This document shows, piece after piece, positions 1 to 64,000 of a stretch of DNA of 64,000 nt. Numbering within the stretch: the first letter of the stretch is position 1; every line of letters begins with the position of its first letter. The DNA comes from Micromonospora marina. Its GTDB lineage: Bacteria; Actinomycetota; Actinomycetes; Mycobacteriales; Micromonosporaceae. The translations under genes and the position numbers were made by a program. The notes beneath the pieces were generated by a model. That model saw nothing but the letters and a program-made list of their open reading frames with translations. It did not search any database and was not told the DNA's origin. The stretch lies in the NCBI RefSeq assembly GCF_900091565.1, contig NZ_FMCV01000001.1, positions 248,001 to 312,000 of the forward strand, written 5' to 3'.

Positions 1-102
1 TGGGCCCTCATCGTCGGCCTGGTCTGGATCGCCGTCATCGTGGTGGGATGTTGCCTCCTCGGCGGCCTGGCTGGTCTCGCCGGCGACAGCGGCACGAACT
101 GA
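1..102 (+). CDS. C-terminal end of a small membrane protein (partial)
   Basis: The window opens inside a reading frame whose last 33 residues are visible and which stops at TGA 100-102. The segment is a hydrophobic helix (ALIVGLVWIAVIVVGCC) followed by a Gly/Ala-rich tail ending in GDSGTN. The next gene in the same direction, 34 nt downstream, is a DUF4190-type protein with similar helices, so this is probably a paralogous small membrane protein. The N-terminus lies outside the window and no function can be given. Confidence 0.6.
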   Translation, partial: WALIVGLVWIAVIVVGCCLLGGLAGLAGDSGTN

Positions 103-136
103 CTGACGAACAGAACCGACCTGAGGAGCACCTGAC

Positions 137-679
137 ATGCAGCCCGGTTACCCCGGACAGGACCCGTACGGCCAGCAGCCGAACCAGGACCCGACCGCCC
201 AGCCGAACGACCCGTACGCGCAGCCGCCGCAGGCCCCGCAGTACGGACAGCAGCCGCAGTACGGACAGCAGCCGACCTCGGGCCAGCCGTACGGCCAGCC
301 CACCTCGGGTCAGCCCGCCTACGGTCAGGACCCGTACGCGCAGCAGCAGCCGTACGGCGCCGCGCCGCAGTACCCGGCCGCCGGCTACCCGGGCGGCCCG
401 GGGCCGGGGCAGGGGCAGAACAACACGATGGGCCTGATCGGCATGATCGTCGGCATCACGTCGATCGTGCTCGGCCTGTGCTGCCCGCTGCTGGGTGTCC
501 CGGCCGGTATCGCGGCCGTGATCCTCGGCGTGCTGGGTCAGAAGAAGGTCCAGTCCGGTGAGGCCAGCAACGCCGGCCAGGCGAGGGCCGCCCTGATCTG
601 CGGTGCCGTCGGTGTGGTCGTCGGCATCATCAGCGCCATCGCCGGCGCCGCGATCAACATGAACAACTTCGGTTCCTGA
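137..679 (+). CDS. DUF4190-type membrane protein with Gln/Pro/Tyr-rich N-terminus
   Basis: 180 residues. The first ~95 are low complexity, with repeated QYGQQP, TSGQPYGQ and DPYAQ units, presumably a disordered cytoplasmic tail. Two hydrophobic hairpin helices follow at about residues 98-133 and 150-174, separated by a short GQKKVQSGEASNAGQARA loop, the layout of DUF4190 proteins. ATG 137 is preceded by GAGGAG with 8-nt spacing, which supports the start. A strong hairpin follows the stop codon. No enzymatic motif is present and the family has no established function; a membrane role is inferred from topology alone. Confidence 0.75.
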   Translation: MQPGYPGQDPYGQQPNQDPTAQPNDPYAQPPQAPQYGQQPQYGQQPTSGQPYGQPTSGQPAYGQDPYAQQQPYGAAPQYPAAGYPGGPGPGQGQNNTMGLIGMIVGITSIVLGLCCPLLGVPAGIAAVILGVLGQKKVQSGEASNAGQARAALICGAVGVVVGIISAIAGAAINMNNFGS

Positions 680-690
680 CCGTCGTACGA

Positions 691-724
691 CGAGGGGCGT
701 CCGGCGACCGCCGGGCGCCCCTCG
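691..724. terminator. Bidirectional hairpin between convergent genes
   Basis: CGAGGGGCG (691-699) pairs with CGCCCCTCG (716-724), and an inner CCGGC/GCCGG stem extends the hairpin. It lies between the DUF4190 gene (+) and the DUF6350 gene (-). There is no long U-tract, as is usual at this GC content. Confidence 0.55.
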
Positions 725-734
725 CGCGTCCCGG

Positions 735-2042
735 TCAGCGGGGCGGGGGCGTGCGGCGCGCCGGGCGGGTCAGCGTCCGGGTGGCGGCGGCACCCAGCAC
801 CGTCCCCACGCCGATCACCAGCGTGGCCACCGCGGCCACCGCCCACGGCGACGGGCCGATCTCGGCCAGCCGGCCACCGCCGAGCGACCCGCCGGAGGCC
901 GCCGCGAACAGCCCCAGCAGCGCGCCGGCGACCGGTCCCGCGAGCACGGCCGGCACCAGCAGCGCCGGCCAGCCCACCTCGGCGCGTTCCTCCGCCGCGG
1001 CACGCAGCAGCCGCCGGGCCAGGAGCCAGCCGGCCGCCATCGCGGCCAGCACCGGCACGGCCAGCAGCGCGCCACCGAGCCCGTCCATCGGGCCACGCGG
1101 CAGACCGGCCAGCAACGGTACGGCCGGCAGCGCGCCGACGGAGACCTCGCTCGTGCGGACGGCGGTGTCGGTGCCGACCGCGAACCCGGGGCCGAGCAGG
1201 TAACTCGCCGACCAGGCGGCCGCATTCGGCGCGTAGGCGAGGCTGACCAGGGTGATGCCCGCCTGGCCGGCCACCCCGGTCTGGTAGGCCCCGATCATGT
1301 CGGCCGCGTCGCCGCCACCGGTGGCCACCGCCAGCCCGGCCGCGCCGGCGCCCGCGCCGCACAGCAGCAGCGCCGCGACCAGTCCGGTACGCAGACCGTC
1401 GCGCACCGGCGGCGGGCAGCGTGCGGCCAGCAGCGCCCACACGCCTGTGGTGCGCAGGGCGCCGACCAGAGCGGCCGGTACGCCGAACGCGGCGAACACG
1501 AGCGCGGCGGTGACCGGGGAGACACGCAGGCCGCCCGCGTCGACAGCGAACGCGGCGAGCGCGCCGAGCAGCGCGTACCCGATGCCGACCGCGACTGCGA
1601 CGGTGAGCGCCTGGCGGGGTGAGCCGGCCCCGCGCGCGCCGACGGCCCGGCTGACGTGCACCCCGGCGCGGGTGAGCCGCCAGACGGCGAGCGCACTGAG
1701 CGCGAGCGGCGCCAGGCCGAGCGGCCCGGCGGTGGTCTGCAACGGCACCCCGTGCCCGAGCAGCCAGCCGGCCAGGCCGGCGCGCAACGCGCCGCCGAAC
1801 GATCCGGCGTCCTCGCTGAGCTGGGCCAGGCCCAGCACCGCGGAGACCGGCAGCCAGGAGGTCAGCGCCGCCCAGAGTGCAGCCACCCCCGCCGCGACCG
1901 GCAGCGGGGCCCGGCTGCGGCGCTCCTCACCCGATCGGGGGGCGGGCACCCGCGCGGCCGGGCGGGCACGGCCGGCCGGCCGGGCGCCGGCGGGGGGACC
2001 GGTGGCCGGACGGCGGGGCTGGTCAGGGGTGACGCGTGACAT
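735..2042 (-). CDS. DUF6350 polytopic membrane protein (PerM-like)
   Basis: 435 residues with a basic, Pro/Ala-rich N-terminal tail (about 1-45) followed by roughly nine to ten hydrophobic segments, many Ala/Leu/Gly rich. The length, composition and position just downstream of sucC-sucD match the DUF6350 family, whose mycobacterial member is the cell-division-associated protein PerM next to sucCD and purN. The assignment rests on topology plus synteny rather than on a catalytic motif. The ATG lies at 2042; the ribosome-binding site is weak. Function in division or envelope stability is inferred from the mycobacterial homologue only. Confidence 0.7.
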   Translation of the reverse strand: MSRVTPDQPRRPATGPPAGARPAGRARPAARVPAPRSGEERRSRAPLPVAAGVAALWAALTSWLPVSAVLGLAQLSEDAGSFGGALRAGLAGWLLGHGVPLQTTAGPLGLAPLALSALAVWRLTRAGVHVSRAVGARGAGSPRQALTVAVAVGIGYALLGALAAFAVDAGGLRVSPVTAALVFAAFGVPAALVGALRTTGVWALLAARCPPPVRDGLRTGLVAALLLCGAGAGAAGLAVATGGGDAADMIGAYQTGVAGQAGITLVSLAYAPNAAAWSASYLLGPGFAVGTDTAVRTSEVSVGALPAVPLLAGLPRGPMDGLGGALLAVPVLAAMAAGWLLARRLLRAAAEERAEVGWPALLVPAVLAGPVAGALLGLFAAASGGSLGGGRLAEIGPSPWAVAAVATLVIGVGTVLGAAATRTLTRPARRTPPPR

Positions 2043-2200
2043 CGTGTCTACTCTGGCACGCCGCGAGAAGGACGGCAGTCCGATACCGCGTCGGCAGCGT
2101 GGTGAGTTCGCCGATCCCCGGTCCCGTGGTGGTGTTCCGGTCTAGCCTCGGCCTCAGACGCGACAGTTCCCGTCGCGGCGCCGACCGCTCGGAGGAAGCC

Positions 2201-2470
2201 GTGCACGCTCCGTTTCCGCCGCCCCCGCCGCCACCGGCCGTCGGCCGGGACCGGACCACCCTCTGGGGCGTCCTCGGCATCGTCTTCGGCCTGTTCTGCT
2301 GCGGCATCCTGGGCATCGTCTTCGGCGCGCTGTCGATCCGCGACGCGCGGCGCAACGGCAGGTCGCAACTGCTCGGCTGGCTGGGCATCGCGTTCGGTGT
2401 GATCAACATCGTCGCCAGCGCCATCGTGAGCGCGCGGGGCAACTCGTACTACCCGTACTGGTATCGCTGA
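2201..2470 (+). CDS. Small DUF4190-type membrane protein
   Basis: 89 residues from GTG 2201, chosen because GGAGG (2191-2195) sits 5 nt upstream; an in-frame ATG at 2036 would add 55 basic residues unlike the family. A Pro-rich N-terminus (FPPPPPPPAVG) precedes two hydrophobic helices: TTLWGVLGIVFGLFCCGIL, then, after the charged SIRDARRNGR loop, LLGWLGIAFGVINIVASAIV. The protein ends in an aromatic tail (YYPYWYR). It resembles the DUF4190 gene at the start of the window. It lies convergent to sucD and is separated from it by a strong hairpin. Function unknown. Confidence 0.7.
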   Translation: MHAPFPPPPPPPAVGRDRTTLWGVLGIVFGLFCCGILGIVFGALSIRDARRNGRSQLLGWLGIAFGVINIVASAIVSARGNSYYPYWYR

Positions 2471-2474
2471 ACGC

Positions 2475-2508
2475 GAGAGGGCCGGCCGGTTCCCCGGTCG
2501 GCCCTCTC
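2475..2508. terminator. Bidirectional terminator between DUF4190 gene and sucD
   Basis: A 15-bp stem, GAGAGGGCCGGCCGG (2475-2489) with CCGGTCGGCCCTCTC (2494-2508), contains one G.U pair and a TTCC tetraloop. It lies between convergent stop codons. Confidence 0.75.
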
Positions 2509-2526
2509 GGCGCGTCGTACGGCCGC

Positions 2527-3414
2527 TCAGCGGCCGGACATGATCTCCCGCATCAGGTTGGCGGTCTCGGTCGGGGTCTTGCCGACCTTGACGCCCACCG
2601 CCTCCAGCGCCGCCTTCTTGGCGTCGGCGGTGCCCGCCGAGCCCGAGATGATCGCGCCGGCGTGGCCCATGGTCTTGCCGGGCGGGGCGGTGAAGCCGGC
2701 GATGTAGCCGACCACCGGCTTGGTGACGTTGGCCTTGATGAACTCGGCCGCCCGCTCCTCGGCGTCGCCACCGATCTCACCGATCATGACGATCGCGTCG
2801 GTCTCCGGGTCCGCCTCGAAGGCGGCCAGGGCGTCGATGTGGGTGGTGCCGATGATCGGGTCACCGCCGATGCCGACGCAGGTGGAGAAGCCGATGTCGC
2901 GCAGCTCGTACATCATCTGGTAGGTCAGCGTGCCGCTCTTGCTGACCAGGCCGATGCGGCCGGAGCCGGTGATGTCGGCCGGGATGATGCCGGCGTTCGA
3001 CGCGCCCGGCGAGGCGATGCCCGGGCAGTTCGGGCCGATGATCCGGGTGCGCTCGCCCTGGGCCCGGTTGTACGCCCAGAACGCGGCGGTGTCGTGCACC
3101 GGCACGCCCTCGGTGATCACCACGGCCAGGTCGATGCCGGCGTCGATCGCCTCGACCACGGCGGCCTTGGTGAACTGCGGCGGTACGAAGATGACAGTGA
3201 CGTCCGCGCCGGTGTCCTTCATCGCGTCCGCGACGGAGGCGAAGACGGGCAGCTCGGTGCCGTCGAAGTCGACAGTGGTGCCGGCCTTGCGCGGGTTGAC
3301 GCCGCCGACCACGTTGGTGCCGGCGGCGAGCATCCGCCGGGTGTGCTTCGAACCCTCGGAACCGGTCATCCCCTGCACGATGACCTTGGAGTCCTTGGTC
3401 AGCCAGATAGCCAT
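2527..3414 (-). CDS. sucD: Succinyl-CoA ligase [ADP-forming] subunit alpha
   Basis: 295 residues, normal length for SucD. The CoA-binding Rossmann domain comes first ([21 protein letters not shown]), with [10 protein letters not shown] and the IGPNCPGI segment typical of the alpha subunit. The ligase domain carries the active-site loop GHAGAIISG, whose His is phosphorylated during the cycle succinyl-CoA + ADP + Pi to succinate + ATP + CoA. The start ATG lies only 2 nt after the sucC stop, so the two are co-transcribed and probably translationally coupled. The enzyme acts in the cytoplasm in the TCA cycle as an alpha/beta complex with SucC. Confidence 0.97.
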
Positions 3415-3416
3415 TG

Positions 3417-4595
3417 TCAGACCCCCGCAGCTGCCAGCTCGGCGGCCCGCTCGGCCGCGCCGTCCATGGTGTCGACCCGCTGGATCAGCGGGTTGGCCGC
3501 GCCGTCGAGGATCGCCCGACCGGCCTCGGCGTTGTTGCCGTCGAGGCGGACGACGAGCGGCTTGGTGGCCTTCTCGCCGCGCTGCTCCAGCAGCGCCAGC
3601 GCCTGCACGATGCCGTTGGCGACCGCGTCGCAGGCGGTGATGCCGCCGAAGACGTTGACGAAGACGCTCTTGACCGACGGATCGGACAGGACGATCTCCA
3701 GCCCGTTCGCCATCACCTCGGCGCTCGCGCCGCCGCCGATGTCGAGGAAGTTGGCCGGCTTGACGCCGCCGTGCCGCTCGCCCGCGTACGCGACCACGTC
3801 GAGCGTGGACATGACCAGGCCCGCGCCGTTGCCGATGATGCCGACCTCGCCGTCGAGCTTGACGTAGTTGAGGTCCTTGGCCTTCGCGGCCTGCTCCAGC
3901 GGGTCCACCGACGCCTGGTCGACCAGGGCCTCGTGGTCCGGGTGCCGGAACCCGGCGTTCTCGTCCAGGGTCACCTTGGCGTCCAGGAGCAGCAGCTTGC
4001 CGTCCTTGGTGGTGGCCAGCGGGTTCACCTCGACGAGCGTGGCGTCCTCGGCCACGAACGCCTGCCACAGCTTGACCGCCACCTCGACCACCTGGTCGGC
4101 GATCTCGGCCGGGAAGCCGGCCGCGGTGACGATCTCGCGCGCCTTGGCCTCGTCCACGCCGGTGTTGGCGTCGATCGGCGCCTTCACGACCCGCTCCGGG
4201 GTCTCGGCCGCGACCTGCTCGATGTCCATGCCGCCGGCCACGCTGGCGATGCAGAGGAAGGTGCGGTTCGCCCGGTCGAGCAGATACGAGAAGTAGTACT
4301 CCTCGGCCACGTCCGCGGTCACGGTGATCATGACCTTGTGGACGGTGTGACCCTTGATGTCCATGCCGAGGATGTCGGTGGCCCGGGCCACCGTCTCCTC
4401 CGCGCCCTCGGCCAGCTTCACGCCGCCGGCCTTGCCGCGGCCACCGACCTTCACCTGCGCCTTGACGACCACCCGGCCGCCGAGGCGTTCGGCGATCGCG
4501 CGGGCCTCCTCCGGGGTAGTGGCGACGCCGCCGGCGAGCACGGGCAAGCCGTGCCGCTCGAACAGGTCCCGCCCCTGGTACTCGTACAGGTCCAC
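3417..4595 (-). CDS. sucC: Succinyl-CoA ligase [ADP-forming] subunit beta
   Basis: 392 residues, starting GTG ([16 protein letters not shown]), the typical SucC N-terminus. An ATP-grasp domain spans about residues 1-230 ([20 protein letters not shown], then [14 protein letters not shown] and [10 protein letters not shown]), followed by a CoA-ligase domain with [12 protein letters not shown] and FVNVFGGIT. It provides the nucleotide-binding half of succinyl-CoA synthetase and is first in a sucC-sucD operon. A promoter-like pair is visible about 100-130 nt upstream. Sequence and context leave little doubt. Confidence 0.97.
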
Positions 4596-4698
4596 GATTG
4601 CGCGTCCCGTCCCGTCTCCGCGGCGCGCCGTCGCGCCGCCACCAGCTTCGGAAAATCAGTTTGACGCCTGTCATCAGAAGAGACAGGCCATTTGCCGC

Positions 4699-4726
4699 AG
4701 CCTAACGAGATGGGAACCGGCGGCAA
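4699..4726 (-). promoter_or_regulatory. Candidate sucCD promoter
   Basis: Read on the minus strand, TTGCCG (4726-4721) and TAGGCT (4704-4699) are separated by 16 nt, a plausible housekeeping sigma promoter. It would give a 5' leader of roughly 95 nt before the sucC GTG at 4595. Confidence 0.45.
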
Positions 4727-4940
4727 CCGAGCGGGTGCGGGGTGTGCGGTAATGCACAGGCCGGGGCGGCCGGGCGGTCCCGGCCGCGCCGGGCGTCAGC
4801 CGTCCGGGGGATGTCCGGGCCGGGGCGTAACCGCCCGTCGGGGGCGTCGTTGAGTGTGATGTCGGCGCGCTGGTCAAGCGCGACGACGGGAGCGGCCGAT
4901 GCCCTGTCGGTCGAGGGGTGGCGGCGGGGCATCGTGCATA

Positions 4941-4977
4941 GAGGGGCCGGGCGTGTGAGGGGTGCGTCCGGCCCCTC
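4941..4977 (-). terminator. Hairpin downstream of the B12-binding gene; remainder of gap empty
   Basis: GAGGGGCCGG (4941-4950) pairs with CCGGCCCCTC (4968-4977), 60 nt beyond the stop of the minus-strand B12-binding gene, and fits its terminator. Apart from this hairpin and the sucCD promoter, no coding sequence was recognised in the gap 4596-5037. Confidence 0.5.
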
Positions 4978-5037
4978 CCCCGTGCCCGGAGCCGCAAATG
5001 CGGTGGCCGGGCCCGCGGGGGCCGGGATCCGAGCCGG

Positions 5038-5442
<405 letters not shown>

Positions 5443-5701
5443 CTGCGCACACCTTTCACCGGCACTGCTGACCTTAACGAACGGTAACCCGGCCGGGCGG
5501 GAGGCGGGAAGCCGGGCCGGATCATCCCACATATGCGCCACCCCCTACCGCCCACCCGGGTACGCGGAAAGCCGGACACCTCCGCCGTTCGGTCACTGTC
5601 CGCGACGAACGGGCGGTCGACAGGCCATCCGACCGGCGGCACGAGATATGACAAGGTCGGATGGAATTGGACATAACGAATCGGCATTTCGGCGCTTCGG
5701 C

Positions 5702-5730
5702 TTGTGACAGGAGTGGCGGTTGGCTAACGT
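5702..5730 (+). promoter_or_regulatory. Candidate promoter and structured leader of the first M23 gene
   Basis: TTGTGA (5702-5707) and TAACGT (5725-5730) are separated by 17 nt. Transcription would start about 5737, leaving a leader of ~107 nt before GTG 5844. GTTGTC near 5738 can pair with GACAAC just before the ribosome-binding site GGAGGG. I looked for c-di-AMP (ydaO) riboswitch landmarks and did not find them. The rest of the gap 5443-5843 holds nothing else I recognise. Confidence 0.4.
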
Positions 5731-5843
5731 GTCCACGGTTGTCATCAGGTCCACGGACGGGTGACGACGCGACACCGGAGGTTCGAACGAGCTTCACCGA
5801 ACGGTCCGGAGTCGCATCGGATCCCCGACAACGGAGGGTGTGC

Positions 5844-6554
5844 GTGCGTCAGCGCCTGTCGTCTGAGCCCGATCGCTATCGCGGCCGTCGCCGCGTACCC
5901 ACCCCCCCGCGGAGCCGCTACGCCGCGGTGGTCACCACCGCGTTCGTCGGCGCCGGCATCGTCGCCATCGGCGCGAACGCCCTCCCCGACGCCAAGAGCG
6001 TCAACCCGTCGGTCCTCGACGAGCTCCGGCAGGCCTCGGTCGCCAGCCAGGACGCCGCCGCCCGGGCCGACAGCGCGGAGCGCCCGTCCCGCGCCGACCG
6101 CTCCGACAGCGAGGCCGCCGAGCAGGATCCGTGGCTCCTGCCGCTGCACGGCTACGACTTCAAGTCCCCCTACGGCATGCGCTGGGGCAAGCTGCACACC
6201 GGCATCGACCTGGTCGCCCCGGAGGGCACGCCCTACAAGGCGGTCCACGCCGGCACCGTCACCAAGGCCGGCTGGTTCGGCGGCTACGGCTACGCCGTCA
6301 TCGTCAAGCACTCCGACGGCAGCGAGGCCATCTACGGCCACTCCTCCGCGGTGACGGTCAAGGAGGGCCAGGAGGTGAAGGCCGGCGACCAGCTCGGCCT
6401 GGTCGGCAACACCGGGCACTCCTACGGCTCCCACCTGCACCTGGAGATCCATGTCAAGGGTCAGCCGGAGGACCCGGTGGCGTTCCTCAGGGATCGCGGA
6501 GTGGACATTCAGCTCGAAGTCGAGGCAGTTTACAGCGACGTAGCCGCGTCCTGA
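5844..6554 (+). CDS. M23 family metallopeptidase (LytM-type), membrane-anchored
   Basis: 236 residues from GTG 5844, chosen for GGAGGG (5833-5838) 5 nt upstream. A basic cytoplasmic start (VRQRLSSEPDRYRGRRR) is followed by one transmembrane or signal-anchor helix (about 27-47), an Ala/Ser/Asp-rich linker, and a C-terminal LytM domain (about 104-225). Zn ligands are visible in GKLHTGIDLVAP (HxxxD) and HLHLEIH (HxH). Such enzymes cleave peptide cross-bridges of peptidoglycan outside the membrane. A perfect terminator follows. A second, divergent-in-sequence M23 gene lies 260 nt downstream, so the pair may have related roles in wall remodelling. Confidence 0.9.
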   Translation: MRQRLSSEPDRYRGRRRVPTPPRSRYAAVVTTAFVGAGIVAIGANALPDAKSVNPSVLDELRQASVASQDAAARADSAERPSRADRSDSEAAEQDPWLLPLHGYDFKSPYGMRWGKLHTGIDLVAPEGTPYKAVHAGTVTKAGWFGGYGYAVIVKHSDGSEAIYGHSSAVTVKEGQEVKAGDQLGLVGNTGHSYGSHLHLEIHVKGQPEDPVAFLRDRGVDIQLEVEAVYSDVAAS

Positions 6555-6574
6555 CGCTCCGTACCGCCCCATCA

Positions 6575-6604
6575 CCGCCCGGACCGCACGGTCCGGGCGG
6601 TTTC
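6575..6604 (+). terminator. Rho-independent terminator after first M23 gene
   Basis: A perfect 11-bp stem, CCGCCCGGACC (6575-6585) with GGTCCGGGCGG (6590-6600), has a GCAC loop and is followed by TTTCGT. Confidence 0.85.
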
Positions 6605-6816
6605 GTCTGCGCCGATGTATGCCACGTCACACCTGCGGATGTGGGCGGGAACACATCGACGAATGATCATCTCTTCGGCCGAACCGGCCGACCTGTCGCA
6701 AACGGGACGCGTGGCAGCGACGCGGGCCACCGCCGCCACCCCCCGATACCCGCTGCGACCTGCACCGACACCAGTATTTCGAGGTCACGTGCCCCTCGAA
6801 ACCGATGAAGGACCCC

Positions 6817-7572
6817 GTGCAGCACAGCAGCCCCACCCCGGACAACGCTCCCGCCCGGCACCGGCGTCCGCGCCGCGCCCGGCGCACCGTCTACCTGGTC
6901 ACCGGCGCGGTAGCAGTGCTCGGCCTCGGCATCGGTGGCGTGGTCGCCACCACCGTCCCGTCCGACCCGAAGCCTGCCGCCGTCGACCTCGGCGTCGCGG
7001 CCCGCGCCGACGACGCCGCCCGCGCCGACCGTTCGGCCCGCGAACCGGTCACCCCGTCCGCCGTACCGGCCAGCCCGTCGCCGAGCCCGAGCGCCACCAC
7101 CCCGGCACCGAAGAAGACAGCGACGGCCAAGCCCAAGCCCAAGCCGACGAAGAAGCCAGTGGCGAAGAAGCCGACGTGGGTCATCCCGATGAAGGGCGCC
7201 GACATCACGTCCTGCTACGGGCCCCGCTGGGGCACCCAGCACGCCGGCATCGACTTCGCCATGCCGGCCGGCACGCCGATCCACGCCGCCGCGGCGGGCA
7301 CCGTGGTCAAGGCCGGTGACGTGGGCGACGGCTACGGCATCTCGGTCTTCATCGACCACCACAACGGCTACCTGACCCACTACGCCCACCAGAGCCGGCT
7401 CGCCGTCGGCGTCGGCGACACGGTCAAGGCCGATCAGGTCATCGGGTACGAAGGCTCCACCGGCGACTCCACCGGCCCGCACCTGCACTTCGAGGTGCAC
7501 CAGGGCGCGATGTGGAACCAGATCGACCCGGCGCCGTTCCTGCGCGCCCGGGGCGTCGACGTGGCCTGCTGA
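6817..7572 (+). CDS. M23 family metallopeptidase with Lys/Pro-rich linker
   Basis: 251 residues from GTG 6817, which has GAAGGA 4 nt upstream; ATG 6805 in the same frame is the alternative and lacks a good site. The basic N-terminus and one helix (about 22-45) suggest a signal anchor. Residues ~70-125 are low complexity (TPSAVPASPSPSPS, then Lys/Pro repeats such as KPKPKPTKK) and may cross or bind the wall. The LytM domain follows, with HAGIDFAMP and HLHFEVH zinc ligands and a GYEGSTGDSTGPH active-site loop. Predicted extracellular peptidoglycan endopeptidase. It ends in Cys as its last residue. Confidence 0.9.
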   Translation: MQHSSPTPDNAPARHRRPRRARRTVYLVTGAVAVLGLGIGGVVATTVPSDPKPAAVDLGVAARADDAARADRSAREPVTPSAVPASPSPSPSATTPAPKKTATAKPKPKPTKKPVAKKPTWVIPMKGADITSCYGPRWGTQHAGIDFAMPAGTPIHAAAAGTVVKAGDVGDGYGISVFIDHHNGYLTHYAHQSRLAVGVGDTVKADQVIGYEGSTGDSTGPHLHFEVHQGAMWNQIDPAPFLRARGVDVAC

Positions 7573-7740
7573 CCGCGTCTGTAGGTTCTCGAAAGAGATG
7601 TCCCATCCTCAAATGAGTTGACCACGGATCGTCCCATGGGAAGCTTGAGGCACGAGATGTCGCGGTGGCGTTCCGGTCGGGTACCGACGCTGTGGTCGAC
7701 TCGTCGCTTGATCATGTGGTTGTTGACGACGTTGCCGGTG

Positions 7741-8060
7741 GTCTGCCGGTGCGGGAACGGCCACACCGTCACCTGCCTCAACCACCCCGGCCTGCCCCGC
7801 GACGTCCGCCGCGCGGTCGAAGGCCAACGCATTGGATGGCAACGCCTGCACCGCTCCAGCAGATGCCGACCTACCCCAGCATGAACAGCGCGGCAGCAGC
7901 GCTCGGCCTGCACACCCAGAACCTCAACCTGCAACTGCAACGCCTCGAAGCCGACATCGGCGCCCAGCCACTCCTACGCGCACCGCACCGCTACGCGCCC
8001 ATGACCCCAACCCCAACCCCACGCGGCCAAAGCCTGCTCGACGATCTCGACCAGCCAGCC
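7741..8060 (+). pseudogene. Degraded LysR-type HTH gene fragment with a frameshift
   Basis: Two reading frames give consecutive parts of one recognisable domain: ...PRDVRRAVEGQRIGWQRLHR in one frame, then QQMPTYPSMNSAAAALG continuing into RLEADIGAQPLLR in the next. Restoring one base near 7855 (CGCTCCAG to CGCTTCCAG) joins them as LHRFQQMPTYPS. The second part is the winged helix-turn-helix of LysR-like proteins that actinomycetes carry in longer regulators. There is no start codon or full-length frame, and the effector domain is missing. It is read as a remnant in an accessory patch. Confidence 0.55.
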
Positions 8061-8161
8061 GTCCGCGAACTACTGCGCCGCTATGCCGGTGCCAACCAAC
8101 GCCCGACCCAAAGTCGGCCCCTACAATCGGCACCGCATCCAGCGAGCGATCCCGGCATGAC

Positions 8162-8195
8162 CGTGGGCCGCCGACGCGTACGCCGACGGCCCACG
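8162..8195. terminator. Hairpin between LysR remnant and phosphotransferase gene
   Basis: CGTGGGCCG (8162-8170) pairs with CGGCCCACG (8187-8195), with two further inner pairs after a mismatch, followed by TTTGA on the plus strand. It lies 16 nt beyond the stop of the minus-strand gene and may serve both directions. Confidence 0.45.
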
Positions 8196-8211
8196 TTTGA
8201 CGAAACCCGCT

Positions 8212-9012
8212 CTACACGCCGATGGCGTGTTCGAGCAGGTTGCGGTGCTGGATCATCCAATCAGCGGCGCGGGCCCGCCAGGCCAGCGCCCACAACGGTG
8301 CCGGATCGGTCGAGTCCGGCGTGATCCCGGCACGGGCCGCCTCAGCGGCGCAGTCCCGAATCGCCAGCTCGATCATCCGCCCGACAAACCCGTCCCGAGC
8401 AGCTACCGGCAGTTCATAGCCGTCCAGGAACAGCCGCAGGTGTCGCGCCCGCGTGGCGGCGTCCGGCAGGTCGTTGCGTTCGGCCACGTCATCGCCGTGC
8501 AATTGGGCGTTCCACCACCCGGCCACGGCAACCTCGTCGAGCGCGTCGACTGGCCCGGCCAGCTCCCAATCGATCAACGCCGCCGGACGACCATCGACGA
8601 TGGCGACGTGCCACGGCCCGGCATCGCAGTGCCCGATCAGCGAGCCCTCACCGGGACGGTGCATCCACCACGGCTGCCAGACCGCATCCGGCGGCGGCTC
8701 GAAACTGGCCGTGGCATGGTGCAGATCGCGCAGCAAAGCACCGGCCCGCCACACGCCCTCGTCCGACCAGGCGTAAGGGTGCACGAAGCTGCCCTCGATC
8801 CAGGTCAGCACCTCGTTGCCGTCGGCGTCGACGCCGTCGCCGACCACCCGCGGACAGCCTGAGAATCCGACCTGTTCCAAATGGCGCAGCAGAGCATGCA
8901 CAGTGCCGGTCCACGGCCGGACCGGACGACGCACGGTGTTCCCCACGCGAACAGCGCGGCTGGGGCCGCCTTCGGCCGCCGGCAGCGGCTCGAAGGAGGA
9001 TACGGAATCCAC
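8212..9012 (-). CDS. Aminoglycoside phosphotransferase (APH)-fold protein
   Basis: 266 residues from GTG 9012, with GAGGAG 6 nt upstream. The C-lobe shows an APH-type catalytic loop at residues 127-135 (GHCDAGPWH: His128, Asp130) and a metal-binding segment LIDWE (Asp148). The usual HGDxxxxN loop has Cys for Gly and His135 for the Asn, seen in a group of actinobacterial APH-like proteins as far as I recall. The N-lobe is short (RVGNTVRRPVRPWTGTVHAL). Substrate unknown; calling it a resistance gene would be unsupported. It sits alone beside a LysR remnant in a lower-GC patch. Confidence 0.75.
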   Translation of the reverse strand: MDSVSSFEPLPAAEGGPSRAVRVGNTVRRPVRPWTGTVHALLRHLEQVGFSGCPRVVGDGVDADGNEVLTWIEGSFVHPYAWSDEGVWRAGALLRDLHHATASFEPPPDAVWQPWWMHRPGEGSLIGHCDAGPWHVAIVDGRPAALIDWELAGPVDALDEVAVAGWWNAQLHGDDVAERNDLPDAATRARHLRLFLDGYELPVAARDGFVGRMIELAIRDCAAEAARAGITPDSTDPAPLWALAWRARAADWMIQHRNLLEHAIGV

Positions 9013-9527
9013 GAAATTCTCCTCAAATCAGCGCAGTAAGCGGTGAACATGGCGCCGAACAACGGGCGCCAGCAACTGGCAACGCGGAACCGATCCACGG
9101 CCAGACGAACCGCAACGACGCGAGGAGCCGAACGTCCCGCCAGACTCCAGGAGCCCGGCGACAGCCACTCGAAGCTAGTGGCAGCGGATCAACGCGCGGT
9201 CGACTCCCGCATCGCCGCGATGGCAGCTACCTCGCTGACGACCATGCATGCCATGTCGACCTCCCCGACTGAGCGCTGACGAGGCCGAGGCTACGACTTC
9301 GCCTCTCATCTCGCCACCGAGATTCCTTTGGCGTCACGGCACCGCTACCAAAACCACGTGCACACCAGCGCTACGGGTAACGCCTCCGCCACCCAAGGGC
9401 ATCAAGAAACGACAAGTCGGTGAGAAGAACCGGCCGACAAACCGTTGAGAAAACAACCGTCACACCCAGGTCAGCCACGCGCCCGACGACAAGGTCGACG
9501 AGAATCTACAACGCCACGACAGGAGGA
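9013..9527. other. 515-nt gap without a recognisable gene
   Basis: Only short reading frames without family resemblance or ribosome-binding sites are present. Base composition is visibly lower in GC than the flanks, with A-rich stretches near 9400-9470. Together with the LysR remnant and the phosphotransferase gene it looks like an accessory insertion between the M23 pair and pcrA. No terminal repeats were found. Confidence 0.4.
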
Positions 9528-9560
9528 GGGCCCGGCCCGGCAACGAGCCGGACCGGGCCC
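9528..9560 (-). terminator. Terminator of pcrA
   Basis: A 14-bp stem with one mismatch, GGGCCCGGCCCGGC (9528-9541) and GCCGGACCGGGCCC (9547-9560), has loop AACGA and begins 9 nt past the pcrA stop codon on the minus strand. Confidence 0.7.
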
Positions 9561-9568
9561 GCCCACGT

Positions 9569-11998
9569 TCAGAGCTTGTCGATCGGGGCGTGCCGCAGCA
9601 CCAGCCACATGGTCTGGTCGCCGAAGTCGATCTGGGCCCGGGCACCCGGCCCGGCCCCCTCCACCGCCAGCACCCGGCCCAGGCCGTACCGCTGGTGGTT
9701 GACCCGGTCCCCGACGGAGACCTTCGGGGCCTGCTTCAGCTCGCTCGCGGTGGCCAGACGGCTGGCGTCCACGCCCAGCCGCTTCGCCAGTTCGGTCGCC
9801 TTGGGCGTGCCGCCGGCGAAGCCGCCGCGGCCGAGCCGGTCCGCCCGGCCACCCACGCCGCCGCCTCCGCCGCCCCACGAGGTGTACGACCCCTCGGTGC
9901 GCTCCCAGCGGACCAGCTCCGGTGGCAGCTCCTCCAGGAACCGAGACGGCGGGTTGTAGGCGGGGGCGCCCCACGCCGAGCGGGTCACCGCGCGGGACAG
10001 GTAGAGGCGCTGGCGGGCCCGGGTGATGCCCACGTACGCCAGCCGCCGCTCCTCCTCCAGCTCGCGGGTGTCGCCGAGCGAGCGCAGGTGCGGGAAGACG
10101 CCGTCCTCCAGGCCGGTCAGGAAGACCACCGGGAACTCCAGGCCCTTGGCCGTGTGCAGCGTCATCAGCGTGACGACACCCTGATGCGGCGCGGCATCGT
10201 CTGCCTCCGCGCCGTCAGGCGCCGAGCCCGGTGACGCAGGGATCTGGTCGGCGTCGGCGACGAGCGCCACCTGCTCCAGGAAACCGGCGAGCGTGGCCCG
10301 CTCGTCGTCGGCGCCGAGCGCCTCGATCCGCTCGGTGTACTCCCGGGCGACGCTCACCAACTCCTGGAGGTTGTCCACCCGGCCGGCGTCCTGCGGGTCG
10401 AGGCTCTCCTCCAGCTCGGCCAGGTAGCCCGAGCGGGTCAGCACCGCCTCCAGCACCTCCTCCGGCGTGCCGGTGCCGGCCAGTTCCCGGGCCGCGTCGA
10501 GCAGCGCGACGAACTCGGCGATGCCGTTCGCGGCCCGGGTGGAGATGCCCGGTGCGTCCTTGGCCCGGCGCAGCGCGGCACCGAAGGAGACGCGGTCCCG
10601 GGCGGCCAGCGCCTCCACGCACGCCTCCGCCCGCTCGCCGATGCCCCGGCGCGGGGTGTTGAGGATGCGGCGCAGGCTGACCGTGTCGTCGTCGTTCACC
10701 ACCGCGCGCAGGTACGCGAGCGCGTCGCGCACCTCCTTGCGCTCGTAGAAGCGCACCCCGCCGACCACCTTGTAGGGCAGGCCGACCCGGATGAACACCT
10801 CCTCGAACACCCGGGACATGGCGTTGGTGCGGTAGAACACCGCCACGTCGCCCGGGCGGGTCTCGCCGTCGTCGACCAGCCGGTCGATCTCCCGGGCCAC
10901 CCAGTCGGCCTCGGCGTGCTCGGTGTCGGCGACGTACCCGACGATCTGTTCGCCGGACCCGGCGTCGCTCCACAGCCGCTTCGGCTTCCGGGAGGTGTTG
11001 CGGTCGATCACCGCGTTGGCCGCGTTGAGGATGGTCTGGGTGGAGCGGTAGTTCTGCTCCAGTAGGATCGTGCGGGCGTCGGTGAAGTCCCGCTCGAACT
11101 CCAGGATGTTGCGGATGGTCGCACCGCGGAACGCGTAGATCGACTGGTCGGCGTCACCGACCACGCACAGCTCCGCCGGCGCGACCCCCTCGGTCCCGGA
11201 GACCAGCTCCTTGATCAGCACGTACTGGGCGTGGTTGGTGTCCTGGTACTCGTCCACCAGCACGTGCCGGAACCGGCGCCGGTAGCTCTCCGCCACGTGC
11301 GGGCGCGACTGGAGCAGGTGCACCGTCGTCATGATCAGGTCGTCGAAGTCCAGCGCGTGCGCCTCGCGCAGCCGCCGCTGGTAGAGCGTGTACGCCTCGG
11401 CCAGCGCCCGCTCGTTCGGCCCCTTGGCCCGGCCGGCGAACTCCTCCGGGTCGACCAGCTCGTTCTTCAGGTTCGACACCTGCGCGGCCAGGCCCCGGGC
11501 CGGGTAGCGCTTCGGGTCCAGGTCCAGCTCGCGGGCGACCATCTGCATCAACCGGCGCGAGTCGTCCGCGTCGTAGATCGAGAACGTCGACTTCAGGCCG
11601 GCGTGTTCGTGCTCGGCCCGCAGGATGCGTACGCAGGCGGAGTGGAACGTCGAGACCCACATGAGCCGGGCGCGCGGGCCGACCAGTGCGGCCACCCGCT
11701 CCTTCATCTCACCGGCGGCCTTGTTGGTGAACGTGATCGCGATGATCTCGCCCGGGTGCACGTCGCGGGCGGCGAGCAGGTAGGCGATCCGGTTGGTCAG
11801 CACCCGGGTCTTGCCGGACCCGGCGCCGGCCACGATCAGCAGCGGGGAGCCGGCGTGGGTCACCGCGTCCCGTTGCGGGCCGTTCAGGCCGTCGAGGAGG
11901 GCAACCGGGTCCGACCCGGTGCCCCCGGGACGGCGCGGCGGGGTCGGCCGGGACTCCGGCGCGGGCGGGGACGCGGGAATGTCGAAGAGAGGATGCAT
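9569..11998 (-). CDS. pcrA: ATP-dependent DNA helicase PcrA/UvrD1 (SF1A)
   Basis: 809 residues. A Pro-rich N-terminal tail (~1-30) is followed by the Q-motif LNGPQRDAV, Walker A AGAGSGKT (57-64), motif II VDEYQDTN, QNYRST (motif III/IV area), VMTLHTAKGLEFPVVF-type motif V, and VGITRARQRL (motif VI). The C-terminus carries the Tudor-like module (VSVGDRVNHQRYGLGRVL) that binds RNA polymerase in PcrA/UvrD proteins. It is a 3'-5' helicase for nucleotide excision repair and removal of RecA or RNA polymerase roadblocks. It is monocistronic and divergent from the chorismate mutase leader. Length and all motifs are intact. Confidence 0.95.
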   Translation of the reverse strand: MHPLFDIPASPPAPESRPTPPRRPGGTGSDPVALLDGLNGPQRDAVTHAGSPLLIVAGAGSGKTRVLTNRIAYLLAARDVHPGEIIAITFTNKAAGEMKERVAALVGPRARLMWVSTFHSACVRILRAEHEHAGLKSTFSIYDADDSRRLMQMVARELDLDPKRYPARGLAAQVSNLKNELVDPEEFAGRAKGPNERALAEAYTLYQRRLREAHALDFDDLIMTTVHLLQSRPHVAESYRRRFRHVLVDEYQDTNHAQYVLIKELVSGTEGVAPAELCVVGDADQSIYAFRGATIRNILEFERDFTDARTILLEQNYRSTQTILNAANAVIDRNTSRKPKRLWSDAGSGEQIVGYVADTEHAEADWVAREIDRLVDDGETRPGDVAVFYRTNAMSRVFEEVFIRVGLPYKVVGGVRFYERKEVRDALAYLRAVVNDDDTVSLRRILNTPRRGIGERAEACVEALAARDRVSFGAALRRAKDAPGISTRAANGIAEFVALLDAARELAGTGTPEEVLEAVLTRSGYLAELEESLDPQDAGRVDNLQELVSVAREYTERIEALGADDERATLAGFLEQVALVADADQIPASPGSAPDGAEADDAAPHQGVVTLMTLHTAKGLEFPVVFLTGLEDGVFPHLRSLGDTRELEEERRLAYVGITRARQRLYLSRAVTRSAWGAPAYNPPSRFLEELPPELVRWERTEGSYTSWGGGGGGVGGRADRLGRGGFAGGTPKATELAKRLGVDASRLATASELKQAPKVSVGDRVNHQRYGLGRVLAVEGAGPGARAQIDFGDQTMWLVLRHAPIDKL

Positions 11999-12090
11999 CG
12001 CAGCCCGAGTCTATGCCGCCGGGCGGACACTTCCCCGCCCGCGCCACCGCTGCGCGCACACGGTCACGTCTCACCTGTTGGTGCGTCTCC

Positions 12091-12120
12091 TTGCGCGCCC
12101 GCCCGGATGGTCGGCATACT
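12091..12120 (+). promoter_or_regulatory. Promoter of the chorismate mutase leader
   Basis: TTGCGC (12091-12096) and CATACT (12115-12120) have an 18-nt spacer. The predicted start, about 7 nt later, falls on the GTG at 12128, so the leader peptide would be translated from a leaderless mRNA. Confidence 0.6.
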
Positions 12121-12127
12121 CGACAGC

Positions 12128-12193
12128 GTGTTCGATCAGCGCTTCTCCTTTTACTACGGCACCGGGAGTCCGGCAGCCGTAGGTCGCGCCTGA
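12128..12193 (+). CDS. Phe/Tyr-rich leader peptide of the chorismate mutase attenuator
   Basis: A 21-codon frame from GTG 12128 to TGA 12193. Its first ten residues read VFDQRFSFYY: three Phe and two adjacent Tyr codons, all TTC/TTT/TAC, in ten positions. It is followed by a protector hairpin, an alternative antiterminator pairing and a perfect terminator before the chorismate mutase gene, so ribosome stalling at Phe/Tyr codons is the likely sensor. There is no ribosome-binding site; the promoter spacing suggests leaderless initiation. The product itself probably has no function beyond being translated. Confidence 0.75.
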   Translation: MFDQRFSFYYGTGSPAAVGRA

Positions 12194-12223
12194 TCACAGA
12201 CCTGCGAAACGCCCCGGGCTCCC
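12155..12223 (+). promoter_or_regulatory. Attenuator: protector hairpin and antiterminator
   Basis: Protector hairpin: TACGGC/GCCGTA (12155-12160 with 12176-12181) and CCGG/CCGG (12162-12165 with 12170-12173). Its 5' arm includes the second Tyr codon (12155-12157). Antiterminator: 12164-12173 (GGGAGTCCGG) pairs over 10 bp, one G.U, with 12214-12223 (CCGGGCTCCC), which is the 5' arm of the terminator. A ribosome stalled at the Phe/Tyr codons would cover the protector arm and allow antitermination. The mutual exclusivity is read directly from the sequence; regulation by charged tRNA(Phe)/tRNA(Tyr) is inferred. Confidence 0.75.
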
Positions 12224-12240
12224 AGAGCCCGGGGCGTTTT
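12209..12240 (+). terminator. Attenuator terminator upstream of chorismate mutase
   Basis: A perfect 13-bp stem, ACGCCCCGGGCTC (12209-12221) with GAGCCCGGGGCGT (12225-12237), has a CCA loop and runs into TTTT. It lies 46 nt upstream of the chorismate mutase ATG and after the leader stop codon. Confidence 0.9.
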
Positions 12241-12286
12241 CGTTCCGGGATCCGGGTACCGGGCCCGAGCCCCGAGAGGGACGACG

Positions 12287-12640
12287 ATGATGACTGACGT
12301 GGTGGAGTCCAGCGGCAGCCTGGCGCGGCACGACTTGACGGCCGGCGGCGACCCGACCGGGGCCGCGGCGGCCCGGACCGGCACCGACGACGCGGCGGCG
12401 GCCGAGCGGATCGGCGAGATCCGGCGGCGGATCGACGAGATCGACCGCACCCTCATCGCGCTCTGGCAGGAGCGGGCGGCGCTCTCCCAGGAGGTCGGCG
12501 CGACCCGGATGGCGTCCGGCGGCACCCGGCTGGTGCTCTCCCGCGAGCGGGAGATCCTGGAGCGGTTCCGGTCCGAACTCGGCGCCGACGGCACCCAGCT
12601 CGCGCTGCTGCTGCTGCGCGCCGGCCGCGGCCCGCTGTGA
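12287..12640 (+). CDS. Chorismate mutase (AroQ type)
   Basis: 117 residues; ATG 12287 has GAGAGGG 6 nt upstream (a second ATG follows directly). After ~38 variable residues, an AroQ helical domain starts with RIGEIRRRIDEIDRTLIALWQERAAL, the classic R-x-x-IDxIDxxLIxLLxxR pattern, then VGATRM (Lys replaced by Arg at a substrate-contact position) and SREREILERF. It converts chorismate to prephenate, the first committed step to Phe and Tyr, matching the Phe/Tyr codons of the attenuator upstream. It is short, like free-standing mycobacterial-type mutases that can be activated by DAHP synthase. It is convergent with the peptide ABC operon. Confidence 0.88.
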   Translation: MMTDVVESSGSLARHDLTAGGDPTGAAAARTGTDDAAAAERIGEIRRRIDEIDRTLIALWQERAALSQEVGATRMASGGTRLVLSREREILERFRSELGADGTQLALLLLRAGRGPL

Positions 12641-12669
12641 CGTGGCGACACGCCCCCGGATACGACGAA

Positions 12670-12704
12670 CCGCCTGCCGACGTCGAGCTGACGCCGGCAG
12701 GCGG
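12670..12704. terminator. Bidirectional hairpin between chorismate mutase and ABC operon
   Basis: CCGCCTGCCG (12670-12679) pairs perfectly with CGGCAGGCGG (12695-12704), and an inner CGTC/GACG stem extends it. It lies between convergent stop codons. Confidence 0.7.
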
Positions 12705-12715
12705 TCCGGAACGGA

Positions 12716-13732
12716 TCAGGCCACCTCGTGGGTGGCGACGATCTCCCGCTTCTCCGCGAAGTGGCAGGCGCTCGGGTGGTCCGAGCCCGGCCGGATCTGG
12801 AGCAGCGGCACCTCCTGGGCGCAGACGTCCTGCGCCTTCCAGCACCGGGTGCGGAACCGGCAGCCCGAGGGCGGGCTGACCGGCGAGGGCACATCGCCCT
12901 GGAGCCGGATGATCGCCTTGCTCTCCCGCAAGGTCGGGTCCGGCACCGGCACCGCCGACAGCAGCGCCTGGGTGTACGGGTGGGTCGGCCGCTCGTAGAT
13001 CTCGTCCTCGGTGCCGATCTCCACCATCTTACCCAGGTACATCACGGCTACCCGGTCGGAGAGGTGCCGCACCACGGACAGGTCGTGGGCGATGAAGACG
13101 TACGACAGCCCGAACTCGGCCTGGAGCTTCTCCAGCAGGTTCATCACCTGGGCCTGGATCGAGACGTCCAGGGCCGACACCGGCTCGTCGCAGACGATCA
13201 CCTCGGGCCGCAGCGCCAGCGCCCGGGCGATGCCGATGCGCTGCCGCTGGCCGCCGGAGAACTGGTGCGGGTACCGGTTGATGTGCTCCGGGTTGAGGCC
13301 GACCAGGTCGAGCAGCTCCTTGACCTTGGTGCGCCGGCTGCCGCGCGGAGCCACGTCGGGGTGGATCTCGAACGGCTCGCCGATCAGGTCACCCACCGTC
13401 ATCCGGGGGTTCAGCGAGGTGTACGGGTCCTGCATGACCAGCTGGATCTGCCGGCGCAGCCGCCGCAGCGCGCCACCGGAGAGCTTGGAGATGTCCTGGC
13501 CCTTGTAGAGCACCTGACCGGCGGTCGGCCTCTCCAGGTTCATCAGCACCCGGGCCAGCGTCGACTTGCCGCAGCCGGACTCGCCGACCACGCCGAGCGT
13601 CTCGCCGGCCTTCAGCTCGAACGAGACGCCGTCGACGGCCTTGACGTGGCCGATGGTCTTCTTGAACACCACGCCCCGGGTCACGGGGTAGTGCTTGACC
13701 AGGTCACGAACCTCGATGATGTTCTCAGTCAC
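12716..13732 (-). CDS. Oligopeptide/dipeptide ABC transporter ATPase (OppF/DppF family)
   Basis: 338 residues with Walker [10 protein letters not shown], signature [15 protein letters not shown], Walker [13 protein letters not shown], and the C-terminal oligopeptide-transporter extension with the Cys-bearing segment [14 protein letters not shown], an iron-sulfur or zinc-binding element of OppD/OppF C-termini. It is the last gene of a five-gene operon and overlaps the preceding ATPase by 8 nt. It couples ATP hydrolysis to peptide uptake as a heterodimer with the upstream ATPase. Confidence 0.93.
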
Positions 13733-14768
13733 GGTTCACCAGTTCCTCCGCGAAGTGGCAGGCGCTGGCCCGGCCGTTGCCCAGTTGCAGCAGCGGCGGG
13801 ACCTTCTCCAGGCACACCGGCTGCGCCATCGGGCAGCGCGGGTTGAACGCACAGCCCGGCGGGATGTTCATCAGGTTCGGCGGGAGGCCCTTGATGGTGC
13901 GGAGCTCCTGCCCCTTCTCGTCCATCCGCGGGATCGAGTTGAGCAGGCCGAGCGTGTACGGGTGTGCCGGCTTGCGGTACAGGTCGTAGACGTCGGCTTC
14001 CTCGACGATCCGCCCGGCGTACATGACCGCGATCCGGTCCGCGACGTCGGCGACCACGCCGAGGTCGTGGGTGATCAGGATCATGCCCATCTGCCGTTCC
14101 CGCTGGAGTTCGCCGAGCAGGTCCATGATCTGGGCCTGCACCGTCACGTCCAGCGCGGTGGTCGGCTCGTCGGCGATCAGCACCTCGGGGTCCAGCGCCA
14201 GCGACATGGCGATCATCGCGCGCTGCCGCATACCGCCGGAGAACTGGTGCGGGTAGTTGCTGAACCGGCCCTTGGCGTTGGGGATCTTCACCTGGTCGAG
14301 CATCTCGATCGCGCGCTTCTTGGCGTCCGAGCGGCTCATGCCGCGCCGGATGCGGAACTGCTCGGCGATCTGGAAGCCGACTGTGAAAACCGGGTTGAGG
14401 GCCGAGAGCGAGTCCTGGAAAATCATGGCGATGCCCTCGCCCCGGATCCGCCGCCGCTGCTCGGGGGACATGGTGAGCATGTCCTTGCCGTGGAAGCGGA
14501 CCTGCCCACCGGTGACGAACCCGGGCGGGGTGTCCAGGATGCCCATGATGGTCTGCGCGGTGACGCTCTTACCGGAGCCGGATTCGCCGAGCACGGCGAG
14601 GGTCTCCCCCGCGTCGACGTGGTACGTGACTCCGTTGATGACCTTGGCGACGCCGTCCCGGGTGCGGAACTCGACCCTCAGGTCGTCGACCTCGAGCAGG
14701 CGGCCCGAGGAGCGGCCGGATCCGTCGGCGCCCGGCGCGGACTGCTCGGACACGAGAATGTCGGACAA
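13725..14768 (-). CDS. Oligopeptide/dipeptide ABC transporter ATPase (OppD/DppD family)
   Basis: 347 residues. After a short acidic/Ser-rich start, the nucleotide-binding domain shows Walker A GESGSGKS, signature [17 protein letters not shown], Walker [13 protein letters not shown] and H-loop ITHDLG. The C-terminal OppD-type extension has [17 protein letters not shown]. OppD-class features (GMRQR, TTALD) distinguish it from its OppF-like neighbour. It partners with the OppF-like ATPase on the inner face of the membrane. The gap to the upstream permease is 10 nt. Confidence 0.93.
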
Positions 14769-14778
14769 CTCAGTTCCC

Positions 14779-15762
14779 CTATCGGAGCTTCGGGTCGAGG
14801 GCCTCGCGGACCGCCTCGCCGAGCATGACGAAGCTCAGCACTGCGGTGACGAGGAACGCGGCGGGGAAGAACAGCAGGTACGGCGAGACCCGGATGTAGT
14901 TCTGCGCCTCGCTGATCATGATGCCCCAGGAGACCACCGGGTTCTTCAGGCCGATGCCGAGGAAGGAGAGCGTGGCCTCGGCGCCGATGAACGAGCCGAC
15001 CATGATCGTGCCGTAGACCAGCAGCGGGGCCAGGCAGTTCGGCAGCAGGTGCTTGAGGATGATCCGGCCGGTGCCGGCGCCCAGGGCGCGGGCCGCGACG
15101 ATGTAGTCGGCCTCCTTGGTGGCCAGCACCGAGGACCGCATCAGCCGCATCACGACCGGCCAGCTCAGCACGCTCAGGGACATGATCACCAGGCCCATGA
15201 TCGTCCACTCACCGTTGTCGGTGCCGGACCCGTTGAACGTGGTCAGGATGACGATCGCGCCGAGCACGAACGGCAGGCCGAAGAAGATGTCCGCGATGCG
15301 GGAGAGCAGCGCGTCCACCCAGCCGCCGCGGTAGCCGGCGATGATGCCCATCGTGCCGCCGACCAGCAGCGTCAGGATGGTGGAGACCACCGCGACCACG
15401 ATCGAGGCGCGGGCGCCGTAGATGACCCGCGAGTAGACGTCGCGGCCCTGCACGTCGTAGCCGAACCAGGCGGCCGACGACGGCTCGACCCGGCTGCGCT
15501 CCAGCGTGCCGTTGACCGCGTCGCCGGAGGTGAACAGCGACGGGAAGGCGGCCATCACGATGAAGATCAGGATGAACGTCGCCGAGATCCAGAACAGCGG
15601 CTTGCGGCGCAGGTCGATCCAGGCGTCGCCGAGCAGGCCGCGGGGCTTCTGCTGCTTGGCGCTCTCCGGGAGGCCGGCGTTTGTGGGTGCGCCCGACCCG
15701 GCCTCGGTGGGCATGGTCGCGGGCGGCGTCGTCACGATCGACGCGGTATTCGGGTCACTCAT
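14779..15762 (-). CDS. Peptide ABC transporter permease (OppC/DppC family)
   Basis: 327 residues. A ~45-residue cytoplasmic N-terminus precedes the first helix (PLFWISATFILIFIVMAAFP), then the extracytoplasmic segment common to OppC proteins (AWFGYDVQGRDVYSRVIYGAR) and five further helices. The cytoplasmic EAA loop (VMRLMRSSVLATKEADYIVAARALGAG region) contacts the ATPases. It forms the membrane channel with the OppB-like permease 75 nt upstream. The intervening spacer carries a dispersed repeat-like sequence that provides the ribosome-binding site. Confidence 0.93.
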   Translation of the reverse strand: MSDPNTASIVTTPPATMPTEAGSGAPTNAGLPESAKQQKPRGLLGDAWIDLRRKPLFWISATFILIFIVMAAFPSLFTSGDAVNGTLERSRVEPSSAAWFGYDVQGRDVYSRVIYGARASIVVAVVSTILTLLVGGTMGIIAGYRGGWVDALLSRIADIFFGLPFVLGAIVILTTFNGSGTDNGEWTIMGLVIMSLSVLSWPVVMRLMRSSVLATKEADYIVAARALGAGTGRIILKHLLPNCLAPLLVYGTIMVGSFIGAEATLSFLGIGLKNPVVSWGIMISEAQNYIRVSPYLLFFPAAFLVTAVLSFVMLGEAVREALDPKLR

Positions 15763-15837
15763 GCCCGCACCTCGCTGCGCTCGGCGCGAGCGTGGTTACC
15801 CGCGCAGACTGCTGGGACGATTCGTTCGCTGCGGCGG
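15763..15837 (-). repeat. Spacer with two short actinobacterial repeat-like sequences
   Basis: On the minus strand the oppB-oppC spacer contains two related GC-rich segments, one reading GCCGCAGCGAACGAATC and one reading GCCGAGCGCAGCGAGGTG. Both resemble the GAGCGCAGCGAGCGAA dispersed intergenic repeat I recall from actinomycetes. The second ends in GAGGTGCGGGC directly before the oppC-like ATG and supplies its ribosome-binding site. Confidence 0.4.
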
Positions 15838-16764
15838 TCACTCATAGCGGATCCTCGGGTCGAGGGCGGCGTAGAGCAGGTCGACCACCAGGTTCATGAT
15901 GAGATAGACGAGAACCAGCACCACCACGATGCCGACAACGGTAGCGCTCTCCTTCGTCACGATCGAGCGGAGCACCTGGCGGCCGATGCCGTTGATGCCG
16001 AAGATGCCCTCGGTCACGATCGCGCCACCCATCAGGGCGCCGAGGTCGGTGCCGAGCAGGGTGACCACCGGGATGAGCGAGTTGCGCAGCAGGTGCACGC
16101 CGACCACGCGACGCATCGGCAGGCCCTTCGCGATCGCGGTGCGGACGTAGTCGGCACGCCGGTTCTCGGCGATACTCGTCCGCGCGACCCGCGCCACGTA
16201 CGCCATCGACACGCTGCCGAGCACGAAGCCGGGCACGATCAGCTCGCTGAACCGCATCTCGTTGGAGACGGTCGGGGTGATGATGCCCCACTTGACGCCC
16301 AGCAGCCACTGCAGCACGAAGCCGATGACGAAGACCGGCAGGGCGATCAGGAAGAGCGTGGAGACCAGGACCAGGTTGTCCAGAAAGCCGTTGCGCCGCA
16401 GACCGGTGAGGATGCCCGCACCGAGACCGATCACGGCCTCGATCGCGAGGGCGACCACCGCCAGCTTCAGGGTGTTCGGGTACGACGTGGCGATGATGTC
16501 GCTGATCTCGCGACCGCCGAACGTGATACCGAAGTCCCCCTGCAAGAGGTTCTTCATGTAGCTGGCGTACTGCACCCAGATCGACTCGTCGAGGTTGTAC
16601 TTCTCGGTCATCATGGCCCGGTAGTTGGGCGGGCAACCGCGATCGCCGCACTTGCCGGCGAAGGGGTCACCGGGCACTGACCAGACGAGCCAGTAGATCA
16701 GGAACGTCGTGCCGATGAACACCGGCACGAGTTGCAGCAGCCGTCTCAAGAGATAACGGCCCAT
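15838..16764 (-). CDS. Peptide ABC transporter permease (OppB/DppB family)
   Basis: 308 residues from ATG 16764 (MGRYLLRRLLQLVPVFIG), which has GGAGGA upstream; the frame continues back to 16839 but without family-like sequence. Six predicted helices, the OppB N-terminal signature, a periplasmic loop with CGDRGCPPNYRAMM, and an EAA loop (ARTSIAENRRADYVRTAIAKG region) are visible. It follows the substrate-binding protein gene after a very strong intercistronic hairpin, so its transcript level is probably lower than that of the binding protein. Confidence 0.93.
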   Translation of the reverse strand: MGRYLLRRLLQLVPVFIGTTFLIYWLVWSVPGDPFAGKCGDRGCPPNYRAMMTEKYNLDESIWVQYASYMKNLLQGDFGITFGGREISDIIATSYPNTLKLAVVALAIEAVIGLGAGILTGLRRNGFLDNLVLVSTLFLIALPVFVIGFVLQWLLGVKWGIITPTVSNEMRFSELIVPGFVLGSVSMAYVARVARTSIAENRRADYVRTAIAKGLPMRRVVGVHLLRNSLIPVVTLLGTDLGALMGGAIVTEGIFGINGIGRQVLRSIVTKESATVVGIVVVLVLVYLIMNLVVDLLYAALDPRIRYE

Positions 16765-16854
16765 GGGGTGGTCCTCCAGACAGGGAGCGCCGGGTGAGCC
16801 GGCGCGGCGACGACAACATGCGAGGGGTTCGTTGTACACCCCCTCGCGGAACGG

Positions 16855-16894
16855 CCCCGGGTCGGGCTCACCGGTAGGCGAGCCCGACCCGGGG
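16855..16894 (-). terminator. Intercistronic hairpin after the peptide-binding protein gene
   Basis: A perfect 15-bp stem, CCCCGGGTCGGGCTC (16855-16869) with GAGCCCGACCCGGGG (16880-16894), has a 10-nt loop. It lies between the binding-protein gene and the permease gene of one operon. It could be a partial terminator or a 3' stabiliser that raises binding-protein mRNA over the rest. Confidence 0.8.
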
Positions 16895-16908
16895 TCAGAC
16901 CGTTCGGA

Positions 16909-18552
16909 TCAGAGCTCGACCGAGGTGATGTCGAGCTCGCCGACGTTGGTCAGCTCCACCTTCTTGATCTTCTCCGAGTGGCCGGACTGCTGGCCACCGA
17001 AGTAGATCGGCATGGAGGGGACGTCCTGGTCGATCAGCTTGACGGCCTCAGCGAACTTCTTGTGGGCCTCCTCGAGGCTGGGGGCCGCGGTGGCCTCCTT
17101 GGCGAGGGCGTCCACCTGCGGGTTGCTGTACTTGCCGTCGTTCGAGGAACCGCCGGTGACGTAGAGCGGGTTGATCCAGTTCTCGACGTCCGGGTAGTCC
17201 TGCTGCCAGCCGGCCCGGTAGGCGCCGGTCATCTTGTAGGCGTTGATGTTGGCGCGGAAGACCGCGAAGGTCGGCACGCCGACGGCGACCGCGTCGATGC
17301 CCAGGTTGGTCTTGATCTGCTGGGCGACGGCCTCCATCCACTCCTTGTGGCTGGCGTCCGCGTTGTACGACAGGGTCAGCTTGCCCTGGAAGCCACCGGA
17401 CTCGGCGTACAGCTGCTTGGCCTGGGCCACGTCGAACTTGCAGGCGGTGCAGTTGCCCGGCTCGGCGCCCGGGGTCAGCGGGTTGGCCCAGCTGTCGGCC
17501 GGCTTGCGGGTACCGAAGAAGATCTTGTCGGTGATCGACTGCCGGTCGATGGACAGCGAGATCGCCTTGCGCAGCTTCGGGTTCTCGAAGCGCTTGTCGT
17601 AGATCGGGAAGGCGATGATGCCGGTCGACGGGGTGGTCGAGGACAGAGCCCGCTCGCCCAGGTCGGTCTTCCACTTCTCGCCGGCCAGCGCGGAGACCGG
17701 AACCTGCTGCTGGAAGTCCAGGTTGCCGGCGAGCAGGTCGTTGTACGCCGCCGTGTCGTCCTGGTAGATCTTGACGGTGACGTCCTTGATCTTCATCTTG
17801 TCGCGCAGGCTGTAGTCGTCGAAGCGGGTCAGCTTGATCTCGACGTCGTCCTGCCAGGAGACGAGCTTGACCGGGCCGTTACCGATCGGCTTCTTGCCGA
17901 AGTCCGCCGGGGTGGACGAGAAGAACGCGTCCGGCAGCGGCACGAAGGCGCTGTAGCCGAGCTTGGTCGGGAACACGGAGGTCGGCGCGGCGAGCGTGAC
18001 CTCGAAGTTCCAGTCGTCGACGACCTTCAGGCCGGACATCTCCTTGGCCTTCGGCTCCGGGGCCTTCTGCGGGCCCTCCGGGCCGTCCGGGTCCTCGGTG
18101 TAGACCTCGTCGAAGCCCTGGATGTCGGAGAAGAAGGAGGCGTTCTGCGCGCCGTTCGGGCCGTAGGCCGCCCAGTTCCAGGCCTTGACGAAGCTCTCGG
18201 CCTTGACGGTGGTGCCGTCGTGGAACTTGGTGTTCTGCTTGATCTTGATCTTGAAGACCTTCGAGTCGGTCGTGTCGATCGACTCGGCGAGCAGGTTCTG
18301 CGGCGCCCCACCATTGTTGGGGTACTCGACCAGACCGCTCCACATCCAGTCGATGATCGCGCCACCACCGGTCTCGGTGGTGTTCGCCGGAACCAGGGGG
18401 TTCTCCGGCTGGGTGCCGTCGATGACGATCGCGCCGTCGCTGCTGGCGCCGGCGTCGCCACCGTCGTTGTTCCCGCTGGAGCAGCCGGACGCGACGAGCG
18501 CGAATGCCGCGCCCACCGCGAGCGCGCCGCTCGCCCGCTTCGAGACTCTCAT
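16909..18552 (-). CDS. Peptide ABC transporter substrate-binding lipoprotein (OppA/DppA, SBP family 5)
   Basis: 547 residues from ATG 18552 (MRVSKRASGALAVG), with GAGGAGG 9 nt upstream; a longer frame to 18738 lacks signal-peptide character. The lipobox LVASGC puts the lipid-modified Cys near residue 23. The mature protein has SBP_bac_5 features: NPLVPANTTETGGG, the FKIKIKQNTKFHDGTTVKAESF segment near residue 115, and LRKAISLSIDR. It captures peptides outside the membrane for the OppBCDF-like complex encoded downstream. First gene of the operon. Confidence 0.93.
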   Translation of the reverse strand: MRVSKRASGALAVGAAFALVASGCSSGNNDGGDAGASSDGAIVIDGTQPENPLVPANTTETGGGAIIDWMWSGLVEYPNNGGAPQNLLAESIDTTDSKVFKIKIKQNTKFHDGTTVKAESFVKAWNWAAYGPNGAQNASFFSDIQGFDEVYTEDPDGPEGPQKAPEPKAKEMSGLKVVDDWNFEVTLAAPTSVFPTKLGYSAFVPLPDAFFSSTPADFGKKPIGNGPVKLVSWQDDVEIKLTRFDDYSLRDKMKIKDVTVKIYQDDTAAYNDLLAGNLDFQQQVPVSALAGEKWKTDLGERALSSTTPSTGIIAFPIYDKRFENPKLRKAISLSIDRQSITDKIFFGTRKPADSWANPLTPGAEPGNCTACKFDVAQAKQLYAESGGFQGKLTLSYNADASHKEWMEAVAQQIKTNLGIDAVAVGVPTFAVFRANINAYKMTGAYRAGWQQDYPDVENWINPLYVTGGSSNDGKYSNPQVDALAKEATAAPSLEEAHKKFAEAVKLIDQDVPSMPIYFGGQQSGHSEKIKKVELTNVGELDITSVEL

Positions 18553-19138
18553 TCCGAGGGGCCTCCTCTTTCTTAACCTGGTTCCGTCGTGGGTTTCACG
18601 CACGTCTTGGGGGTGACACCACCGGCGACCCGAACCGCAGGACGCCGGTTTACCGCAGAGGAATTCGGGACACCCCAGGGGGACCGATCCGCCGGGCGCC
18701 ACACCCTGGACGAGACATCGCGCAGGGCCGTCGGCCACGCGGCGGCGTTGAACACGGCGTCACGTGGTCGGCAGGCCCGACAAGATGCCTCACACCGGGG
18801 GGTGAGGTGCTGCCACTGTGACACCAACCGGCCCTTTCCGTGAAGGTGCCGTTATCAAGCCGTTAGTTGCTCGCCACGTTGCCGATACTTGAGAAAAGAT
18901 CACAAAGCGTACGGACGATAGGACCCTGAACAGGCAAGACGGGCACAGACGAGTCGACGGACGTCCCTGCGGCGCGGGAGGCTGTGACGTTGACCGCGCC
19001 GGCCTCGACACCCTCCGGCGGACGCCCGTCTGTCGCGTTTTCTGTCCGTCCGGATGATGCCGTGCCAACCGAGCGGGCGACACGGGCACCCGGGGGTACG
19101 AGGCTGCCGAGGCCCCGCCGCCGGGCGGAGTGGGATCT
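18553..19138. other. 586-nt intergenic region between the peptide operon and a response regulator gene
   Basis: No plausible coding sequence was found. It must hold the promoter and leader of the minus-strand peptide operon and the 3' end of the response-regulator transcript. An AT-richer stretch around 18840-18910 is the likeliest promoter area, but I could not settle on -35/-10 boxes. Confidence 0.4.
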
Positions 19139-19816
19139 CTAGACCAGCCGGCGGTCGGCGGCCCAGCGGGAAAGCTCGTACCGGTTCGACATCTGGAGCT
19201 TGCGCAACACGTTGGAGACGTGCGTCTCGACCGTCTTGATCGAGATGTACAGCTCCTTGGCGATCTCCTTGTACGCGTACCCCCGGGCCAGCAGCCGCAG
19301 CACCTCGCGCTCCCGGTTGGTGAGCTGGTCCAGCTCCGGGTCGGCCACCGGCGCGTCCGGCCGGGAGGCGAACGCGTCGAGCACGAACCCGGCCAGCCGC
19401 GGGCTGAACACCGCGTCGCCGTCGGCCACCCGCCGGATCGCGTCGGTCAACTCCTCCGGCGAGATCGTCTTCGTGACGTACCCCCGCGCACCGGCGCGGA
19501 TCAGGCCGATCACGTCCTCGGCGGCGTCGGAGACGCTCAGCGCCAGGAACCGCACCTGCGGGTGGGTACGCCGCATCGCCTCCAGCACCGCGCGACCGCC
19601 GCCGTCGGGCATGTGCACGTCGAGCAGCACCACGTCCGGCGCGGTGGCCGCGATCCGGGTCACCGCCTCGGCCACCGAGCTGGCCTCGCCGACCACCTCC
19701 ACACGGGTGCCCAGCTCGGCACGGACGCCGGCCCGGAACATCGCGTGGTCGTCGACGAGGAACACCCGCAGCGGCCCGCGCGGCGCCGTTGCCTCGACCG
19801 GTTCCTGCTCGGACAT
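19139..19816 (-). CDS. NarL/LuxR-type response regulator (LiaR-like)
   Basis: 225 residues. The receiver domain (about 15-130) has the acidic pair in FLVDDH, phospho-acceptor Asp66 in LLDVHMPD and Lys in GYVTKTISPEE. A LuxR helix-turn-helix (about 160-220) contains LTNREREVLRLLARGYAYKEIAKELYIS-type recognition elements. It starts 1 nt from the end of the upstream PspC-domain sensor kinase, so the two form a two-component operon. A PspC/LiaF-like protein is encoded divergently, giving a LiaFSR-type arrangement for envelope stress. Confidence 0.9.
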   Translation of the reverse strand: MSEQEPVEATAPRGPLRVFLVDDHAMFRAGVRAELGTRVEVVGEASSVAEAVTRIAATAPDVVLLDVHMPDGGGRAVLEAMRRTHPQVRFLALSVSDAAEDVIGLIRAGARGYVTKTISPEELTDAIRRVADGDAVFSPRLAGFVLDAFASRPDAPVADPELDQLTNREREVLRLLARGYAYKEIAKELYISIKTVETHVSNVLRKLQMSNRYELSRWAADRRLV

Positions 19817-19817
19817 G

Positions 19818-21125
19818 TCACCTGTCCCTTTCCGCCGTGGAGCCGGAGCCGCTGATCGGCAGGATCAGCCGGACCTCGGTCCCTTCCCCCGGCTCGGACC
19901 GGATCTCCGCCCGGCCGCCGTGCCGCTTCATCCGCCCGATGATCGAACCCCGGACGCCGTGCCGGTGATTCTCCACCGTATCCGGGTCGAAGCCCTTGCC
20001 CCGGTCCCGGACGAACACGCTCACCTGCTCCGGCTCCACCTCGGCGTACAGCGACACGGTCTGCACACCGGCGTGCCGGGCCGCGTTGACCAGGGCCTCC
20101 CGGGCGGCGGCCACGATCGCACCCACCCGCTCGTCGGTCTCCCGGTCGCCGACCACCACCACCTCGACGGTGATGGCGAACGTGTCCTCCACCTCGGCGG
20201 CGGCCTGCTCCAGAGCGGCCGCGAAGCGCTCGGTGGGCGAGGCGGTCGGCTTGTAGAGCCAGTTGCGCAGCGAGCGCTCCTGGCCGCGGGCCAGCCGCTG
20301 CACCGTCTTGACGTCGCTGGCGTTGCGCTGGATCAGGGCCAGCGTGTGCAGCACCTGGTCGTGCACCATCGCGGCCAGTTCGGCGCGCTCCTGCTCCCGG
20401 ATGCGGCCCTCCCGCTCGGAGCGGAGCTGGTTCCAGGTGCGCCAGAGCACCGGGCCGGTGACCACACCCACGCCGGCCAGCCCGACCAGTGCGAAGATCA
20501 CGCCGTTGAGCACCGCGTCGAAGTTCTGCGCCGGCGAGTAGACGGCGGCCACGCCGATGATGCCGACCGCGACGAGCACGCCGCCGCCGACGAAGCGCAG
20601 CACGAAAGCGCGCCGGTCGCTCTCCTCCACCACCGCGCCCAGCCAGGGCACCGCCGCATCGCCCCACTGCCGGCGCCGCTCCGGGGCGGACTGGTGCCAG
20701 ATGACGCCCGCGCCGACCGCGATGATCGCCACCAGCCAGCCGGCGGTGCCGGCCGCGCCCACCGAGTTGAACGCGAACACCTGGAGCAGCAGCACGCCGA
20801 GCCCGATCGCCACGAACGGCAGCAGCTGGTTGAGGTCGCGGCGGGGCGGGACCGCGGTGTCGCCGGGCCGGGGCGGGACCACCGCCCAGAAGGCGGCGTA
20901 GAGCAGCAACCCGAGACCGCTGAGCCCGAGCAGCACCATGAACGCCATCCGTACCCGCAGCACCGGGATGCCCAGGTGCTCGGCGATGCCCGCGGCCACC
21001 CCGGCGGCCAGCCGGTGGTCGGTGGCCCGGTAGAGGCGCGGGGCGTGCGGGGCGGGGGTGCTGCTGATCGGAGGCTCCCAGGTCGAGGCGGGGCGGGCCG
21101 GCGGCGCCGACGCTCCGATCGTCAC
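19818..21125 (-). CDS. Sensor histidine kinase with N-terminal PspC domain (LiaS-like)
   Basis: 435 residues from GTG 21125. An N-terminal PspC domain (LYRATDHRLAAGVAAGIAEHLG, then a helix) is followed by four to five more transmembrane helices with no large extracellular domain, an intramembrane-sensing layout. The HisKA_3 region has ELAAMVHDQVLHTLALIQ, and the ATPase domain includes NAARHAG, DRGKGFD and GRAEIRSEPGEGTEV. It should phosphorylate the response regulator encoded 1 nt downstream. PspC-fused kinases are common in actinomycetes; the stimulus is inferred to be membrane or cell-wall stress. Confidence 0.88.
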   Translation of the reverse strand: MTIGASAPPARPASTWEPPISSTPAPHAPRLYRATDHRLAAGVAAGIAEHLGIPVLRVRMAFMVLLGLSGLGLLLYAAFWAVVPPRPGDTAVPPRRDLNQLLPFVAIGLGVLLLQVFAFNSVGAAGTAGWLVAIIAVGAGVIWHQSAPERRRQWGDAAVPWLGAVVEESDRRAFVLRFVGGGVLVAVGIIGVAAVYSPAQNFDAVLNGVIFALVGLAGVGVVTGPVLWRTWNQLRSEREGRIREQERAELAAMVHDQVLHTLALIQRNASDVKTVQRLARGQERSLRNWLYKPTASPTERFAAALEQAAAEVEDTFAITVEVVVVGDRETDERVGAIVAAAREALVNAARHAGVQTVSLYAEVEPEQVSVFVRDRGKGFDPDTVENHRHGVRGSIIGRMKRHGGRAEIRSEPGEGTEVRLILPISGSGSTAERDR

Positions 21126-21245
21126 ACGGCCGTGACGCCCCGGACCACGGGGACGCCCCGGAGTTTCACCGGCGGTGGATATCAGGGTGGGGTCAGGGTC
21201 GGGTCCGGAGGCTGCTCGGGCGGCCGGGGCAGCAGTATCGGAGGC

Positions 21246-23114
21246 ATGAACGAGGACGCTGCCCGTCCGCCCCGCCCCTGGGCGGCAGCACAGGACGCCC
21301 CGCCGCCCCCGCCGGGAGCGGCGCCCACGACCGGCCAGGCGGCCCCGCCGCCCGGCGGCGGCACGCCGTTCGCCGGTCCGCCACCCGGTGGGTACGCCCC
21401 ACCGCCCGGCGCCGCCGGCTTCACCACCCGGTACGGCCTGGTACGTCCCCGCGAGGGCCGCTACCTGGCCGGGGTGTGTGCCGCCATCGGCCGGGCCACA
21501 AACACCGACCCGGTGCTGTGGCGTGTGCTGCTGGCCGTGCTCGGCTTCTTCGGCGGCATCGGGATCATCGTGTACGTCGCCAGCTGGCTGATCATCCCCG
21601 GCGAGGGCGACACCGCCTCACCGGTGGAGGCCATGCTCGGCCGGGGCCGGTCCAGCATGTCCCCGATCACGGTGATCGTGCTCGGCATCGTGGTGGCGCT
21701 CGGCTTCGCCTACGTCGTCACCGACGGGTTCCGGGCGATCCTGCTCGGCGCGGTGATCCTGATCGGCGGCGCGCTCCTGCTCAACCGCGAGCAGCGCGGC
21801 CCGGGGCAGCGCCCGGCCCAGCCGGCACCGCCGCACGGTCCCCCGCCGGGCCCGGTGCCACCGGTGGCCTGGCCCGCGCCGCCGGCCCCGGCACCGGGTA
21901 CCTGGACCGCGGCTCCCCCCGCGGCAGAGTGGACCGGCACACCGGCCGGACCGGCCGTGCCGCCGGTACACACGGCGCCGTCCGGCGGCCTGCCCGCCGA
22001 GCCCGGCTATCCGCCGGTCGGCCGCCCGGAGCCGGGCTACCCCCCGGCGTCCGTGTCCTCGGCGCCCGCGTCCGTGTCCGAGCCCGGCTACCCGCCGGTG
22101 CCGGGGTCCGAGCCGGATCACCCGGCCACGTCCGACGCGGCGCGCGAGCCGGGCCACGCCGGGCCCGCCACCGGCTACCCGACGCTGCCGGCGCCGGGCT
22201 GGCCCGCCGCGGCCGGCACCCGGCCGGGCCCGTCCGAACCGACGACCGTCGCGATGCAGCAGGTGACCGGCCCGGTCGCCGACACCGCCGCCTGGCCGGC
22301 CTACGGCGCGAACCCGGCCTGGCCGGGCGCGCGGGACGCGGGTGCCCGGCTGGAGGAGCCGGTTGCCGTACCGCCGCCCGCGCCGGTGGGCGCACCGCTG
22401 CCGCCCGGCGGCTACCGGCCGCCGTTCGCCCCGCACGGCCCCTACGCCGGATCGCCACCCGTGCCGCCACCGGGTCGGCCGCCGCGACCGCCCAAGCGAC
22501 CCAAGGAGCGCTCGCCGCTCGGGGCGATCACGTTCTCGCTGATCTTCCTGGCACTCGGCGTGGTGGCCATGCTCGACCTGCTCGACGTCTTCCCGGTCGG
22601 TGCCGCCGGCTACTTCGCCGCGGTGCTCGCGACCATCGGCCTCGGCCTGCTCGTCGGCACCTGGTTCGGCCGGGCCCGCTGGCTGATCGCCCTGGGCCTG
22701 GTGACCGCGGCGGCGCTCGGCATCGCCACCGTCGCCGAGTCCTACGACCGGGTACGCGGCATGGACGGCAACGTCACCTGGGCCCCGACCGATCTGCGCG
22801 ACCTGGCGAACCGGTACGAGAACAACCTCGGTGACGCGACGCTCGACCTGCGCGGGATCGACTTCGACAAGCAGGACGTCCAGGTGACGGTCGACGTGAA
22901 CCTCGGCAACGCGACAGTCGTCGTACCTCCGGACGTCGACGTGACCACGGTGGCCGACGTGAACGCCGGCGACGCCACGGTCTTCGGCCGGAGCAGCGGC
23001 GGGCTCGGCGGTCGCCAGTGGGAGACCACCGACCCGGGCGCCGACGGCCCCGGTGGCGGCAAGCTGCGCCTCTACGTTTACGTGAACGCCGGCAAGCTGG
23101 AGGTGACCCGGTGA
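21246..23114 (+). CDS. PspC domain protein with LiaF-like C-terminal region
   Basis: 622 residues from ATG 21246; a longer upstream frame is antisense to the kinase. Order: Pro-rich tail (~1-58), PspC domain (YGLVRPREGRYLAGVCAAIG, then FFGGIGIIVYVASWLIIPGE), two helices, a ~220-residue Pro/Gly-rich linker with repeated EPGYPP units, three more helices, then a C-terminal beta-rich domain (NNLGDATLDLRGIDF, NLGNATVVVPPDVDV, NAGDATVFG) like LiaF and other cell-wall-stress response proteins. Divergent from the PspC kinase/regulator pair and overlapping the next gene by 4 nt. Predicted membrane inhibitor or sensor of that pathway. Confidence 0.85.
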   Translation: MNEDAARPPRPWAAAQDAPPPPPGAAPTTGQAAPPPGGGTPFAGPPPGGYAPPPGAAGFTTRYGLVRPREGRYLAGVCAAIGRATNTDPVLWRVLLAVLGFFGGIGIIVYVASWLIIPGEGDTASPVEAMLGRGRSSMSPITVIVLGIVVALGFAYVVTDGFRAILLGAVILIGGALLLNREQRGPGQRPAQPAPPHGPPPGPVPPVAWPAPPAPAPGTWTAAPPAAEWTGTPAGPAVPPVHTAPSGGLPAEPGYPPVGRPEPGYPPASVSSAPASVSEPGYPPVPGSEPDHPATSDAAREPGHAGPATGYPTLPAPGWPAAAGTRPGPSEPTTVAMQQVTGPVADTAAWPAYGANPAWPGARDAGARLEEPVAVPPPAPVGAPLPPGGYRPPFAPHGPYAGSPPVPPPGRPPRPPKRPKERSPLGAITFSLIFLALGVVAMLDLLDVFPVGAAGYFAAVLATIGLGLLVGTWFGRARWLIALGLVTAAALGIATVAESYDRVRGMDGNVTWAPTDLRDLANRYENNLGDATLDLRGIDFDKQDVQVTVDVNLGNATVVVPPDVDVTTVADVNAGDATVFGRSSGGLGGRQWETTDPGADGPGGGKLRLYVYVNAGKLEVTR

Positions 23115-23530
23115 AGGCACACCGTACCGACGTCGTGTCGTTCGCTTTCGGACTCGTCTTCCTCGGCCTGTCCGTCTGGTGGCTGCTGGCCCGGATCCTC
23201 GGCCTCTCCGTACCCCCGGTCGGCTGGTTCCTGGCCGGTGGGCTGGTGCTGATCGGACTGCTCGGGCTGATCGGCGCGCTGCGCTCGGGCCGCGCACCGG
23301 AGCAGGCCGCGCCGCAGTCCGCGCCCGAGGTCACTGTCTCGGCGCCGTACGGCTCCCCGGACGCCGGCGCGGAAACGGCCGGCGGCACGGGGACGGCCGG
23401 TGGGGCCGACGAGAGGGCCACCGAGGCCACCACCGACTCCGCGGAGCCGGCCACGCGCGAGCTACCGCCGCTCGATCCACCGGCCGACGAGGCGACTCCG
23501 CAGCGCCGTACGCCGGGGGATCCGGCCTGA
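23111..23530 (+). CDS. Small two-helix membrane protein of unknown function
   Basis: 139 residues from GTG 23111, overlapping the stop of the PspC/LiaF-like gene (GTGA), so translationally coupled. Two hydrophobic helices (VVSFAFGLVFLGLSVWWLLA and a GWFLAGGLVLIGLLGLIGAL segment) are followed by a ~75-residue acidic, Ala/Thr/Pro-rich tail. No family motif recognised. Its place in the operon suggests a role alongside the PspC/LiaF-like protein. Confidence 0.75.
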   Translation: MKAHRTDVVSFAFGLVFLGLSVWWLLARILGLSVPPVGWFLAGGLVLIGLLGLIGALRSGRAPEQAAPQSAPEVTVSAPYGSPDAGAETAGGTGTAGGADERATEATTDSAEPATRELPPLDPPADEATPQRRTPGDPA

Positions 23531-23687
23531 CCGCGCCACTGCGGCGACCTTCGGACGCGGCCTATGCTGGTCGGCGGAGATCTCGCCTCCGCCGGCCGGC
23601 CTGCGCACCAGGACCATGCCGGAGCCGCCGGTCGGGTCGCCGGAGCCGCCGGCGTCCGTTCGCTATCTCGTCAGGAGCCCGTCCGAC

Positions 23688-24935
23688 ATGACCCAGTCCC
23701 CCGCCGTGCGCGTCACCGGTCCCTCCGGTGCGGTGCGCCTGGGCGAGCGCGCCGCCCGCACGCTCGTCAGCGAGTTCGCCCGGCGTAACGACCCGAAGGC
23801 CGGCCTGCTGGTCGGCGCGACGCCGGAGTCCGCGGTACTGGCCGCCGCGATCGAGGCGCTGCTCCCCGGCGACCGGCTCACCGTGGTGCCGGCGGAGGGC
23901 GCCGCCGCGGCCGCGCTGCGCGAACACGTGACCGCGCAGGGCCGCTGGGTCGCCGACCGGGTACGCGTGGTCGACACCCTCGCCGAGGCCGACGCTGCCG
24001 CGGTGGTGGTCGTCGCCGAGCCGTTCACCGGCACCGCGGACGAGGCGCGCGTCGCGATCGACGGGCTGGCGAAGTACCTCGCCGAGGGTGCGGTGCTGAG
24101 CGTCGCCGCGCCGCTGTTCCGCACCGGGGGCGCCGACGGCGAGCTGGACCGGCAGGGTGTGCTGCACGGCGTGCGCACCGACCTGGTGCTGCGCAACACC
24201 CCGCCGGTACGCGTGCACCACCTGCGGTTCACCCCGGCACCGGTCGCGCTCGCGGCCTCGCTGTCCCCGGCGTACCGGCCGTCGAGCGTGCCGCTGACCC
24301 GGGGCATGCACATCGACTCGAACGGGGTGGCCGCGGCCGGCATCACGCTCGGCCTGGCCGCTCTGGCCCGGGCCGCGCGGCCGAAGTCGAAGCTCTGGCT
24401 GCTGCCGGCGCTGGCCGCCGCGCCGGTGGCCGCGTTCTTCCGTGACCCGGAGCGGGACGTGCCGGAGGATCCGTCGGCGGTCGTCGCATCGGCCGACGGT
24501 CAGGTGCTGTCCGTGCAGCGCCTGCAGGACGAGCGCTTCGGTGACGGCGAGTGGCTGCGGATCGCGGTCTTCCTGTCGGTGCTGGACGTGCACGTCAACC
24601 GCGCGCCGGTGGCCGGCAAGGTGGTCGACTACTTCGTCGCCGACGGCGGGTTCGTCAACGCCATGAAGCCGGACGCCGAGCACAACGTGGCCGCGTACAC
24701 GGTGCTGGACACCGACCACGGCACCGTGGTGGTGGCGCAGCGCACCGGTCTGATCGCCCGCCGGATCGTGCAGCGGGCGCCGGTGGGTTCGCTGCTGGCC
24801 CGGGGTGAGCGCTTCGGCCTGATCCGGTTCGGCTCGCGTACCGACGTCTACCTGCCGGCCGACGCCGCGGACCCGCTGGTCGGTCCGGGCGACAAGGTGG
24901 TCGGCGGCGCGACGGTGATCGCCCGCTGGCGCTGA
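23688..24935 (+). CDS. psd: Phosphatidylserine decarboxylase proenzyme with N-terminal methyltransferase-like domain
   Basis: 415 residues from ATG 23688. The C-terminal ~215 residues are a short actinobacterial-type PSD: RGMHIDSNGVAAAGITLG start, FFRDPERDVPEDPSAVVASADG, HVNRAPVAG, and the self-cleavage site RFGS near the C-terminus (Gly382-Ser383), where Ser becomes the pyruvoyl cofactor. It converts phosphatidylserine to phosphatidylethanolamine. Residues 1-200 look like a Rossmann/class I methyltransferase fold (GLLVGATPESAVLAAAIEAL, LTVVPAEGAA, VLSVAAPLF) without a clear SAM loop; function unknown. pssA lies convergently next door. Confidence 0.9.
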   Translation: MTQSPAVRVTGPSGAVRLGERAARTLVSEFARRNDPKAGLLVGATPESAVLAAAIEALLPGDRLTVVPAEGAAAAALREHVTAQGRWVADRVRVVDTLAEADAAAVVVVAEPFTGTADEARVAIDGLAKYLAEGAVLSVAAPLFRTGGADGELDRQGVLHGVRTDLVLRNTPPVRVHHLRFTPAPVALAASLSPAYRPSSVPLTRGMHIDSNGVAAAGITLGLAALARAARPKSKLWLLPALAAAPVAAFFRDPERDVPEDPSAVVASADGQVLSVQRLQDERFGDGEWLRIAVFLSVLDVHVNRAPVAGKVVDYFVADGGFVNAMKPDAEHNVAAYTVLDTDHGTVVVAQRTGLIARRIVQRAPVGSLLARGERFGLIRFGSRTDVYLPADAADPLVGPGDKVVGGATVIARWR

Positions 24936-24945
24936 GCGCCGGACA

Positions 24946-24979
24946 CGCGGAAGGGGCGCCGCTGCAGCGGCGCCCCTTC
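24946..24979. terminator. Bidirectional terminator between psd and pssA
   Basis: A perfect 17-bp palindrome, arms 24946-24962 and 24963-24979, centred on CTGCAG and reading CGGAAGGGGCGCCGCTG on either strand, lies between the convergent psd and pssA stop codons. Confidence 0.85.
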
Positions 24980-24992
24980 CGTCGTTCTCGGG

Positions 24993-25982
24993 TCAGGCGG
25001 TACGGCGCTGGTGCAGCCAGAGCAGCGGCCCGCTGACCAGGTAGCCCACCACCACGAGGGCGAAGGTGAGCCGGATGTCGACGAGCGCGCCGACCACCGG
25101 AGCCAGCCACAACCACGGCGGCAGCTTCAGCAGCCGGGCGAGCTTGGCGTACGGGAAGCTGGACACCATGGCGAAGGCGAGCAGCGCCACGCCGGCCACC
25201 ATGACCAGGCCGGAGACCGGCACGCCGATGGCCACGGTCAGGGCGAGCACCGCCGCCGCCATGGTGGTGGGCACGCCGCAGAAGAAGCGGCCGTCCTTCG
25301 GCGAGACGTTGAACCGGGCGAGCCGGATCGCGGCGCAGCCGGCGACGAGCGCGCAGGAGACCGCGGCGGCCGCCGGCGGCACCGAACCGGCCAGCGAGGC
25401 GTAGACCACGACCGGCGCGGCGAGGCCGAACGAGCACATGTCGGCGAGCGAGTCCATCTGCGCGCCGAACGGGCTGGCCACACCGAGCTTGCGGGCCAGC
25501 GCGCCGTCGAGGCCGTCGAACGCGACGCACGCGATCAGGCAGATCGCGGCGATCTGCACGTCACCGCGCATGGCCAGGAAGATGGCCAGCATGCCGAGCA
25601 TGAGGCTGCTCAGCGTGCACGCGTTGACGAGCGCGAACTTGGCCCGGCGGGCGGCGGTGCGCTCACCCGGCAGAAGCGGGATCGACATCGCCGGAGACTC
25701 GTCGTCGACCGGGGCGGTCGGCGCGAGCGCCGGGCTGATCGGGCGTACCGTCTCGATGTCGGTGTCGAGCCGTCCGTAGCGGAGGCGCTGGCGGTCGGCG
25801 TAACGGTGGTCGGGGGTGACCCGGTCGGTCCCCGAGACGGTCGCGCCGTCCCGGCGGCCCACGCGGACCAGCAGCACCTGGCGGGCGAACGTACTGCTGC
25901 GGCGCAACCTGCCCGCCCAGCGACGCCCTGCGGGGCGCGGACTGTCAGTCGTACGACGCCGGCGCCATGGGGCTCTCGGCAC
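24993..25982 (-). CDS. pssA: CDP-diacylglycerol--serine O-phosphatidyltransferase
   Basis: 329 residues from GTG 25982, chosen because GGAGG sits 4 nt upstream; ATG 25688 (MSIPLLPGERTAAR) is an alternative with a poor site and would give 231 residues. The CDP-alcohol phosphotransferase motif D-G-x2-A-R-x8-G-x3-D-x3-D is intact (FDGLDGALARK then FGAQMDSLAD). About seven to eight helices follow a basic ~95-residue N-terminus. It makes phosphatidylserine from CDP-DAG and serine in the membrane, supplying the convergent psd. Confidence 0.9.
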   Translation of the reverse strand: MPRAPWRRRRTTDSPRPAGRRWAGRLRRSSTFARQVLLVRVGRRDGATVSGTDRVTPDHRYADRQRLRYGRLDTDIETVRPISPALAPTAPVDDESPAMSIPLLPGERTAARRAKFALVNACTLSSLMLGMLAIFLAMRGDVQIAAICLIACVAFDGLDGALARKLGVASPFGAQMDSLADMCSFGLAAPVVVYASLAGSVPPAAAAVSCALVAGCAAIRLARFNVSPKDGRFFCGVPTTMAAAVLALTVAIGVPVSGLVMVAGVALLAFAMVSSFPYAKLARLLKLPPWLWLAPVVGALVDIRLTFALVVVGYLVSGPLLWLHQRRTA

Positions 25983-26252
25983 GTTTCCTCCATCACCGGA
26001 TCGGCTGGCCGCCCACTGCGGGGCGGGTGTCCGGCTGTCTCGTGCCGGACCTTTCGGGTCCGGCAGCCCTTTTGCGGAGTACACCATTGCACAGGGGACA
26101 GGGGCTTGGCGATAGCTGCCGGCGGTACTTATATCTCCCTTAACCGCGCGAACCGCCCACTTATTCCCACCTCGGGCCTCTACGCCCGTTTTCGTCGGTC
26201 AGCCGTACTTCCGACTGTACCGGAGGGCACCCAGAGCGGCTCGGCGAGCGAT

Positions 26253-26526
26253 TCACGTCACCCGCCGCCCGGTGGCCCACGCCGCCACGTCCGCCATCGA
26301 CAGACCTGTGACCTTCTCCAGCACGGCCACGCCGGCGATAGCGGCCCGGATCGCGCCGGGCGCGACGGTCAGACCGGTCTCCTCGGCGAACTCGCGTACG
26401 ACGGTGTCGCCGGGTGCTCGGCGTGCTCGACGCCGCCGCTGCTCCACAGCCCGCCCCTCCCGCGCCCACTCCGTCGATCATGAGGTTAGCGGTAGCGAGG
26501 CGGACATTTCGCGCCGTCAACTTCAT
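26253..26526 (-). pseudogene. Degenerate NUDIX hydrolase fragment
   Basis: Three frames contribute in order: MKLTARNVRLATANLMIDG, then LWSSGGVEHAEH, then GDTVVREFAEETGLTV. The last two together rebuild a NUDIX box (G-x5-E-x7-REuxEExGu) if one base is restored near 26413. The beta-strand regions before and after the box do not continue, so the gene is truncated as well as frameshifted. It lies just upstream of an intact tandem NUDIX gene on the same strand. The rest of the gap (25983-26252) holds nothing I recognise. Confidence 0.5.
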
Positions 26527-26562
26527 GATCGCCGGGGTGGGGCCCGGGTGTGAGCGGGTCGG

Positions 26563-27510
26563 TCAGAGGAGGTGGGCGGCCTGGACCGCTTCGGCGGTCA
26601 CCTCGGTGAGGCGGTCGGTGGGGAGGGCGCCGAGTTCCTCGCGGCGGAACCAGCGGGCCTCGCAGGTGGAGCCGCCGATGTCGGCCACGGTGGGCGGCGC
26701 GGGCTGGTCGACCACCACCCGGTAGAACGCGCGTACGCCGTGCCAGTCGATCGGGTAGCCCTCCGGGCCGAGTGAGGCGGCGTCCCGGTGGCTGGCCACC
26801 CCGAGCAGTTCGACCAGGCGGCCGGTCTGGCCGGTCTCCTCGACCAGTTCCCGGATCAGCGCCGCGCCCGGCTGCTCACCGTAGTCGGTGCCGCCGCCGG
26901 GCAGGTGCCAGCAGCCGGCACCCGGGTAGCCGTCGGAGACCCGGGTCAGCAGCACCCGCTCCTCCGGGTCGGTCACCACCGCGTACGCGGCGAAGCGCTG
27001 CGCCCGGTGCAGCCCGTCCGGGCCGGGGACGGCGTAGAACGAGGGGAACTCGGGCACCTCCTCCGGCACGATGTCGTCGGTGGAGGTGGGCAGGCCCAGG
27101 GCACGCGCGGTGAACAACCGCAGCGGCAGCTCCCGGGCCTCGTCGAGGGTGAACCAGCGGGCCAGGTCGGTCGGGCGGTCGACCCGCTCGGTGAGCGTCC
27201 CCCCGCGGACCGACACGGTGTAGAGGAGCCGGTCGGTGTGGATCGTGATGCGCCGCTCGGGCAGCGCCCGCATGTCGGCGAGCACGTCCTGGAGGCCGGC
27301 GACCGCCACCGAGAGCCCGGTCTCGGCCGCGGTCTCCCGGACGACCGTGTGTTTGGGGTCCTCACCGTGGTCGACCGCTCCCCCGGGGAGCGACCAGGTG
27401 CCGGGGGTGCCGGAGCGCTCCGATGCGCGGACCAGCAACACTCGACCGTTTGAGTCAGCACAGACTGCGTATGCCGCGATCCTGCGGAGCGGCTCCAGCG
27501 AGGTGGTCAC
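26563..27510 (-). CDS. Tandem NUDIX hydrolase domain protein
   Basis: 315 residues from GTG 27510 (VTTSLEPLRRIAAYAVCADS); the frame runs on upstream but that part is antisense to the PspC gene. The first NUDIX domain (about 8-135) has box GGAVDHGEDPKHTVVRETAA followed by ETGL, in which the EE pair reads AE, so one metal-binding Glu is missing. The second domain (about 160-300) has an intact box (GGGTDYGEQPGAALIRELVE, then ETGQ). Likely only the second domain hydrolyses a nucleoside-diphosphate-linked substrate; the substrate is unknown. Divergent from a PspC gene across a 20-bp palindrome. Confidence 0.82.
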   Translation of the reverse strand: MTTSLEPLRRIAAYAVCADSNGRVLLVRASERSGTPGTWSLPGGAVDHGEDPKHTVVRETAAETGLSVAVAGLQDVLADMRALPERRITIHTDRLLYTVSVRGGTLTERVDRPTDLARWFTLDEARELPLRLFTARALGLPTSTDDIVPEEVPEFPSFYAVPGPDGLHRAQRFAAYAVVTDPEERVLLTRVSDGYPGAGCWHLPGGGTDYGEQPGAALIRELVEETGQTGRLVELLGVASHRDAASLGPEGYPIDWHGVRAFYRVVVDQPAPPTVADIGGSTCEARWFRREELGALPTDRLTEVTAEAVQAAHLL

Positions 27511-27550
27511 GGGAGCAAATTCTCCCCGGAGCGGGTTACCGACATCGAAA

Positions 27551-27575
27551 AGAGTCAGATTCCTGACTCTATGCT
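27551..27575 (+). promoter_or_regulatory. Palindrome overlapping a -10-like box between divergent genes
   Basis: AGAGTCAG (27551-27558) and CTGACTCT (27563-27570) form a perfect 8-bp inverted repeat with a 4-nt spacer; the right arm runs into TATGCT (27570-27575), a plausible -10 box for the PspC gene at 27655. It is an operator candidate; no regulator can be named. Confidence 0.4.
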
Positions 27576-27654
27576 GGCGTCTCAGGGACGGTTCAGGGTA
27601 GGCGTCCGGGCGGTCACCGAGGTCGCCCGCCGCAGCGCGCGGGACCGTTGACAC

Positions 27655-28029
27655 ATGACCTTCCCGAACCCCTCCCAGACCCCGTACAAGCAGCTCCGCC
27701 GGCCGGTCAGCGACCGCATGATCGCCGGTGTGGCGAGCGGCCTCGGCCGCTACTTCGCCGCCGATCCCACGCTGGTCCGGGTGGTCTTCGCGACCGCCAC
27801 GGTGCTCACCGGCGGGCTCGCCGCGCTCGCGTACCCGATCATGTGGTTCCTGATGCCCGAGGAGCCGGACGGCGCGCCCGCGTGGCCGCACCCACCGGGC
27901 ACCGCGCCGGGCTGGCCGCCGGTCCCGCCGGCCGCACCGGTCCGGCCGGCTACGCCGCAGACGCCGGCCGGGCCGGACGCCGGCGCACAGGCGGCCCGGC
28001 CGGACGCCGCAGCGCCGCCCGCGGCCTGA
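27655..28029 (+). CDS. Small PspC domain protein
   Basis: 124 residues. The PspC domain covers residues ~9-68 (KQLRRPVSDRMIAGVASGLG, FAADPTLVRVVF, LAALAYPIMWFLMPEEP) with one or two membrane helices. A ~55-residue Pro/Ala-rich tail follows. It is the third PspC domain in the window. Such proteins sense or buffer membrane stress. It ends 6 nt from the convergent guaA stop. ATG is used as start; the frame has no longer plausible option. Confidence 0.85.
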   Translation: MTFPNPSQTPYKQLRRPVSDRMIAGVASGLGRYFAADPTLVRVVFATATVLTGGLAALAYPIMWFLMPEEPDGAPAWPHPPGTAPGWPPVPPAAPVRPATPQTPAGPDAGAQAARPDAAAPPAA

Positions 28030-28035
28030 GCCGCG

Positions 28036-29592
<1,557 letters not shown>

Positions 29593-29603
29593 GGTCCACG
29601 ATC

Positions 29604-30482
29604 CTACCGACCGTGACCGGCCCCGCCGCGCTCGCCGTCCCGACCGCCACTGCCCGCCGCGCCGCCCCCGCCGGTCATCCCCCCGCGGGGCAGGGCGACC
29701 TCGTCGGCCACGGCGGGCGAATAGCCTTCGGTCGCGCTGATCCGGCGGGCGATGATCCCGAGCAGGACGCCGTACACGACCTTCGAGGTGATGTCCGCGA
29801 CCGTGTACGTGATCTGCCGCGCCACCACGCCGTCGGCCGAGTCCCAGAGGGCCGGCATGAGGTACGCACCGGGGTAGAGCAGCCAGGACACGAGTACCAG
29901 CCACCACACGCCGCGGGCCAGTGGTCGCGCGGTCGGCGGCAGGCGGTCCAGGCTGCCGAAGATGGTCCGGGCGACGAGAACCAGCAGGAACACGAAGAAG
30001 ACGGTGCTGACCAGCCCCCACACCCAGAACGGCGCCGACCGCTGCACCTCGTGGAACTGGCCCGCGTACCCGGTGTAGATCATGGCGAGCCCGCCGGCGA
30101 CGAATGCGACCCAGGTCAGGTGGAACCGGCGGCCCGTCACACCGAGCACCACAAGTAGCTGGATCAACAGCACCGGAACGTCGATCGACCAGTTGACGTA
30201 GCGGTAGCCGTTGGAGAACAGGGCGCCGGACTGGACGAAGGCCGTGCCGTCCCATTCGAAGGCGCCCACCCACCGTTGGTAGAGCAGGAGCAGCTCGAAG
30301 AACGCCGACACCATCACCACTGCCGAGAGCACCGACGAGAGCTGGTAACGCGGCGCCACCGAACGACGGGTCGCCAGGAAATAGACCAGCCCGGCCGCCA
30401 TCACCGCGAAACCCAGGCTGAGCACGTGGGAGATCAGTGTGAACTGGTCCACGTTGTACGAGAGGGTGTTCTCGAAGTTCAT
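29604..30482 (-). CDS. Microbial rhodopsin with NDQ motif (KR2-type light-driven sodium pump)
   Basis: 292 residues from ATG 30482, with GGAGG 11 nt upstream. Seven helices. Helix C reads [16 protein letters not shown]: Arg94, then Asn97, Asp101 and Gln108, the N-D-Q triad defining sodium-pumping rhodopsins (KR2 Asn112, Asp116, Gln123). Helix F has [12 protein letters not shown]. Helix G has DITSK: Schiff-base Lys234 with Asp230. The conserved [10 protein letters not shown] of helix B is present. Relative to KR2, Asp102 is Ala87 and Asn61 is Ser50 (alignment from memory). The tail is Gly/Arg-rich. Predicted to export Na+ (or H+ without Na+) in light. Divergent from a second rhodopsin and blh; directly upstream of guaA. 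Confidence 0.93.
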
Positions 30483-30515
30483 CCGGTGCCCCGCCTCCGG
30501 CCGTCCAGACTGGGA

Positions 30516-30547
30516 GATAAATCCCTTATCAACCGTTACCGTATGGT
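30516..30547 (+). promoter_or_regulatory. Divergent promoter region with GATAA-n5-TTATC palindrome
   Basis: GATAA (30516-30520) and TTATC (30526-30530) form an inverted repeat in the 116-nt region between the two divergent rhodopsin genes. A possible plus-strand -10, TATGGT, lies at 30542-30547. The palindrome is placed to act on both directions; the binding protein is unknown. Confidence 0.4.
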
Positions 30548-30598
30548 GGTGAGCGCGGCGCCGACGGGAAACTGCCGATCTCCGATCCGGAGCGCGGC

Positions 30599-31309
30599 GT
30601 GACCGGCTGGTGGTTGTGGTCCTACGTCGCCGCGATGGCAGGCGGGACGGTGCTCTTCCTCGCCTTGTGGGCACGGCCCTGCGGCGTCCCCGCGATCGAG
30701 TACCAGGTCGCGGTCGCGGTGCCCGTCTGGTCCGGCCTCTGGTACGCCGTCCTGGCCCTCGGCGACGGCCGGGTGACGGATCCCGGCGGCCAGCCGGTCT
30801 ACTGGGCCCGCTACGCCGACTGGGCGGTCAGCGCCTCACTCCTGCTCGTCGCGCTCGCGCTCACTGCCACCCACGCCCTGCCCGGCCGGCACCCGGGGCT
30901 GTCGGCCGCACTGGTCGGCCTGAACGCCACGATGGTCGCCGCCGGCCTCCTCGCCGATCTCGCCGCCGGGACGTGGAGCCGGTACCTGTACTTCACCCTC
31001 GGCAGCCTGGCGCTGTCGGGCATCTTCGCGGTGATCTGGGGACCGCTGCGGTCCGTCGCACGCCGCCAGCCCGAAGGGCTGCACCACGCCTACGTGGAGG
31101 CGGCGGCGCTGCTGACCGTCCTCTGGCTGGGGTACCCACTGGTCTGGCTCGGCGGCCCGTCCGGCGTCGGTCTGCTCAGCCCGACCACCGACACCGCCCT
31201 GTTCGTGCTGCTCTCCATCGCGTCCAAGGTCGGCTGGGGCGCCTTCGACCTGGCCCGGCTGCGCGGCCTCGCCCGGCGCACCGGACTCGCGGTGGCGGGA
31301 CCGCCGTGA
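30599..31309 (+). CDS. Microbial rhodopsin, Anabaena sensory rhodopsin/xenorhodopsin-like
   Basis: 236 residues from GTG 30599, with GGAG 6 nt upstream. Seven helices. Helix C: ARYADWAVSASLLLVALAL, giving Arg71, counter-ion Asp74, Ser78 and Ala85 at the bacteriorhodopsin D85/T89/D96 positions. Helix F: WLGYPLVWLGG. Helix G: LLSIASKVGWGAFDLARLR with Schiff-base Lys210, Ser206 where pumps have Asp212 (Pro206 in ASR), and Asp217 at the place of ASR Asp217. The helix-C Pro is Ser80. These features point to the ASR/xenorhodopsin clade: photosensor or inward proton pump. It overlaps blh by 4 nt. Confidence 0.88.
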   Translation: MTGWWLWSYVAAMAGGTVLFLALWARPCGVPAIEYQVAVAVPVWSGLWYAVLALGDGRVTDPGGQPVYWARYADWAVSASLLLVALALTATHALPGRHPGLSAALVGLNATMVAAGLLADLAAGTWSRYLYFTLGSLALSGIFAVIWGPLRSVARRQPEGLHHAYVEAAALLTVLWLGYPLVWLGGPSGVGLLSPTTDTALFVLLSIASKVGWGAFDLARLRGLARRTGLAVAGPP

Positions 31310-32319
31310 CCACGCCCACCGGGCCCCCGTACACCTCGGGGCGCCGGCTCGCGGCCGCCACGGCGCAGAGGACGGCGACCGGGCCGCCGGCGGGTACGGG
31401 ACGCGCCTCCGTCCTGACCGTCGCCGGCCTGCTCGCCCTGGCGCCGCTGGCACGTCACACGGGCGTGGGCAGTTCGCCCGCGTACCTTCTGGCCGGACTG
31501 CTCGCCGGCCTGCCACACGGGGCGGTGGATCACCTGGTGCCCGGTTGGTGCTCCGCACGGGCCCGCTCACCGGGGGTCCGGCTGGCCGTCCCGCTCGGCT
31601 ACGCCGCCGTCGCCGCCGTGGTCCTGGTGGCGTTCCAGGCCGCGCCGACACCGGCACTGCTGGCCTTCCTCGTCCTGTCAGTGATCCACTTCGGCGCCGC
31701 GGACGAGGCGTTCCACGCCGAACGGGACGGGCGACCGGTCCGCCACCGTCCGGCCGGGGTGCTCGCCCGAGGCGGCCCACCGGTGGTCGTACCGCTGCTG
31801 GTCTGGCCCGAGACGGTGGACCCGCTGCTGGCGGCGGTCGCGCCCGGCGTACCGGCGGTGCTCGGTCCCGGGCTGCGGCTCCTGGCTCTCGGATGCCTGG
31901 TGGTCGCCGGCACGGTCACGGTCGTCCGGGACCTGCGCGGCGGGCGTCACCTCGACGCCGCCGAACCGGTCCTCCTCGTCGCCCTCTTCGCCGCCGTGCC
32001 ACCCGCGCTGGCCGTCGGGGCGTACTTCGCCGCCTGGCACTCCGCCCGGCACGTCTCCCGGTTGTTGCGCGCGCACCCCGCCAACCGGTCCGATCTGGCC
32101 GACGGCCGGTGGGGGGCGCCGCTGGGTCGCTTCGCGCGAGCCGCCGCCCTGCCCACCCTGGTCGCCGCAGCCGTGCCGGTGGCGCTGGCGGTGTGGCCGG
32201 GACGGCCGTTCGATCCACTGTCCGTGACTGTCGCCGCCCTGGCCGCCCTGACCGTGCCGCATTCCGCGGTGGTCGCCTGGCTGGACCGGCGCGGCCGGCC
32301 CGCCGGCTCGCCCGCCTAG
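31306..32319 (+). CDS. blh: Brp/Blh family beta-carotene 15,15'-dioxygenase
   Basis: 337 residues from GTG 31306, overlapping the rhodopsin stop (GTGA). Multi-helix membrane enzyme with the family's conserved histidines: LPHGAVDH (His71, His76), VIHFGAADE (His128), AWHSARHV (His245, His249) and VPHSAVVAW (His319), presumed iron ligands. It cleaves beta-carotene centrally into two retinals, the chromophore for both rhodopsins encoded beside it. Operon structure with the ASR-like opsin supports the call. Carotenoid genes are not in this window. Ends overlapping the GMC oxidoreductase stop by 4 nt on the opposite strand. Confidence 0.92.
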   Translation: MTTPTGPPYTSGRRLAAATAQRTATGPPAGTGRASVLTVAGLLALAPLARHTGVGSSPAYLLAGLLAGLPHGAVDHLVPGWCSARARSPGVRLAVPLGYAAVAAVVLVAFQAAPTPALLAFLVLSVIHFGAADEAFHAERDGRPVRHRPAGVLARGGPPVVVPLLVWPETVDPLLAAVAPGVPAVLGPGLRLLALGCLVVAGTVTVVRDLRGGRHLDAAEPVLLVALFAAVPPALAVGAYFAAWHSARHVSRLLRAHPANRSDLADGRWGAPLGRFARAAALPTLVAAAVPVALAVWPGRPFDPLSVTVAALAALTVPHSAVVAWLDRRGRPAGSPA

Positions 32320-33998
32320 CGCAGGGCGGCGGGGGCGTGCGCGGGGACAGCCGGCCGCCGCGGCGGGACCGGCGCCACCCGGGTGTACGCCGAGCCGAGC
32401 ATCGGGCGCGGATCCGCCTCCCCCTGGTTCGGCCAGTACGACATGGCCCGCTCGGCCTGCGCGGTGATGGTCAGCGACGGGTTGACGCCCAGGTTCGCCG
32501 AGACCGCCGCGCCGTCCACCACGTGCAGCCCCGGGTGGCCGTACACCCGGTGCCAGGGGTCGATCACGCCGTCGTCCGGGGTGGCCCCGATCACCGCGCC
32601 GCCGAGGATGTGCGCGGTCACCGGGATGTTGAACGGCTCGGTGACCGCCCCGCCGGGGGTGCCGCCGATCTCCTCGGCGAGCAGCCGGACCGCCGTGTTG
32701 CCGGCCGGGATCCAGGTCGGGTTGGGCGCGCCGTGGCCGGGGCCGGAGACCAGCCGGCCCTTGCGGTAGCGGGTGGTGAGCGAGTTGTCGACCGACTGCA
32801 TGACCAGCGTGATCACGGTGCGCTCGGACCAGCGGCGTACCGACAGCATCCGTGCCGCCAGCACGGGCTGCCGGACGATGCTGCCCAGCCAGCGCCGGGC
32901 CCGGCGGGGACCGCCGTCGACCAGCAGCGACTGGAGCAGGCCCATCGCGTTGGAGCCCTTGCCGTAGCGGACCGGCTCGATGTGGGTCTGCGGGTCGGGA
33001 TGGAACGAGCTGGTGATCGCCACCCCCTCGGTGAAGTCGAGGCCGCGCCGGCGGGCCGCGCCGGCCGCCACCGATGCGCCGAGGATGGCCTCGGAGTTGG
33101 TCCGGGTCAGCTCGCCCAGCCGGGGCGAGAGCGCCGGCAGCGCGCCGGCCGCCTTCATCTCGTGCAGCAGTCGCTGGGTGCCGAGCGCGCCGGCCGCGAA
33201 GACCACCTGGTCGGCGTGGATCACCTCGCGCCGTTTGCGCAGCCAGGCGCCGGTGCGTTCGGTGTGCACCGCGTACCCGCCGGCCGGGTCGGGGCGGACG
33301 GCGGTCACCGTGGTCAGCGGGTGCACCTGCGCGCCGAGGCGCTCGGCCAGCCACAGGTAGTTCTTCACCAGCGTGTTCTTGGCGCCGTGCCGGCAGCCGG
33401 TCATGCACGATCCGCAGTGGTTGCACCCGGTGCGGTCCGGCCCGGCTCCGCCGAAGTACGGGTCGGCCACCCGCTCGCCGGGGCGGCCGATGTGCACCCC
33501 GACCGGCGTCGGGTGGTAGGTGTGCGCCACCCCCATCCGCTCGGCCACCGCGCGGACGGCCCGGTCCGCGCGGGTGTCGACCGGGTACGTGGTGACGCCG
33601 AGCATCCGCTTCGCCTGGTCGTAGTGGCGGGCCAGCTCGTCGCGCCAGTCGGTGATGTCCCGCCACTGCGGGTCGGCGTAGAACGCGTCGAGCGGCTCGT
33701 AGAGCGTGTTCGCGTAGACCAGCGACCCGCCGCCGACCCCGGCGCCGGACAGCACCAGCACGCCGCCGCCGGCCTTGCGGTCGGCCGAGCGCAGCAGCGT
33801 GATCCGCTGCAGCCCGAAGCAGCCGAGCCGGGGCGCCCACAGGAACCGCCGGGCCCGCCAGGACGTACGCGGGAACTCGTCGTCGGCGAAGCGCCGCCCC
33901 GCCTCCAGGACGCCCACCGTGTAGCCCTTCTCGGCCAGCCGGAGCGCGGTGACGCTGCCGCCGAAGCCCGAACCGATGACGAGCACGTCGTAACGCAT
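32316..33998 (-). CDS. GMC-family oxidoreductase (cholesterol-oxidase/ChoD-like) with four-Cys motif
   Basis: 560 residues. N-terminal FAD-binding Rossmann motif VIGSGFGGSVTALRLAE, FAD contact GAGVGGGSLVYANTL, and C-terminal GMC segment VVDGAAVSANLGVNPSLTIT. Residues around 195-206 carry C-x2-C-x2-C-x3-C (CNHCGSCMTGC) followed by RHGAKNT, a ferredoxin-like Cys set seen in ChoD-type proteins. Substrate is not determinable; sterol or alcohol oxidation is the family guess. No signal peptide is evident. It is convergent with blh and not obviously part of the rhodopsin system. Confidence 0.85.
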   Translation of the reverse strand: MRYDVLVIGSGFGGSVTALRLAEKGYTVGVLEAGRRFADDEFPRTSWRARRFLWAPRLGCFGLQRITLLRSADRKAGGGVLVLSGAGVGGGSLVYANTLYEPLDAFYADPQWRDITDWRDELARHYDQAKRMLGVTTYPVDTRADRAVRAVAERMGVAHTYHPTPVGVHIGRPGERVADPYFGGAGPDRTGCNHCGSCMTGCRHGAKNTLVKNYLWLAERLGAQVHPLTTVTAVRPDPAGGYAVHTERTGAWLRKRREVIHADQVVFAAGALGTQRLLHEMKAAGALPALSPRLGELTRTNSEAILGASVAAGAARRRGLDFTEGVAITSSFHPDPQTHIEPVRYGKGSNAMGLLQSLLVDGGPRRARRWLGSIVRQPVLAARMLSVRRWSERTVITLVMQSVDNSLTTRYRKGRLVSGPGHGAPNPTWIPAGNTAVRLLAEEIGGTPGGAVTEPFNIPVTAHILGGAVIGATPDDGVIDPWHRVYGHPGLHVVDGAAVSANLGVNPSLTITAQAERAMSYWPNQGEADPRPMLGSAYTRVAPVPPRRPAVPAHAPAALR

Positions 33999-34138
33999 GA
34001 ACGCATCATTACCGACCGGTAGCTATGGCGCCAGCAAGTGTTTTTCGCAGATCATGCAGAGCGCTCGATCCGCCGGGATTCCCGCCGCTGCAACCTCCGG
34101 CGGCCCGTGGCGCGTCGAACTCCACGGGAGGAACGGAC

Positions 34139-35239
34139 GTGACGAGACGACGCCTGCTGGGCCTGGCCGTACCGGTGGCGGCGCTGCTGGTCGCCACCGG
34201 AGCGGTGGTCACCACCCGGCTGGTGGCGAACCGTCCGGCCGCCCCGGCCGCCGGCCCGACCACCGCGTCGCCGGCCCCGCCGACGCCCGCCCCGACCACC
34301 GCCAGCCCGGCGCCCCCGCCCGGCGCCGACCTGAAGGGCCCGCTCAACCTGCTGCTCGTCGGCGTCGACACCCGGGTCAGCATCCCCGGCTGGGAGCCGC
34401 ACGCCGACGCCGTCCTGCTGCTGCACGTACCCGCCGGGCTGGACCGGGCGTACCTGTTCTCGCTCCCCCGCGACCTGGTGGTGGACATCCCCGCCTACCC
34501 GAAGGCCCGCTACCCGGGCGGGCGGACCAAGCTCACCCACGCGATGAGCTACGGCAGCCGGGTGCCGGGCGACAAGGCCCACCCCAGCACCGCCCAGGGG
34601 TACGAACTGCTGCGCACCACCGTCTCCCGATACACCGGGCTGCGCATCGACGCCGGGGCGGTGATCACCTTCGGCGGTTTCGACAAGCTGGTGGACACGC
34701 TCGGCGGGGTGGACCTCTACGTGGACCAGCGGGTCGCCTCCCGGCACCGCCGCCCGGACGGCACCATGCGCACCCTGACCGGCGGCGGGTACGTCGGGCC
34801 GCAGATGGTCTACGAGAAGGGCACCCGGCACCTGACCGGCTGGCAGGCGCTCGACTACGCGCGGCAGCGCTACACCGCCGGCGGTGACTACACCCGGCAG
34901 CGGCACCAGCAGCAACTGCTCCGGGCGCTGGCCCGCAAGATCCTCGACCAGGGCACCGCCCGCGACCCGCAGCGGGTCGAGCAGGTGGTGGCCGCGCTGG
35001 GCCGGACCCTGGTGTACGCCGGTGGCGGCCGGAAGCTGATCGACTTCGCGTACGCGCTGGGTGGCCTGCCGGCGGACCGGCTCACCCTGGTCGTGCTGCC
35101 CGGCGCCGGGGTGAGCAGCGGCGGCGCCTACCGGGGTGAGCAGCTCGAGCCGCTGGGCCGCGACTTCCTCACCGCGCTGCGCGGCGGGCGGGCCGACACG
35201 TTCCTGGCCGCCCACCCGTCGCTGCGCGTCAGGAACTGA
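34139..35239 (+). CDS. LytR-CpsA-Psr (LCP) family cell-wall polymer ligase
   Basis: 366 residues from GTG 34139, chosen for GGAGG 7 nt upstream. Short basic N-terminus with one helix (LLGLAVPVAALLVATGAVV), a Thr/Ala/Pro linker, then an LCP domain: LNLLLVGVDTR, HADAVLLLHVP, YLFSLPRDLVVDIP, FGGFDKLVDTLGGVDLYVD and LDYARQRY with the conserved Arg residues that bind the polyprenyl pyrophosphate head group. Such proteins attach wall glycopolymers to peptidoglycan outside the membrane. It ends 5 nt from the convergent M1 peptidase gene. Confidence 0.92.
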   Translation: MTRRRLLGLAVPVAALLVATGAVVTTRLVANRPAAPAAGPTTASPAPPTPAPTTASPAPPPGADLKGPLNLLLVGVDTRVSIPGWEPHADAVLLLHVPAGLDRAYLFSLPRDLVVDIPAYPKARYPGGRTKLTHAMSYGSRVPGDKAHPSTAQGYELLRTTVSRYTGLRIDAGAVITFGGFDKLVDTLGGVDLYVDQRVASRHRRPDGTMRTLTGGGYVGPQMVYEKGTRHLTGWQALDYARQRYTAGGDYTRQRHQQQLLRALARKILDQGTARDPQRVEQVVAALGRTLVYAGGGRKLIDFAYALGGLPADRLTLVVLPGAGVSSGGAYRGEQLEPLGRDFLTALRGGRADTFLAAHPSLRVRN

Positions 35240-35244
35240 CCCCC

Positions 35245-36702
35245 CTACAGCGGCTTCGGGGCGGGCGGGCGCTCGGTGCCGTACAGCCACGGGTCGAAGA
35301 CCTTCGCCAGCTTCTTGCCGGAGATCCGCTCGGCCAGCGCCACGAAGTCGGCGGTGGTGGCGTTGCCGTTCTTCCGCTCCGCCGCCCAGGTGCGCAGGAT
35401 CGTGAAGAACGCGGTGTCGCCCACCGCCACCCGCAGCGCGTGCACAGTCATCCCGCCCCGGTCGTAGACCGAACGGCTGAACAGGTTCGCCACGCCCGGC
35501 TTCCCCGGCGGCGTACGCCACACCTGCCCGCCGGCGTTCGCGTACTTCTGCTCGAACGTGCGCTGCACCGTGGTCGAGCCGCTGTGCTCGGCCCACAGCC
35601 ACTCGGCGTACGTGGCCAGCCCCTCGTTGAGCCAGATGTCCTGCCAGCGCTGGATCGACACGCTGTTGCCGTACCACTGGTGGGCCAGCTCGTGCGCGAC
35701 CACACCCGTGTTGTCGCCCTGCCGGAAGAAGCTCGCCGAGTAGACCGGCCGGCTCTGCGTCTCCAGCGCGTACCGGATCCGCTCGTCGGCGATCACCACG
35801 CCGCCGTACGAGTCGAACGGGTACGGCCCGAAGACGCTCTCCAGGTAGTCGGCGACCTCCACGGTGCGCGCGATGGACCGGTCCGGTGCGCCCTCGGCGA
35901 CCTGCGTGGTGACCGCGTGGTAGACCGGCCGCCCCTTGTGCTGGCCGGTGGTGACCCGGAACTTCCCGATCGCCACAGTGGTCAGGTAACTGGCCGTCGG
36001 CGCGGTCTCCGACCACTTCCAGGTGGTCCAGGCGCCGCTTGTCGACCTCCCCTTCGGCACGCCGTTGGAGACCGCCGTCAGTCCCTTCGGGACGGTCAGC
36101 TCGATGTCGTAGGTGGCCTTGTCCGACGGGTGGTCGTTGACCGGGAACCAGGTGCTCGCCGACTCCGGCTGCCCGAGCGCGATCGCCCCGTCGACGGTGT
36201 GCAGCCAGCCGCCCTCGCCCAGCACCTCGTTCCGCAGCGCCTCCGGCCGGCCGTCGTACCGGATCTCGGCGGTGAACCCGTTGCCGGAGGTCAGCCCGAT
36301 GGCCGGGGTGATCACCAGCTCGTCGTCCGTGCGGCTGTGCCGGGCATCGGCGCCGTCCACAGTCACCGAGCGGACGGTCAGCCCGGCCAGGTCCAGGTTG
36401 AACGCGGACAGGTCGGCGGTGGCGGTGGCCCGCACCGTGGCGGTGCCGCTGAGCTTGTCCGTGGCCGGGTCGTAGCGCACCTTGACCGTGTAGTGCGCGA
36501 CGTCGTACCCGCCGTTGCCGTAGCTCGGGAAGTACGGGTCGCCCGCGCCGGCCGCGCCGGGCGCGAACCCGCGCGTGGCCGCCGGGGTCGCCGTGGTGGG
36601 GGTTGCCGGTCCCGGGTCCGGCTCGGCCGACCCGCAGCCGGTCACCAGCAGCGTCCCGCAGGCCAGCAACCCGAGCCGTCGTCGTGCGCCACGCCGCGTC
36701 AT
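35245..36702 (-). CDS. M1 family metallopeptidase, lipoprotein (aminopeptidase N-like)
   Basis: 485 residues. Signal peptide with lipobox LVTGC (Cys23). After a Pro/Thr linker, the M1 N-terminal beta domain begins with GGYDVAHYTVKVRYDP. The zinc site HELAH (337-341) and distal Glu360 in WLNEGLATYAE are intact. The exopeptidase motif GAMEN-equivalent reads GVVIADERIR, lacking the classical sequence, as in other short bacterial M1 members. It would act on peptides outside the membrane. A paralogue follows 88 nt upstream on the same strand, so the two arose by tandem duplication. Confidence 0.9.
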   Translation of the reverse strand: MTRRGARRRLGLLACGTLLVTGCGSAEPDPGPATPTTATPAATRGFAPGAAGAGDPYFPSYGNGGYDVAHYTVKVRYDPATDKLSGTATVRATATADLSAFNLDLAGLTVRSVTVDGADARHSRTDDELVITPAIGLTSGNGFTAEIRYDGRPEALRNEVLGEGGWLHTVDGAIALGQPESASTWFPVNDHPSDKATYDIELTVPKGLTAVSNGVPKGRSTSGAWTTWKWSETAPTASYLTTVAIGKFRVTTGQHKGRPVYHAVTTQVAEGAPDRSIARTVEVADYLESVFGPYPFDSYGGVVIADERIRYALETQSRPVYSASFFRQGDNTGVVAHELAHQWYGNSVSIQRWQDIWLNEGLATYAEWLWAEHSGSTTVQRTFEQKYANAGGQVWRTPPGKPGVANLFSRSVYDRGGMTVHALRVAVGDTAFFTILRTWAAERKNGNATTADFVALAERISGKKLAKVFDPWLYGTERPPAPKPL

Positions 36703-36790
36703 CGCCTCGATCCCTCCCGGGGCCCGTTCGGCGGCCCCGCCGCGGGCCGCTCCGACCGCGGCAGCCTACCCAGCGGCGGTCACGCGTGCG

Positions 36791-38179
36791 TCACGGCAGT
36801 CCCGGTGGCGTCGCGCCGACCAGCCAGGCGTCCAGCAGCGCCCGCAACGGCCGCCCCGACGTGCGTTCGGCGTACCCGACGAAGTCGGCGGTGGTGACGT
36901 TGCCGTCGCGGTGCTGCGCCAGCCATCCGCGCAGCACGCGGTGGAACGTCTCGTCGCCCACCGCGCGGCGCAGCGCGTGCACCGCCAGCGCGCCCCGCTG
37001 GTAGACCGCGTCCCCGAACATCCCGGCCCGGCCCGGGTCGACAGTGGGCTGCGACCAGTCGGTGGTCGCGTACCGTTCGGCGACCGTCTGCGCCACCGTC
37101 CGGCCGCCGTCGTGCTCGGCCCAGAGCCATTCGGCGTACGTGGCGAAGCCCTCGTTGAGCCAGATGTCGCTCCACCGGGCCACCGAGACGCTGTCGCCGA
37201 ACCACTGGTGGGCAAGCTCGTGCGCGACCACCTCGGTGTTCGGCCGGTCCCCGCGGAAGAACGCCGGGCCGTAGACCGGCCGGCTCTGCGTCTCCAGCGC
37301 GTACCGGATCCGCTCGTCGGCGACCACCACGCCGCCGTACGCCTCGAACGGGTACGGCCCGAAGCGCGCGGCCAGGAAGTCGGCGACCTCGCCGGTGCGG
37401 GCCACCGACGCGGCGGCCGGCCCGTCCGGTGGCAGTGCCGCGGCGACGGCGGTGACCATCGGCTTGCCGGCGTGTGTGCCGTTGCTGACCCGGTAGTCGC
37501 CGATCACCAGCGTGCTCAGGTAGCTCGCCATCGGCGCGCGCTCGGCCCAGCGCCAGGTGCTCCACCCGCCGCTGGAGGTCCGGCCCTCCGGCACCCCGTT
37601 CGACAGCGCGGCGAGCCCGTCCGGCACGGTGACCGCGAGGTCGTACGTGGCCTTGTCCGACGGGTGGTCGTTGACCGGGTACCAGGTGCTCGCCGACTCC
37701 GGCTGGCCGAGCGCTATCGCACCGTCCGGTGTGGCGTGGAAGCCGCCGTCGCCCAGTACGGCGTTCGGCAGCGGCTGCGGCACCCCGCCGTACGTGACCT
37801 CGACCGTGAACCGCTTCCCGGACGGCAGCCCGCGCGGCGGGGTGACGATCAGCTCGGCGCCGTCGTGGCGGTGCTTCGCCGCCCCGCCGTCCACCCGTAC
37901 CCGCTCCACGTCCAGCCCGGCCAGGTCGAGCTGGAAGCGGGACAGCGCGCGGGTGGCGGTGACGGTCAGCGTGGCGGTGCCGGTGAGCCGGTCGGTGGCC
38001 GGGTCGTACCGCACGTCGAGCGCGTAGTGGCCCACGTCGTAGCCGCCGTTGCCGGCCCCCGGCACGTACGGGTCACCGGCGTCCGCCGCGCCCGGCCGGA
38101 ACCCGTCGTCGCCGGTGCACCCGCTCAGCGCGAGCGCCGCCGCCACCAGCCCGGCCGCCCAGATCCGCCCCCGTCTCAC
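36791..38179 (-). CDS. M1 family metallopeptidase, lipoprotein (paralogue)
   Basis: 462 residues from GTG 38179. Lipobox ALSGC near residue 20. GGYDVGHYALDVRYDP, the zinc site HELAHQWFGDSV and WLNEGFATYAEWLW match the neighbouring M1 gene closely across the whole length. The region equivalent to GAMEN is GVVVADERIR. Both proteins keep every zinc ligand, so both are probably active; different specificity is possible. The gene is first in a minus-strand pair and is preceded by a region with short tandem repeats. Confidence 0.9.
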   Translation of the reverse strand: MRRGRIWAAGLVAAALALSGCTGDDGFRPGAADAGDPYVPGAGNGGYDVGHYALDVRYDPATDRLTGTATLTVTATRALSRFQLDLAGLDVERVRVDGGAAKHRHDGAELIVTPPRGLPSGKRFTVEVTYGGVPQPLPNAVLGDGGFHATPDGAIALGQPESASTWYPVNDHPSDKATYDLAVTVPDGLAALSNGVPEGRTSSGGWSTWRWAERAPMASYLSTLVIGDYRVSNGTHAGKPMVTAVAAALPPDGPAAASVARTGEVADFLAARFGPYPFEAYGGVVVADERIRYALETQSRPVYGPAFFRGDRPNTEVVAHELAHQWFGDSVSVARWSDIWLNEGFATYAEWLWAEHDGGRTVAQTVAERYATTDWSQPTVDPGRAGMFGDAVYQRGALAVHALRRAVGDETFHRVLRGWLAQHRDGNVTTADFVGYAERTSGRPLRALLDAWLVGATPPGLP

Positions 38180-38250
38180 CCGGCGAGCCTAGACGCGCGA
38201 GCGCGCGGGCGGGGCCGGAACAGGTCCGCGCCGCGCGCCCACGTCGTCAT

Positions 38251-38300
38251 GCGGTGCTCAACGGTGCTCGGTGGTGCTCAGCGGTGCTCGGTGGTGCTCA
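38251..38300. repeat. Five tandem 10-bp repeats overlapping the guaB3 stop codon
   Basis: Five consecutive 10-mers of pattern NNGGTGCTCR: GCGGTGCTCA, ACGGTGCTCG, GTGGTGCTCA, GCGGTGCTCG, GTGGTGCTCA. The last contains the guaB3 stop (TCA 38298-38300). Read as 20-bp units, two copies are 19/20 identical. Confidence 0.8.
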
Positions 38301-39416
38301 GCGGTCGAGGACCAGCCCGACCTTCTGGAACTCCTTCAGGTCGCGGTAGCCGCACTTGGCCATCGCGCGCCGCAGCCCGCCGAAGAGGTTGAGCTGGCCG
38401 TCCGGCTCGTCGGCCGGGCCGAACAGCAGCTTCTCCATCGAGCCGAGCGGCTCACCGGCCACCTCGAACGCGCCACGGGGCAGCGACGGGTGGCTGGCCG
38501 CGGAGTGCCACCAGGCGCCGCCGGCCGGCGCCTCCTCGCACAGCGACAGCGGCTCCCCGAGCATCACCGCGTCCGCCCCGCAGCCGAGCGCCTTGGCGAT
38601 GTCGCCGGAGGTCTGCATGTCGCCGTCGGCGATCAGGTGCACGTACCGGCCGCCGGTCTCGTCCAGGTAGTCGCGGCGGGCAGCGGCGGCGTCGGCGATG
38701 GCGGTGGCCATCGGCACCCGGATGCCGAGCACCGACTCGGTGGTCGACCAGTCGTCGCCGCCGATGCCCACGATCACACCGGCCGCGCCGGTACGCATCA
38801 GGTGCAGCGCGGTCTTGTAGTCGGTGCAGCCGCCCACGACGACCGGCAGGTCCAGGTCGGCGATGAACTCCTTGAGGTTCAGCGGCTCGTCGGTGGTGGA
38901 GACGTGCTCGGCCGAGACGAGCGTGCCCTGGATGACCAGGATGTCCACGCCCGCGTCGAGGATCACCGGGGCCAGCGCCAGGGTGTGCTGCGGGGAGACC
39001 CGCACCGCCACCGTGCCGCCGCCCTCGCGCAGCTCACGCACCCGCTCGGCGATCAGGTCGGGGCGGATCGGCTCGGCGTAGACCTCCTGGAGGCGCTTGG
39101 TCGCCCGCGCGTCCTCGCCGAGACCGGCCAGCTCCTCCAGGATCTTGGCCGGGTTCTCGTACCGGGTCCAGAGGCCCTCGACGTTCAGCACGCCGAGGCC
39201 GCCGAGCTGGCCGAGCCGGACCGCCGAGGCGGGGCTCATGGTCGCGTCGGAGGGGTGCGCGACGCAGGGGATGCCGAACTGGTACGCGTCGAGCTGCCAC
39301 GCGGTGGAGACGTCGTCGACGTCCCGGGTGCGGCGGCTCGGCACGATGGCGATGTCGTCCAGGTGGTAGCCGCGCTGCGCGGTCTTGCCCAGCCCGATCT
39401 CGACCACGTCACGCAT
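38298..39416 (-). CDS. guaB3: GuaB3 family IMP dehydrogenase-related protein
   Basis: 372 residues starting MRDVVEIGLGKTAQRGYHLDD, a typical GuaB3 start. It is a TIM barrel without the CBS pair, with the phosphate-binding loop GIGGDDWSTTES where true IMPDH has the catalytic-Cys loop GPGAICTTR. In actinomycetes guaB3 sits next to guaB, as here (30 nt gap, same strand). Some GuaB3 proteins are reported to act as GMP reductases in cyanobacteria and elsewhere; the activity of this one is not evident from sequence. Confidence 0.92.
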   Translation of the reverse strand: MRDVVEIGLGKTAQRGYHLDDIAIVPSRRTRDVDDVSTAWQLDAYQFGIPCVAHPSDATMSPASAVRLGQLGGLGVLNVEGLWTRYENPAKILEELAGLGEDARATKRLQEVYAEPIRPDLIAERVRELREGGGTVAVRVSPQHTLALAPVILDAGVDILVIQGTLVSAEHVSTTDEPLNLKEFIADLDLPVVVGGCTDYKTALHLMRTGAAGVIVGIGGDDWSTTESVLGIRVPMATAIADAAAARRDYLDETGGRYVHLIADGDMQTSGDIAKALGCGADAVMLGEPLSLCEEAPAGGAWWHSAASHPSLPRGAFEVAGEPLGSMEKLLFGPADEPDGQLNLFGGLRRAMAKCGYRDLKEFQKVGLVLDR

Positions 39417-39446
39417 GGGGGACTCCAGGTGGTTGGGGGTGGTGGG

Positions 39447-41093
<1,647 letters not shown>

Positions 41094-41206
41094 TCATCGT
41101 ACCCACCTGCCCCTGCGCGCCCGGGCAGCGGCGGGCCCGAGGGTAGGCCGGGCCACAGCACGGGCGGGGGCGGGCTTTCCGGCGGCTCGGGGTCTACGGT
41201 GAAGGG

Positions 41207-41611
41207 GTGCACGACGAGCCCATCGACCCGTTCAACGGCGACCCGGCCGATCCGGCTGCCGGCCTGCACGATCCCGGCGACGACGACGCGCTCGACCCGC
41301 TGACCGAGGTCGAGCGCCAGGACGTCCTGGAGGATCTCGCCGATCTGGAGATCTACCAGGCGTTGCTCCAGCCGATCGGCGTGCGCGGCCTGGTGATCGA
41401 GTGCGAGGACTGCCGCGAGCCCCACTACTTCGACTGGGACCTGCTGCGCGGCAACCTGCGCCACCTGCTCAACTCGGGGCGTCCCCGGGTGCACGAGCCG
41501 GCCTACGACCCGGACCCGGACCACTACGTGAGCTGGGACTACGCCCGCGGCTACGCCGACGGCGTGCACGACACGCTCACCGAAGGGACCGACGACACCG
41601 CCTCGGAGTGA
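41207..41611 (+). CDS. DUF5319 family protein
   Basis: 134 residues, strongly acidic, from GTG 41207. TACGGT about 7 nt before the GTG suggests a leaderless transcript. The central part, LEIYQALLQPIGVRGLVIEC, followed by EDCREPHYFDWDLLRGNL and YARGYADGVHD, matches the actinobacterial DUF5319 family found next to guaB. No signal peptide or helix is seen. Two Cys in ECEDC could bind metal, but this is speculative. Function unknown; it ends 12 nt from the convergent BldM-like gene. Confidence 0.85.
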   Translation: MHDEPIDPFNGDPADPAAGLHDPGDDDALDPLTEVERQDVLEDLADLEIYQALLQPIGVRGLVIECEDCREPHYFDWDLLRGNLRHLLNSGRPRVHEPAYDPDPDHYVSWDYARGYADGVHDTLTEGTDDTASE

Positions 41612-41623
41612 CTCCCGCCCGGG

Positions 41624-42442
41624 TCAGGCCACCAGGCCGGCCCGGAACCCGGCCGCCACGGCGTGCGCCCGGTCGCGCGCGCCGAGCTTGCGGAACAGCC
41701 GCCGGGCGTGCGTCTTGACCGTGTCCTCGGAGACGAACAGCTCCCGCCCGATCTCCGCGTTGCTCTTGCCCTCGGCCATGCCGAGCAGCACCTGAAGCTC
41801 CCGCTCGGTCAGGCCGATCGCGCTGCGCGGCGCCCGCGCCGGCCGCTGGGCCGTCCCCGGCCGGGGCGCCTCCGCGCCGTCGGCCGCCGCCGGGTCGTCC
41901 GGATCGTCGCCCCGTTGCACGGGCACCACGGTGGGCAGGCCCGCGGCGTCCACCGGCGCCGTCGCCGGCCAGCCGGGCCCACCCTGGGTACGCCCCGGCG
42001 CCGCCGACCGGGTCGGCCCGCCCACCGCCGCCGCGTCCCGGGCGGTGTCCGCCACCCGGCGCCTGTTGCTCCGCCCGGCGGCGGAGAGCAGCAGCAGCGC
42101 CTTGGCCACCGCGCTGGTCAGGTCGTGGTCGGCGTTCTGGATCAGGCCGCGCGCACCGGCGCTGATGGTGGCCGCCGCCGACTCCGACTCCTCGGTGCCG
42201 AGCAGCAGCACCGCTGCCTGCGGGGCGCGGGCGAGCACCCGCCGGACGAAGCCGGCGCTGTCCGGGCGGGTCAGGGCGGTGTCGGCGAGCACCACGTCCA
42301 CCGGACGCTCGGCGAGCCGCAACATCACCTCCGGATCGGAGACGGCCGTCCGGACGACGCCGGACAGCCCGAGCCGCGCCGCCGCGGAGGTCAGATGCTG
42401 GGCCGCCAATGGTGTCCGAACGCACACAAGAACACTACGCAC
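41624..42442 (-). CDS. bldM: BldM-like atypical response regulator (LuxR family)
   Basis: 272 residues from GTG 42442, with GAGGAGA 6 nt upstream. The C-terminal helix-turn-helix (LTERELQVLLGMAEGKSNAE, IGRELFVSEDTVKTHARRLF, KLGARDRAHAVAAGF) is nearly that of Streptomyces BldM. The N-terminal receiver (~1-120) is atypical: VCVRTP replaces the acidic pair and an Asp remains in VVLADTAL. A ~75-residue Pro/Asp/Gly linker separates the domains. The neighbourhood (guaB3, guaB, whiB-like, groES-groEL) also matches the bldM locus. Likely a phosphorylation-independent developmental regulator; the gene name is by similarity and synteny. Confidence 0.75.
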   Translation of the reverse strand: MRSVLVCVRTPLAAQHLTSAAARLGLSGVVRTAVSDPEVMLRLAERPVDVVLADTALTRPDSAGFVRRVLARAPQAAVLLLGTEESESAAATISAGARGLIQNADHDLTSAVAKALLLLSAAGRSNRRRVADTARDAAAVGGPTRSAAPGRTQGGPGWPATAPVDAAGLPTVVPVQRGDDPDDPAAADGAEAPRPGTAQRPARAPRSAIGLTERELQVLLGMAEGKSNAEIGRELFVSEDTVKTHARRLFRKLGARDRAHAVAAGFRAGLVA

Positions 42443-42693
42443 AGTGGTCTCCTCTCCGACTCAGAGCAGACCATGCGGAGGTGAGGTCGGGAGGGGGTTC
42501 CGGGCAATCATCAGAACTTTTCCGACAGATGGGGCATATGCCGCCGGATGTCCGAGGTTTTCGATCACAGATGTGTGAGGCGCGGACCGCTCGGGTACCG
42601 AGGGTTCATCCGGAACCGGCATCCCGCGCGGACCGCCGCCCGGTAGCTGGCAACGAACATTCTCCGCGGTGCCGCGCGGGAGGAGGGGTGCTG

Positions 42694-43077
42694 ATGTCGA
42701 ACGTACGTAGGCTGCCTGGACCGATCGACGAGCTCTGGGACTGGCAGCGGCTCGGAGCCTGCCGTGGCCGCGACAGCGCGCAGTTCTTCCACCCGGACGG
42801 CGAGCGCGGCTCCTCCCGGCTGCGCCGCGAGACCGGCGCCAAGTCGGTCTGCCGCGCCTGCCCGGTACGCGCCGAGTGCGCCGCCCACGCGCTCTCCGTG
42901 CGCGAGCCGTACGGCGTCTGGGGCGGGTTCAGCGAGTCCGAGCGGCTGCGGCTGCTCGCCCTCGGCTGGGAGGACCTGGCCGACCGCCGGCAGACCACTG
43001 TGGACATCGCCCGGCTGGAGGCACGCCTCGGCCGGCCGCACAACACCGCCGTGCCGGACCAGCGCAAGGTCGCCTGA
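42694..43077 (+). CDS. WhiB-family iron-sulfur transcription regulator
   Basis: 127 residues from ATG 42694, with a GGAGGAGGGG-type site upstream. The four [4Fe-4S] ligands are Cys23 (GACRG), Cys53 and Cys56 (VCRAC) and Cys62 (AEC). The sigma-binding turn GVWGG is at 74-78, followed by a basic C-terminus (ARLEARLGRPHN). WhiB proteins bind the primary sigma factor and act in the cytoplasm as redox-sensitive regulators. Divergent from the BldM-like gene, the arrangement seen around bldM in Streptomyces. Which Wbl subfamily it belongs to cannot be settled here. Confidence 0.92.
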   Translation: MSNVRRLPGPIDELWDWQRLGACRGRDSAQFFHPDGERGSSRLRRETGAKSVCRACPVRAECAAHALSVREPYGVWGGFSESERLRLLALGWEDLADRRQTTVDIARLEARLGRPHNTAVPDQRKVA

Positions 43078-43093
43078 CCGGCCTCACGACCCC

Positions 43094-43128
43094 CGACGCC
43101 GCGCCCCGATCTCCGGGGCGCGGCGTCG
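43094..43128. terminator. Terminator between whiB-like gene and Mo-oxidoreductase gene
   Basis: A 14-bp stem, CGACGCCGCGCCCC (43094-43107) with GGGGCGCGGCGTCG (43115-43128), has a 7-nt loop and lies between convergent genes. Confidence 0.8.
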
Positions 43129-43155
43129 TGCCGTCCCACCCCGGGGTGGCGGTGG

Positions 43156-44763
43156 TCAGGCCACGGTGACCCTTACCGTGTGCCACCCCGTTGCCCCGTC
43201 GGGGGCGACCGGGGCGCGCTGTTCCGTCTGGGTCTCACCGGTCGTGTCGGTCGCCCGGACCTCGAGCGTGTGCTCGCCCGGCGTCGCGTCCCACCGCCAG
43301 GACCACTGCACCCAGGTGTCCGCCGACACCGCCGGGGCGAGCGTCGCCTCCTGCCAGGCACCGCCGTCGACGCGTACCTCGACGCGGGCGATGCCGCGGT
43401 GCTGCGCCCACGCCACACCGGCCACCGTCACCGTCCCGGCCGCCGGGCGGCTGCGAGGTCGGGGCGTGTCGATCCGGGACTGCGTCTTGACCGGGCCCTG
43501 CGCCGACCAGCCGCGCGGCACCCAGTACGCGTCGAAGTCGGCGAAGCTGGTCAACTCCAGCTCGGTGAGCCACTTGCAGGCCGACACGTACCCGTAGAGG
43601 CCGGGCACCACCATCCGCACCGGGAAGCCGTGCTGGATCGGCAGCGGCTCGCCGTTCATGCCGACCGCGAGCAGCGCGTCCCGCCCGTCGCGCAGCACCG
43701 AGGTGGGCGTGCCGCAGGTCCAGCCGTCGACCGCACGCCCCACCACCTGGTCCGCGCCGTCGACCGGACCGGCCTCGTCGAGCAGCTCCTTGATCGGTAC
43801 GCCGAGCCAGCGCGCGTTGCCGATCAGGTCACCGCCCACCTCGTTGGAGACGCAGGCGAGCGTCACGTACCGCTCGACCATCGGGCGGGCCAGCAGGTCG
43901 TCGAAGCTCAGCTCGATCGGGTTGCGCACACGCCCGTGGATCCGCAACCGCCAGGTGGCCGGGTCCACCTGCGGCACCACCAGCGCCGTGTCGATCCGGT
44001 AGAACTCCCGGTTCGGCGTCACGTACGGCGCGAGCCGGGGCAGCGACAGGTCCGCTCCGGCCGGCACCTGCGGGGCGGGCGTGGCCGGGGCGGGTAGCGT
44101 CACCGCCTCCCGGGCCGCTGACACGCCGCGCCGCCCGGCCAGCCAGTGCCCGCCCAGCCCGGCCACCGTCGCCGCGCCGGTCAGCAGGCCGGCGCCACGC
44201 AGGAACCGCCGCCGCGACTCCGCGTCGTCGTCGTGCCGGACCGGCTCCCAGCCGCCGGAGGTCTCCCCCTCGCGGGCGAGCGCGGCGACCGCCGGAGGCG
44301 GTGTCGGCTGCGCGGCCACGCCCCGGCCGGGCCGCAGCGGACCGGCCACGAACGCCCAGAGCGTCAGCGCACCCAGTCCGCCGCCGACCAGGGAGGGCAG
44401 CGCGTCGAACGCGTCCGCGCCGGCCCGGGTCAGCGCGGCGGCGACGCCGAGCATTGTGAACGCGGCGATGCCGGCCAGGCCGACCACCAGCCGCCGGGCC
44501 GCGGCCAGACCGAGCAGCGCCCCGAACGCGGCCAGCAGCAGCGCCGTCCCGACCAGCAGGGCGATCTTGTCGTACGCGCCGAAGACGTCGATGGCGAACT
44601 GCTTGAGCGGCTCGGGCACGCCGTCGACGACGAGCCCGCCGACGGCGACGAGCGGAGCGGACCGGGGACCGGTCAGGACCGCCACGGGTTCGGCGGTGCC
44701 GAGTGCCACCACGGCGGCGACGACACCGGCAAGCGCCGCGCGGCGGCGGGAGAGGGTGCTCAC
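43156..44763 (-). CDS. Membrane-anchored molybdopterin-dependent oxidoreductase (sulfite-oxidase family)
   Basis: 535 residues from GTG 44763 (VSTLSRRRAALAG). Four helices occupy about residues 9-30, 66-88, 92-112 and 122-141. A twin-arginine-like SRRRFLRG at ~183-190 precedes another hydrophobic stretch, so the catalytic part may be placed outside the membrane. The Moco domain (PNREFYRIDTALVVPQVD onward) has the Mo-ligand Cys304 in TLACVSNEVGG, then IQHGFPVRMVVPGLYG. The C-terminal dimerisation (Ig-like) domain contains GVAWAQHRGIARVEVRVDGG. Substrate unknown; haem is absent. Confidence 0.88.
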   Translation of the reverse strand: MSTLSRRRAALAGVVAAVVALGTAEPVAVLTGPRSAPLVAVGGLVVDGVPEPLKQFAIDVFGAYDKIALLVGTALLLAAFGALLGLAAARRLVVGLAGIAAFTMLGVAAALTRAGADAFDALPSLVGGGLGALTLWAFVAGPLRPGRGVAAQPTPPPAVAALAREGETSGGWEPVRHDDDAESRRRFLRGAGLLTGAATVAGLGGHWLAGRRGVSAAREAVTLPAPATPAPQVPAGADLSLPRLAPYVTPNREFYRIDTALVVPQVDPATWRLRIHGRVRNPIELSFDDLLARPMVERYVTLACVSNEVGGDLIGNARWLGVPIKELLDEAGPVDGADQVVGRAVDGWTCGTPTSVLRDGRDALLAVGMNGEPLPIQHGFPVRMVVPGLYGYVSACKWLTELELTSFADFDAYWVPRGWSAQGPVKTQSRIDTPRPRSRPAAGTVTVAGVAWAQHRGIARVEVRVDGGAWQEATLAPAVSADTWVQWSWRWDATPGEHTLEVRATDTTGETQTEQRAPVAPDGATGWHTVRVTVA

Positions 44764-44829
44764 GACGCCCAGTCTGGTCGACCCGCCGGTCCGGCTGCCA
44801 ATGTCGTCAGCGTTCCGTAAGCAGATGCG

Positions 44830-44868
44830 CGTCAGGGCACACCACCGGGTCGGCGGTGTGCCCTGACG
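44830..44868 (-). terminator. Terminator of the groES-groEL operon
   Basis: A perfect 14-bp stem, CGTCAGGGCACACC (44830-44843) with GGTGTGCCCTGACG (44855-44868), lies 20 nt after the groEL stop on the minus strand. Confidence 0.8.
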
Positions 44869-44887
44869 TCGGGCCGTGCTCCTCGGG

Positions 44888-46919
<2,032 letters not shown>

Positions 46920-47053
46920 ACCCTCCCGGGTACTTGGTGTCGTTGCCGGCCGGCACGCCGACCAGCGTCAATCTGCCTCATGCCACCGGGCGGGGCCGTC
47001 GTCGCGGGTGCCGGTCCGCCTGGCGCTCAACCTCCGGGCGCGAGGCTCGGGGG

Positions 47054-47080
47054 TTGGCACCCTCAGGGTGAGAGTGCTAA
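47054..47080 (-). promoter_or_regulatory. CIRCE operator (HrcA), proximal copy
   Basis: On the plus strand TTGGCACCC, nine spacer bases, then GAGTGCTAA: a match to the TTAGCACTC-n9-GAGTGCTAA consensus with two changes in the left arm. It lies downstream of the -10 box of the groES promoter. Confidence 0.88.
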
Positions 47081-47084
47081 TCGC

Positions 47085-47113
47085 AGGTTATTCCTCGGCT
47101 AGCACTCCGTCAA
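47085..47113 (-). promoter_or_regulatory. groES-groEL promoter
   Basis: On the minus strand TTGACG (47113-47108) and TAACCT (47090-47085) are 17 nt apart. The -35 box lies in the spacer of the distal CIRCE element and the -10 box between the two elements, so HrcA binding would block polymerase. Confidence 0.75.
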
Positions 47114-47125
47114 GGAGAGTGCCAA
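47099..47125 (-). promoter_or_regulatory. CIRCE operator (HrcA), distal copy
   Basis: CTAGCACTC, nine spacer bases, then GAGTGCCAA on the plus strand; two changes from the consensus. It contains the -35 box of the groES promoter and also lies 49 nt upstream of the divergent methyltransferase gene. Confidence 0.88.
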
Positions 47126-47173
47126 CGCGTCGCCCTCCGTGTCGCGCCGGAACCGGGCCGGGACAATGAGCGC

Positions 47174-48406
47174 GTGGATCTCGACCAGCTCGCCGCGCTG
47201 CGTACCCCCGAGGGGTCGGCGGCGCTCGCCGCGGCCGAGCGGGTGGCCGGCGGCGACCCGCTGGCGGCGGCGGCCGCGCTGCGCTCGGCCGGCATCCCCG
47301 GCGGACTCGCCGCGGCGGCGCTGACCCAGGCGGAGCTGCGCCGCCGCGCGGACGGCAAGTTCGGCGCGGCGGCGGCCGGGATGCTCCTCACCCGGGCCGG
47401 GCTGGAGCAGGCCACCCGCCGCGCGGTCGCCGACCGGCGCGCGGCACGGCTGCGCGCCGCGGGCGTGACCACGCTGGCCGACCTGGGGTGCGGCCTCGGG
47501 GCGGACGCGCTCGCCGCGGCCCGCGCCGGCATCCGGGTGTACGCGGTGGAGGCCGACCCGGTGACCGCCACGATGGCCGCCGCGAACGCCGAGGCGGCCG
47601 GGCTCGCCGACCTGGTGACGGTCGAGTGCGGTGACGCCACGGCGTTCGACGTGAGCGGGGTCGACGCGGTGTTCTGCGATCCGGCGCGGCGGCGGGCCGG
47701 CACCGGCCGGCGCGTCTTCGACCCGAACGCCTACTCGCCGCCGTGGGACTTCGTCACCGGCCTGGCCGCGCGGGTGCCGCGCACCGTGGTGAAGGTGGCG
47801 CCCGGACTGGACCACGCGCTGATCCCGGCGGGCGCGGAGGCGGAGTGGGTCAGCGTCGACGGCGACCTGGTCGAGGCGGCGCTCTGGTGCGGCGACCTGG
47901 CCGCCGTCCCGCGCCGCGCCACACTGCTGCGCGAGAAGGAAGGGCCCCTTCTTAACGCCTCAGGTAGTAAAAGGGTCCCCTCCTATCACCTCACCGGAAC
48001 CGGCGCGGTCGAGGCGCCGGTGGGACCGGTGCGGCGGTTCCTCTACGACCCGGACCCGGCGGTGGTGCGCGCGCACCTGATCGCCGAGCTGGCCGCCGAC
48101 CTGGACGCCACGCTCGCCGACCCGTCGATCGCCTACCTGTACGCCGACGAGGCCCGGCCCACTCCGTTCGCCCGCTGCCTGGAGATCACCGACGTGCTGC
48201 CGTTCTCGCTGAAGCGGCTGCGCGCCCTGCTGCGGGAGCGGCGGGTCGGCCGGGTCGAGATCCGCAAGCGCGGTTCGGCGCTGGAGCCGGAGAAACTGCG
48301 CCGCGACCTGCGGCTGTCCGGCGACGAGGCGGCGAGCCTGGCGCTGACCCGGGTGGCGGGCGATCCCACGGTGCTCGTCTGCCGGCCGGCTCCGGCCGGC
48401 GGTTGA
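47174..48406 (+). CDS. Class I SAM-dependent methyltransferase with THUMP-like C-terminal domain
   Basis: 410 residues from GTG 47174. A helical N-terminal region (~1-90) precedes the Rossmann fold: SAM loop LADLGCGLGADAL, acidic VYAVEADPVTA, GDATAFDV, and FCDPARRRAG (motif IV). The C-terminal part (EARPTPFARCLEITDVLPF, VGRVEIRKRGSALEPEKLRR) is the THUMP-like domain of actinobacterial RNA methyltransferase-like proteins. Residues ~255-270 (EGPLLNASGSKRVPS) are encoded by a 46-bp inverted-repeat element inserted in frame. Divergent from groES and possibly touched by the distal CIRCE operator. RNA substrate unknown. Confidence 0.85.
   Translation: MDLDQLAALRTPEGSAALAAAERVAGGDPLAAAAALRSAGIPGGLAAAALTQAELRRRADGKFGAAAAGMLLTRAGLEQATRRAVADRRAARLRAAGVTTLADLGCGLGADALAAARAGIRVYAVEADPVTATMAAANAEAAGLADLVTVECGDATAFDVSGVDAVFCDPARRRAGTGRRVFDPNAYSPPWDFVTGLAARVPRTVVKVAPGLDHALIPAGAEAEWVSVDGDLVEAALWCGDLAAVPRRATLLREKEGPLLNASGSKRVPSYHLTGTGAVEAPVGPVRRFLYDPDPAVVRAHLIAELAADLDATLADPSIAYLYADEARPTPFARCLEITDVLPFSLKRLRALLRERRVGRVEIRKRGSALEPEKLRRDLRLSGDEAASLALTRVAGDPTVLVCRPAPAGG
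47938..47983. repeat. 46-bp inverted-repeat element inserted inside the methyltransferase gene
   Basis: Arms GGAAGGGCCCCTT (47938-47950) and AAGGGTCCCCTCC (47971-47983) pair at 11 of 13 positions around a core containing TTAACGCCTCAGGTAGTAAA. It strongly resembles a short intergenic repeat I recall from Micromonospora genomes. TAA and TAG triplets in the core fall out of frame, so the host gene stays open. Confidence 0.7.
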
Positions 48407-48447
48407 CCCGGCTCGCGGTGCCGCTGCGCGCGGGTTAGCTTGAGCCC

Positions 48448-48927
48448 GTGGCGGGCCCTGGCACTCCGGCGATCGCGTTGCTGAGCAAGCGGAAGATCGC
48501 CCACAGCACCCACACCTACGACGTCTCGCCTGATGCGCCGAACTACGGCGCGCTCGTCGCGACGGCGCTCGGGGTGGCGCCCGAGCGCGTGTTCAAGTCG
48601 CTCGTCACCGAGGTCGACGGCGGGCTGACGGTGGCGGTGGTGCCGGTGACCGGCGAGCTGGACCTGAAGGCGCTCGCCGCCGCGGCCGGCGGCAAACGGG
48701 CGACGATGGCCGACCGCGCGAGGGCCGAGCGGGCGACCGGGTACGTCCGTGGCGGCATCAGCCCGCTCGGGCAGCGCAAGCGGCTACCGACTGTCGTCGA
48801 CGCCTCCGCGCTGGCGTACCCGACGGTGTACGTCTCGGCGGGTCGCCGGGGGTTGCAGGTGCAGCTCGCACCGACGGATCTGGTGGCGCTCACCGGGGCG
48901 ACGACGGCACCGATCGCGTCCGCCTGA
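48448..48927 (+). CDS. ybaK: Cys-tRNA(Pro) deacylase (YbaK/EbsC family)
   Basis: 159 residues from GTG 48448. Single YbaK domain: ALLSKRKIAHSTHTYDV, ALGVAPERVFKSLVTEVDG with the catalytic Lys, VVPVTGELDLKALAAAAGGK, and GYVRGGISPLGQRKRLPTVVD, the family's GG.SP.G signature. It hydrolyses Cys-tRNA(Pro) mischarged by prolyl-tRNA synthetase in the cytoplasm. It follows the methyltransferase gene by 41 nt and may share its transcript. Confidence 0.92.
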   Translation: MAGPGTPAIALLSKRKIAHSTHTYDVSPDAPNYGALVATALGVAPERVFKSLVTEVDGGLTVAVVPVTGELDLKALAAAAGGKRATMADRARAERATGYVRGGISPLGQRKRLPTVVDASALAYPTVYVSAGRRGLQVQLAPTDLVALTGATTAPIASA

Positions 48928-49012
48928 GCGAGCTCGTGACGGTCCGTACGGGAGGGCTCCCCGGAGCGCGCTGTCCCGAGGGTGTCCACCGGGTGACAAC
49001 CGCGTTGCTGAA

Positions 49013-49031
49013 TTGTTACCGCCGCCAACAA
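49013..49031. promoter_or_regulatory. Candidate operator of the sugar ABC operon
   Basis: TTGTT (49013-49017) and AACAA (49027-49031) form an inverted repeat around ACCGCCGCC, about 100 nt upstream of the sugar-binding protein gene. Position and symmetry suit a ROK-type repressor such as the one encoded at the end of the operon; the link is inferred. Confidence 0.4.
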
Positions 49032-49129
49032 ACTTCTGACCTCGGCAGTCTTGCGGCGCACCGGAAGCGGGGAATACGTTGCCGGGCACAACAAAACACC
49101 ACTCCCCCACCTCCGAAAGGACCCTGCAC

Positions 49130-50233
49130 ATGCGCAAGGGCTTCCTCACCTTCGCGGCCGTCGGTCTGCTCGCGACCGGCAGCATGGCCGCCTGCGGTGA
49201 CAACGGCGGTTCGTCCGACGAGGCCGGCGGCTCCAACGCCAAGAAGCCGAAGATCGGCGTGATCCTGCCGGACAGCAAGTCCTCCGCCCGCTGGGAGGGC
49301 GCGGACCGCAAGTACCTGAAGGCGGCGTTCGACGCGGCCGGCGTCGAGTCCGACATCCAGAACGCGCAGAACGACAAGACCGCGTTCCAGACCATCGCCG
49401 ACCAGATGATCACCAACGGCGTCAACGTCCTGATGATCGTCAACCTGGACTCCGGCACCGGCAAGGCCGTGCTCGACAAGGCCAAGTCGCAGGGCGTCGC
49501 GACAATCGACTACGACCGGCTGACCCTTGGCGGCTCCGCCCAGTACTACGTCAGTTTCGACAACGAGGCGGTCGGCAAGCTCCAGGGCGAGGGCCTGAGC
49601 AAGTGCCTGACCGACAAGGGCGTCAAGAACCCGTCGATCGCGTACCTCAACGGCTCGCCGACCGACAACAACGCCACCCTGTTCAAGAACGGGTACGACT
49701 CGGTGCTCAAGCCGAAGTTCGACTCGAAGGAGTACACCAAGGTCGCCGACGACCCGGTACCCGCGTGGGACAACGCGCAGGCCGCGACGATCTTCGAGCA
49801 GCAGCTGACCAAGGCCCGCGGCAAGATCGACGGTGTGCTCGCCGCCAACGACGGCCTCGGCAACGCGGCCATCTCGGTGCTGAAGAAGAACAAGCTCAAC
49901 GGCAAGGTCCCGGTGACCGGTCAGGACGCCACCAAGGAGGGCCTGCAGAACATCCTCGCCGGTGACCAGTGCATGACCGTCTACAAGGCGGTCAAGCAGG
50001 AGGCGGACGCCGCCGCCGAGCTGGCCATCGCGCTGGCCAAGGGCGAGCAGAAGGACACCGGCCAGACGGTCAAGGACCCGGAGGGCGGCCGGGACGTGCC
50101 GGCCGTGCTGCTGGAGCCCAAGGCCATCTACAAGGACAACGTCAAGGACGTGGTGGCCGACGGCTACGTCACCAAGGAGGAGCTCTGCACCGGTGCCTTC
50201 GCCAAGCTCTGCACCGACGCCGGCGTGAGCTGA
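49130..50233 (+). CDS. Sugar ABC transporter substrate-binding lipoprotein (XylF-like)
   Basis: 367 residues from ATG 49130; signal peptide MRKGFLTFAAVGLLATGSMA with lipobox MAAC (Cys22). Periplasmic-binding-protein type I fold: KIGVILPDSKSSARWEGADR, IVNLDSGTGKAVLDKA, ATIDYDRLTLGG, and VTGQDATKEGLQNILAGDQC. These segments follow XylF-type D-xylose-binding proteins. It delivers the sugar to the ATPase and permease encoded next. A 13-bp hairpin follows the gene, likely raising its relative expression. The exact sugar is inferred. Confidence 0.88.
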   Translation: MRKGFLTFAAVGLLATGSMAACGDNGGSSDEAGGSNAKKPKIGVILPDSKSSARWEGADRKYLKAAFDAAGVESDIQNAQNDKTAFQTIADQMITNGVNVLMIVNLDSGTGKAVLDKAKSQGVATIDYDRLTLGGSAQYYVSFDNEAVGKLQGEGLSKCLTDKGVKNPSIAYLNGSPTDNNATLFKNGYDSVLKPKFDSKEYTKVADDPVPAWDNAQAATIFEQQLTKARGKIDGVLAANDGLGNAAISVLKKNKLNGKVPVTGQDATKEGLQNILAGDQCMTVYKAVKQEADAAAELAIALAKGEQKDTGQTVKDPEGGRDVPAVLLEPKAIYKDNVKDVVADGYVTKEELCTGAFAKLCTDAGVS

Positions 50234-50249
50234 CCCACCCGCCTCAGGC

Positions 50250-50289
50250 GGTGCCGCCCGGCACGGGTTCTCCCGGGCCGGGCGGCACC
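50250..50289 (+). terminator. Intercistronic hairpin after the sugar-binding protein gene
   Basis: GGTGCCGCCCGGC (50250-50262) pairs perfectly with GCCGGGCGGCACC (50277-50289). It lies inside the operon between the binding-protein and ATPase genes, as in the peptide operon at 16.9 kb. Confidence 0.75.
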
Positions 50290-50336
50290 CGCGCCGGACG
50301 GGATCCGAGACCTCCCTCCGCCCAAAGGAGAACCCC

Positions 50337-51149
50337 GTGTCCGCAACCCCCCTGCTGGAGCTACGCGGGATCGACAAGAGCTTCGGTCCCGTCCAGGTGC
50401 TGCGAGACGTCGCCTTCGCCGCGCATGCCGGCGAGGTGACAGCGCTCGTCGGTGACAACGGCGCCGGCAAGTCGACCCTGGTCAAGTGCATCAGCGGCAT
50501 CCACCCCACCGACGCCGGCGAGTTCGTCTTCGACGGCAGGCCGGTCAGCATCAACAGCCCCCGGGACGCCGCCGCGCTCGGCATCGAGGTCGTCTACCAG
50601 GACCTCGCGCTCTGCGACAACCTCGACATCGTGCAGAACATGTTCCTCGGCCGGGAGAAGCGCAGCGGCATCGTGCTCGACGAGCCGACCATGGAGCAGA
50701 TGGCCGCCGAGACGCTCGCCGGCCTGAGCGTGCGCACCGTGAAGTCGCTGCGCCAGCACGTCTCCAGCCTCTCCGGCGGCCAGCGCCAGACGGTCGCCAT
50801 CGCCAAGGCCGTGCTCTGGAACAGCCGGCTGGTCATCCTGGACGAGCCGACCGCCGCGCTCGGCGTCGCGCAGACCGCCCAGGTGCTGGAACTGGTGCGC
50901 CGGCTGGCCGACAACGGCCTGGCCGTGGTGCTCATCTCGCACAACATGAACGACGTCTTCGCCGTCTCCGACCGGATCGCCGCGCTCTACCTCGGCCAGA
51001 TGGTCGCCCAGGTGAAGACCACCGACATCACCCACTCGCAGGTCGTCGAGCTGATCACCGCCGGCCGCTCCGGCAGCCTCGGCCTCACCGGCGAGCCGGG
51101 CGGCAACGGCGCCGCGCCCGCCGACACCACCCCAGGAGCCGTCCGATGA
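50337..51149 (+). CDS. Sugar ABC transporter ATPase, single domain (XylG-like)
   Basis: 270 residues from GTG 50337, with AAAGGAG upstream. One nucleotide-binding domain: Walker A GDNGAGKST, signature SLSGGQRQTVAIAKAVL, Walker B LVILDEPTAALG, H-loop ISHNMNDV. Classical XylG/RbsA proteins have two such domains; this one has a single domain of the kind found in many actinobacterial sugar importers and should work as a homodimer. It overlaps the permease start (ATGA). Confidence 0.9.
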   Translation: MSATPLLELRGIDKSFGPVQVLRDVAFAAHAGEVTALVGDNGAGKSTLVKCISGIHPTDAGEFVFDGRPVSINSPRDAAALGIEVVYQDLALCDNLDIVQNMFLGREKRSGIVLDEPTMEQMAAETLAGLSVRTVKSLRQHVSSLSGGQRQTVAIAKAVLWNSRLVILDEPTAALGVAQTAQVLELVRRLADNGLAVVLISHNMNDVFAVSDRIAALYLGQMVAQVKTTDITHSQVVELITAGRSGSLGLTGEPGGNGAAPADTTPGAVR

Positions 51150-52405
51150 CCGCCACCGTCACGAAGAAGGAAGGCCCGGCCGGCGTCACGCCGACACCGA
51201 CCCTGGGCAGCCACGTGAACAACTACTGGCGCCGGGTCCGCGGCGGCGACATCGGTGCGCTCCCCGCCGTGGTCATGCTCGTCGCACTGGCGGTGGGCTT
51301 CTCGATCGCCCGCCCGTCGTTCTTCACCGCCGGCAACCTGGCGAACCTGTTCACCCAGGGCGCGGCGGTCACGCTCATCGCCATGGGTCTGGTCTTCGTC
51401 CTGCTGCTCGGCGAGATCGACCTCTCCGCCGGCTTCGCCAGTGGCGTCTGCGCTGCGATCCTGGCCAACGTGGTGACGGTGCTCGGCTACCCCTGGTACG
51501 TGGCGGTGCTCTCCGCCGTCGTCACCGGCGTGGTGATCGGCACCGTGCTGGGCCTGCTGGTCGCCAAGGTCGGCATCCCGTCCTTCGTGGTGACGCTCGC
51601 CGGGTTCCTGGCCTTCCAGGGCGTCGTGCTGACGCTCATGGACGAGGGCGCCAACATCGCCGTCCGGGACGACGTGCTCGTCGCGATCGCCAACCGCAAC
51701 CTCTCCCCCGTGCTTGGCTGGTCGCTGGCCGCCGTCGCCGTCGCCGGATACGCGGCCGTGCAGCTGCTGCGACACCGCAACCGGGCTGCCCGCGGCCTGC
51801 TCACCGACCCGATCGCGGTGGTCGCCGGCCGGATCGCCGGCCTGGCCGTGATCCTCGGCATGGCGGTCTACGTACTCAACCTGGAGCGCAGCCGAAACGT
51901 GCTCGTCGTCTCGCTCAAGGGCGTACCGATCGTGGTGCCGCTCATCGCGCTGCTGCTCGTCGTCTGGACCTTCGTGCTCCAGCGCACCAGCTACGGCCGG
52001 CACATCTACGCGGTCGGCGGCAACGCCGAGGCGGCCCGCCGGGCCGGCATCAACGTCGACCGGATCCGCGTCTCCGTGTTCGTCATCTGCTCCTCGATGG
52101 CCGCGATCGGCGGCATCGTGGCCGCCAGCCGGGCCAACTCGGTCGACCCCAACACCGGTGGCAGTAACGTACTGCTCTACGCCGTCGGCGCGGCGGTGAT
52201 CGGCGGCACCAGCCTCTTCGGCGGCAAGGGCCGGGTTCTCGACGCCGTGCTCGGTGGCGCGGTGATCGCGGTTATCGACAACGGTATGGGACTGATGGGA
52301 TACAGCTCGGGCGTCAAGTACGTGGTCACCGGCGTGGTGCTGCTCGCCGCCGCGACCATCGACGCGCTGTCGCGCCGGCGGGCCGCCGCCACCGGCACGC
52401 GCTGA
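51146..52405 (+). CDS. Sugar ABC transporter permease (XylH-like)
   Basis: 419 residues from ATG 51146, overlapping the ATPase stop by 4 nt. A ~40-residue cytoplasmic N-terminus is followed by about ten to eleven helices of the BPD_transp_2 family; GLVFVLLLGEIDLSAGFASG and YAVGGNAEAARRAGINVDRI (the loop that contacts the ATPase) are characteristic. The larger size and extra helices (about 200-260) match XylH rather than RbsC. It forms the sugar channel with the single-domain ATPase. Confidence 0.9.
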   Translation: MTATVTKKEGPAGVTPTPTLGSHVNNYWRRVRGGDIGALPAVVMLVALAVGFSIARPSFFTAGNLANLFTQGAAVTLIAMGLVFVLLLGEIDLSAGFASGVCAAILANVVTVLGYPWYVAVLSAVVTGVVIGTVLGLLVAKVGIPSFVVTLAGFLAFQGVVLTLMDEGANIAVRDDVLVAIANRNLSPVLGWSLAAVAVAGYAAVQLLRHRNRAARGLLTDPIAVVAGRIAGLAVILGMAVYVLNLERSRNVLVVSLKGVPIVVPLIALLLVVWTFVLQRTSYGRHIYAVGGNAEAARRAGINVDRIRVSVFVICSSMAAIGGIVAASRANSVDPNTGGSNVLLYAVGAAVIGGTSLFGGKGRVLDAVLGGAVIAVIDNGMGLMGYSSGVKYVVTGVVLLAAATIDALSRRRAAATGTR

Positions 52406-52422
52406 CCCGGGGTACGGGAACC

Positions 52423-53610
52423 ATGGCGGTGGCAATGCGCGCGGGCCCCAGTCAGGACGAGATCCGTCGGCAGAACCTGGGCGCATTGCTCCGCTACGTG
52501 CACGTCCACGGCGCCACCACCCGGGCCGAGCTGACCACAGCGCTCGGACTCAACCGCAGCACCATCGGCGCGCTGACCGCGGACCTGGCCGGCGCCGGTC
52601 TGGTCAGCGAGGGGACGCCGAAGGAGACCGGCCGGGCCGGACGACCGTCACTCGTCGTCCGGCCCGAGTCGGGGCGGGTCTACGCGTACGCGTACAGCGT
52701 CGAGGTGGACCGGCTGCGGGCGGCGCGCGTGGGGCTCGGCGGTGAGGTGCTCGACCGCCGGGAGATGGACCGGCCGCGCACACTGGTCGCCGGGGAGGCC
52801 GCCCCGCTGCTGGCCGGCGCGGTGAAGGAGATGCACCAGTCGGTGCCGCCGGACGCGGTCTGTGTGGGTGCCGGGCTGGCGGTGTGCGGCATGGTCCGCC
52901 GGGAGGACGGCCTGGTCCGGCTGAGCCCGACCACCGGCTGGGTGGACGAGCCGATCGGTGCGGCGCTCGCCGACGAGCTGGGGATAGACGTACCCATCAC
53001 GGTGGGCAACGTGGCCGACGTGGCCGCGTACGCCGAGCACGCCCGGGGCGCGGCGGTCGGCTGCGACAACGTCATCTACCTCTACGGCGACGTCGGTGTG
53101 GGCGCGGGCATCATCGCCGGGGGCCGGCGGCTGACCGGGCACGGCGGCTACGGCGGCGAGGTCGGCCACATGGTGGTGGTCCGCGACGGGGTGCGCTGCG
53201 ACTGCGGCCGGCGCGGCTGCTGGGAGACCGAGATCGGCGAGCACGGGCTGCTGCGGGCCGCCGGCCGGTCCGAGGCGCGCGGCCGGGACGCGCTGCTCGC
53301 CGTCTTCGACGCCGCCGACCGCGGCGACGCCCGAGCCCAGACCGCGGTACGGCAGGCCGGCGACTGGCTCGGCTTCGGCGTCGCGAACCTGGTGAACATC
53401 TTCAACCCGGAAATGGTCATCTTCGGCGGCACCATGCGCGACCTCTACCTGGCCGCCGCCGCGCAGGTACGCAGCCGGCTCAACTCGAACGGGCTGCCCG
53501 CGTGCCTGGAGCACGTGCGGCTGCGTACCCCGAAGCTCGGCGGCGACGCGGCGCTGATCGGCGCCGCGGAGCTGGCCTTCGAACGACTCCTCGCCGACCC
53601 GCTGAACTGA
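52423..53610 (+). CDS. ROK family transcriptional regulator (XylR-like)
   Basis: 395 residues. An N-terminal winged helix (TRAELTTALGLNRSTIGAL, then TADLAGAGLVSEG) is followed by a ROK sugar-kinase fold with GLAVCGMVRREDGLV, GDVGVGAGIIAGGRRLTGHG, and zinc-binding CDCGRRGCWETEIG. It lies 17 nt after the permease, so it belongs to the sugar operon and most likely represses it until the sugar binds. The palindrome at 49013-49031 is the candidate operator. No xylA or xylB is present in the window. Confidence 0.9.
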   Translation: MAVAMRAGPSQDEIRRQNLGALLRYVHVHGATTRAELTTALGLNRSTIGALTADLAGAGLVSEGTPKETGRAGRPSLVVRPESGRVYAYAYSVEVDRLRAARVGLGGEVLDRREMDRPRTLVAGEAAPLLAGAVKEMHQSVPPDAVCVGAGLAVCGMVRREDGLVRLSPTTGWVDEPIGAALADELGIDVPITVGNVADVAAYAEHARGAAVGCDNVIYLYGDVGVGAGIIAGGRRLTGHGGYGGEVGHMVVVRDGVRCDCGRRGCWETEIGEHGLLRAAGRSEARGRDALLAVFDAADRGDARAQTAVRQAGDWLGFGVANLVNIFNPEMVIFGGTMRDLYLAAAAQVRSRLNSNGLPACLEHVRLRTPKLGGDAALIGAAELAFERLLADPLN

Positions 53611-53694
53611 TCGGCCCGCCGATCCGTACCAGTGTGCGGACGGGCGGCCGTCCACGACACGCGTACCGGTCCGGACCGAGGAGGCACCGCAACC

Positions 53695-54432
53695 ATGGCA
53701 TCGCTGGAATCCGCACGCCGCAAGCTGGCGCACCGGGTGGTCCTGCTGCTCGCCGCACTCGGCGCGGGGATCGGTGTCGTTCCCGGGACGGCGCAGGCCG
53801 CACCCACTCCCGGCGTGCAGATGAACGCCGCGGACATGACATTGCTCAACGGCGTACGGCTGGCCGGGCTGTGGGAGATGCCGGCCGGACTGATGGCGGC
53901 CGAGAAGGGCCAGTCCGCCCGGGTACGCGAGGTCGGCGCGGAGATCGCCAAGCAGCACGCGGAGCTGGACGAGCTCGTGGTCCAGGCGGCCAACAAGCTG
54001 GGTGCCACGCTGCCGAGCGACCCGACCGGCGAGCAGAAGGGGTGGCTGACCGAGATGCAGAACGCCACCGGCGCCCGGTTCGACCAGATCTTCGTCACCC
54101 GGCTGCGGGTCGCCCACGGCAAGATCTTCCCGGTGATCGGCGCGGTCCGGGCCAGCACCCGCGACCCGATCGTGCGCAAGCTGGCCGAGGACGCCAACAA
54201 GTTCGTCAACGACCACATGACCATGCTGGAGAGCACCGGGCTGGTGCGCTGGCAGCAGTTGCCGCCGGCCGCGCTGCCGCCCGCGCAGAGCGACTCGCTC
54301 GTCGCCGCCGCCCAGGCCAACGTGGGCAGCGGCGGTGGACTCCAGGTCGGCACCGGGGTGGTGTGGGCGGTGTTCCTGATCGCGCTCGGCACCGGCGGGT
54401 ACGCGACCTGGCGGCTGACCCGCCGTTCGTGA
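53695..54432 (+). CDS. DUF4142 domain protein, secreted and membrane-tethered
   Basis: 245 residues from ATG 53695, preceded by GAGGAGG. N-terminal signal peptide ending near AQAAPTPG (residue ~40), a helical ferritin-like DUF4142 domain (about 45-185; NAADMTLLNGVRLAGLWEMP, KQHAELDELVVQAANKL, FVTRLRVAHGKIFPVIGAV, FVNDHMTMLEST) and a C-terminal helix (TGVVWAVFLIALGTGGYATW) followed by RLTRRS, a membrane anchor. Predicted extracytoplasmic; the family's role is not established. Stands alone between the sugar operon and the ABC exporter. Confidence 0.85.
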   Translation: MASLESARRKLAHRVVLLLAALGAGIGVVPGTAQAAPTPGVQMNAADMTLLNGVRLAGLWEMPAGLMAAEKGQSARVREVGAEIAKQHAELDELVVQAANKLGATLPSDPTGEQKGWLTEMQNATGARFDQIFVTRLRVAHGKIFPVIGAVRASTRDPIVRKLAEDANKFVNDHMTMLESTGLVRWQQLPPAALPPAQSDSLVAAAQANVGSGGGLQVGTGVVWAVFLIALGTGGYATWRLTRRS

Positions 54433-54483
54433 CCCGGTCGTCGAGCGGGCCCCGGCGCGTCCGCCGGAGCCCGTCGCGTGTCC

Positions 54484-56232
54484 TCAGCCGTGCCAGGAAC
54501 GCCACAGCGCGGCGTACGAGCCACCGGCCGCGACCAGTTCGTCGTGTGATCCCAGTTCGGTGATCCGGCCGTCGTCGACCACCGCCACGCGGTCCGCGTC
54601 GTGCGCGGAGAAGAGCCGGTGCGCGATGGCGATGACGGTACGGCCGTGCAGCACCGCCGCCAGCGACCGTTCCAGGGCCCGGGCGGCCCGCGGGTCGATC
54701 AGCGAGGTGGCCTCGTCCAGCACCAGCGTGTGCGGGTCGGCGAGCACCAGCCGGGCCAGCGCGACCTGCTGCGCCTGCGCCGGGGTGAGCGGGTGGCCGC
54801 CCGCGCCGACCGGTGTGTCGAGCCCGTCCGGCAGGGCCAGCGCCCAGTCCAGCGCGTCGACGGCGGACAGCGCCGCGCGTACCCGCGCCGGGTCGGCGTC
54901 CGGCCGGACCATTGCCACGTTGTCGGCGAGCGTGCCGATGAACACGTGGTGCTCCTGACTGACGAGCGCGACATGGGTACGCAGCTCGGCCAGGGGCATC
55001 CCGGCGAGTGGACGGCCGTCCACTGTCACCTCCCCGGCGCTCGGCGCGTGCACGCCGGCCAGCAGCCGGCCCAGCGTCGACTTGCCCGCCCCGGACGGGC
55101 CGACCATCGCGAGCCGCTCCCCCGGCCGGGGTTCCAGCGTCACGCCGTGCAGCACGTCGTGTCCCGGGCGGTACGCGTACCGGACGTCGTGCGCGGCGAG
55201 CCGGCCCGCGCCGCCGGGCCGGGCCGGCGCGGGGGATGCCGGGGCGCGCTCGTCCGGCTCGGCGGCCACCCCGAGCAGCCGGGCCAGCGACGCGCCGCCG
55301 ACCTGGAACTCGTCCAGCCAGCCGAGCAGCCGCTCGATCGGGTCGGTGAGCTGCTGGGCGTAGAGCGTGGCGGCGGTGACCTGGCCGAGGCTGGCCCAGC
55401 CCTTCAGGTGGAACCAGCCGCCGATGAGCAGGGTCGCCACCATCGGCACCAGGTAGCCGAACTCGGCCACCGGCCAGAACACGGTCCGCAGGTGGAGCGT
55501 GTAACGCTCGGCCGCGTACGACCGGCGGATGTCCGCGTCGCCGCGGGCCCGGCGGCGGGCCTCCTGACGCAGTGCCTCGGTGGTCCGCGCCCCGTCGACC
55601 GTCTCGCTGATCCCGTCGGTGATGTCCGAGTAGGCGGCGTTCTCCCGCAGGTAGCCCTGCGGCGCGCGGCGCAGGTACCAGCGCGTGCCGGCCCACAGCA
55701 CCGGCACCGCCAGGAGGCTGGGCAGCGCCAGCAGCGGGCCGGTCAGCACCAGCGCGCCGACGATCAGCAGCACGGTCAGCGCCGCGATGAGCGTCTCCGG
55801 CCCGGCGAACCGGACCGTGCGGGACAGCGCGGCGACGTCCCGCGAGGTGCGGGTGAGCAGGTCACCGGTGCCGGCCCGCTCGACCGTGGCCAGCGGCAGC
55901 GCGAGCACCCGGTCGACGAACTCCTCCCGCAACTCGGCGAGCACCCGCTCACCGAGCCGGGCCGAGGCCAGATGCGCGAAGCGGACCAGCACGGCCTGCA
56001 CCACCACGAACGCGGCGATGGCCGCCACGACCCGGTCCACTGTCGTCTCGGCGATGCCCTGGGAGATCCCCTCCACCAGGTCACCGAGCAGGCGCGGGGC
56101 GACGAGCCCGGCGCCCGCGGCGAGCGCGTGCAGGCCGAGCGCGGCGGCCAGGCCACGCGGGTGCCGGCGGATCAGCTCCCGCACGTACCGGCGGACCTGG
56201 GCGACGTCGGCGACGGGCAGCGCGTTGCTCAT
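54484..56232 (-). CDS. ABC exporter half-transporter with intact Walker motifs but degenerate signature
   Basis: 582 residues. Six-helix exporter domain (~1-310) then a nucleotide-binding domain with Walker A GPSGAGKST, Walker B LVLDEATS and H-loop IAHRL. The signature LSGGQ is replaced by LTPAQ (PLTPAQAQQVALARLVLADP). Its partner, overlapping by 4 nt, has the complementary defect, so the pair forms a heterodimer with one functional ATP site. It exports an unknown substrate; drug or lipid transporters have this layout. No neighbouring biosynthetic gene hints at the cargo. Confidence 0.9.
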   Translation of the reverse strand: MSNALPVADVAQVRRYVRELIRRHPRGLAAALGLHALAAGAGLVAPRLLGDLVEGISQGIAETTVDRVVAAIAAFVVVQAVLVRFAHLASARLGERVLAELREEFVDRVLALPLATVERAGTGDLLTRTSRDVAALSRTVRFAGPETLIAALTVLLIVGALVLTGPLLALPSLLAVPVLWAGTRWYLRRAPQGYLRENAAYSDITDGISETVDGARTTEALRQEARRRARGDADIRRSYAAERYTLHLRTVFWPVAEFGYLVPMVATLLIGGWFHLKGWASLGQVTAATLYAQQLTDPIERLLGWLDEFQVGGASLARLLGVAAEPDERAPASPAPARPGGAGRLAAHDVRYAYRPGHDVLHGVTLEPRPGERLAMVGPSGAGKSTLGRLLAGVHAPSAGEVTVDGRPLAGMPLAELRTHVALVSQEHHVFIGTLADNVAMVRPDADPARVRAALSAVDALDWALALPDGLDTPVGAGGHPLTPAQAQQVALARLVLADPHTLVLDEATSLIDPRAARALERSLAAVLHGRTVIAIAHRLFSAHDADRVAVVDDGRITELGSHDELVAAGGSYAALWRSWHG

Positions 56233-57941
56233 CGGTCCTCCTCCCGGCTCACCGTGGCGGCGTAGCGCGGCTCACCGGCGAGCAGTTCCTCGTGCCGGCC
56301 CTCGGCGACGACCTTGCCGTCCTCCACGAAGACCACGTGGTCGGCGTGGCCGAGCACCAGCGGGCTCGTGGTGCAGACGAGCGTGGTGCGTCCGTGACGG
56401 GCCGGGCCGAGCCGTTCGGCGATGCGGGCCTCGGTGTGCGCGTCCACCGCGCTGGTCGGCTCGACCAGGATCAACGTCTCCGGGTCGGCGACGAGCGCGC
56501 GGGCCAGCCGCAGCCGTTGCCGCTGCCCGCCGGAGAACTCCCGGCCGCGTTCGGCGACCTCGCCGTCCAGGCCGCCGGGCAGCGCCTCGACGATGTCGGT
56601 GGCGCTCGCCGCCGCCAGCGCCGCCGCCACCGCGCCGGGCTCGGCCCGGTCGTGCGGGTCCAGCTCCGTGCGCAGCACGCCGCTGAACAGCTGCGCGTCG
56701 TTGTCGGCCACCAGGATCCGCTCCCGCACCGTCGCCAGCGCCACGTCCCGCAGCGGTACGCCGTGCAGCGTGACGTCCCCGTCGGCGTACCGGCCGAGCC
56801 GGTCGGCGATCTCGGTGGCGTCCTGCGGGGTGGCGGCGGCGAGCGCGGTGAGCCGTCCCGGTCGCAGCACCAGCCCGGACCGGACGTCCGCCAGCTCACC
56901 CGGTCCGGCCGGCACCGGGACCGGGGTGGCCGGGTCGGTGAACTCCGGCGCGAGCCGCAGCAACCGGACCACCCGGCGGGCCGCGACGTGTCCCCGGGTC
57001 AGCTTGTCGGCCGCCTCGGTGAGGTTGCGCAGCGGGCTCACCAGGAACGCGGTGTAGCCGTAGAACGACACCAGCTCACCGGCGCTGATCTCGCCGCGCA
57101 GCGCGTACCGGGCGCCCAGCCAGGTCACCAGCACCACGAAGACGCCGGGCAGCAGGATCTGCGCGGCCTGCAACAGCGACTCGACCCGGGCCACCCGCAG
57201 TCCGTCCGAGCGCAACGCCTGCGACCGTTGCCGGTAGCGCTCCGACAGCACCGGCTCGCCGCCGACTCCGCGCAGTACGCGCAGACCGGAGACGATGTCC
57301 GCGGCGCGGGCGGTGAGCCGGCCGGTCGAGTCCCGGTACGCGGCCTGCTGCCGGTGCAGCGGGCGGATCAGCAACGCCACGAGCGCCATCAGCAGCGGCA
57401 CCCCGAGCACCACCACCAGGCCGAGCGGCTGGGAGGCGCTGAGCAGGATCACCGCGACGGTGACGATGCCGACCACCGAGCCGGCGCCCCGCGCGGTGAT
57501 GTCGACGGCGCTGCCGATGTGCTCGATGTCGGCGGTGCCGATGCTCACCACCTCACCCGCCGCGACCCGCCGGGGCAGCGCCGCGCCGAGCCGGTTGGTG
57601 GCGTCCACCGTCACCTGCACGGTGCGGTAGGCGGCGCCGAGCCAGTTGTGCACCGCGCAGCGGTGGCGCAGGATCCCGGCGACGGCCTGCACCAGGCCCA
57701 GCCCGAGCAGGGCCAGGCTCCAGCGGACCAGCGCGTCCGGGTCGCGTTGGGCCAGGCCGGCCTCCACGGCGCGGCCGAGCACGGCCGGCACCAGCGCCTG
57801 GGCCAGCATCCAGAGCACGCCGAGTGCGAGACCGGCGCCGAAGATGACGGGGTGCCGCCCGGCGAGCCACACGAGGTACCGGGTGGCCGACCGCGCGTCG
57901 GGGTGCCGGGATCGCCGGCCGGTGAGAAGCGCATGACCCAC
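56229..57941 (-). CDS. ABC exporter half-transporter with degenerate Walker A and Walker B
   Basis: 570 residues from GTG 57941 (a TTG at 57977 is an in-frame alternative). Six-helix domain then a nucleotide-binding domain in which the Walker A region reads TALAAATPQDATE, without GxxGxGK[ST], and Walker B reads LILVEPTSAVD, with Val for Asp. The signature [15 protein letters not shown] is intact. It supplies the signature to the partner's good Walker A, making one consensus and one degenerate ATP site. First gene of the pair; ATGA overlap with the partner. Confidence 0.88.
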   Translation of the reverse strand: MGHALLTGRRSRHPDARSATRYLVWLAGRHPVIFGAGLALGVLWMLAQALVPAVLGRAVEAGLAQRDPDALVRWSLALLGLGLVQAVAGILRHRCAVHNWLGAAYRTVQVTVDATNRLGAALPRRVAAGEVVSIGTADIEHIGSAVDITARGAGSVVGIVTVAVILLSASQPLGLVVVLGVPLLMALVALLIRPLHRQQAAYRDSTGRLTARAADIVSGLRVLRGVGGEPVLSERYRQRSQALRSDGLRVARVESLLQAAQILLPGVFVVLVTWLGARYALRGEISAGELVSFYGYTAFLVSPLRNLTEAADKLTRGHVAARRVVRLLRLAPEFTDPATPVPVPAGPGELADVRSGLVLRPGRLTALAAATPQDATEIADRLGRYADGDVTLHGVPLRDVALATVRERILVADNDAQLFSGVLRTELDPHDRAEPGAVAAALAAASATDIVEALPGGLDGEVAERGREFSGGQRQRLRLARALVADPETLILVEPTSAVDAHTEARIAERLGPARHGRTTLVCTTSPLVLGHADHVVFVEDGKVVAEGRHEELLAGEPRYAATVSREEDR

Positions 57942-57980
57942 CGACGCTAGGTGCCGGGCGACCCGGGCGCCAACCAATTC

Positions 57981-57998
57981 CGGCCGTCGTGACGGCCG
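57981..57998 (-). terminator. Short hairpin downstream of the ABM-like gene
   Basis: CGGCCGTC/GACGGCCG (57981-57988 with 57991-57998), effectively a 5-6 bp stem with a small loop, 6 nt past the minus-strand stop at 58004. Confidence 0.35.
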
Positions 57999-58003
57999 TC
58001 GCG

Positions 58004-58258
58004 TCAGCGGTCGACCTGGGTGAAGTCCCAGCTGTGCGGCGGGCGGGCGATCAGGCGGGCCGGCGGCTCGGGCAGCTCCCGAGGGGTGTTACGCCACTTG
58101 GAGACGACCACGAGCCGGTGGTCGGTGGAGGAGAACACCTCGCTGGAGACGTGCATCGGGTCGTGCTCGAACTCGGGCAGCGCGGTCTCGCAGACCCAGG
58201 TGATCAGGTCGGCGAAGCCGTACGGCTCGGCCTTTGCCTCCCACATGCGGACGATCAT
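58004..58258 (-). CDS. Small protein, antibiotic-biosynthesis-monooxygenase-like
   Basis: 84 residues from ATG 58258, with GGGGAGGGG upstream. MIVRMWEAKAEPYGFADLIT start and a central HRLVVVSKWRNTPREL strand-like segment suit a ferredoxin-like alpha+beta dimer of the ABM class, but no catalytic motif is visible. The end, RPPHSWDFTQVDR, is distinctive. It lies 17 nt downstream of tsaD on the same strand, so probably co-transcribed. Function uncertain. Confidence 0.65.
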   Translation of the reverse strand: MIVRMWEAKAEPYGFADLITWVCETALPEFEHDPMHVSSEVFSSTDHRLVVVSKWRNTPRELPEPPARLIARPPHSWDFTQVDR

Positions 58259-58275
58259 GTCGGTCCCCTCCCCGC

Positions 58276-59322
58276 TCACACGCTGACCACTGTCAGCGGC
58301 ATCGCCGAGTCGGCCGGCAGGTCCAGCCGGCTCGGCGCGACGCCCGCGGCCACCAGGTGGGAGCCGAGCGCGGCCACCATCGCGCCGTTGTCGGTGCAGA
58401 GCTTCGGCCGGGGCGTACGCACCCGGATGCCGTGCCTGCCGGCCCGCTGCTCGGCCATCGCCCGCAGTCGCGAGTTGGCCGCCACCCCGCCGCCGATCAC
58501 CAGCGTGTCGATGCCGCTGCTGCGGCACGCGTCGATCGCCTTGCCGACGAGCACGTCGCAGACCGCCTCCTGGAAGGACGCGGCCACGTCGGCGACCGGC
58601 ACCGGCTCACCGGCCCGCTGCCGCGCCTCCACCCAGCGGGCAACAGCCGTCTTCAGGCCGGAGAAGGAGAAGTCGTACCGGTGCCCGACCAGGTCCTTCG
58701 CGGCGGTCAGCCCGCGCGGGAAGGCGATCGAAGCCGGGTCACCGGCGCGCGCCTCGCGGTCGATGTACGGCCCACCGGGGAACGGCAGCCCGAGCAGGCG
58801 GGCCACCTTGTCGAACGCCTCCCCGGCTGCGTCGTCGATGGTGGCGCCGAGCGGAACCACGTCGCGGGCCAGGTCGTCGACGCGCAGCAGCGAGGAGTGC
58901 CCGCCGGAGACCAGCAGCGCGACAACGGGCTCGGGCAGCGGGCCGTGTTCGAGCGTGTCCACCGCGACGTGCGCGGCGAGGTGGTTCACGCCGTACACCG
59001 GCTTCTCCGCCGCCACCGCGTACCCCTTGGCGGCGGCGACCCCGACGAGCAGCGCGCCGGCCAGGCCCGGCCCGGAGGTCACGGCGATGGCGTCGATGTC
59101 GGCGATGGTGACGCCTGCCTCGCGCAGCGCCCGGTCCATGGTCGGCACGATGGCCTCCAGGTGGGCGCGGCTGGCCACCTCGGGCACCACGCCACCGAAC
59201 CGGGCGTGCTCCTCGACGCTGGAGGCGAGCGCGTCGGCGAGCAGCGTGTGCCCGCGCACGATGCCCACGCCGGTCTCGTCGCAGGAGGTCTCGATGCCGA
59301 GGATCAGGGGTTCGTCAGCCAT
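58276..59322 (-). CDS. tsaD: tRNA N6-threonylcarbamoyladenosine (t6A) transferase TsaD
   Basis: 348 residues from ATG 59322 ([20 protein letters not shown]). Kae1/TsaD features: metal-binding [53 protein letters not shown] and [14 protein letters not shown]. It transfers threonylcarbamoyl to A37 of ANN-decoding tRNAs with TsaB and TsaE. Part of the tsaB-rimI-tsaD cluster; tsaE lies 2.8 kb upstream. Universally conserved; no ambiguity. Confidence 0.97.
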
Positions 59323-59327
59323 GCGCG

Positions 59328-59771
59328 TCAGTCCTCGTTGCGCTGCATGACCAGCGCGTCGGTGTTGCTCGGTTGGTAGTAGCCGCGCCGTACGCCGATC
59401 GGCTCGAAGCCGTAGCCGGCGTAGAGCCGTTGCGCGGGCGCGTTGTCCGCGGCGACCTCCAGCAGCGTGCTGCGGGCGCCGCGCCGGGCCGCCTCGGCGA
59501 GCAGCGCCTCCAGCAGCAGGCGGCCGATCCCCCGGCGCTGGGCGTCCCGGCGGACCGCGACGTTCTGCACCCACGCCTCGTCGGGCGGGGACACGGCCAG
59601 CCCGGCGTAGCCGAGCAGGCTGCCGTCGTCGTCGGTGGCGACCAGGTAGAAGTGCCCGTTGGCGAGTTCGTTCCAGAACATGGCCGCCGACCACTGCTCG
59701 GCGCCGAACAGGTCCGCCTCGACGGGCAGCACCTCGTCGATGTGCCACCAGCGGAACCGGCCCAGCCTCAT
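59328..59771 (-). CDS. rimI: Ribosomal protein alanine N-acetyltransferase RimI (GNAT)
   Basis: 147 residues. GNAT fold with [18 protein letters not shown] start, acetyl-CoA motif [20 protein letters not shown] and C-terminal [20 protein letters not shown]. It overlaps the tsaB stop by 4 nt and ends 5 nt before tsaD, the standard tsaB-rimI-tsaD order. It acetylates the N-terminus of ribosomal protein S18 in E. coli; the actinobacterial enzyme may be broader. Confidence 0.93.
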
Positions 59772-60445
59772 GGCAGGACCGGCTTGTGGCCGGTGGCCGC
59801 GACCGCGTCCGGGCGACGCAGGTAGAGCGGGGTGAGCGTCTCACCGGGCGCGCCCGCGCGGATCCGCGGCGCGGCGAGACGGGCCAGCGCCAGCGGGTCC
59901 GGGTAACGCGGCTCGTCGCGTACCGGCAGCCCCAGCACGTCCGCGTACCGATGTGCGCCATCACCGGCCGCGACGGTGACCGCCAGGCCGCGCGCCCGTT
60001 CCGCGACCACCGCCGGGGCCGCCACCTGCGGCCCGGCCAGGCGCCGGCCGGCGCCGTCGTAGACGGCCCAGTAGATCTCCCGGCGCCGCGCGTCGCTCGC
60101 GGCCAGCACCGGCTCGCCGGCGGCCGCCGGGTGGCCGATCCCGTCCAGCGAGCAGACACCGTACGTGGGTGCGCCCAGCACCTGACCCATGGCGGCGGCG
60201 GTGACCAGCCCGACGCGCAGCCCGGTGAACGGGCCCGGGCCGAGGCCGGCGACGATCGCGGCCAGGTCGGCGGGCCGCGCGCCGGAGTCCGCCAGCACGG
60301 CGTCGACCTGCGGCGCGAGCAGCTCGCCGTGGGCGCGGGCGTCGACAGTGCACCGGGACGCGCGGAGCGCGACGCCGTCCGCCGAGACCTCGGCCAGGGC
60401 CGCGGTCACCGCGGGCGTCGAGGAGTCCACCACGAGTACGAGCAC
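59768..60445 (-). CDS. tsaB: t6A biosynthesis protein TsaB
   Basis: 225 residues from GTG 60445 ([17 protein letters not shown]). ASKHA-fold pseudo-enzyme: [20 protein letters not shown] with the HxE-type segment, [17 protein letters not shown], and [18 protein letters not shown]. It dimerises with TsaD for threonylcarbamoyl transfer to tRNA. First gene of the minus-strand cluster; its promoter should lie in 60446-60544, next to a large palindrome. Confidence 0.93.
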
Positions 60446-60544
60446 GGTAAGCCAGCCTAGCCGCCTGCTCCGCCCGCCCCGGGCACGCCCTCGCCGCACG
60501 CCCGGTCACGGTGCGTAGCGCCCGGATCAAAGAGAGAAGCGGTG

Positions 60545-60594
60545 CGAGCCTTATGCCTCTGGGTCATGAATATGACTCAGAGGCATAAGGCTCG
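60545..60594. repeat. 50-nt near-perfect palindrome upstream of HTH gene
   Basis: CGAGCCTTATGCCTCTG (60545-60561) pairs perfectly over 17 bp with CAGAGGCATAAGGCTCG (60578-60594); inside it a G/T position and GTCAT/ATGAC extend the stem to about 23 bp around a GAAT loop. It starts 100 nt upstream of tsaB and ends 25 nt before the HTH gene, so it could be an operator, a terminator-like element or a mobile-element remnant. Confidence 0.8.
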
Positions 60595-60618
60595 GAAGAG
60601 GACTGCCATTCTCCGGGG

Positions 60619-61344
60619 ATGACGGAGAGTCGCCTCGTTCGAGAGGTCGCCCGCACCCTGCGGCGTGAACGCGAACAAGCAGGGCTCACCCAGCAGGCGC
60701 TGGCCGGGCGGGCCGGGATCAGTCAGGCCGCCATCGCCCGGATCGAGCGCGGCGACCGGCTGCCCAGCCTGACCACCGCGGAACGCCTGCTGGCCGCGCT
60801 CGGGCGGCAACTGCGAATCGAGGTCGAGCCGCTGGACAGCCACCTGGACGCGGCGCTGGACGAGCTGGCCGGGACCGCGCCGACCGAGCGGATCGAGCAT
60901 CTCGGGCTGGACCGGATCATCGACGCCCTCGGCGACCTGCCATACGTGCTGTCGGGCGGCACGGCGGCCCTGTTGCAGGGCGCGTCACTGCCGGTGGACG
61001 CGGTCGAGATCGCGGTGCGGTGGCGGGACTCCGCCCGGTTCAGCGCGTTCCTCGATCGGGCTTACGCACAGCGCTGGAACGCCAGATGGCAGGAGTGGGG
61101 CGGCATCCACACCGAGCCCGAGGAGCCGGGCGAGCACCGCTGGCGGACCCGCTACGGCGAGCTGCGGGCCCGGATGTGCGACGAACTGCCCGCGCCCGTC
61201 GAGGTCCGCCTCGGTGAACGTGTGTATCCGGTCGAGCCGCTGGTCGAGGTGGAGGTGACCGACCGGCGCGCGGCCGAACTGCTGTCCCGGTACCGCCGAC
61301 GCCTCGCCGCGGCGGGCGAGGCGCCGGACGGGTCAGCCGGCTGA
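60619..61344 (+). CDS. Xre-type HTH protein fused to a nucleotidyltransferase-like domain
   Basis: 241 residues from ATG 60619; CATTCT 6 nt upstream suggests a leaderless start. Residues 8-65 are a Xre helix-turn-helix (LRREREQAGLTQQALAGRAG, ISQAAIARIERGDRLPS). Residues ~95-225 resemble the AbiEii/MNT nucleotidyltransferase fold: LPYVLSGGTAALLQGASLP then VDAVEIAVRW, where the catalytic D-x-D would be expected but reads VEI. An antitoxin-like or regulatory role is plausible; no toxin partner is adjacent. Its 3' end overlaps ung by 12 nt on the opposite strand. Confidence 0.7.
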   Translation: MTESRLVREVARTLRREREQAGLTQQALAGRAGISQAAIARIERGDRLPSLTTAERLLAALGRQLRIEVEPLDSHLDAALDELAGTAPTERIEHLGLDRIIDALGDLPYVLSGGTAALLQGASLPVDAVEIAVRWRDSARFSAFLDRAYAQRWNARWQEWGGIHTEPEEPGEHRWRTRYGELRARMCDELPAPVEVRLGERVYPVEPLVEVEVTDRRAAELLSRYRRRLAAAGEAPDGSAG

Positions 61345-62034
61345 GCGTTCCCAGTCGACGGTGGGCAGCCCCGCGTCGGCCAGCGCCTTGTTGGCCGCGC
61401 TGAACGGGCGGCTGCCGAGGAAGCCGCGCGGGTTCATCGGGCTCGGGTGCCCGGCCTCCAGAACCACGTGCTGCGGGTTGGTCACCAGCGCCGCCTTCTT
61501 ACGGGCGTAGCCGCCCCACAGCAGGAAGACCACGCGCTTGTCGAGCGCGTCGAGTGCCCGGATGGTGGCGTCGGTGAACTCCTCCCAGCCCCGGTTCGCG
61601 TGCGAGCCGGGCGTGGCCTGCCGCACCGTCAGCACCGAGTTGAGCAGCAGAACACCCTGCGCGGCCCAGCCGTCGAGGTTGCCGCTGCGCGGCTTCGGCA
61701 CGCCCAGATCCTCGCCCAGCTCCTTGAAGACGTTGCGCAGCGACGGCGGCACCGCCACCCCCTCACGCACGCTGAAGCTCAGCCCGTGCGCCTGACCCGC
61801 CTTGTGGTACGGATCCTGCCCGAGGATCAGCACCCTGGTGTCGGCCGGCCCGCACAGCCGGTACGCGGAGAACAGGTCCTCCAGCGGCGGGAAGACGGTG
61901 GCGGTCGCGTACTCCCGGGCGACGAACTCGGCCAGCGCCGCGGTGCGGGCCGGGTCCAGGTGGGGGGCGAGCGCCTCCCGCCACGGCTCGGGCAGGAGTG
62001 CCATCAGGTCGAGGGCGGGGGCGTCGTCGGGCAT
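61333..62034 (-). CDS. ung: Uracil-DNA glycosylase (family 1)
   Basis: 233 residues from ATG 62034, with GAAAGG 6 nt upstream. Catalytic water-activating loop GQDPYHKAGQAHGLSFSV, uracil-binding LLNSVLTVRQATPGSHA, and the Leu-loop/His segment EAGHPSPMNPRGF are all intact. It removes uracil from DNA at the start of base-excision repair. It lies between tsaB and tsaE in this genome. Length is normal for Ung. Confidence 0.96.
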   Translation of the reverse strand: MPDDAPALDLMALLPEPWREALAPHLDPARTAALAEFVAREYATATVFPPLEDLFSAYRLCGPADTRVLILGQDPYHKAGQAHGLSFSVREGVAVPPSLRNVFKELGEDLGVPKPRSGNLDGWAAQGVLLLNSVLTVRQATPGSHANRGWEEFTDATIRALDALDKRVVFLLWGGYARKKAALVTNPQHVVLEAGHPSPMNPRGFLGSRPFSAANKALADAGLPTVDWERSAG

Positions 62035-62087
62035 CGGCAACCTTTCGCAGTCGTCCCCGGGACTCTAGGCAGCGGGTACGACAGCGC

Positions 62088-62570
62088 TCAGCCGAGGGTG
62101 GCCAGCCGGGCGGCCCAGTCGCCGCCGACCGGTTCCAGCGTGACCGCCCGGGTGTCGTCGTCGCGGCGGTCGATGCGTACCCGCAGATGCGCGTCGGCCA
62201 GCTGCTCGACCATCCCCTCGCCCCACTCCACCACGGTGACCGCCTCGTCCACCGAGGCGTCCAGGTCGAGGTCGTCGATCTCCGCACGCGGGTCGGCGGC
62301 CTCACCCAGGCGGTACGCGTCGGCGTGCACGAGCGTCACCCGGCCACCCCGCGCCGGGTCGGGCCGGTGCACCCGGGCGATGACGAAGGTGGGTGAGGTG
62401 ATGTCCCCGCGTACGCCGAGGCCGGCGCCGATGCCCTGGGTCAGCGCCGTCTTGCCGGCCCCGAGCGGGCCGCTGAGCAGCAGCAGATCGCCCGCGCGCA
62501 GCACCCCGGCCAGCCGCCGCCCGAACTCGTGGGTGTCCTCGACGGTCTTCAGCTCCACGACCACCGTCAT
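62088..62570 (-). CDS. tsaE: t6A biosynthesis ATPase TsaE
   Basis: 160 residues. P-loop LSGPLGAGKTALTQGIGAGL, ITSPTFVIARVH and LVHADAYRL, WGEGM: the standard TsaE motifs. It drives the TsaBD complex through ATP hydrolysis. It overlaps the stop of the upstream alpha/beta hydrolase gene by 4 nt, within the alr-hydrolase-tsaE run typical of actinomycetes. Confidence 0.95.
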   Translation of the reverse strand: MTVVVELKTVEDTHEFGRRLAGVLRAGDLLLLSGPLGAGKTALTQGIGAGLGVRGDITSPTFVIARVHRPDPARGGRVTLVHADAYRLGEAADPRAEIDDLDLDASVDEAVTVVEWGEGMVEQLADAHLRVRIDRRDDDTRAVTLEPVGGDWAARLATLG

Positions 62571-63652
62571 AGCGAGTCCAGGAACCTCTCCAGCGCCACG
62601 TTCACCTCGTCGGCGTGCTCCAGCATCACCACGTGCCCACTGTCGTGGATCTTCACGAACTCGGCGTGCGGCAGCCGGCGGACGATCTCCTCGGAGTGCG
62701 TCACCGGCGTGATCATGTCCTTGTCCCCCACGATCACCAGCACCGGCGTGCCCGCCAGCGCGGCCAGCGCCGGGAACCGGGAGTGGGTGGCGATCGTGCG
62801 CAGGTAGCGGGTGACCGTGTCGGCCGAGGTGCGCGAGTTCATCATCTCGACGTACGACACCAGGGCCGGGCTCGGCTTCGAGGTGCCGAAGCCGTACTTG
62901 CGGGTGAGCAGCCAGGCCACGTTCGAGGTCGACCGTCGCGCCCGGTCGATCACGGTGCCGCCGTACCGGGTGGCGTTGCTCATCATGTAGAGCACCGGCG
63001 AGCCGACGCGGCCGAGCAGCGCGGGTGCCACCAGCTTGGTCTCCGCCGCCAGACCGCCCGAGGTGGCCATCAGCACGGTGCCGACCACCCGGTCGCCGAA
63101 CATCTCCGGGTACAGCTCGGCCAACGCCATGATCGTCATGCCGCCCATGGAGTGCCCGACCAGCACCAGCGGGCCGTCCGGGGCCACCTCGTCGAGCACC
63201 CGGCGCAGCGTGTGGCCCAGCGCGGTCAGGTCGTACTCACCGCTCTCCAGCCGGCCGGAGCGGCCGTGCCCCGGCTGGTCGTACGCCACCACCCGGTGGT
63301 CGCCGCGCTCGGCGAGCCGCTTGCGCTGGAAGTGGAACGTGCCCATGTCCAGGCAGAAGCCGTGCACCAGCACCACCGTCGGGTGCCCGGTCACCGGACG
63401 GGTCGGTTCGACCACCTCCACGTGGATGTCGGTGCCGTCCGGCATCTCCAGCCGGTACGTCTCGTCGCTGCGCTGCTCGCCGAAGACCTCGTCGGCGTAC
63501 CGGTCGGCGGGGTCGTTCCTGAGCCGGCGGACCAGCACCCGCTCGCTGACCACGCCCGCCGCGAGCCCGGCGGCGGCCACACCGACGGCGGCGCCGACCA
63601 GCCCGGCCACCTTGCCGGCGGCGGTACGCGGTCGCGGCAACCGGACACTCAT
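62567..63652 (-). CDS. Alpha/beta hydrolase
   Basis: 361 residues. N-terminal Ala/Gly-rich helix (VAGLVGAAVGVAAAGLAAGV), probably a membrane anchor or uncleaved signal. The hydrolase core has the oxyanion region VVLVHGFCLD, nucleophile elbow LVGHSMGGM (Ser), and C-terminal VIVGDKDMITPVTHSEEIV and DSGHVVMLEHAD, supplying Asp and His. Substrate unknown. The gene overlaps both alr (4 nt) and tsaE (4 nt), so it is translated within one operon. Confidence 0.9.
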   Translation of the reverse strand: MSVRLPRPRTAAGKVAGLVGAAVGVAAAGLAAGVVSERVLVRRLRNDPADRYADEVFGEQRSDETYRLEMPDGTDIHVEVVEPTRPVTGHPTVVLVHGFCLDMGTFHFQRKRLAERGDHRVVAYDQPGHGRSGRLESGEYDLTALGHTLRRVLDEVAPDGPLVLVGHSMGGMTIMALAELYPEMFGDRVVGTVLMATSGGLAAETKLVAPALLGRVGSPVLYMMSNATRYGGTVIDRARRSTSNVAWLLTRKYGFGTSKPSPALVSYVEMMNSRTSADTVTRYLRTIATHSRFPALAALAGTPVLVIVGDKDMITPVTHSEEIVRRLPHAEFVKIHDSGHVVMLEHADEVNVALERFLDSL

Positions 63653-64000
63653 GCGCGCTCACCGTCGTAGACGCGGGGCACGCGCACGCCGCCGAAGCGG
63701 GTCACGATCTCGTAGTTGATGGTGCCGACCGCCTCGGCCCAGTCGTCGGCGGTGGGCTCGCCGTCCGCGCCGCCGCCGAACAGCGTCACCACGTCGCCGG
63801 CGGCCACCTCGTCGTCGCCGCAGTCGACCACGAACTGGTCCATGCAGACCCGGCCGGAGATGGTCCGGCGCTTGCCGGCGAGATGCACCGGCCCGGTGTT
63901 CGAGGCGTGCCGGGGCACCCCGTCGGCATAGCCGAGCGGCACCACCGCGAGGTTGGACTCCTGCTCGGTCAGGTAGGTGTGCCCGTAGGAGACGCCGGTG
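63649..64000 (-). CDS. alr: Alanine racemase, C-terminal part (partial)
   Basis: The last ~117 residues are visible; the gene continues beyond the window edge at 64000. SYGHTYLTEQESNLAVVPLG then YADGVPR, GKRRTISGRVCMDQFVVDCG (the segment with the conserved C-MDQ) and TINYEIVTRFGGVRVPRVY are typical of the C-terminal beta domain of Alr, which shapes the active site of the neighbouring subunit. Produces D-alanine for peptidoglycan. Followed by the alpha/beta hydrolase and tsaE as in other actinomycetes. Confidence 0.95.
   Translation of the reverse strand, partial: TGVSYGHTYLTEQESNLAVVPLGYADGVPRHASNTGPVHLAGKRRTISGRVCMDQFVVDCGDDEVAAGDVVTLFGGGADGEPTADDWAEAVGTINYEIVTRFGGVRVPRVYDGERA

Follow-up and report, generated by a model that had tools for sequence, protein, structure and literature searches.

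A leader peptide and mutually exclusive RNA helices point to attenuation upstream of a Micromonospora chorismate mutase gene

In Escherichia coli, chorismate mutase and prephenate dehydratase are fused in the product of pheA, whose leader includes a ribosome-binding site. Among actinobacteria, Corynebacterium glutamicum is described as having a Phe-Tyr-Phe leader (aroR) before aroF, a DAHP synthase gene (Neshat et al. 2014, through PMC4046766 and PMC11802643); according to the accessible part of the latter source, it responds to Phe limitation and not to Tyr. The same text, a 2025 review, has the chorismate mutase (CM) of C. glutamicum controlled via a complex with DAHP synthase and Phe (PMC11802643, accessible part). 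In Streptomyces lividans, trpL, ilvL, and leuL are leaderless leaders; as far as the available text of that study goes, its table of eight holds none for Phe/Tyr and its main text does not contain the word chorismate (PMC8079986). For mycobacteria, the available part of PMC4633059 describes cysteine uORFs and leaderless short frames. A comparative survey from 2005 found, in the portion at hand, the Phe and Tyr operons of Actinobacteria to be without conserved RNA regulatory structures (PMC1262725). In our full-text search, which left subscription papers mostly outside, no report of a CM leader peptide in actinobacteria was recognized, and a prior report is possible. The accessible parts of PMC1262725, PMC8079986, PMC11802643, PMC11525245, PMC5784534, PMC9094748, PMC4128351, PMC13236596, PMC6437058, PMC4633059, and PMC4046766 mention no leader for Rv0948c/CM.

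We studied a locus in a 64-kb stretch of Micromonospora marina DNA (the window), in which a short frame rich in aromatic residues lies upstream of a monofunctional CM gene. It is highly likely that a ribosome-mediated transcription attenuator controls this gene. As judged from the sequences, the leader very probably turns CM on when phenylalanine runs short. The elements of the locus are as follows.

12091–12096, + strand: -35-like TTGCGC, with an 18-nt spacer to the -10 box
12115–12120, + strand: -10 box CATACT, ending 7 nt before the GTG
12128–12193, + strand: leader-peptide frame MFDQRFSFYYGTGSPAAVGRA, probably leaderless; 21 codons, GTG at 12128–12130, TGA at 12191–12193
12134–12142, + strand: 5′ arm of basal helix P0 (MFE; arm-permutation test)
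12149–12151, + strand: rare Phe codon UUU (Phe8), two codons before Tyr-Gly; proposed main control codon
12154–12160, + strand: 5′ arm of the protector hairpin, CUACGGC, with the Tyr-Gly codons, including Tyr10 (MFE fold, alignment)
12164–12173, + strand: 5′ arm of the outer antiterminator helix (alignment, folding)
12176–12182, + strand: 3′ arm of the protector hairpin, GCCGUAG (MFE fold, alignment)
12179–12185, + strand: 5′ arm of the inner antiterminator helix, GUAGGUC (alignment, folding; added here to the elements of the preliminary description)
12186–12195, + strand: 3′ arm of basal helix P0, spanning the stop codon (MFE; arm-permutation test)
12199–12205, + strand: 3′ arm of the inner antiterminator helix, GACCUGC (alignment, folding)
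12207–12240, + strand: intrinsic terminator hairpin with U tract (MFE, covariation, folding)
12214–12223, + strand: 3′ arm of the outer antiterminator helix, within the terminator 5′ arm (alignment, folding)
12274–12281, + strand: Shine-Dalgarno-like GAGAGGGA of the CM gene (sequence)
12287–12640, + strand: chorismate mutase of 117 aa, like intracellular MtCM (Pfam PF01817, E 1.9e-10; PDB 2qbv, E 7.2e-19)

The solved structure closest to the encoded enzyme is 2qbv, the intracellular enzyme of Mycobacterium tuberculosis, which matches residues 41–117. Similarity to Rv0948c extends over the domain, and the C-terminal GRG-L tail (RAGRGPL) is present, which places the protein in the MtCM type, presumably AroQ-delta. 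A type II DAHP synthase is also encoded in the genome. The terminator hairpin lies about 45 nt upstream of the CM start and clear of its Shine-Dalgarno site. The neighboring uvrD/pcrA helicase gene (9569–11998) is divergent and therefore cannot be served by this terminator, which stands between a promoter and that promoter's own gene and has no other evident use. A T-box or riboswitch was considered and rejected, as no Rfam match reached the gathering score in the 64-kb window; at a relaxed threshold the best match scored 21.8 bits against the 70 required and lay on the opposite strand.

The 21-codon frame carries Phe at positions 2, 6, and 8 and Tyr at 9 and 10, exactly as first described. 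By eye, no Shine-Dalgarno site precedes its GTG in the window sequence, and with a -10 box 7 nt before this codon the earlier label of a leaderless frame appears well founded. In all 80 aligned family sequences, an xATAxT hexamer (CATACT in 73) is present 6–7 nt before a leader-frame start codon, where several in-frame starts were possible and the one best fitting the hexamer was chosen. The start codon is GTG in 75 of these sequences and ATG in 5; none of the 80 has a Shine-Dalgarno-like string ahead of it, and 61 of them have a TTG at a spacer of 15–19 nt from the -10 box. Both the promoter position and the leader Phe codons are conserved in relatives. In S. lividans, the measured distance from the -10 box to the transcription start averages 6.3 nt (PMC8079986, available text); therefore, the 5′ end of the transcript should coincide with the start codon or adjoin it.

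To follow the leader across genomes, we searched whole genomes for CM and scanned the upstream DNA by a strict rule: a frame of 8–40 codons within 1 kb, a.A...T hexamer ending 4–9 nt before its start, and at least three F/Y/W in six codons. The rule was satisfied in 25/25 genomes of the genus and in 59/60 of the family (58/59 plus G235), in which the gene itself is present in 60 of 61 genomes. In L133, the one family miss, promoter, Phe-only leader, and terminator are recognizable by eye. Elsewhere in the order, a strict leader was found in 14 of 15 genomes representing 14 other families (G031 is counted both here and in f8); the exception, L090, carries MTCRQFYFGYRIPVPVSG and lacks the hexamer. 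The named loci (Micromonosporaceae and close MAGs), 78 of which pass the strict rule (best 80 among the matches listed), overlap the family genomes.

A class-wide sample, whose families bear the working labels f8, f29, f30, and f31 (the last in the same class as the window), had a CM match in at least 58 of 196 genomes, a lower bound because at most 28 candidates were scored per genome. Strict leaders were present in 17/18 cases in f31, 10/16 in f8, 1/16 in f30, 3/5 in three other families, and 3/3 in the window's own genus. Altogether, 18 of the 20 families in which a CM gene was found have a strict leader in at least one genome. Of the 15 non-strict loci in f30, 12 show a frame that follows a -10-like hexamer and contains just one Phe-Tyr pair (FYGGRARSPLCR, FYGDRARSPLHR, and HFYQGPG types). 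These one-pair leaders (L099, L102, L360, L362, L364, L365, L368–L371; L100, L106) resemble one another.

Several single loci depart from the pattern. Two of the six f8 misses, L045 and L048 of genus g18, have by eye a short leaderless-type frame devoid of an aromatic run at the same place before CM, perhaps a decayed or re-purposed leader. L038, also of f8, has retained the leader MLSKQRFFYGYRSAVPVV and lost the terminator hairpin of its relatives; in L027, the leader is present and a terminator is not evident.

The same rule was applied to controls. Type II DAHP synthase (found in 41/41 genomes) and prephenate dehydratase (39/41) gave strict leaders at 0/30 loci each, the best-scoring 30 of each being scanned over 1.1 kb at a fixed position, so that the position may be wrong where a contig end truncates the locus; both were rejected as further leader targets. 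Second copies of CM gave 0/12 (7+5), among them L139 with a weak Phe and Tyr frame, and the opposite strands of the named loci 0/76. L143, which has no CM match, falls outside this control, and L104 has little upstream DNA.

All RNA elements of the preliminary description were found in place. The minimum free energy (MFE) fold contains the protector with a Tyr codon in its 5′ arm. The 10-bp antiterminator (12164–12173 with 12214–12223) is present, one of its pairs being U-G, and the 13-bp terminator (12209–12221 with 12225–12237) has no mismatch and is followed by UUUU, which can in part pair with AAA at 12207–12209. The claim that these structures exclude each other also stands, as antiterminator and terminator share 12214–12221. 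The stretch 12129–12245 folds 6.2 s.d. below its own shuffles. Two further helices were found. An inner antiterminator helix is nested within the antiterminator described earlier, and a basal helix closes the protector, joining the codons that lead up to the Phe run with the stop-codon region. This basal helix (12134–12142 with 12186–12195) might in addition restrict renewed initiation at the leaderless start.

The conservation of these pairings was studied in alignment A2, which comprises 80 family sequences out of 82 primary loci; the anchor rule missed L075 and L133, both of which have a leader by eye. Each pairing was compared with 500 shuffles and with partners slid by 1–3 columns. Bases able to pair fill 97.3% of the protector cells (both-side changes in 6 cells, from C-G to U-A in 5 sequences), 92.5% of the antiterminator cells (both-side changes in 18), and 96.6% of the terminator cells (both-side changes in 27). 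For each of the three, the number of both-side cells and the covariation score were reached by 0/500 shuffles. By the number of changed pairs, shuffles scored as high in 0/500 cases for the terminator, 32/500 for the antiterminator, and 97/500 for the protector. Sliding the partners lowered the paired cells to 19–62% and the covariation score in every case, although at two shifts the protector had 14 both-side cells, more than the 6 of the true pairing, and a slid antiterminator had 5, 5, and 7 changed pairs against 5 for the true pairing. Within the family, these comparative data make the predicted terminator well supported and the antiterminator supported; for the proposed protector, the support comes chiefly from conservation and score. 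The inner antiterminator helix is kept in more than 95% of cells, and its variation consists mostly of one-sided wobble changes. As for the basal helix, its own arms gave −16.88 against −15.77 (sd 0.29) for permuted arms, with 0/2000 permutations as good, in 55 family sequences, one of them from the window's genus; the statistic ignores relatedness.

Outside the family, alignment A3 of 18 very similar f31 rows revealed covariation in the terminator, with both-side changes in 4 pairs and 2/500 shuffles as high. The f31 protector is nearly invariant across these 18 rows and gives no covariation signal. In the antiterminator, 92.4% of cells are paired, and the 2 cells with both-side changes belong to the inner helix (3/500); the outer helix is paired in 80% of cells and shows no both-side change. 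The check proposed at the outset, namely whether leader and pairings are conserved in relatives, was thus carried out and did not refute the attenuator, the pairings being kept in 92–97% of cells in the 80 family sequences.

Across families, the most constant control codon is the Phe codon UUU, while other Tyr codons come and go. It occupies position -2 from Tyr-Gly in 61/79 family leaders (L114, which lacks the Tyr-Gly codon pair, is outside the count), 10/10 of f8, 18/18 of f31, and 8/12 of other families (L027, L090, and L107 being outside this count). Of 171 Phe codons in the family leaders, 110 are UUU, compared with 2 of 77 in seven neighboring frames of the window (Fisher p 7e-23); this background comes from a single genome, and the unpaired, U-rich context may play a part. 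The footprint of a stalled ribosome reaches about 12–13 nt downstream of the A site. With UUU 12149–12151 in the A site, the footprint would end near 12162, covering 12154–12160 and freeing 12164 onward. The Tyr codon before Gly lies within the protector hairpin and is the sole regular Tyr in f31 leaders.

We also folded partial transcripts. From the assumed edge of a Phe8 stall to the terminator loop, the RNA is predicted to form the two-helix antiterminator (−34.5 kcal/mol); in the same free-RNA fold a stall at Tyr10, which covers half of the antiterminator arm, leaves only −19.4 kcal/mol. In the assumed stall state, the antiterminator fold was also obtained for one sequence each from f8, f31, and the f29 DAHP synthase leaders. 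Nevertheless, the complete RNA with a ribosome stalled at Phe8 still favors the terminator (−47.2), while the RNA up to the terminator loop favors the antiterminator (−37.1) even without any ribosome. Equilibrium folding alone therefore gives no switch, and folding order must decide both states, as in classical attenuators.

From this arrangement, we infer the following course of events. Transcription would start at, or within about one base of, the GTG, and the ribosome would begin the leader without a Shine-Dalgarno site. When charged tRNA-Phe (and tRNA-Tyr) is plentiful, the ribosome would reach the TGA and cover the inner antiterminator helix with its footprint; the terminator would then form, and transcription would end before CM. 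When Phe is short, the ribosome would stall above all at UUU 12149–12151, with its footprint over the protector 5′ arm and ending just before 12164, so that 12164–12185 could pair with 12199–12223 before the terminator can form and CM would be made. If the leader is not translated at all, protector and basal helix should form first and lead to termination.

Since UUU is the most constant control codon, the stall placement fits, and a Tyr10 stall would cover the antiterminator arm, Phe is probably the main signal in such a model and Tyr a secondary, weaker one. As for the proposal that the leader senses both end products, its Tyr part is weaker than first put forward, given that the other Tyr codons are variable and Tyr10 is placed in the hairpin.

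Other explanations have to be weighed against the attenuator. The short frame could encode a small conserved protein that has a function of its own, with the hairpin merely as its terminator, and the peptide is indeed strikingly constant in the genus (GTGSPAAVGRA). However, the constant residues coincide with helix arms, and between families little beyond the aromatic run and Tyr-Gly remains. Moreover, L121, L130, L132, L134, L135, and L137 carry a version of the arm CCGGCAGCCGUAGG that lacks two bases (CCGGGCCGUAGG and the like), which puts them in a new frame after Tyr-Gly (GRPGRRSR, ERPSRRSR) with a different stop. The C-terminus of these six leaders, which may share one event, is changed, yet the RNA arms around GCCGUAGG and GACCUAC are kept; in f31, L357 also leaves the usual frame past Tyr-Gly. 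A small protein is thus highly improbable. The compact conserved aromatic motif (FYFYYG, RFFYG, FLFTYG) would also suit nascent-chain arrest, with the peptide sequence stalling the ribosome, perhaps with free Phe as the ligand, and not uncharged tRNA. We consider this very unlikely, as the aromatics vary in order and number, the most constant feature is a rare codon at a fixed position, and the residues preceding the motif are few, to our knowledge fewer than in most known arrest peptides.

Attenuation acting on translation initiation or through Rho-dependent termination, at least in some lineages, is an unlikely reading that could account for the missing hairpin of L038 and the weak U tracts behind several f8 hairpins. 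The hairpin of the window, on the other hand, is perfect, GC-rich, followed by a U tract, and clear of the Shine-Dalgarno site, with 96.6% of the cells paired in the family. It might also be argued that GC-rich sequence easily gives such pairings by chance, the outer antiterminator and the terminator being CCGG-rich and able to pair by composition. The fold z-score of −6.2, the covariation scores, and the strict-leader counts (0/76 for opposite strands, 0/60 for two further genes of the aromatic pathway) reduce this explanation to a practically negligible one, and for the leader it is refuted by conservation. The attenuator thus agrees best with the features observed: end-product codons precede a biosynthetic gene, covarying helices exclude each other, and the protector overlaps the control codons. 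The preliminary reading of a classical attenuator is therefore supported by the conserved leader, promoter position, and Phe codons as well as by the retained pairings.

A covariance model, R1, was run on the window's own genome and class-wide. In its own genome, it gave 16 matches up to E 10, including the element (1.2e-41) and its opposite strand. G000:C45 (1.5e-4) was considered as a second copy and rejected, being a plain terminator behind a gene and lacking a leader; the remaining matches were weaker and mostly partial. Class-wide, matches occurred in 117 of 196 genomes, a figure not used as a count because many of them cover the terminator part only or lie on the opposite strand of a hairpin. 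Ten R1 loci were inspected, one of them in the window's own genome: seven lie before DAHP synthase and three are plain terminators.

In f29, the R1 sites precede DAHP synthase and include leaders like MRTAWSFWYGDGPVRTDRLHALR and MQRNFWRFYGYRPDTPVACRALR; the enzyme belongs to the type I family (PF00793, E 2.5e-79 in L254). Its gene is present in 44 of 98 class genomes, and a strict leader was found at 16 of the 30 loci scanned:

Type I DAHP synthase loci with a strict leader: L293, L294, L295, L297, L303, L306, L307, L310–L315, L319, L320, L322

All 16 leaders stand behind a -10-like box, abound in Trp, Phe, and Tyr, and are followed, by eye, by a GC-rich hairpin. For the other 14 loci, a relaxed rescan at a fixed position detected no leader, and a gene-anchored rescan revealed a weaker one-Phe leader in L302 and L318. 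Trp occurs in 14/16 of the strict DAHP synthase leaders against 1/80 of the family CM leaders and 7/126 over all strict CM matches (at least one, L053, being a wrong pick), a contrast that may reflect taxonomy, as the two sets come from different families. In both kinds of leader, the start is of the leaderless type, the aromatic residues run into Tyr-Gly (RFFYGYRPPVAV for CM in L097, RFYGYRPDTPVA for DAHP synthase in L255), and a terminator-like hairpin follows. CM belongs to the branch leading to Phe and Tyr, and DAHP synthase is common to Phe, Tyr, and Trp, so that the codons of each leader seem matched to the end products of the enzyme behind it. We give an even chance to the idea that one old attenuator cassette in the class Actinomycetes serves two enzymes of the pathway and was recoded for each, with Phe/Tyr codons for CM, Phe/Tyr/Trp codons for type I DAHP synthase, and the rare codon UUU as the common sensor.

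If the proposed control operates, the CM leader would add a gene-level switch at the branch point between Phe/Tyr and Trp, in families that include producers of antibiotics, Micromonospora being one. Because the codon sets are matched, Phe/Tyr in one case and Phe/Tyr/Trp in the other, the idea lends itself to a direct test, and a leaderless attenuator with a rare-codon sensor would be a simple model for leaderless translation.

Among known systems, the locus resembles E. coli pheA, whose Phe-rich leader (pheL) and alternative hairpins control chorismate mutase activity (named in the available part of PMC11802643). Unlike in E. coli, the gene encodes a monofunctional MtCM-like enzyme, the start is of the leaderless type, Tyr-Gly lies in the protector, and a second antiterminator helix is nested. 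With C. glutamicum aroF, as described in the accessible literature, it shares an actinobacterial Phe/Tyr leader, which there precedes DAHP synthase and not CM; our Phe-first reading agrees with the reported response of aroF to Phe and not to Tyr. With the leaders of S. lividans and mycobacteria, to the extent covered by the available text, it shares leaderless short frames upstream of amino-acid genes. The preliminary description had named trp, leu, and ilv examples in actinomycetes and none of this kind. The published Phe-Tyr-Phe leader of aroF calls for a correction of that statement; for CM itself, no leader was recognized in the literature as far as its text was accessible. The CM leader is best read as a new, widespread case among classical leader-peptide attenuators.
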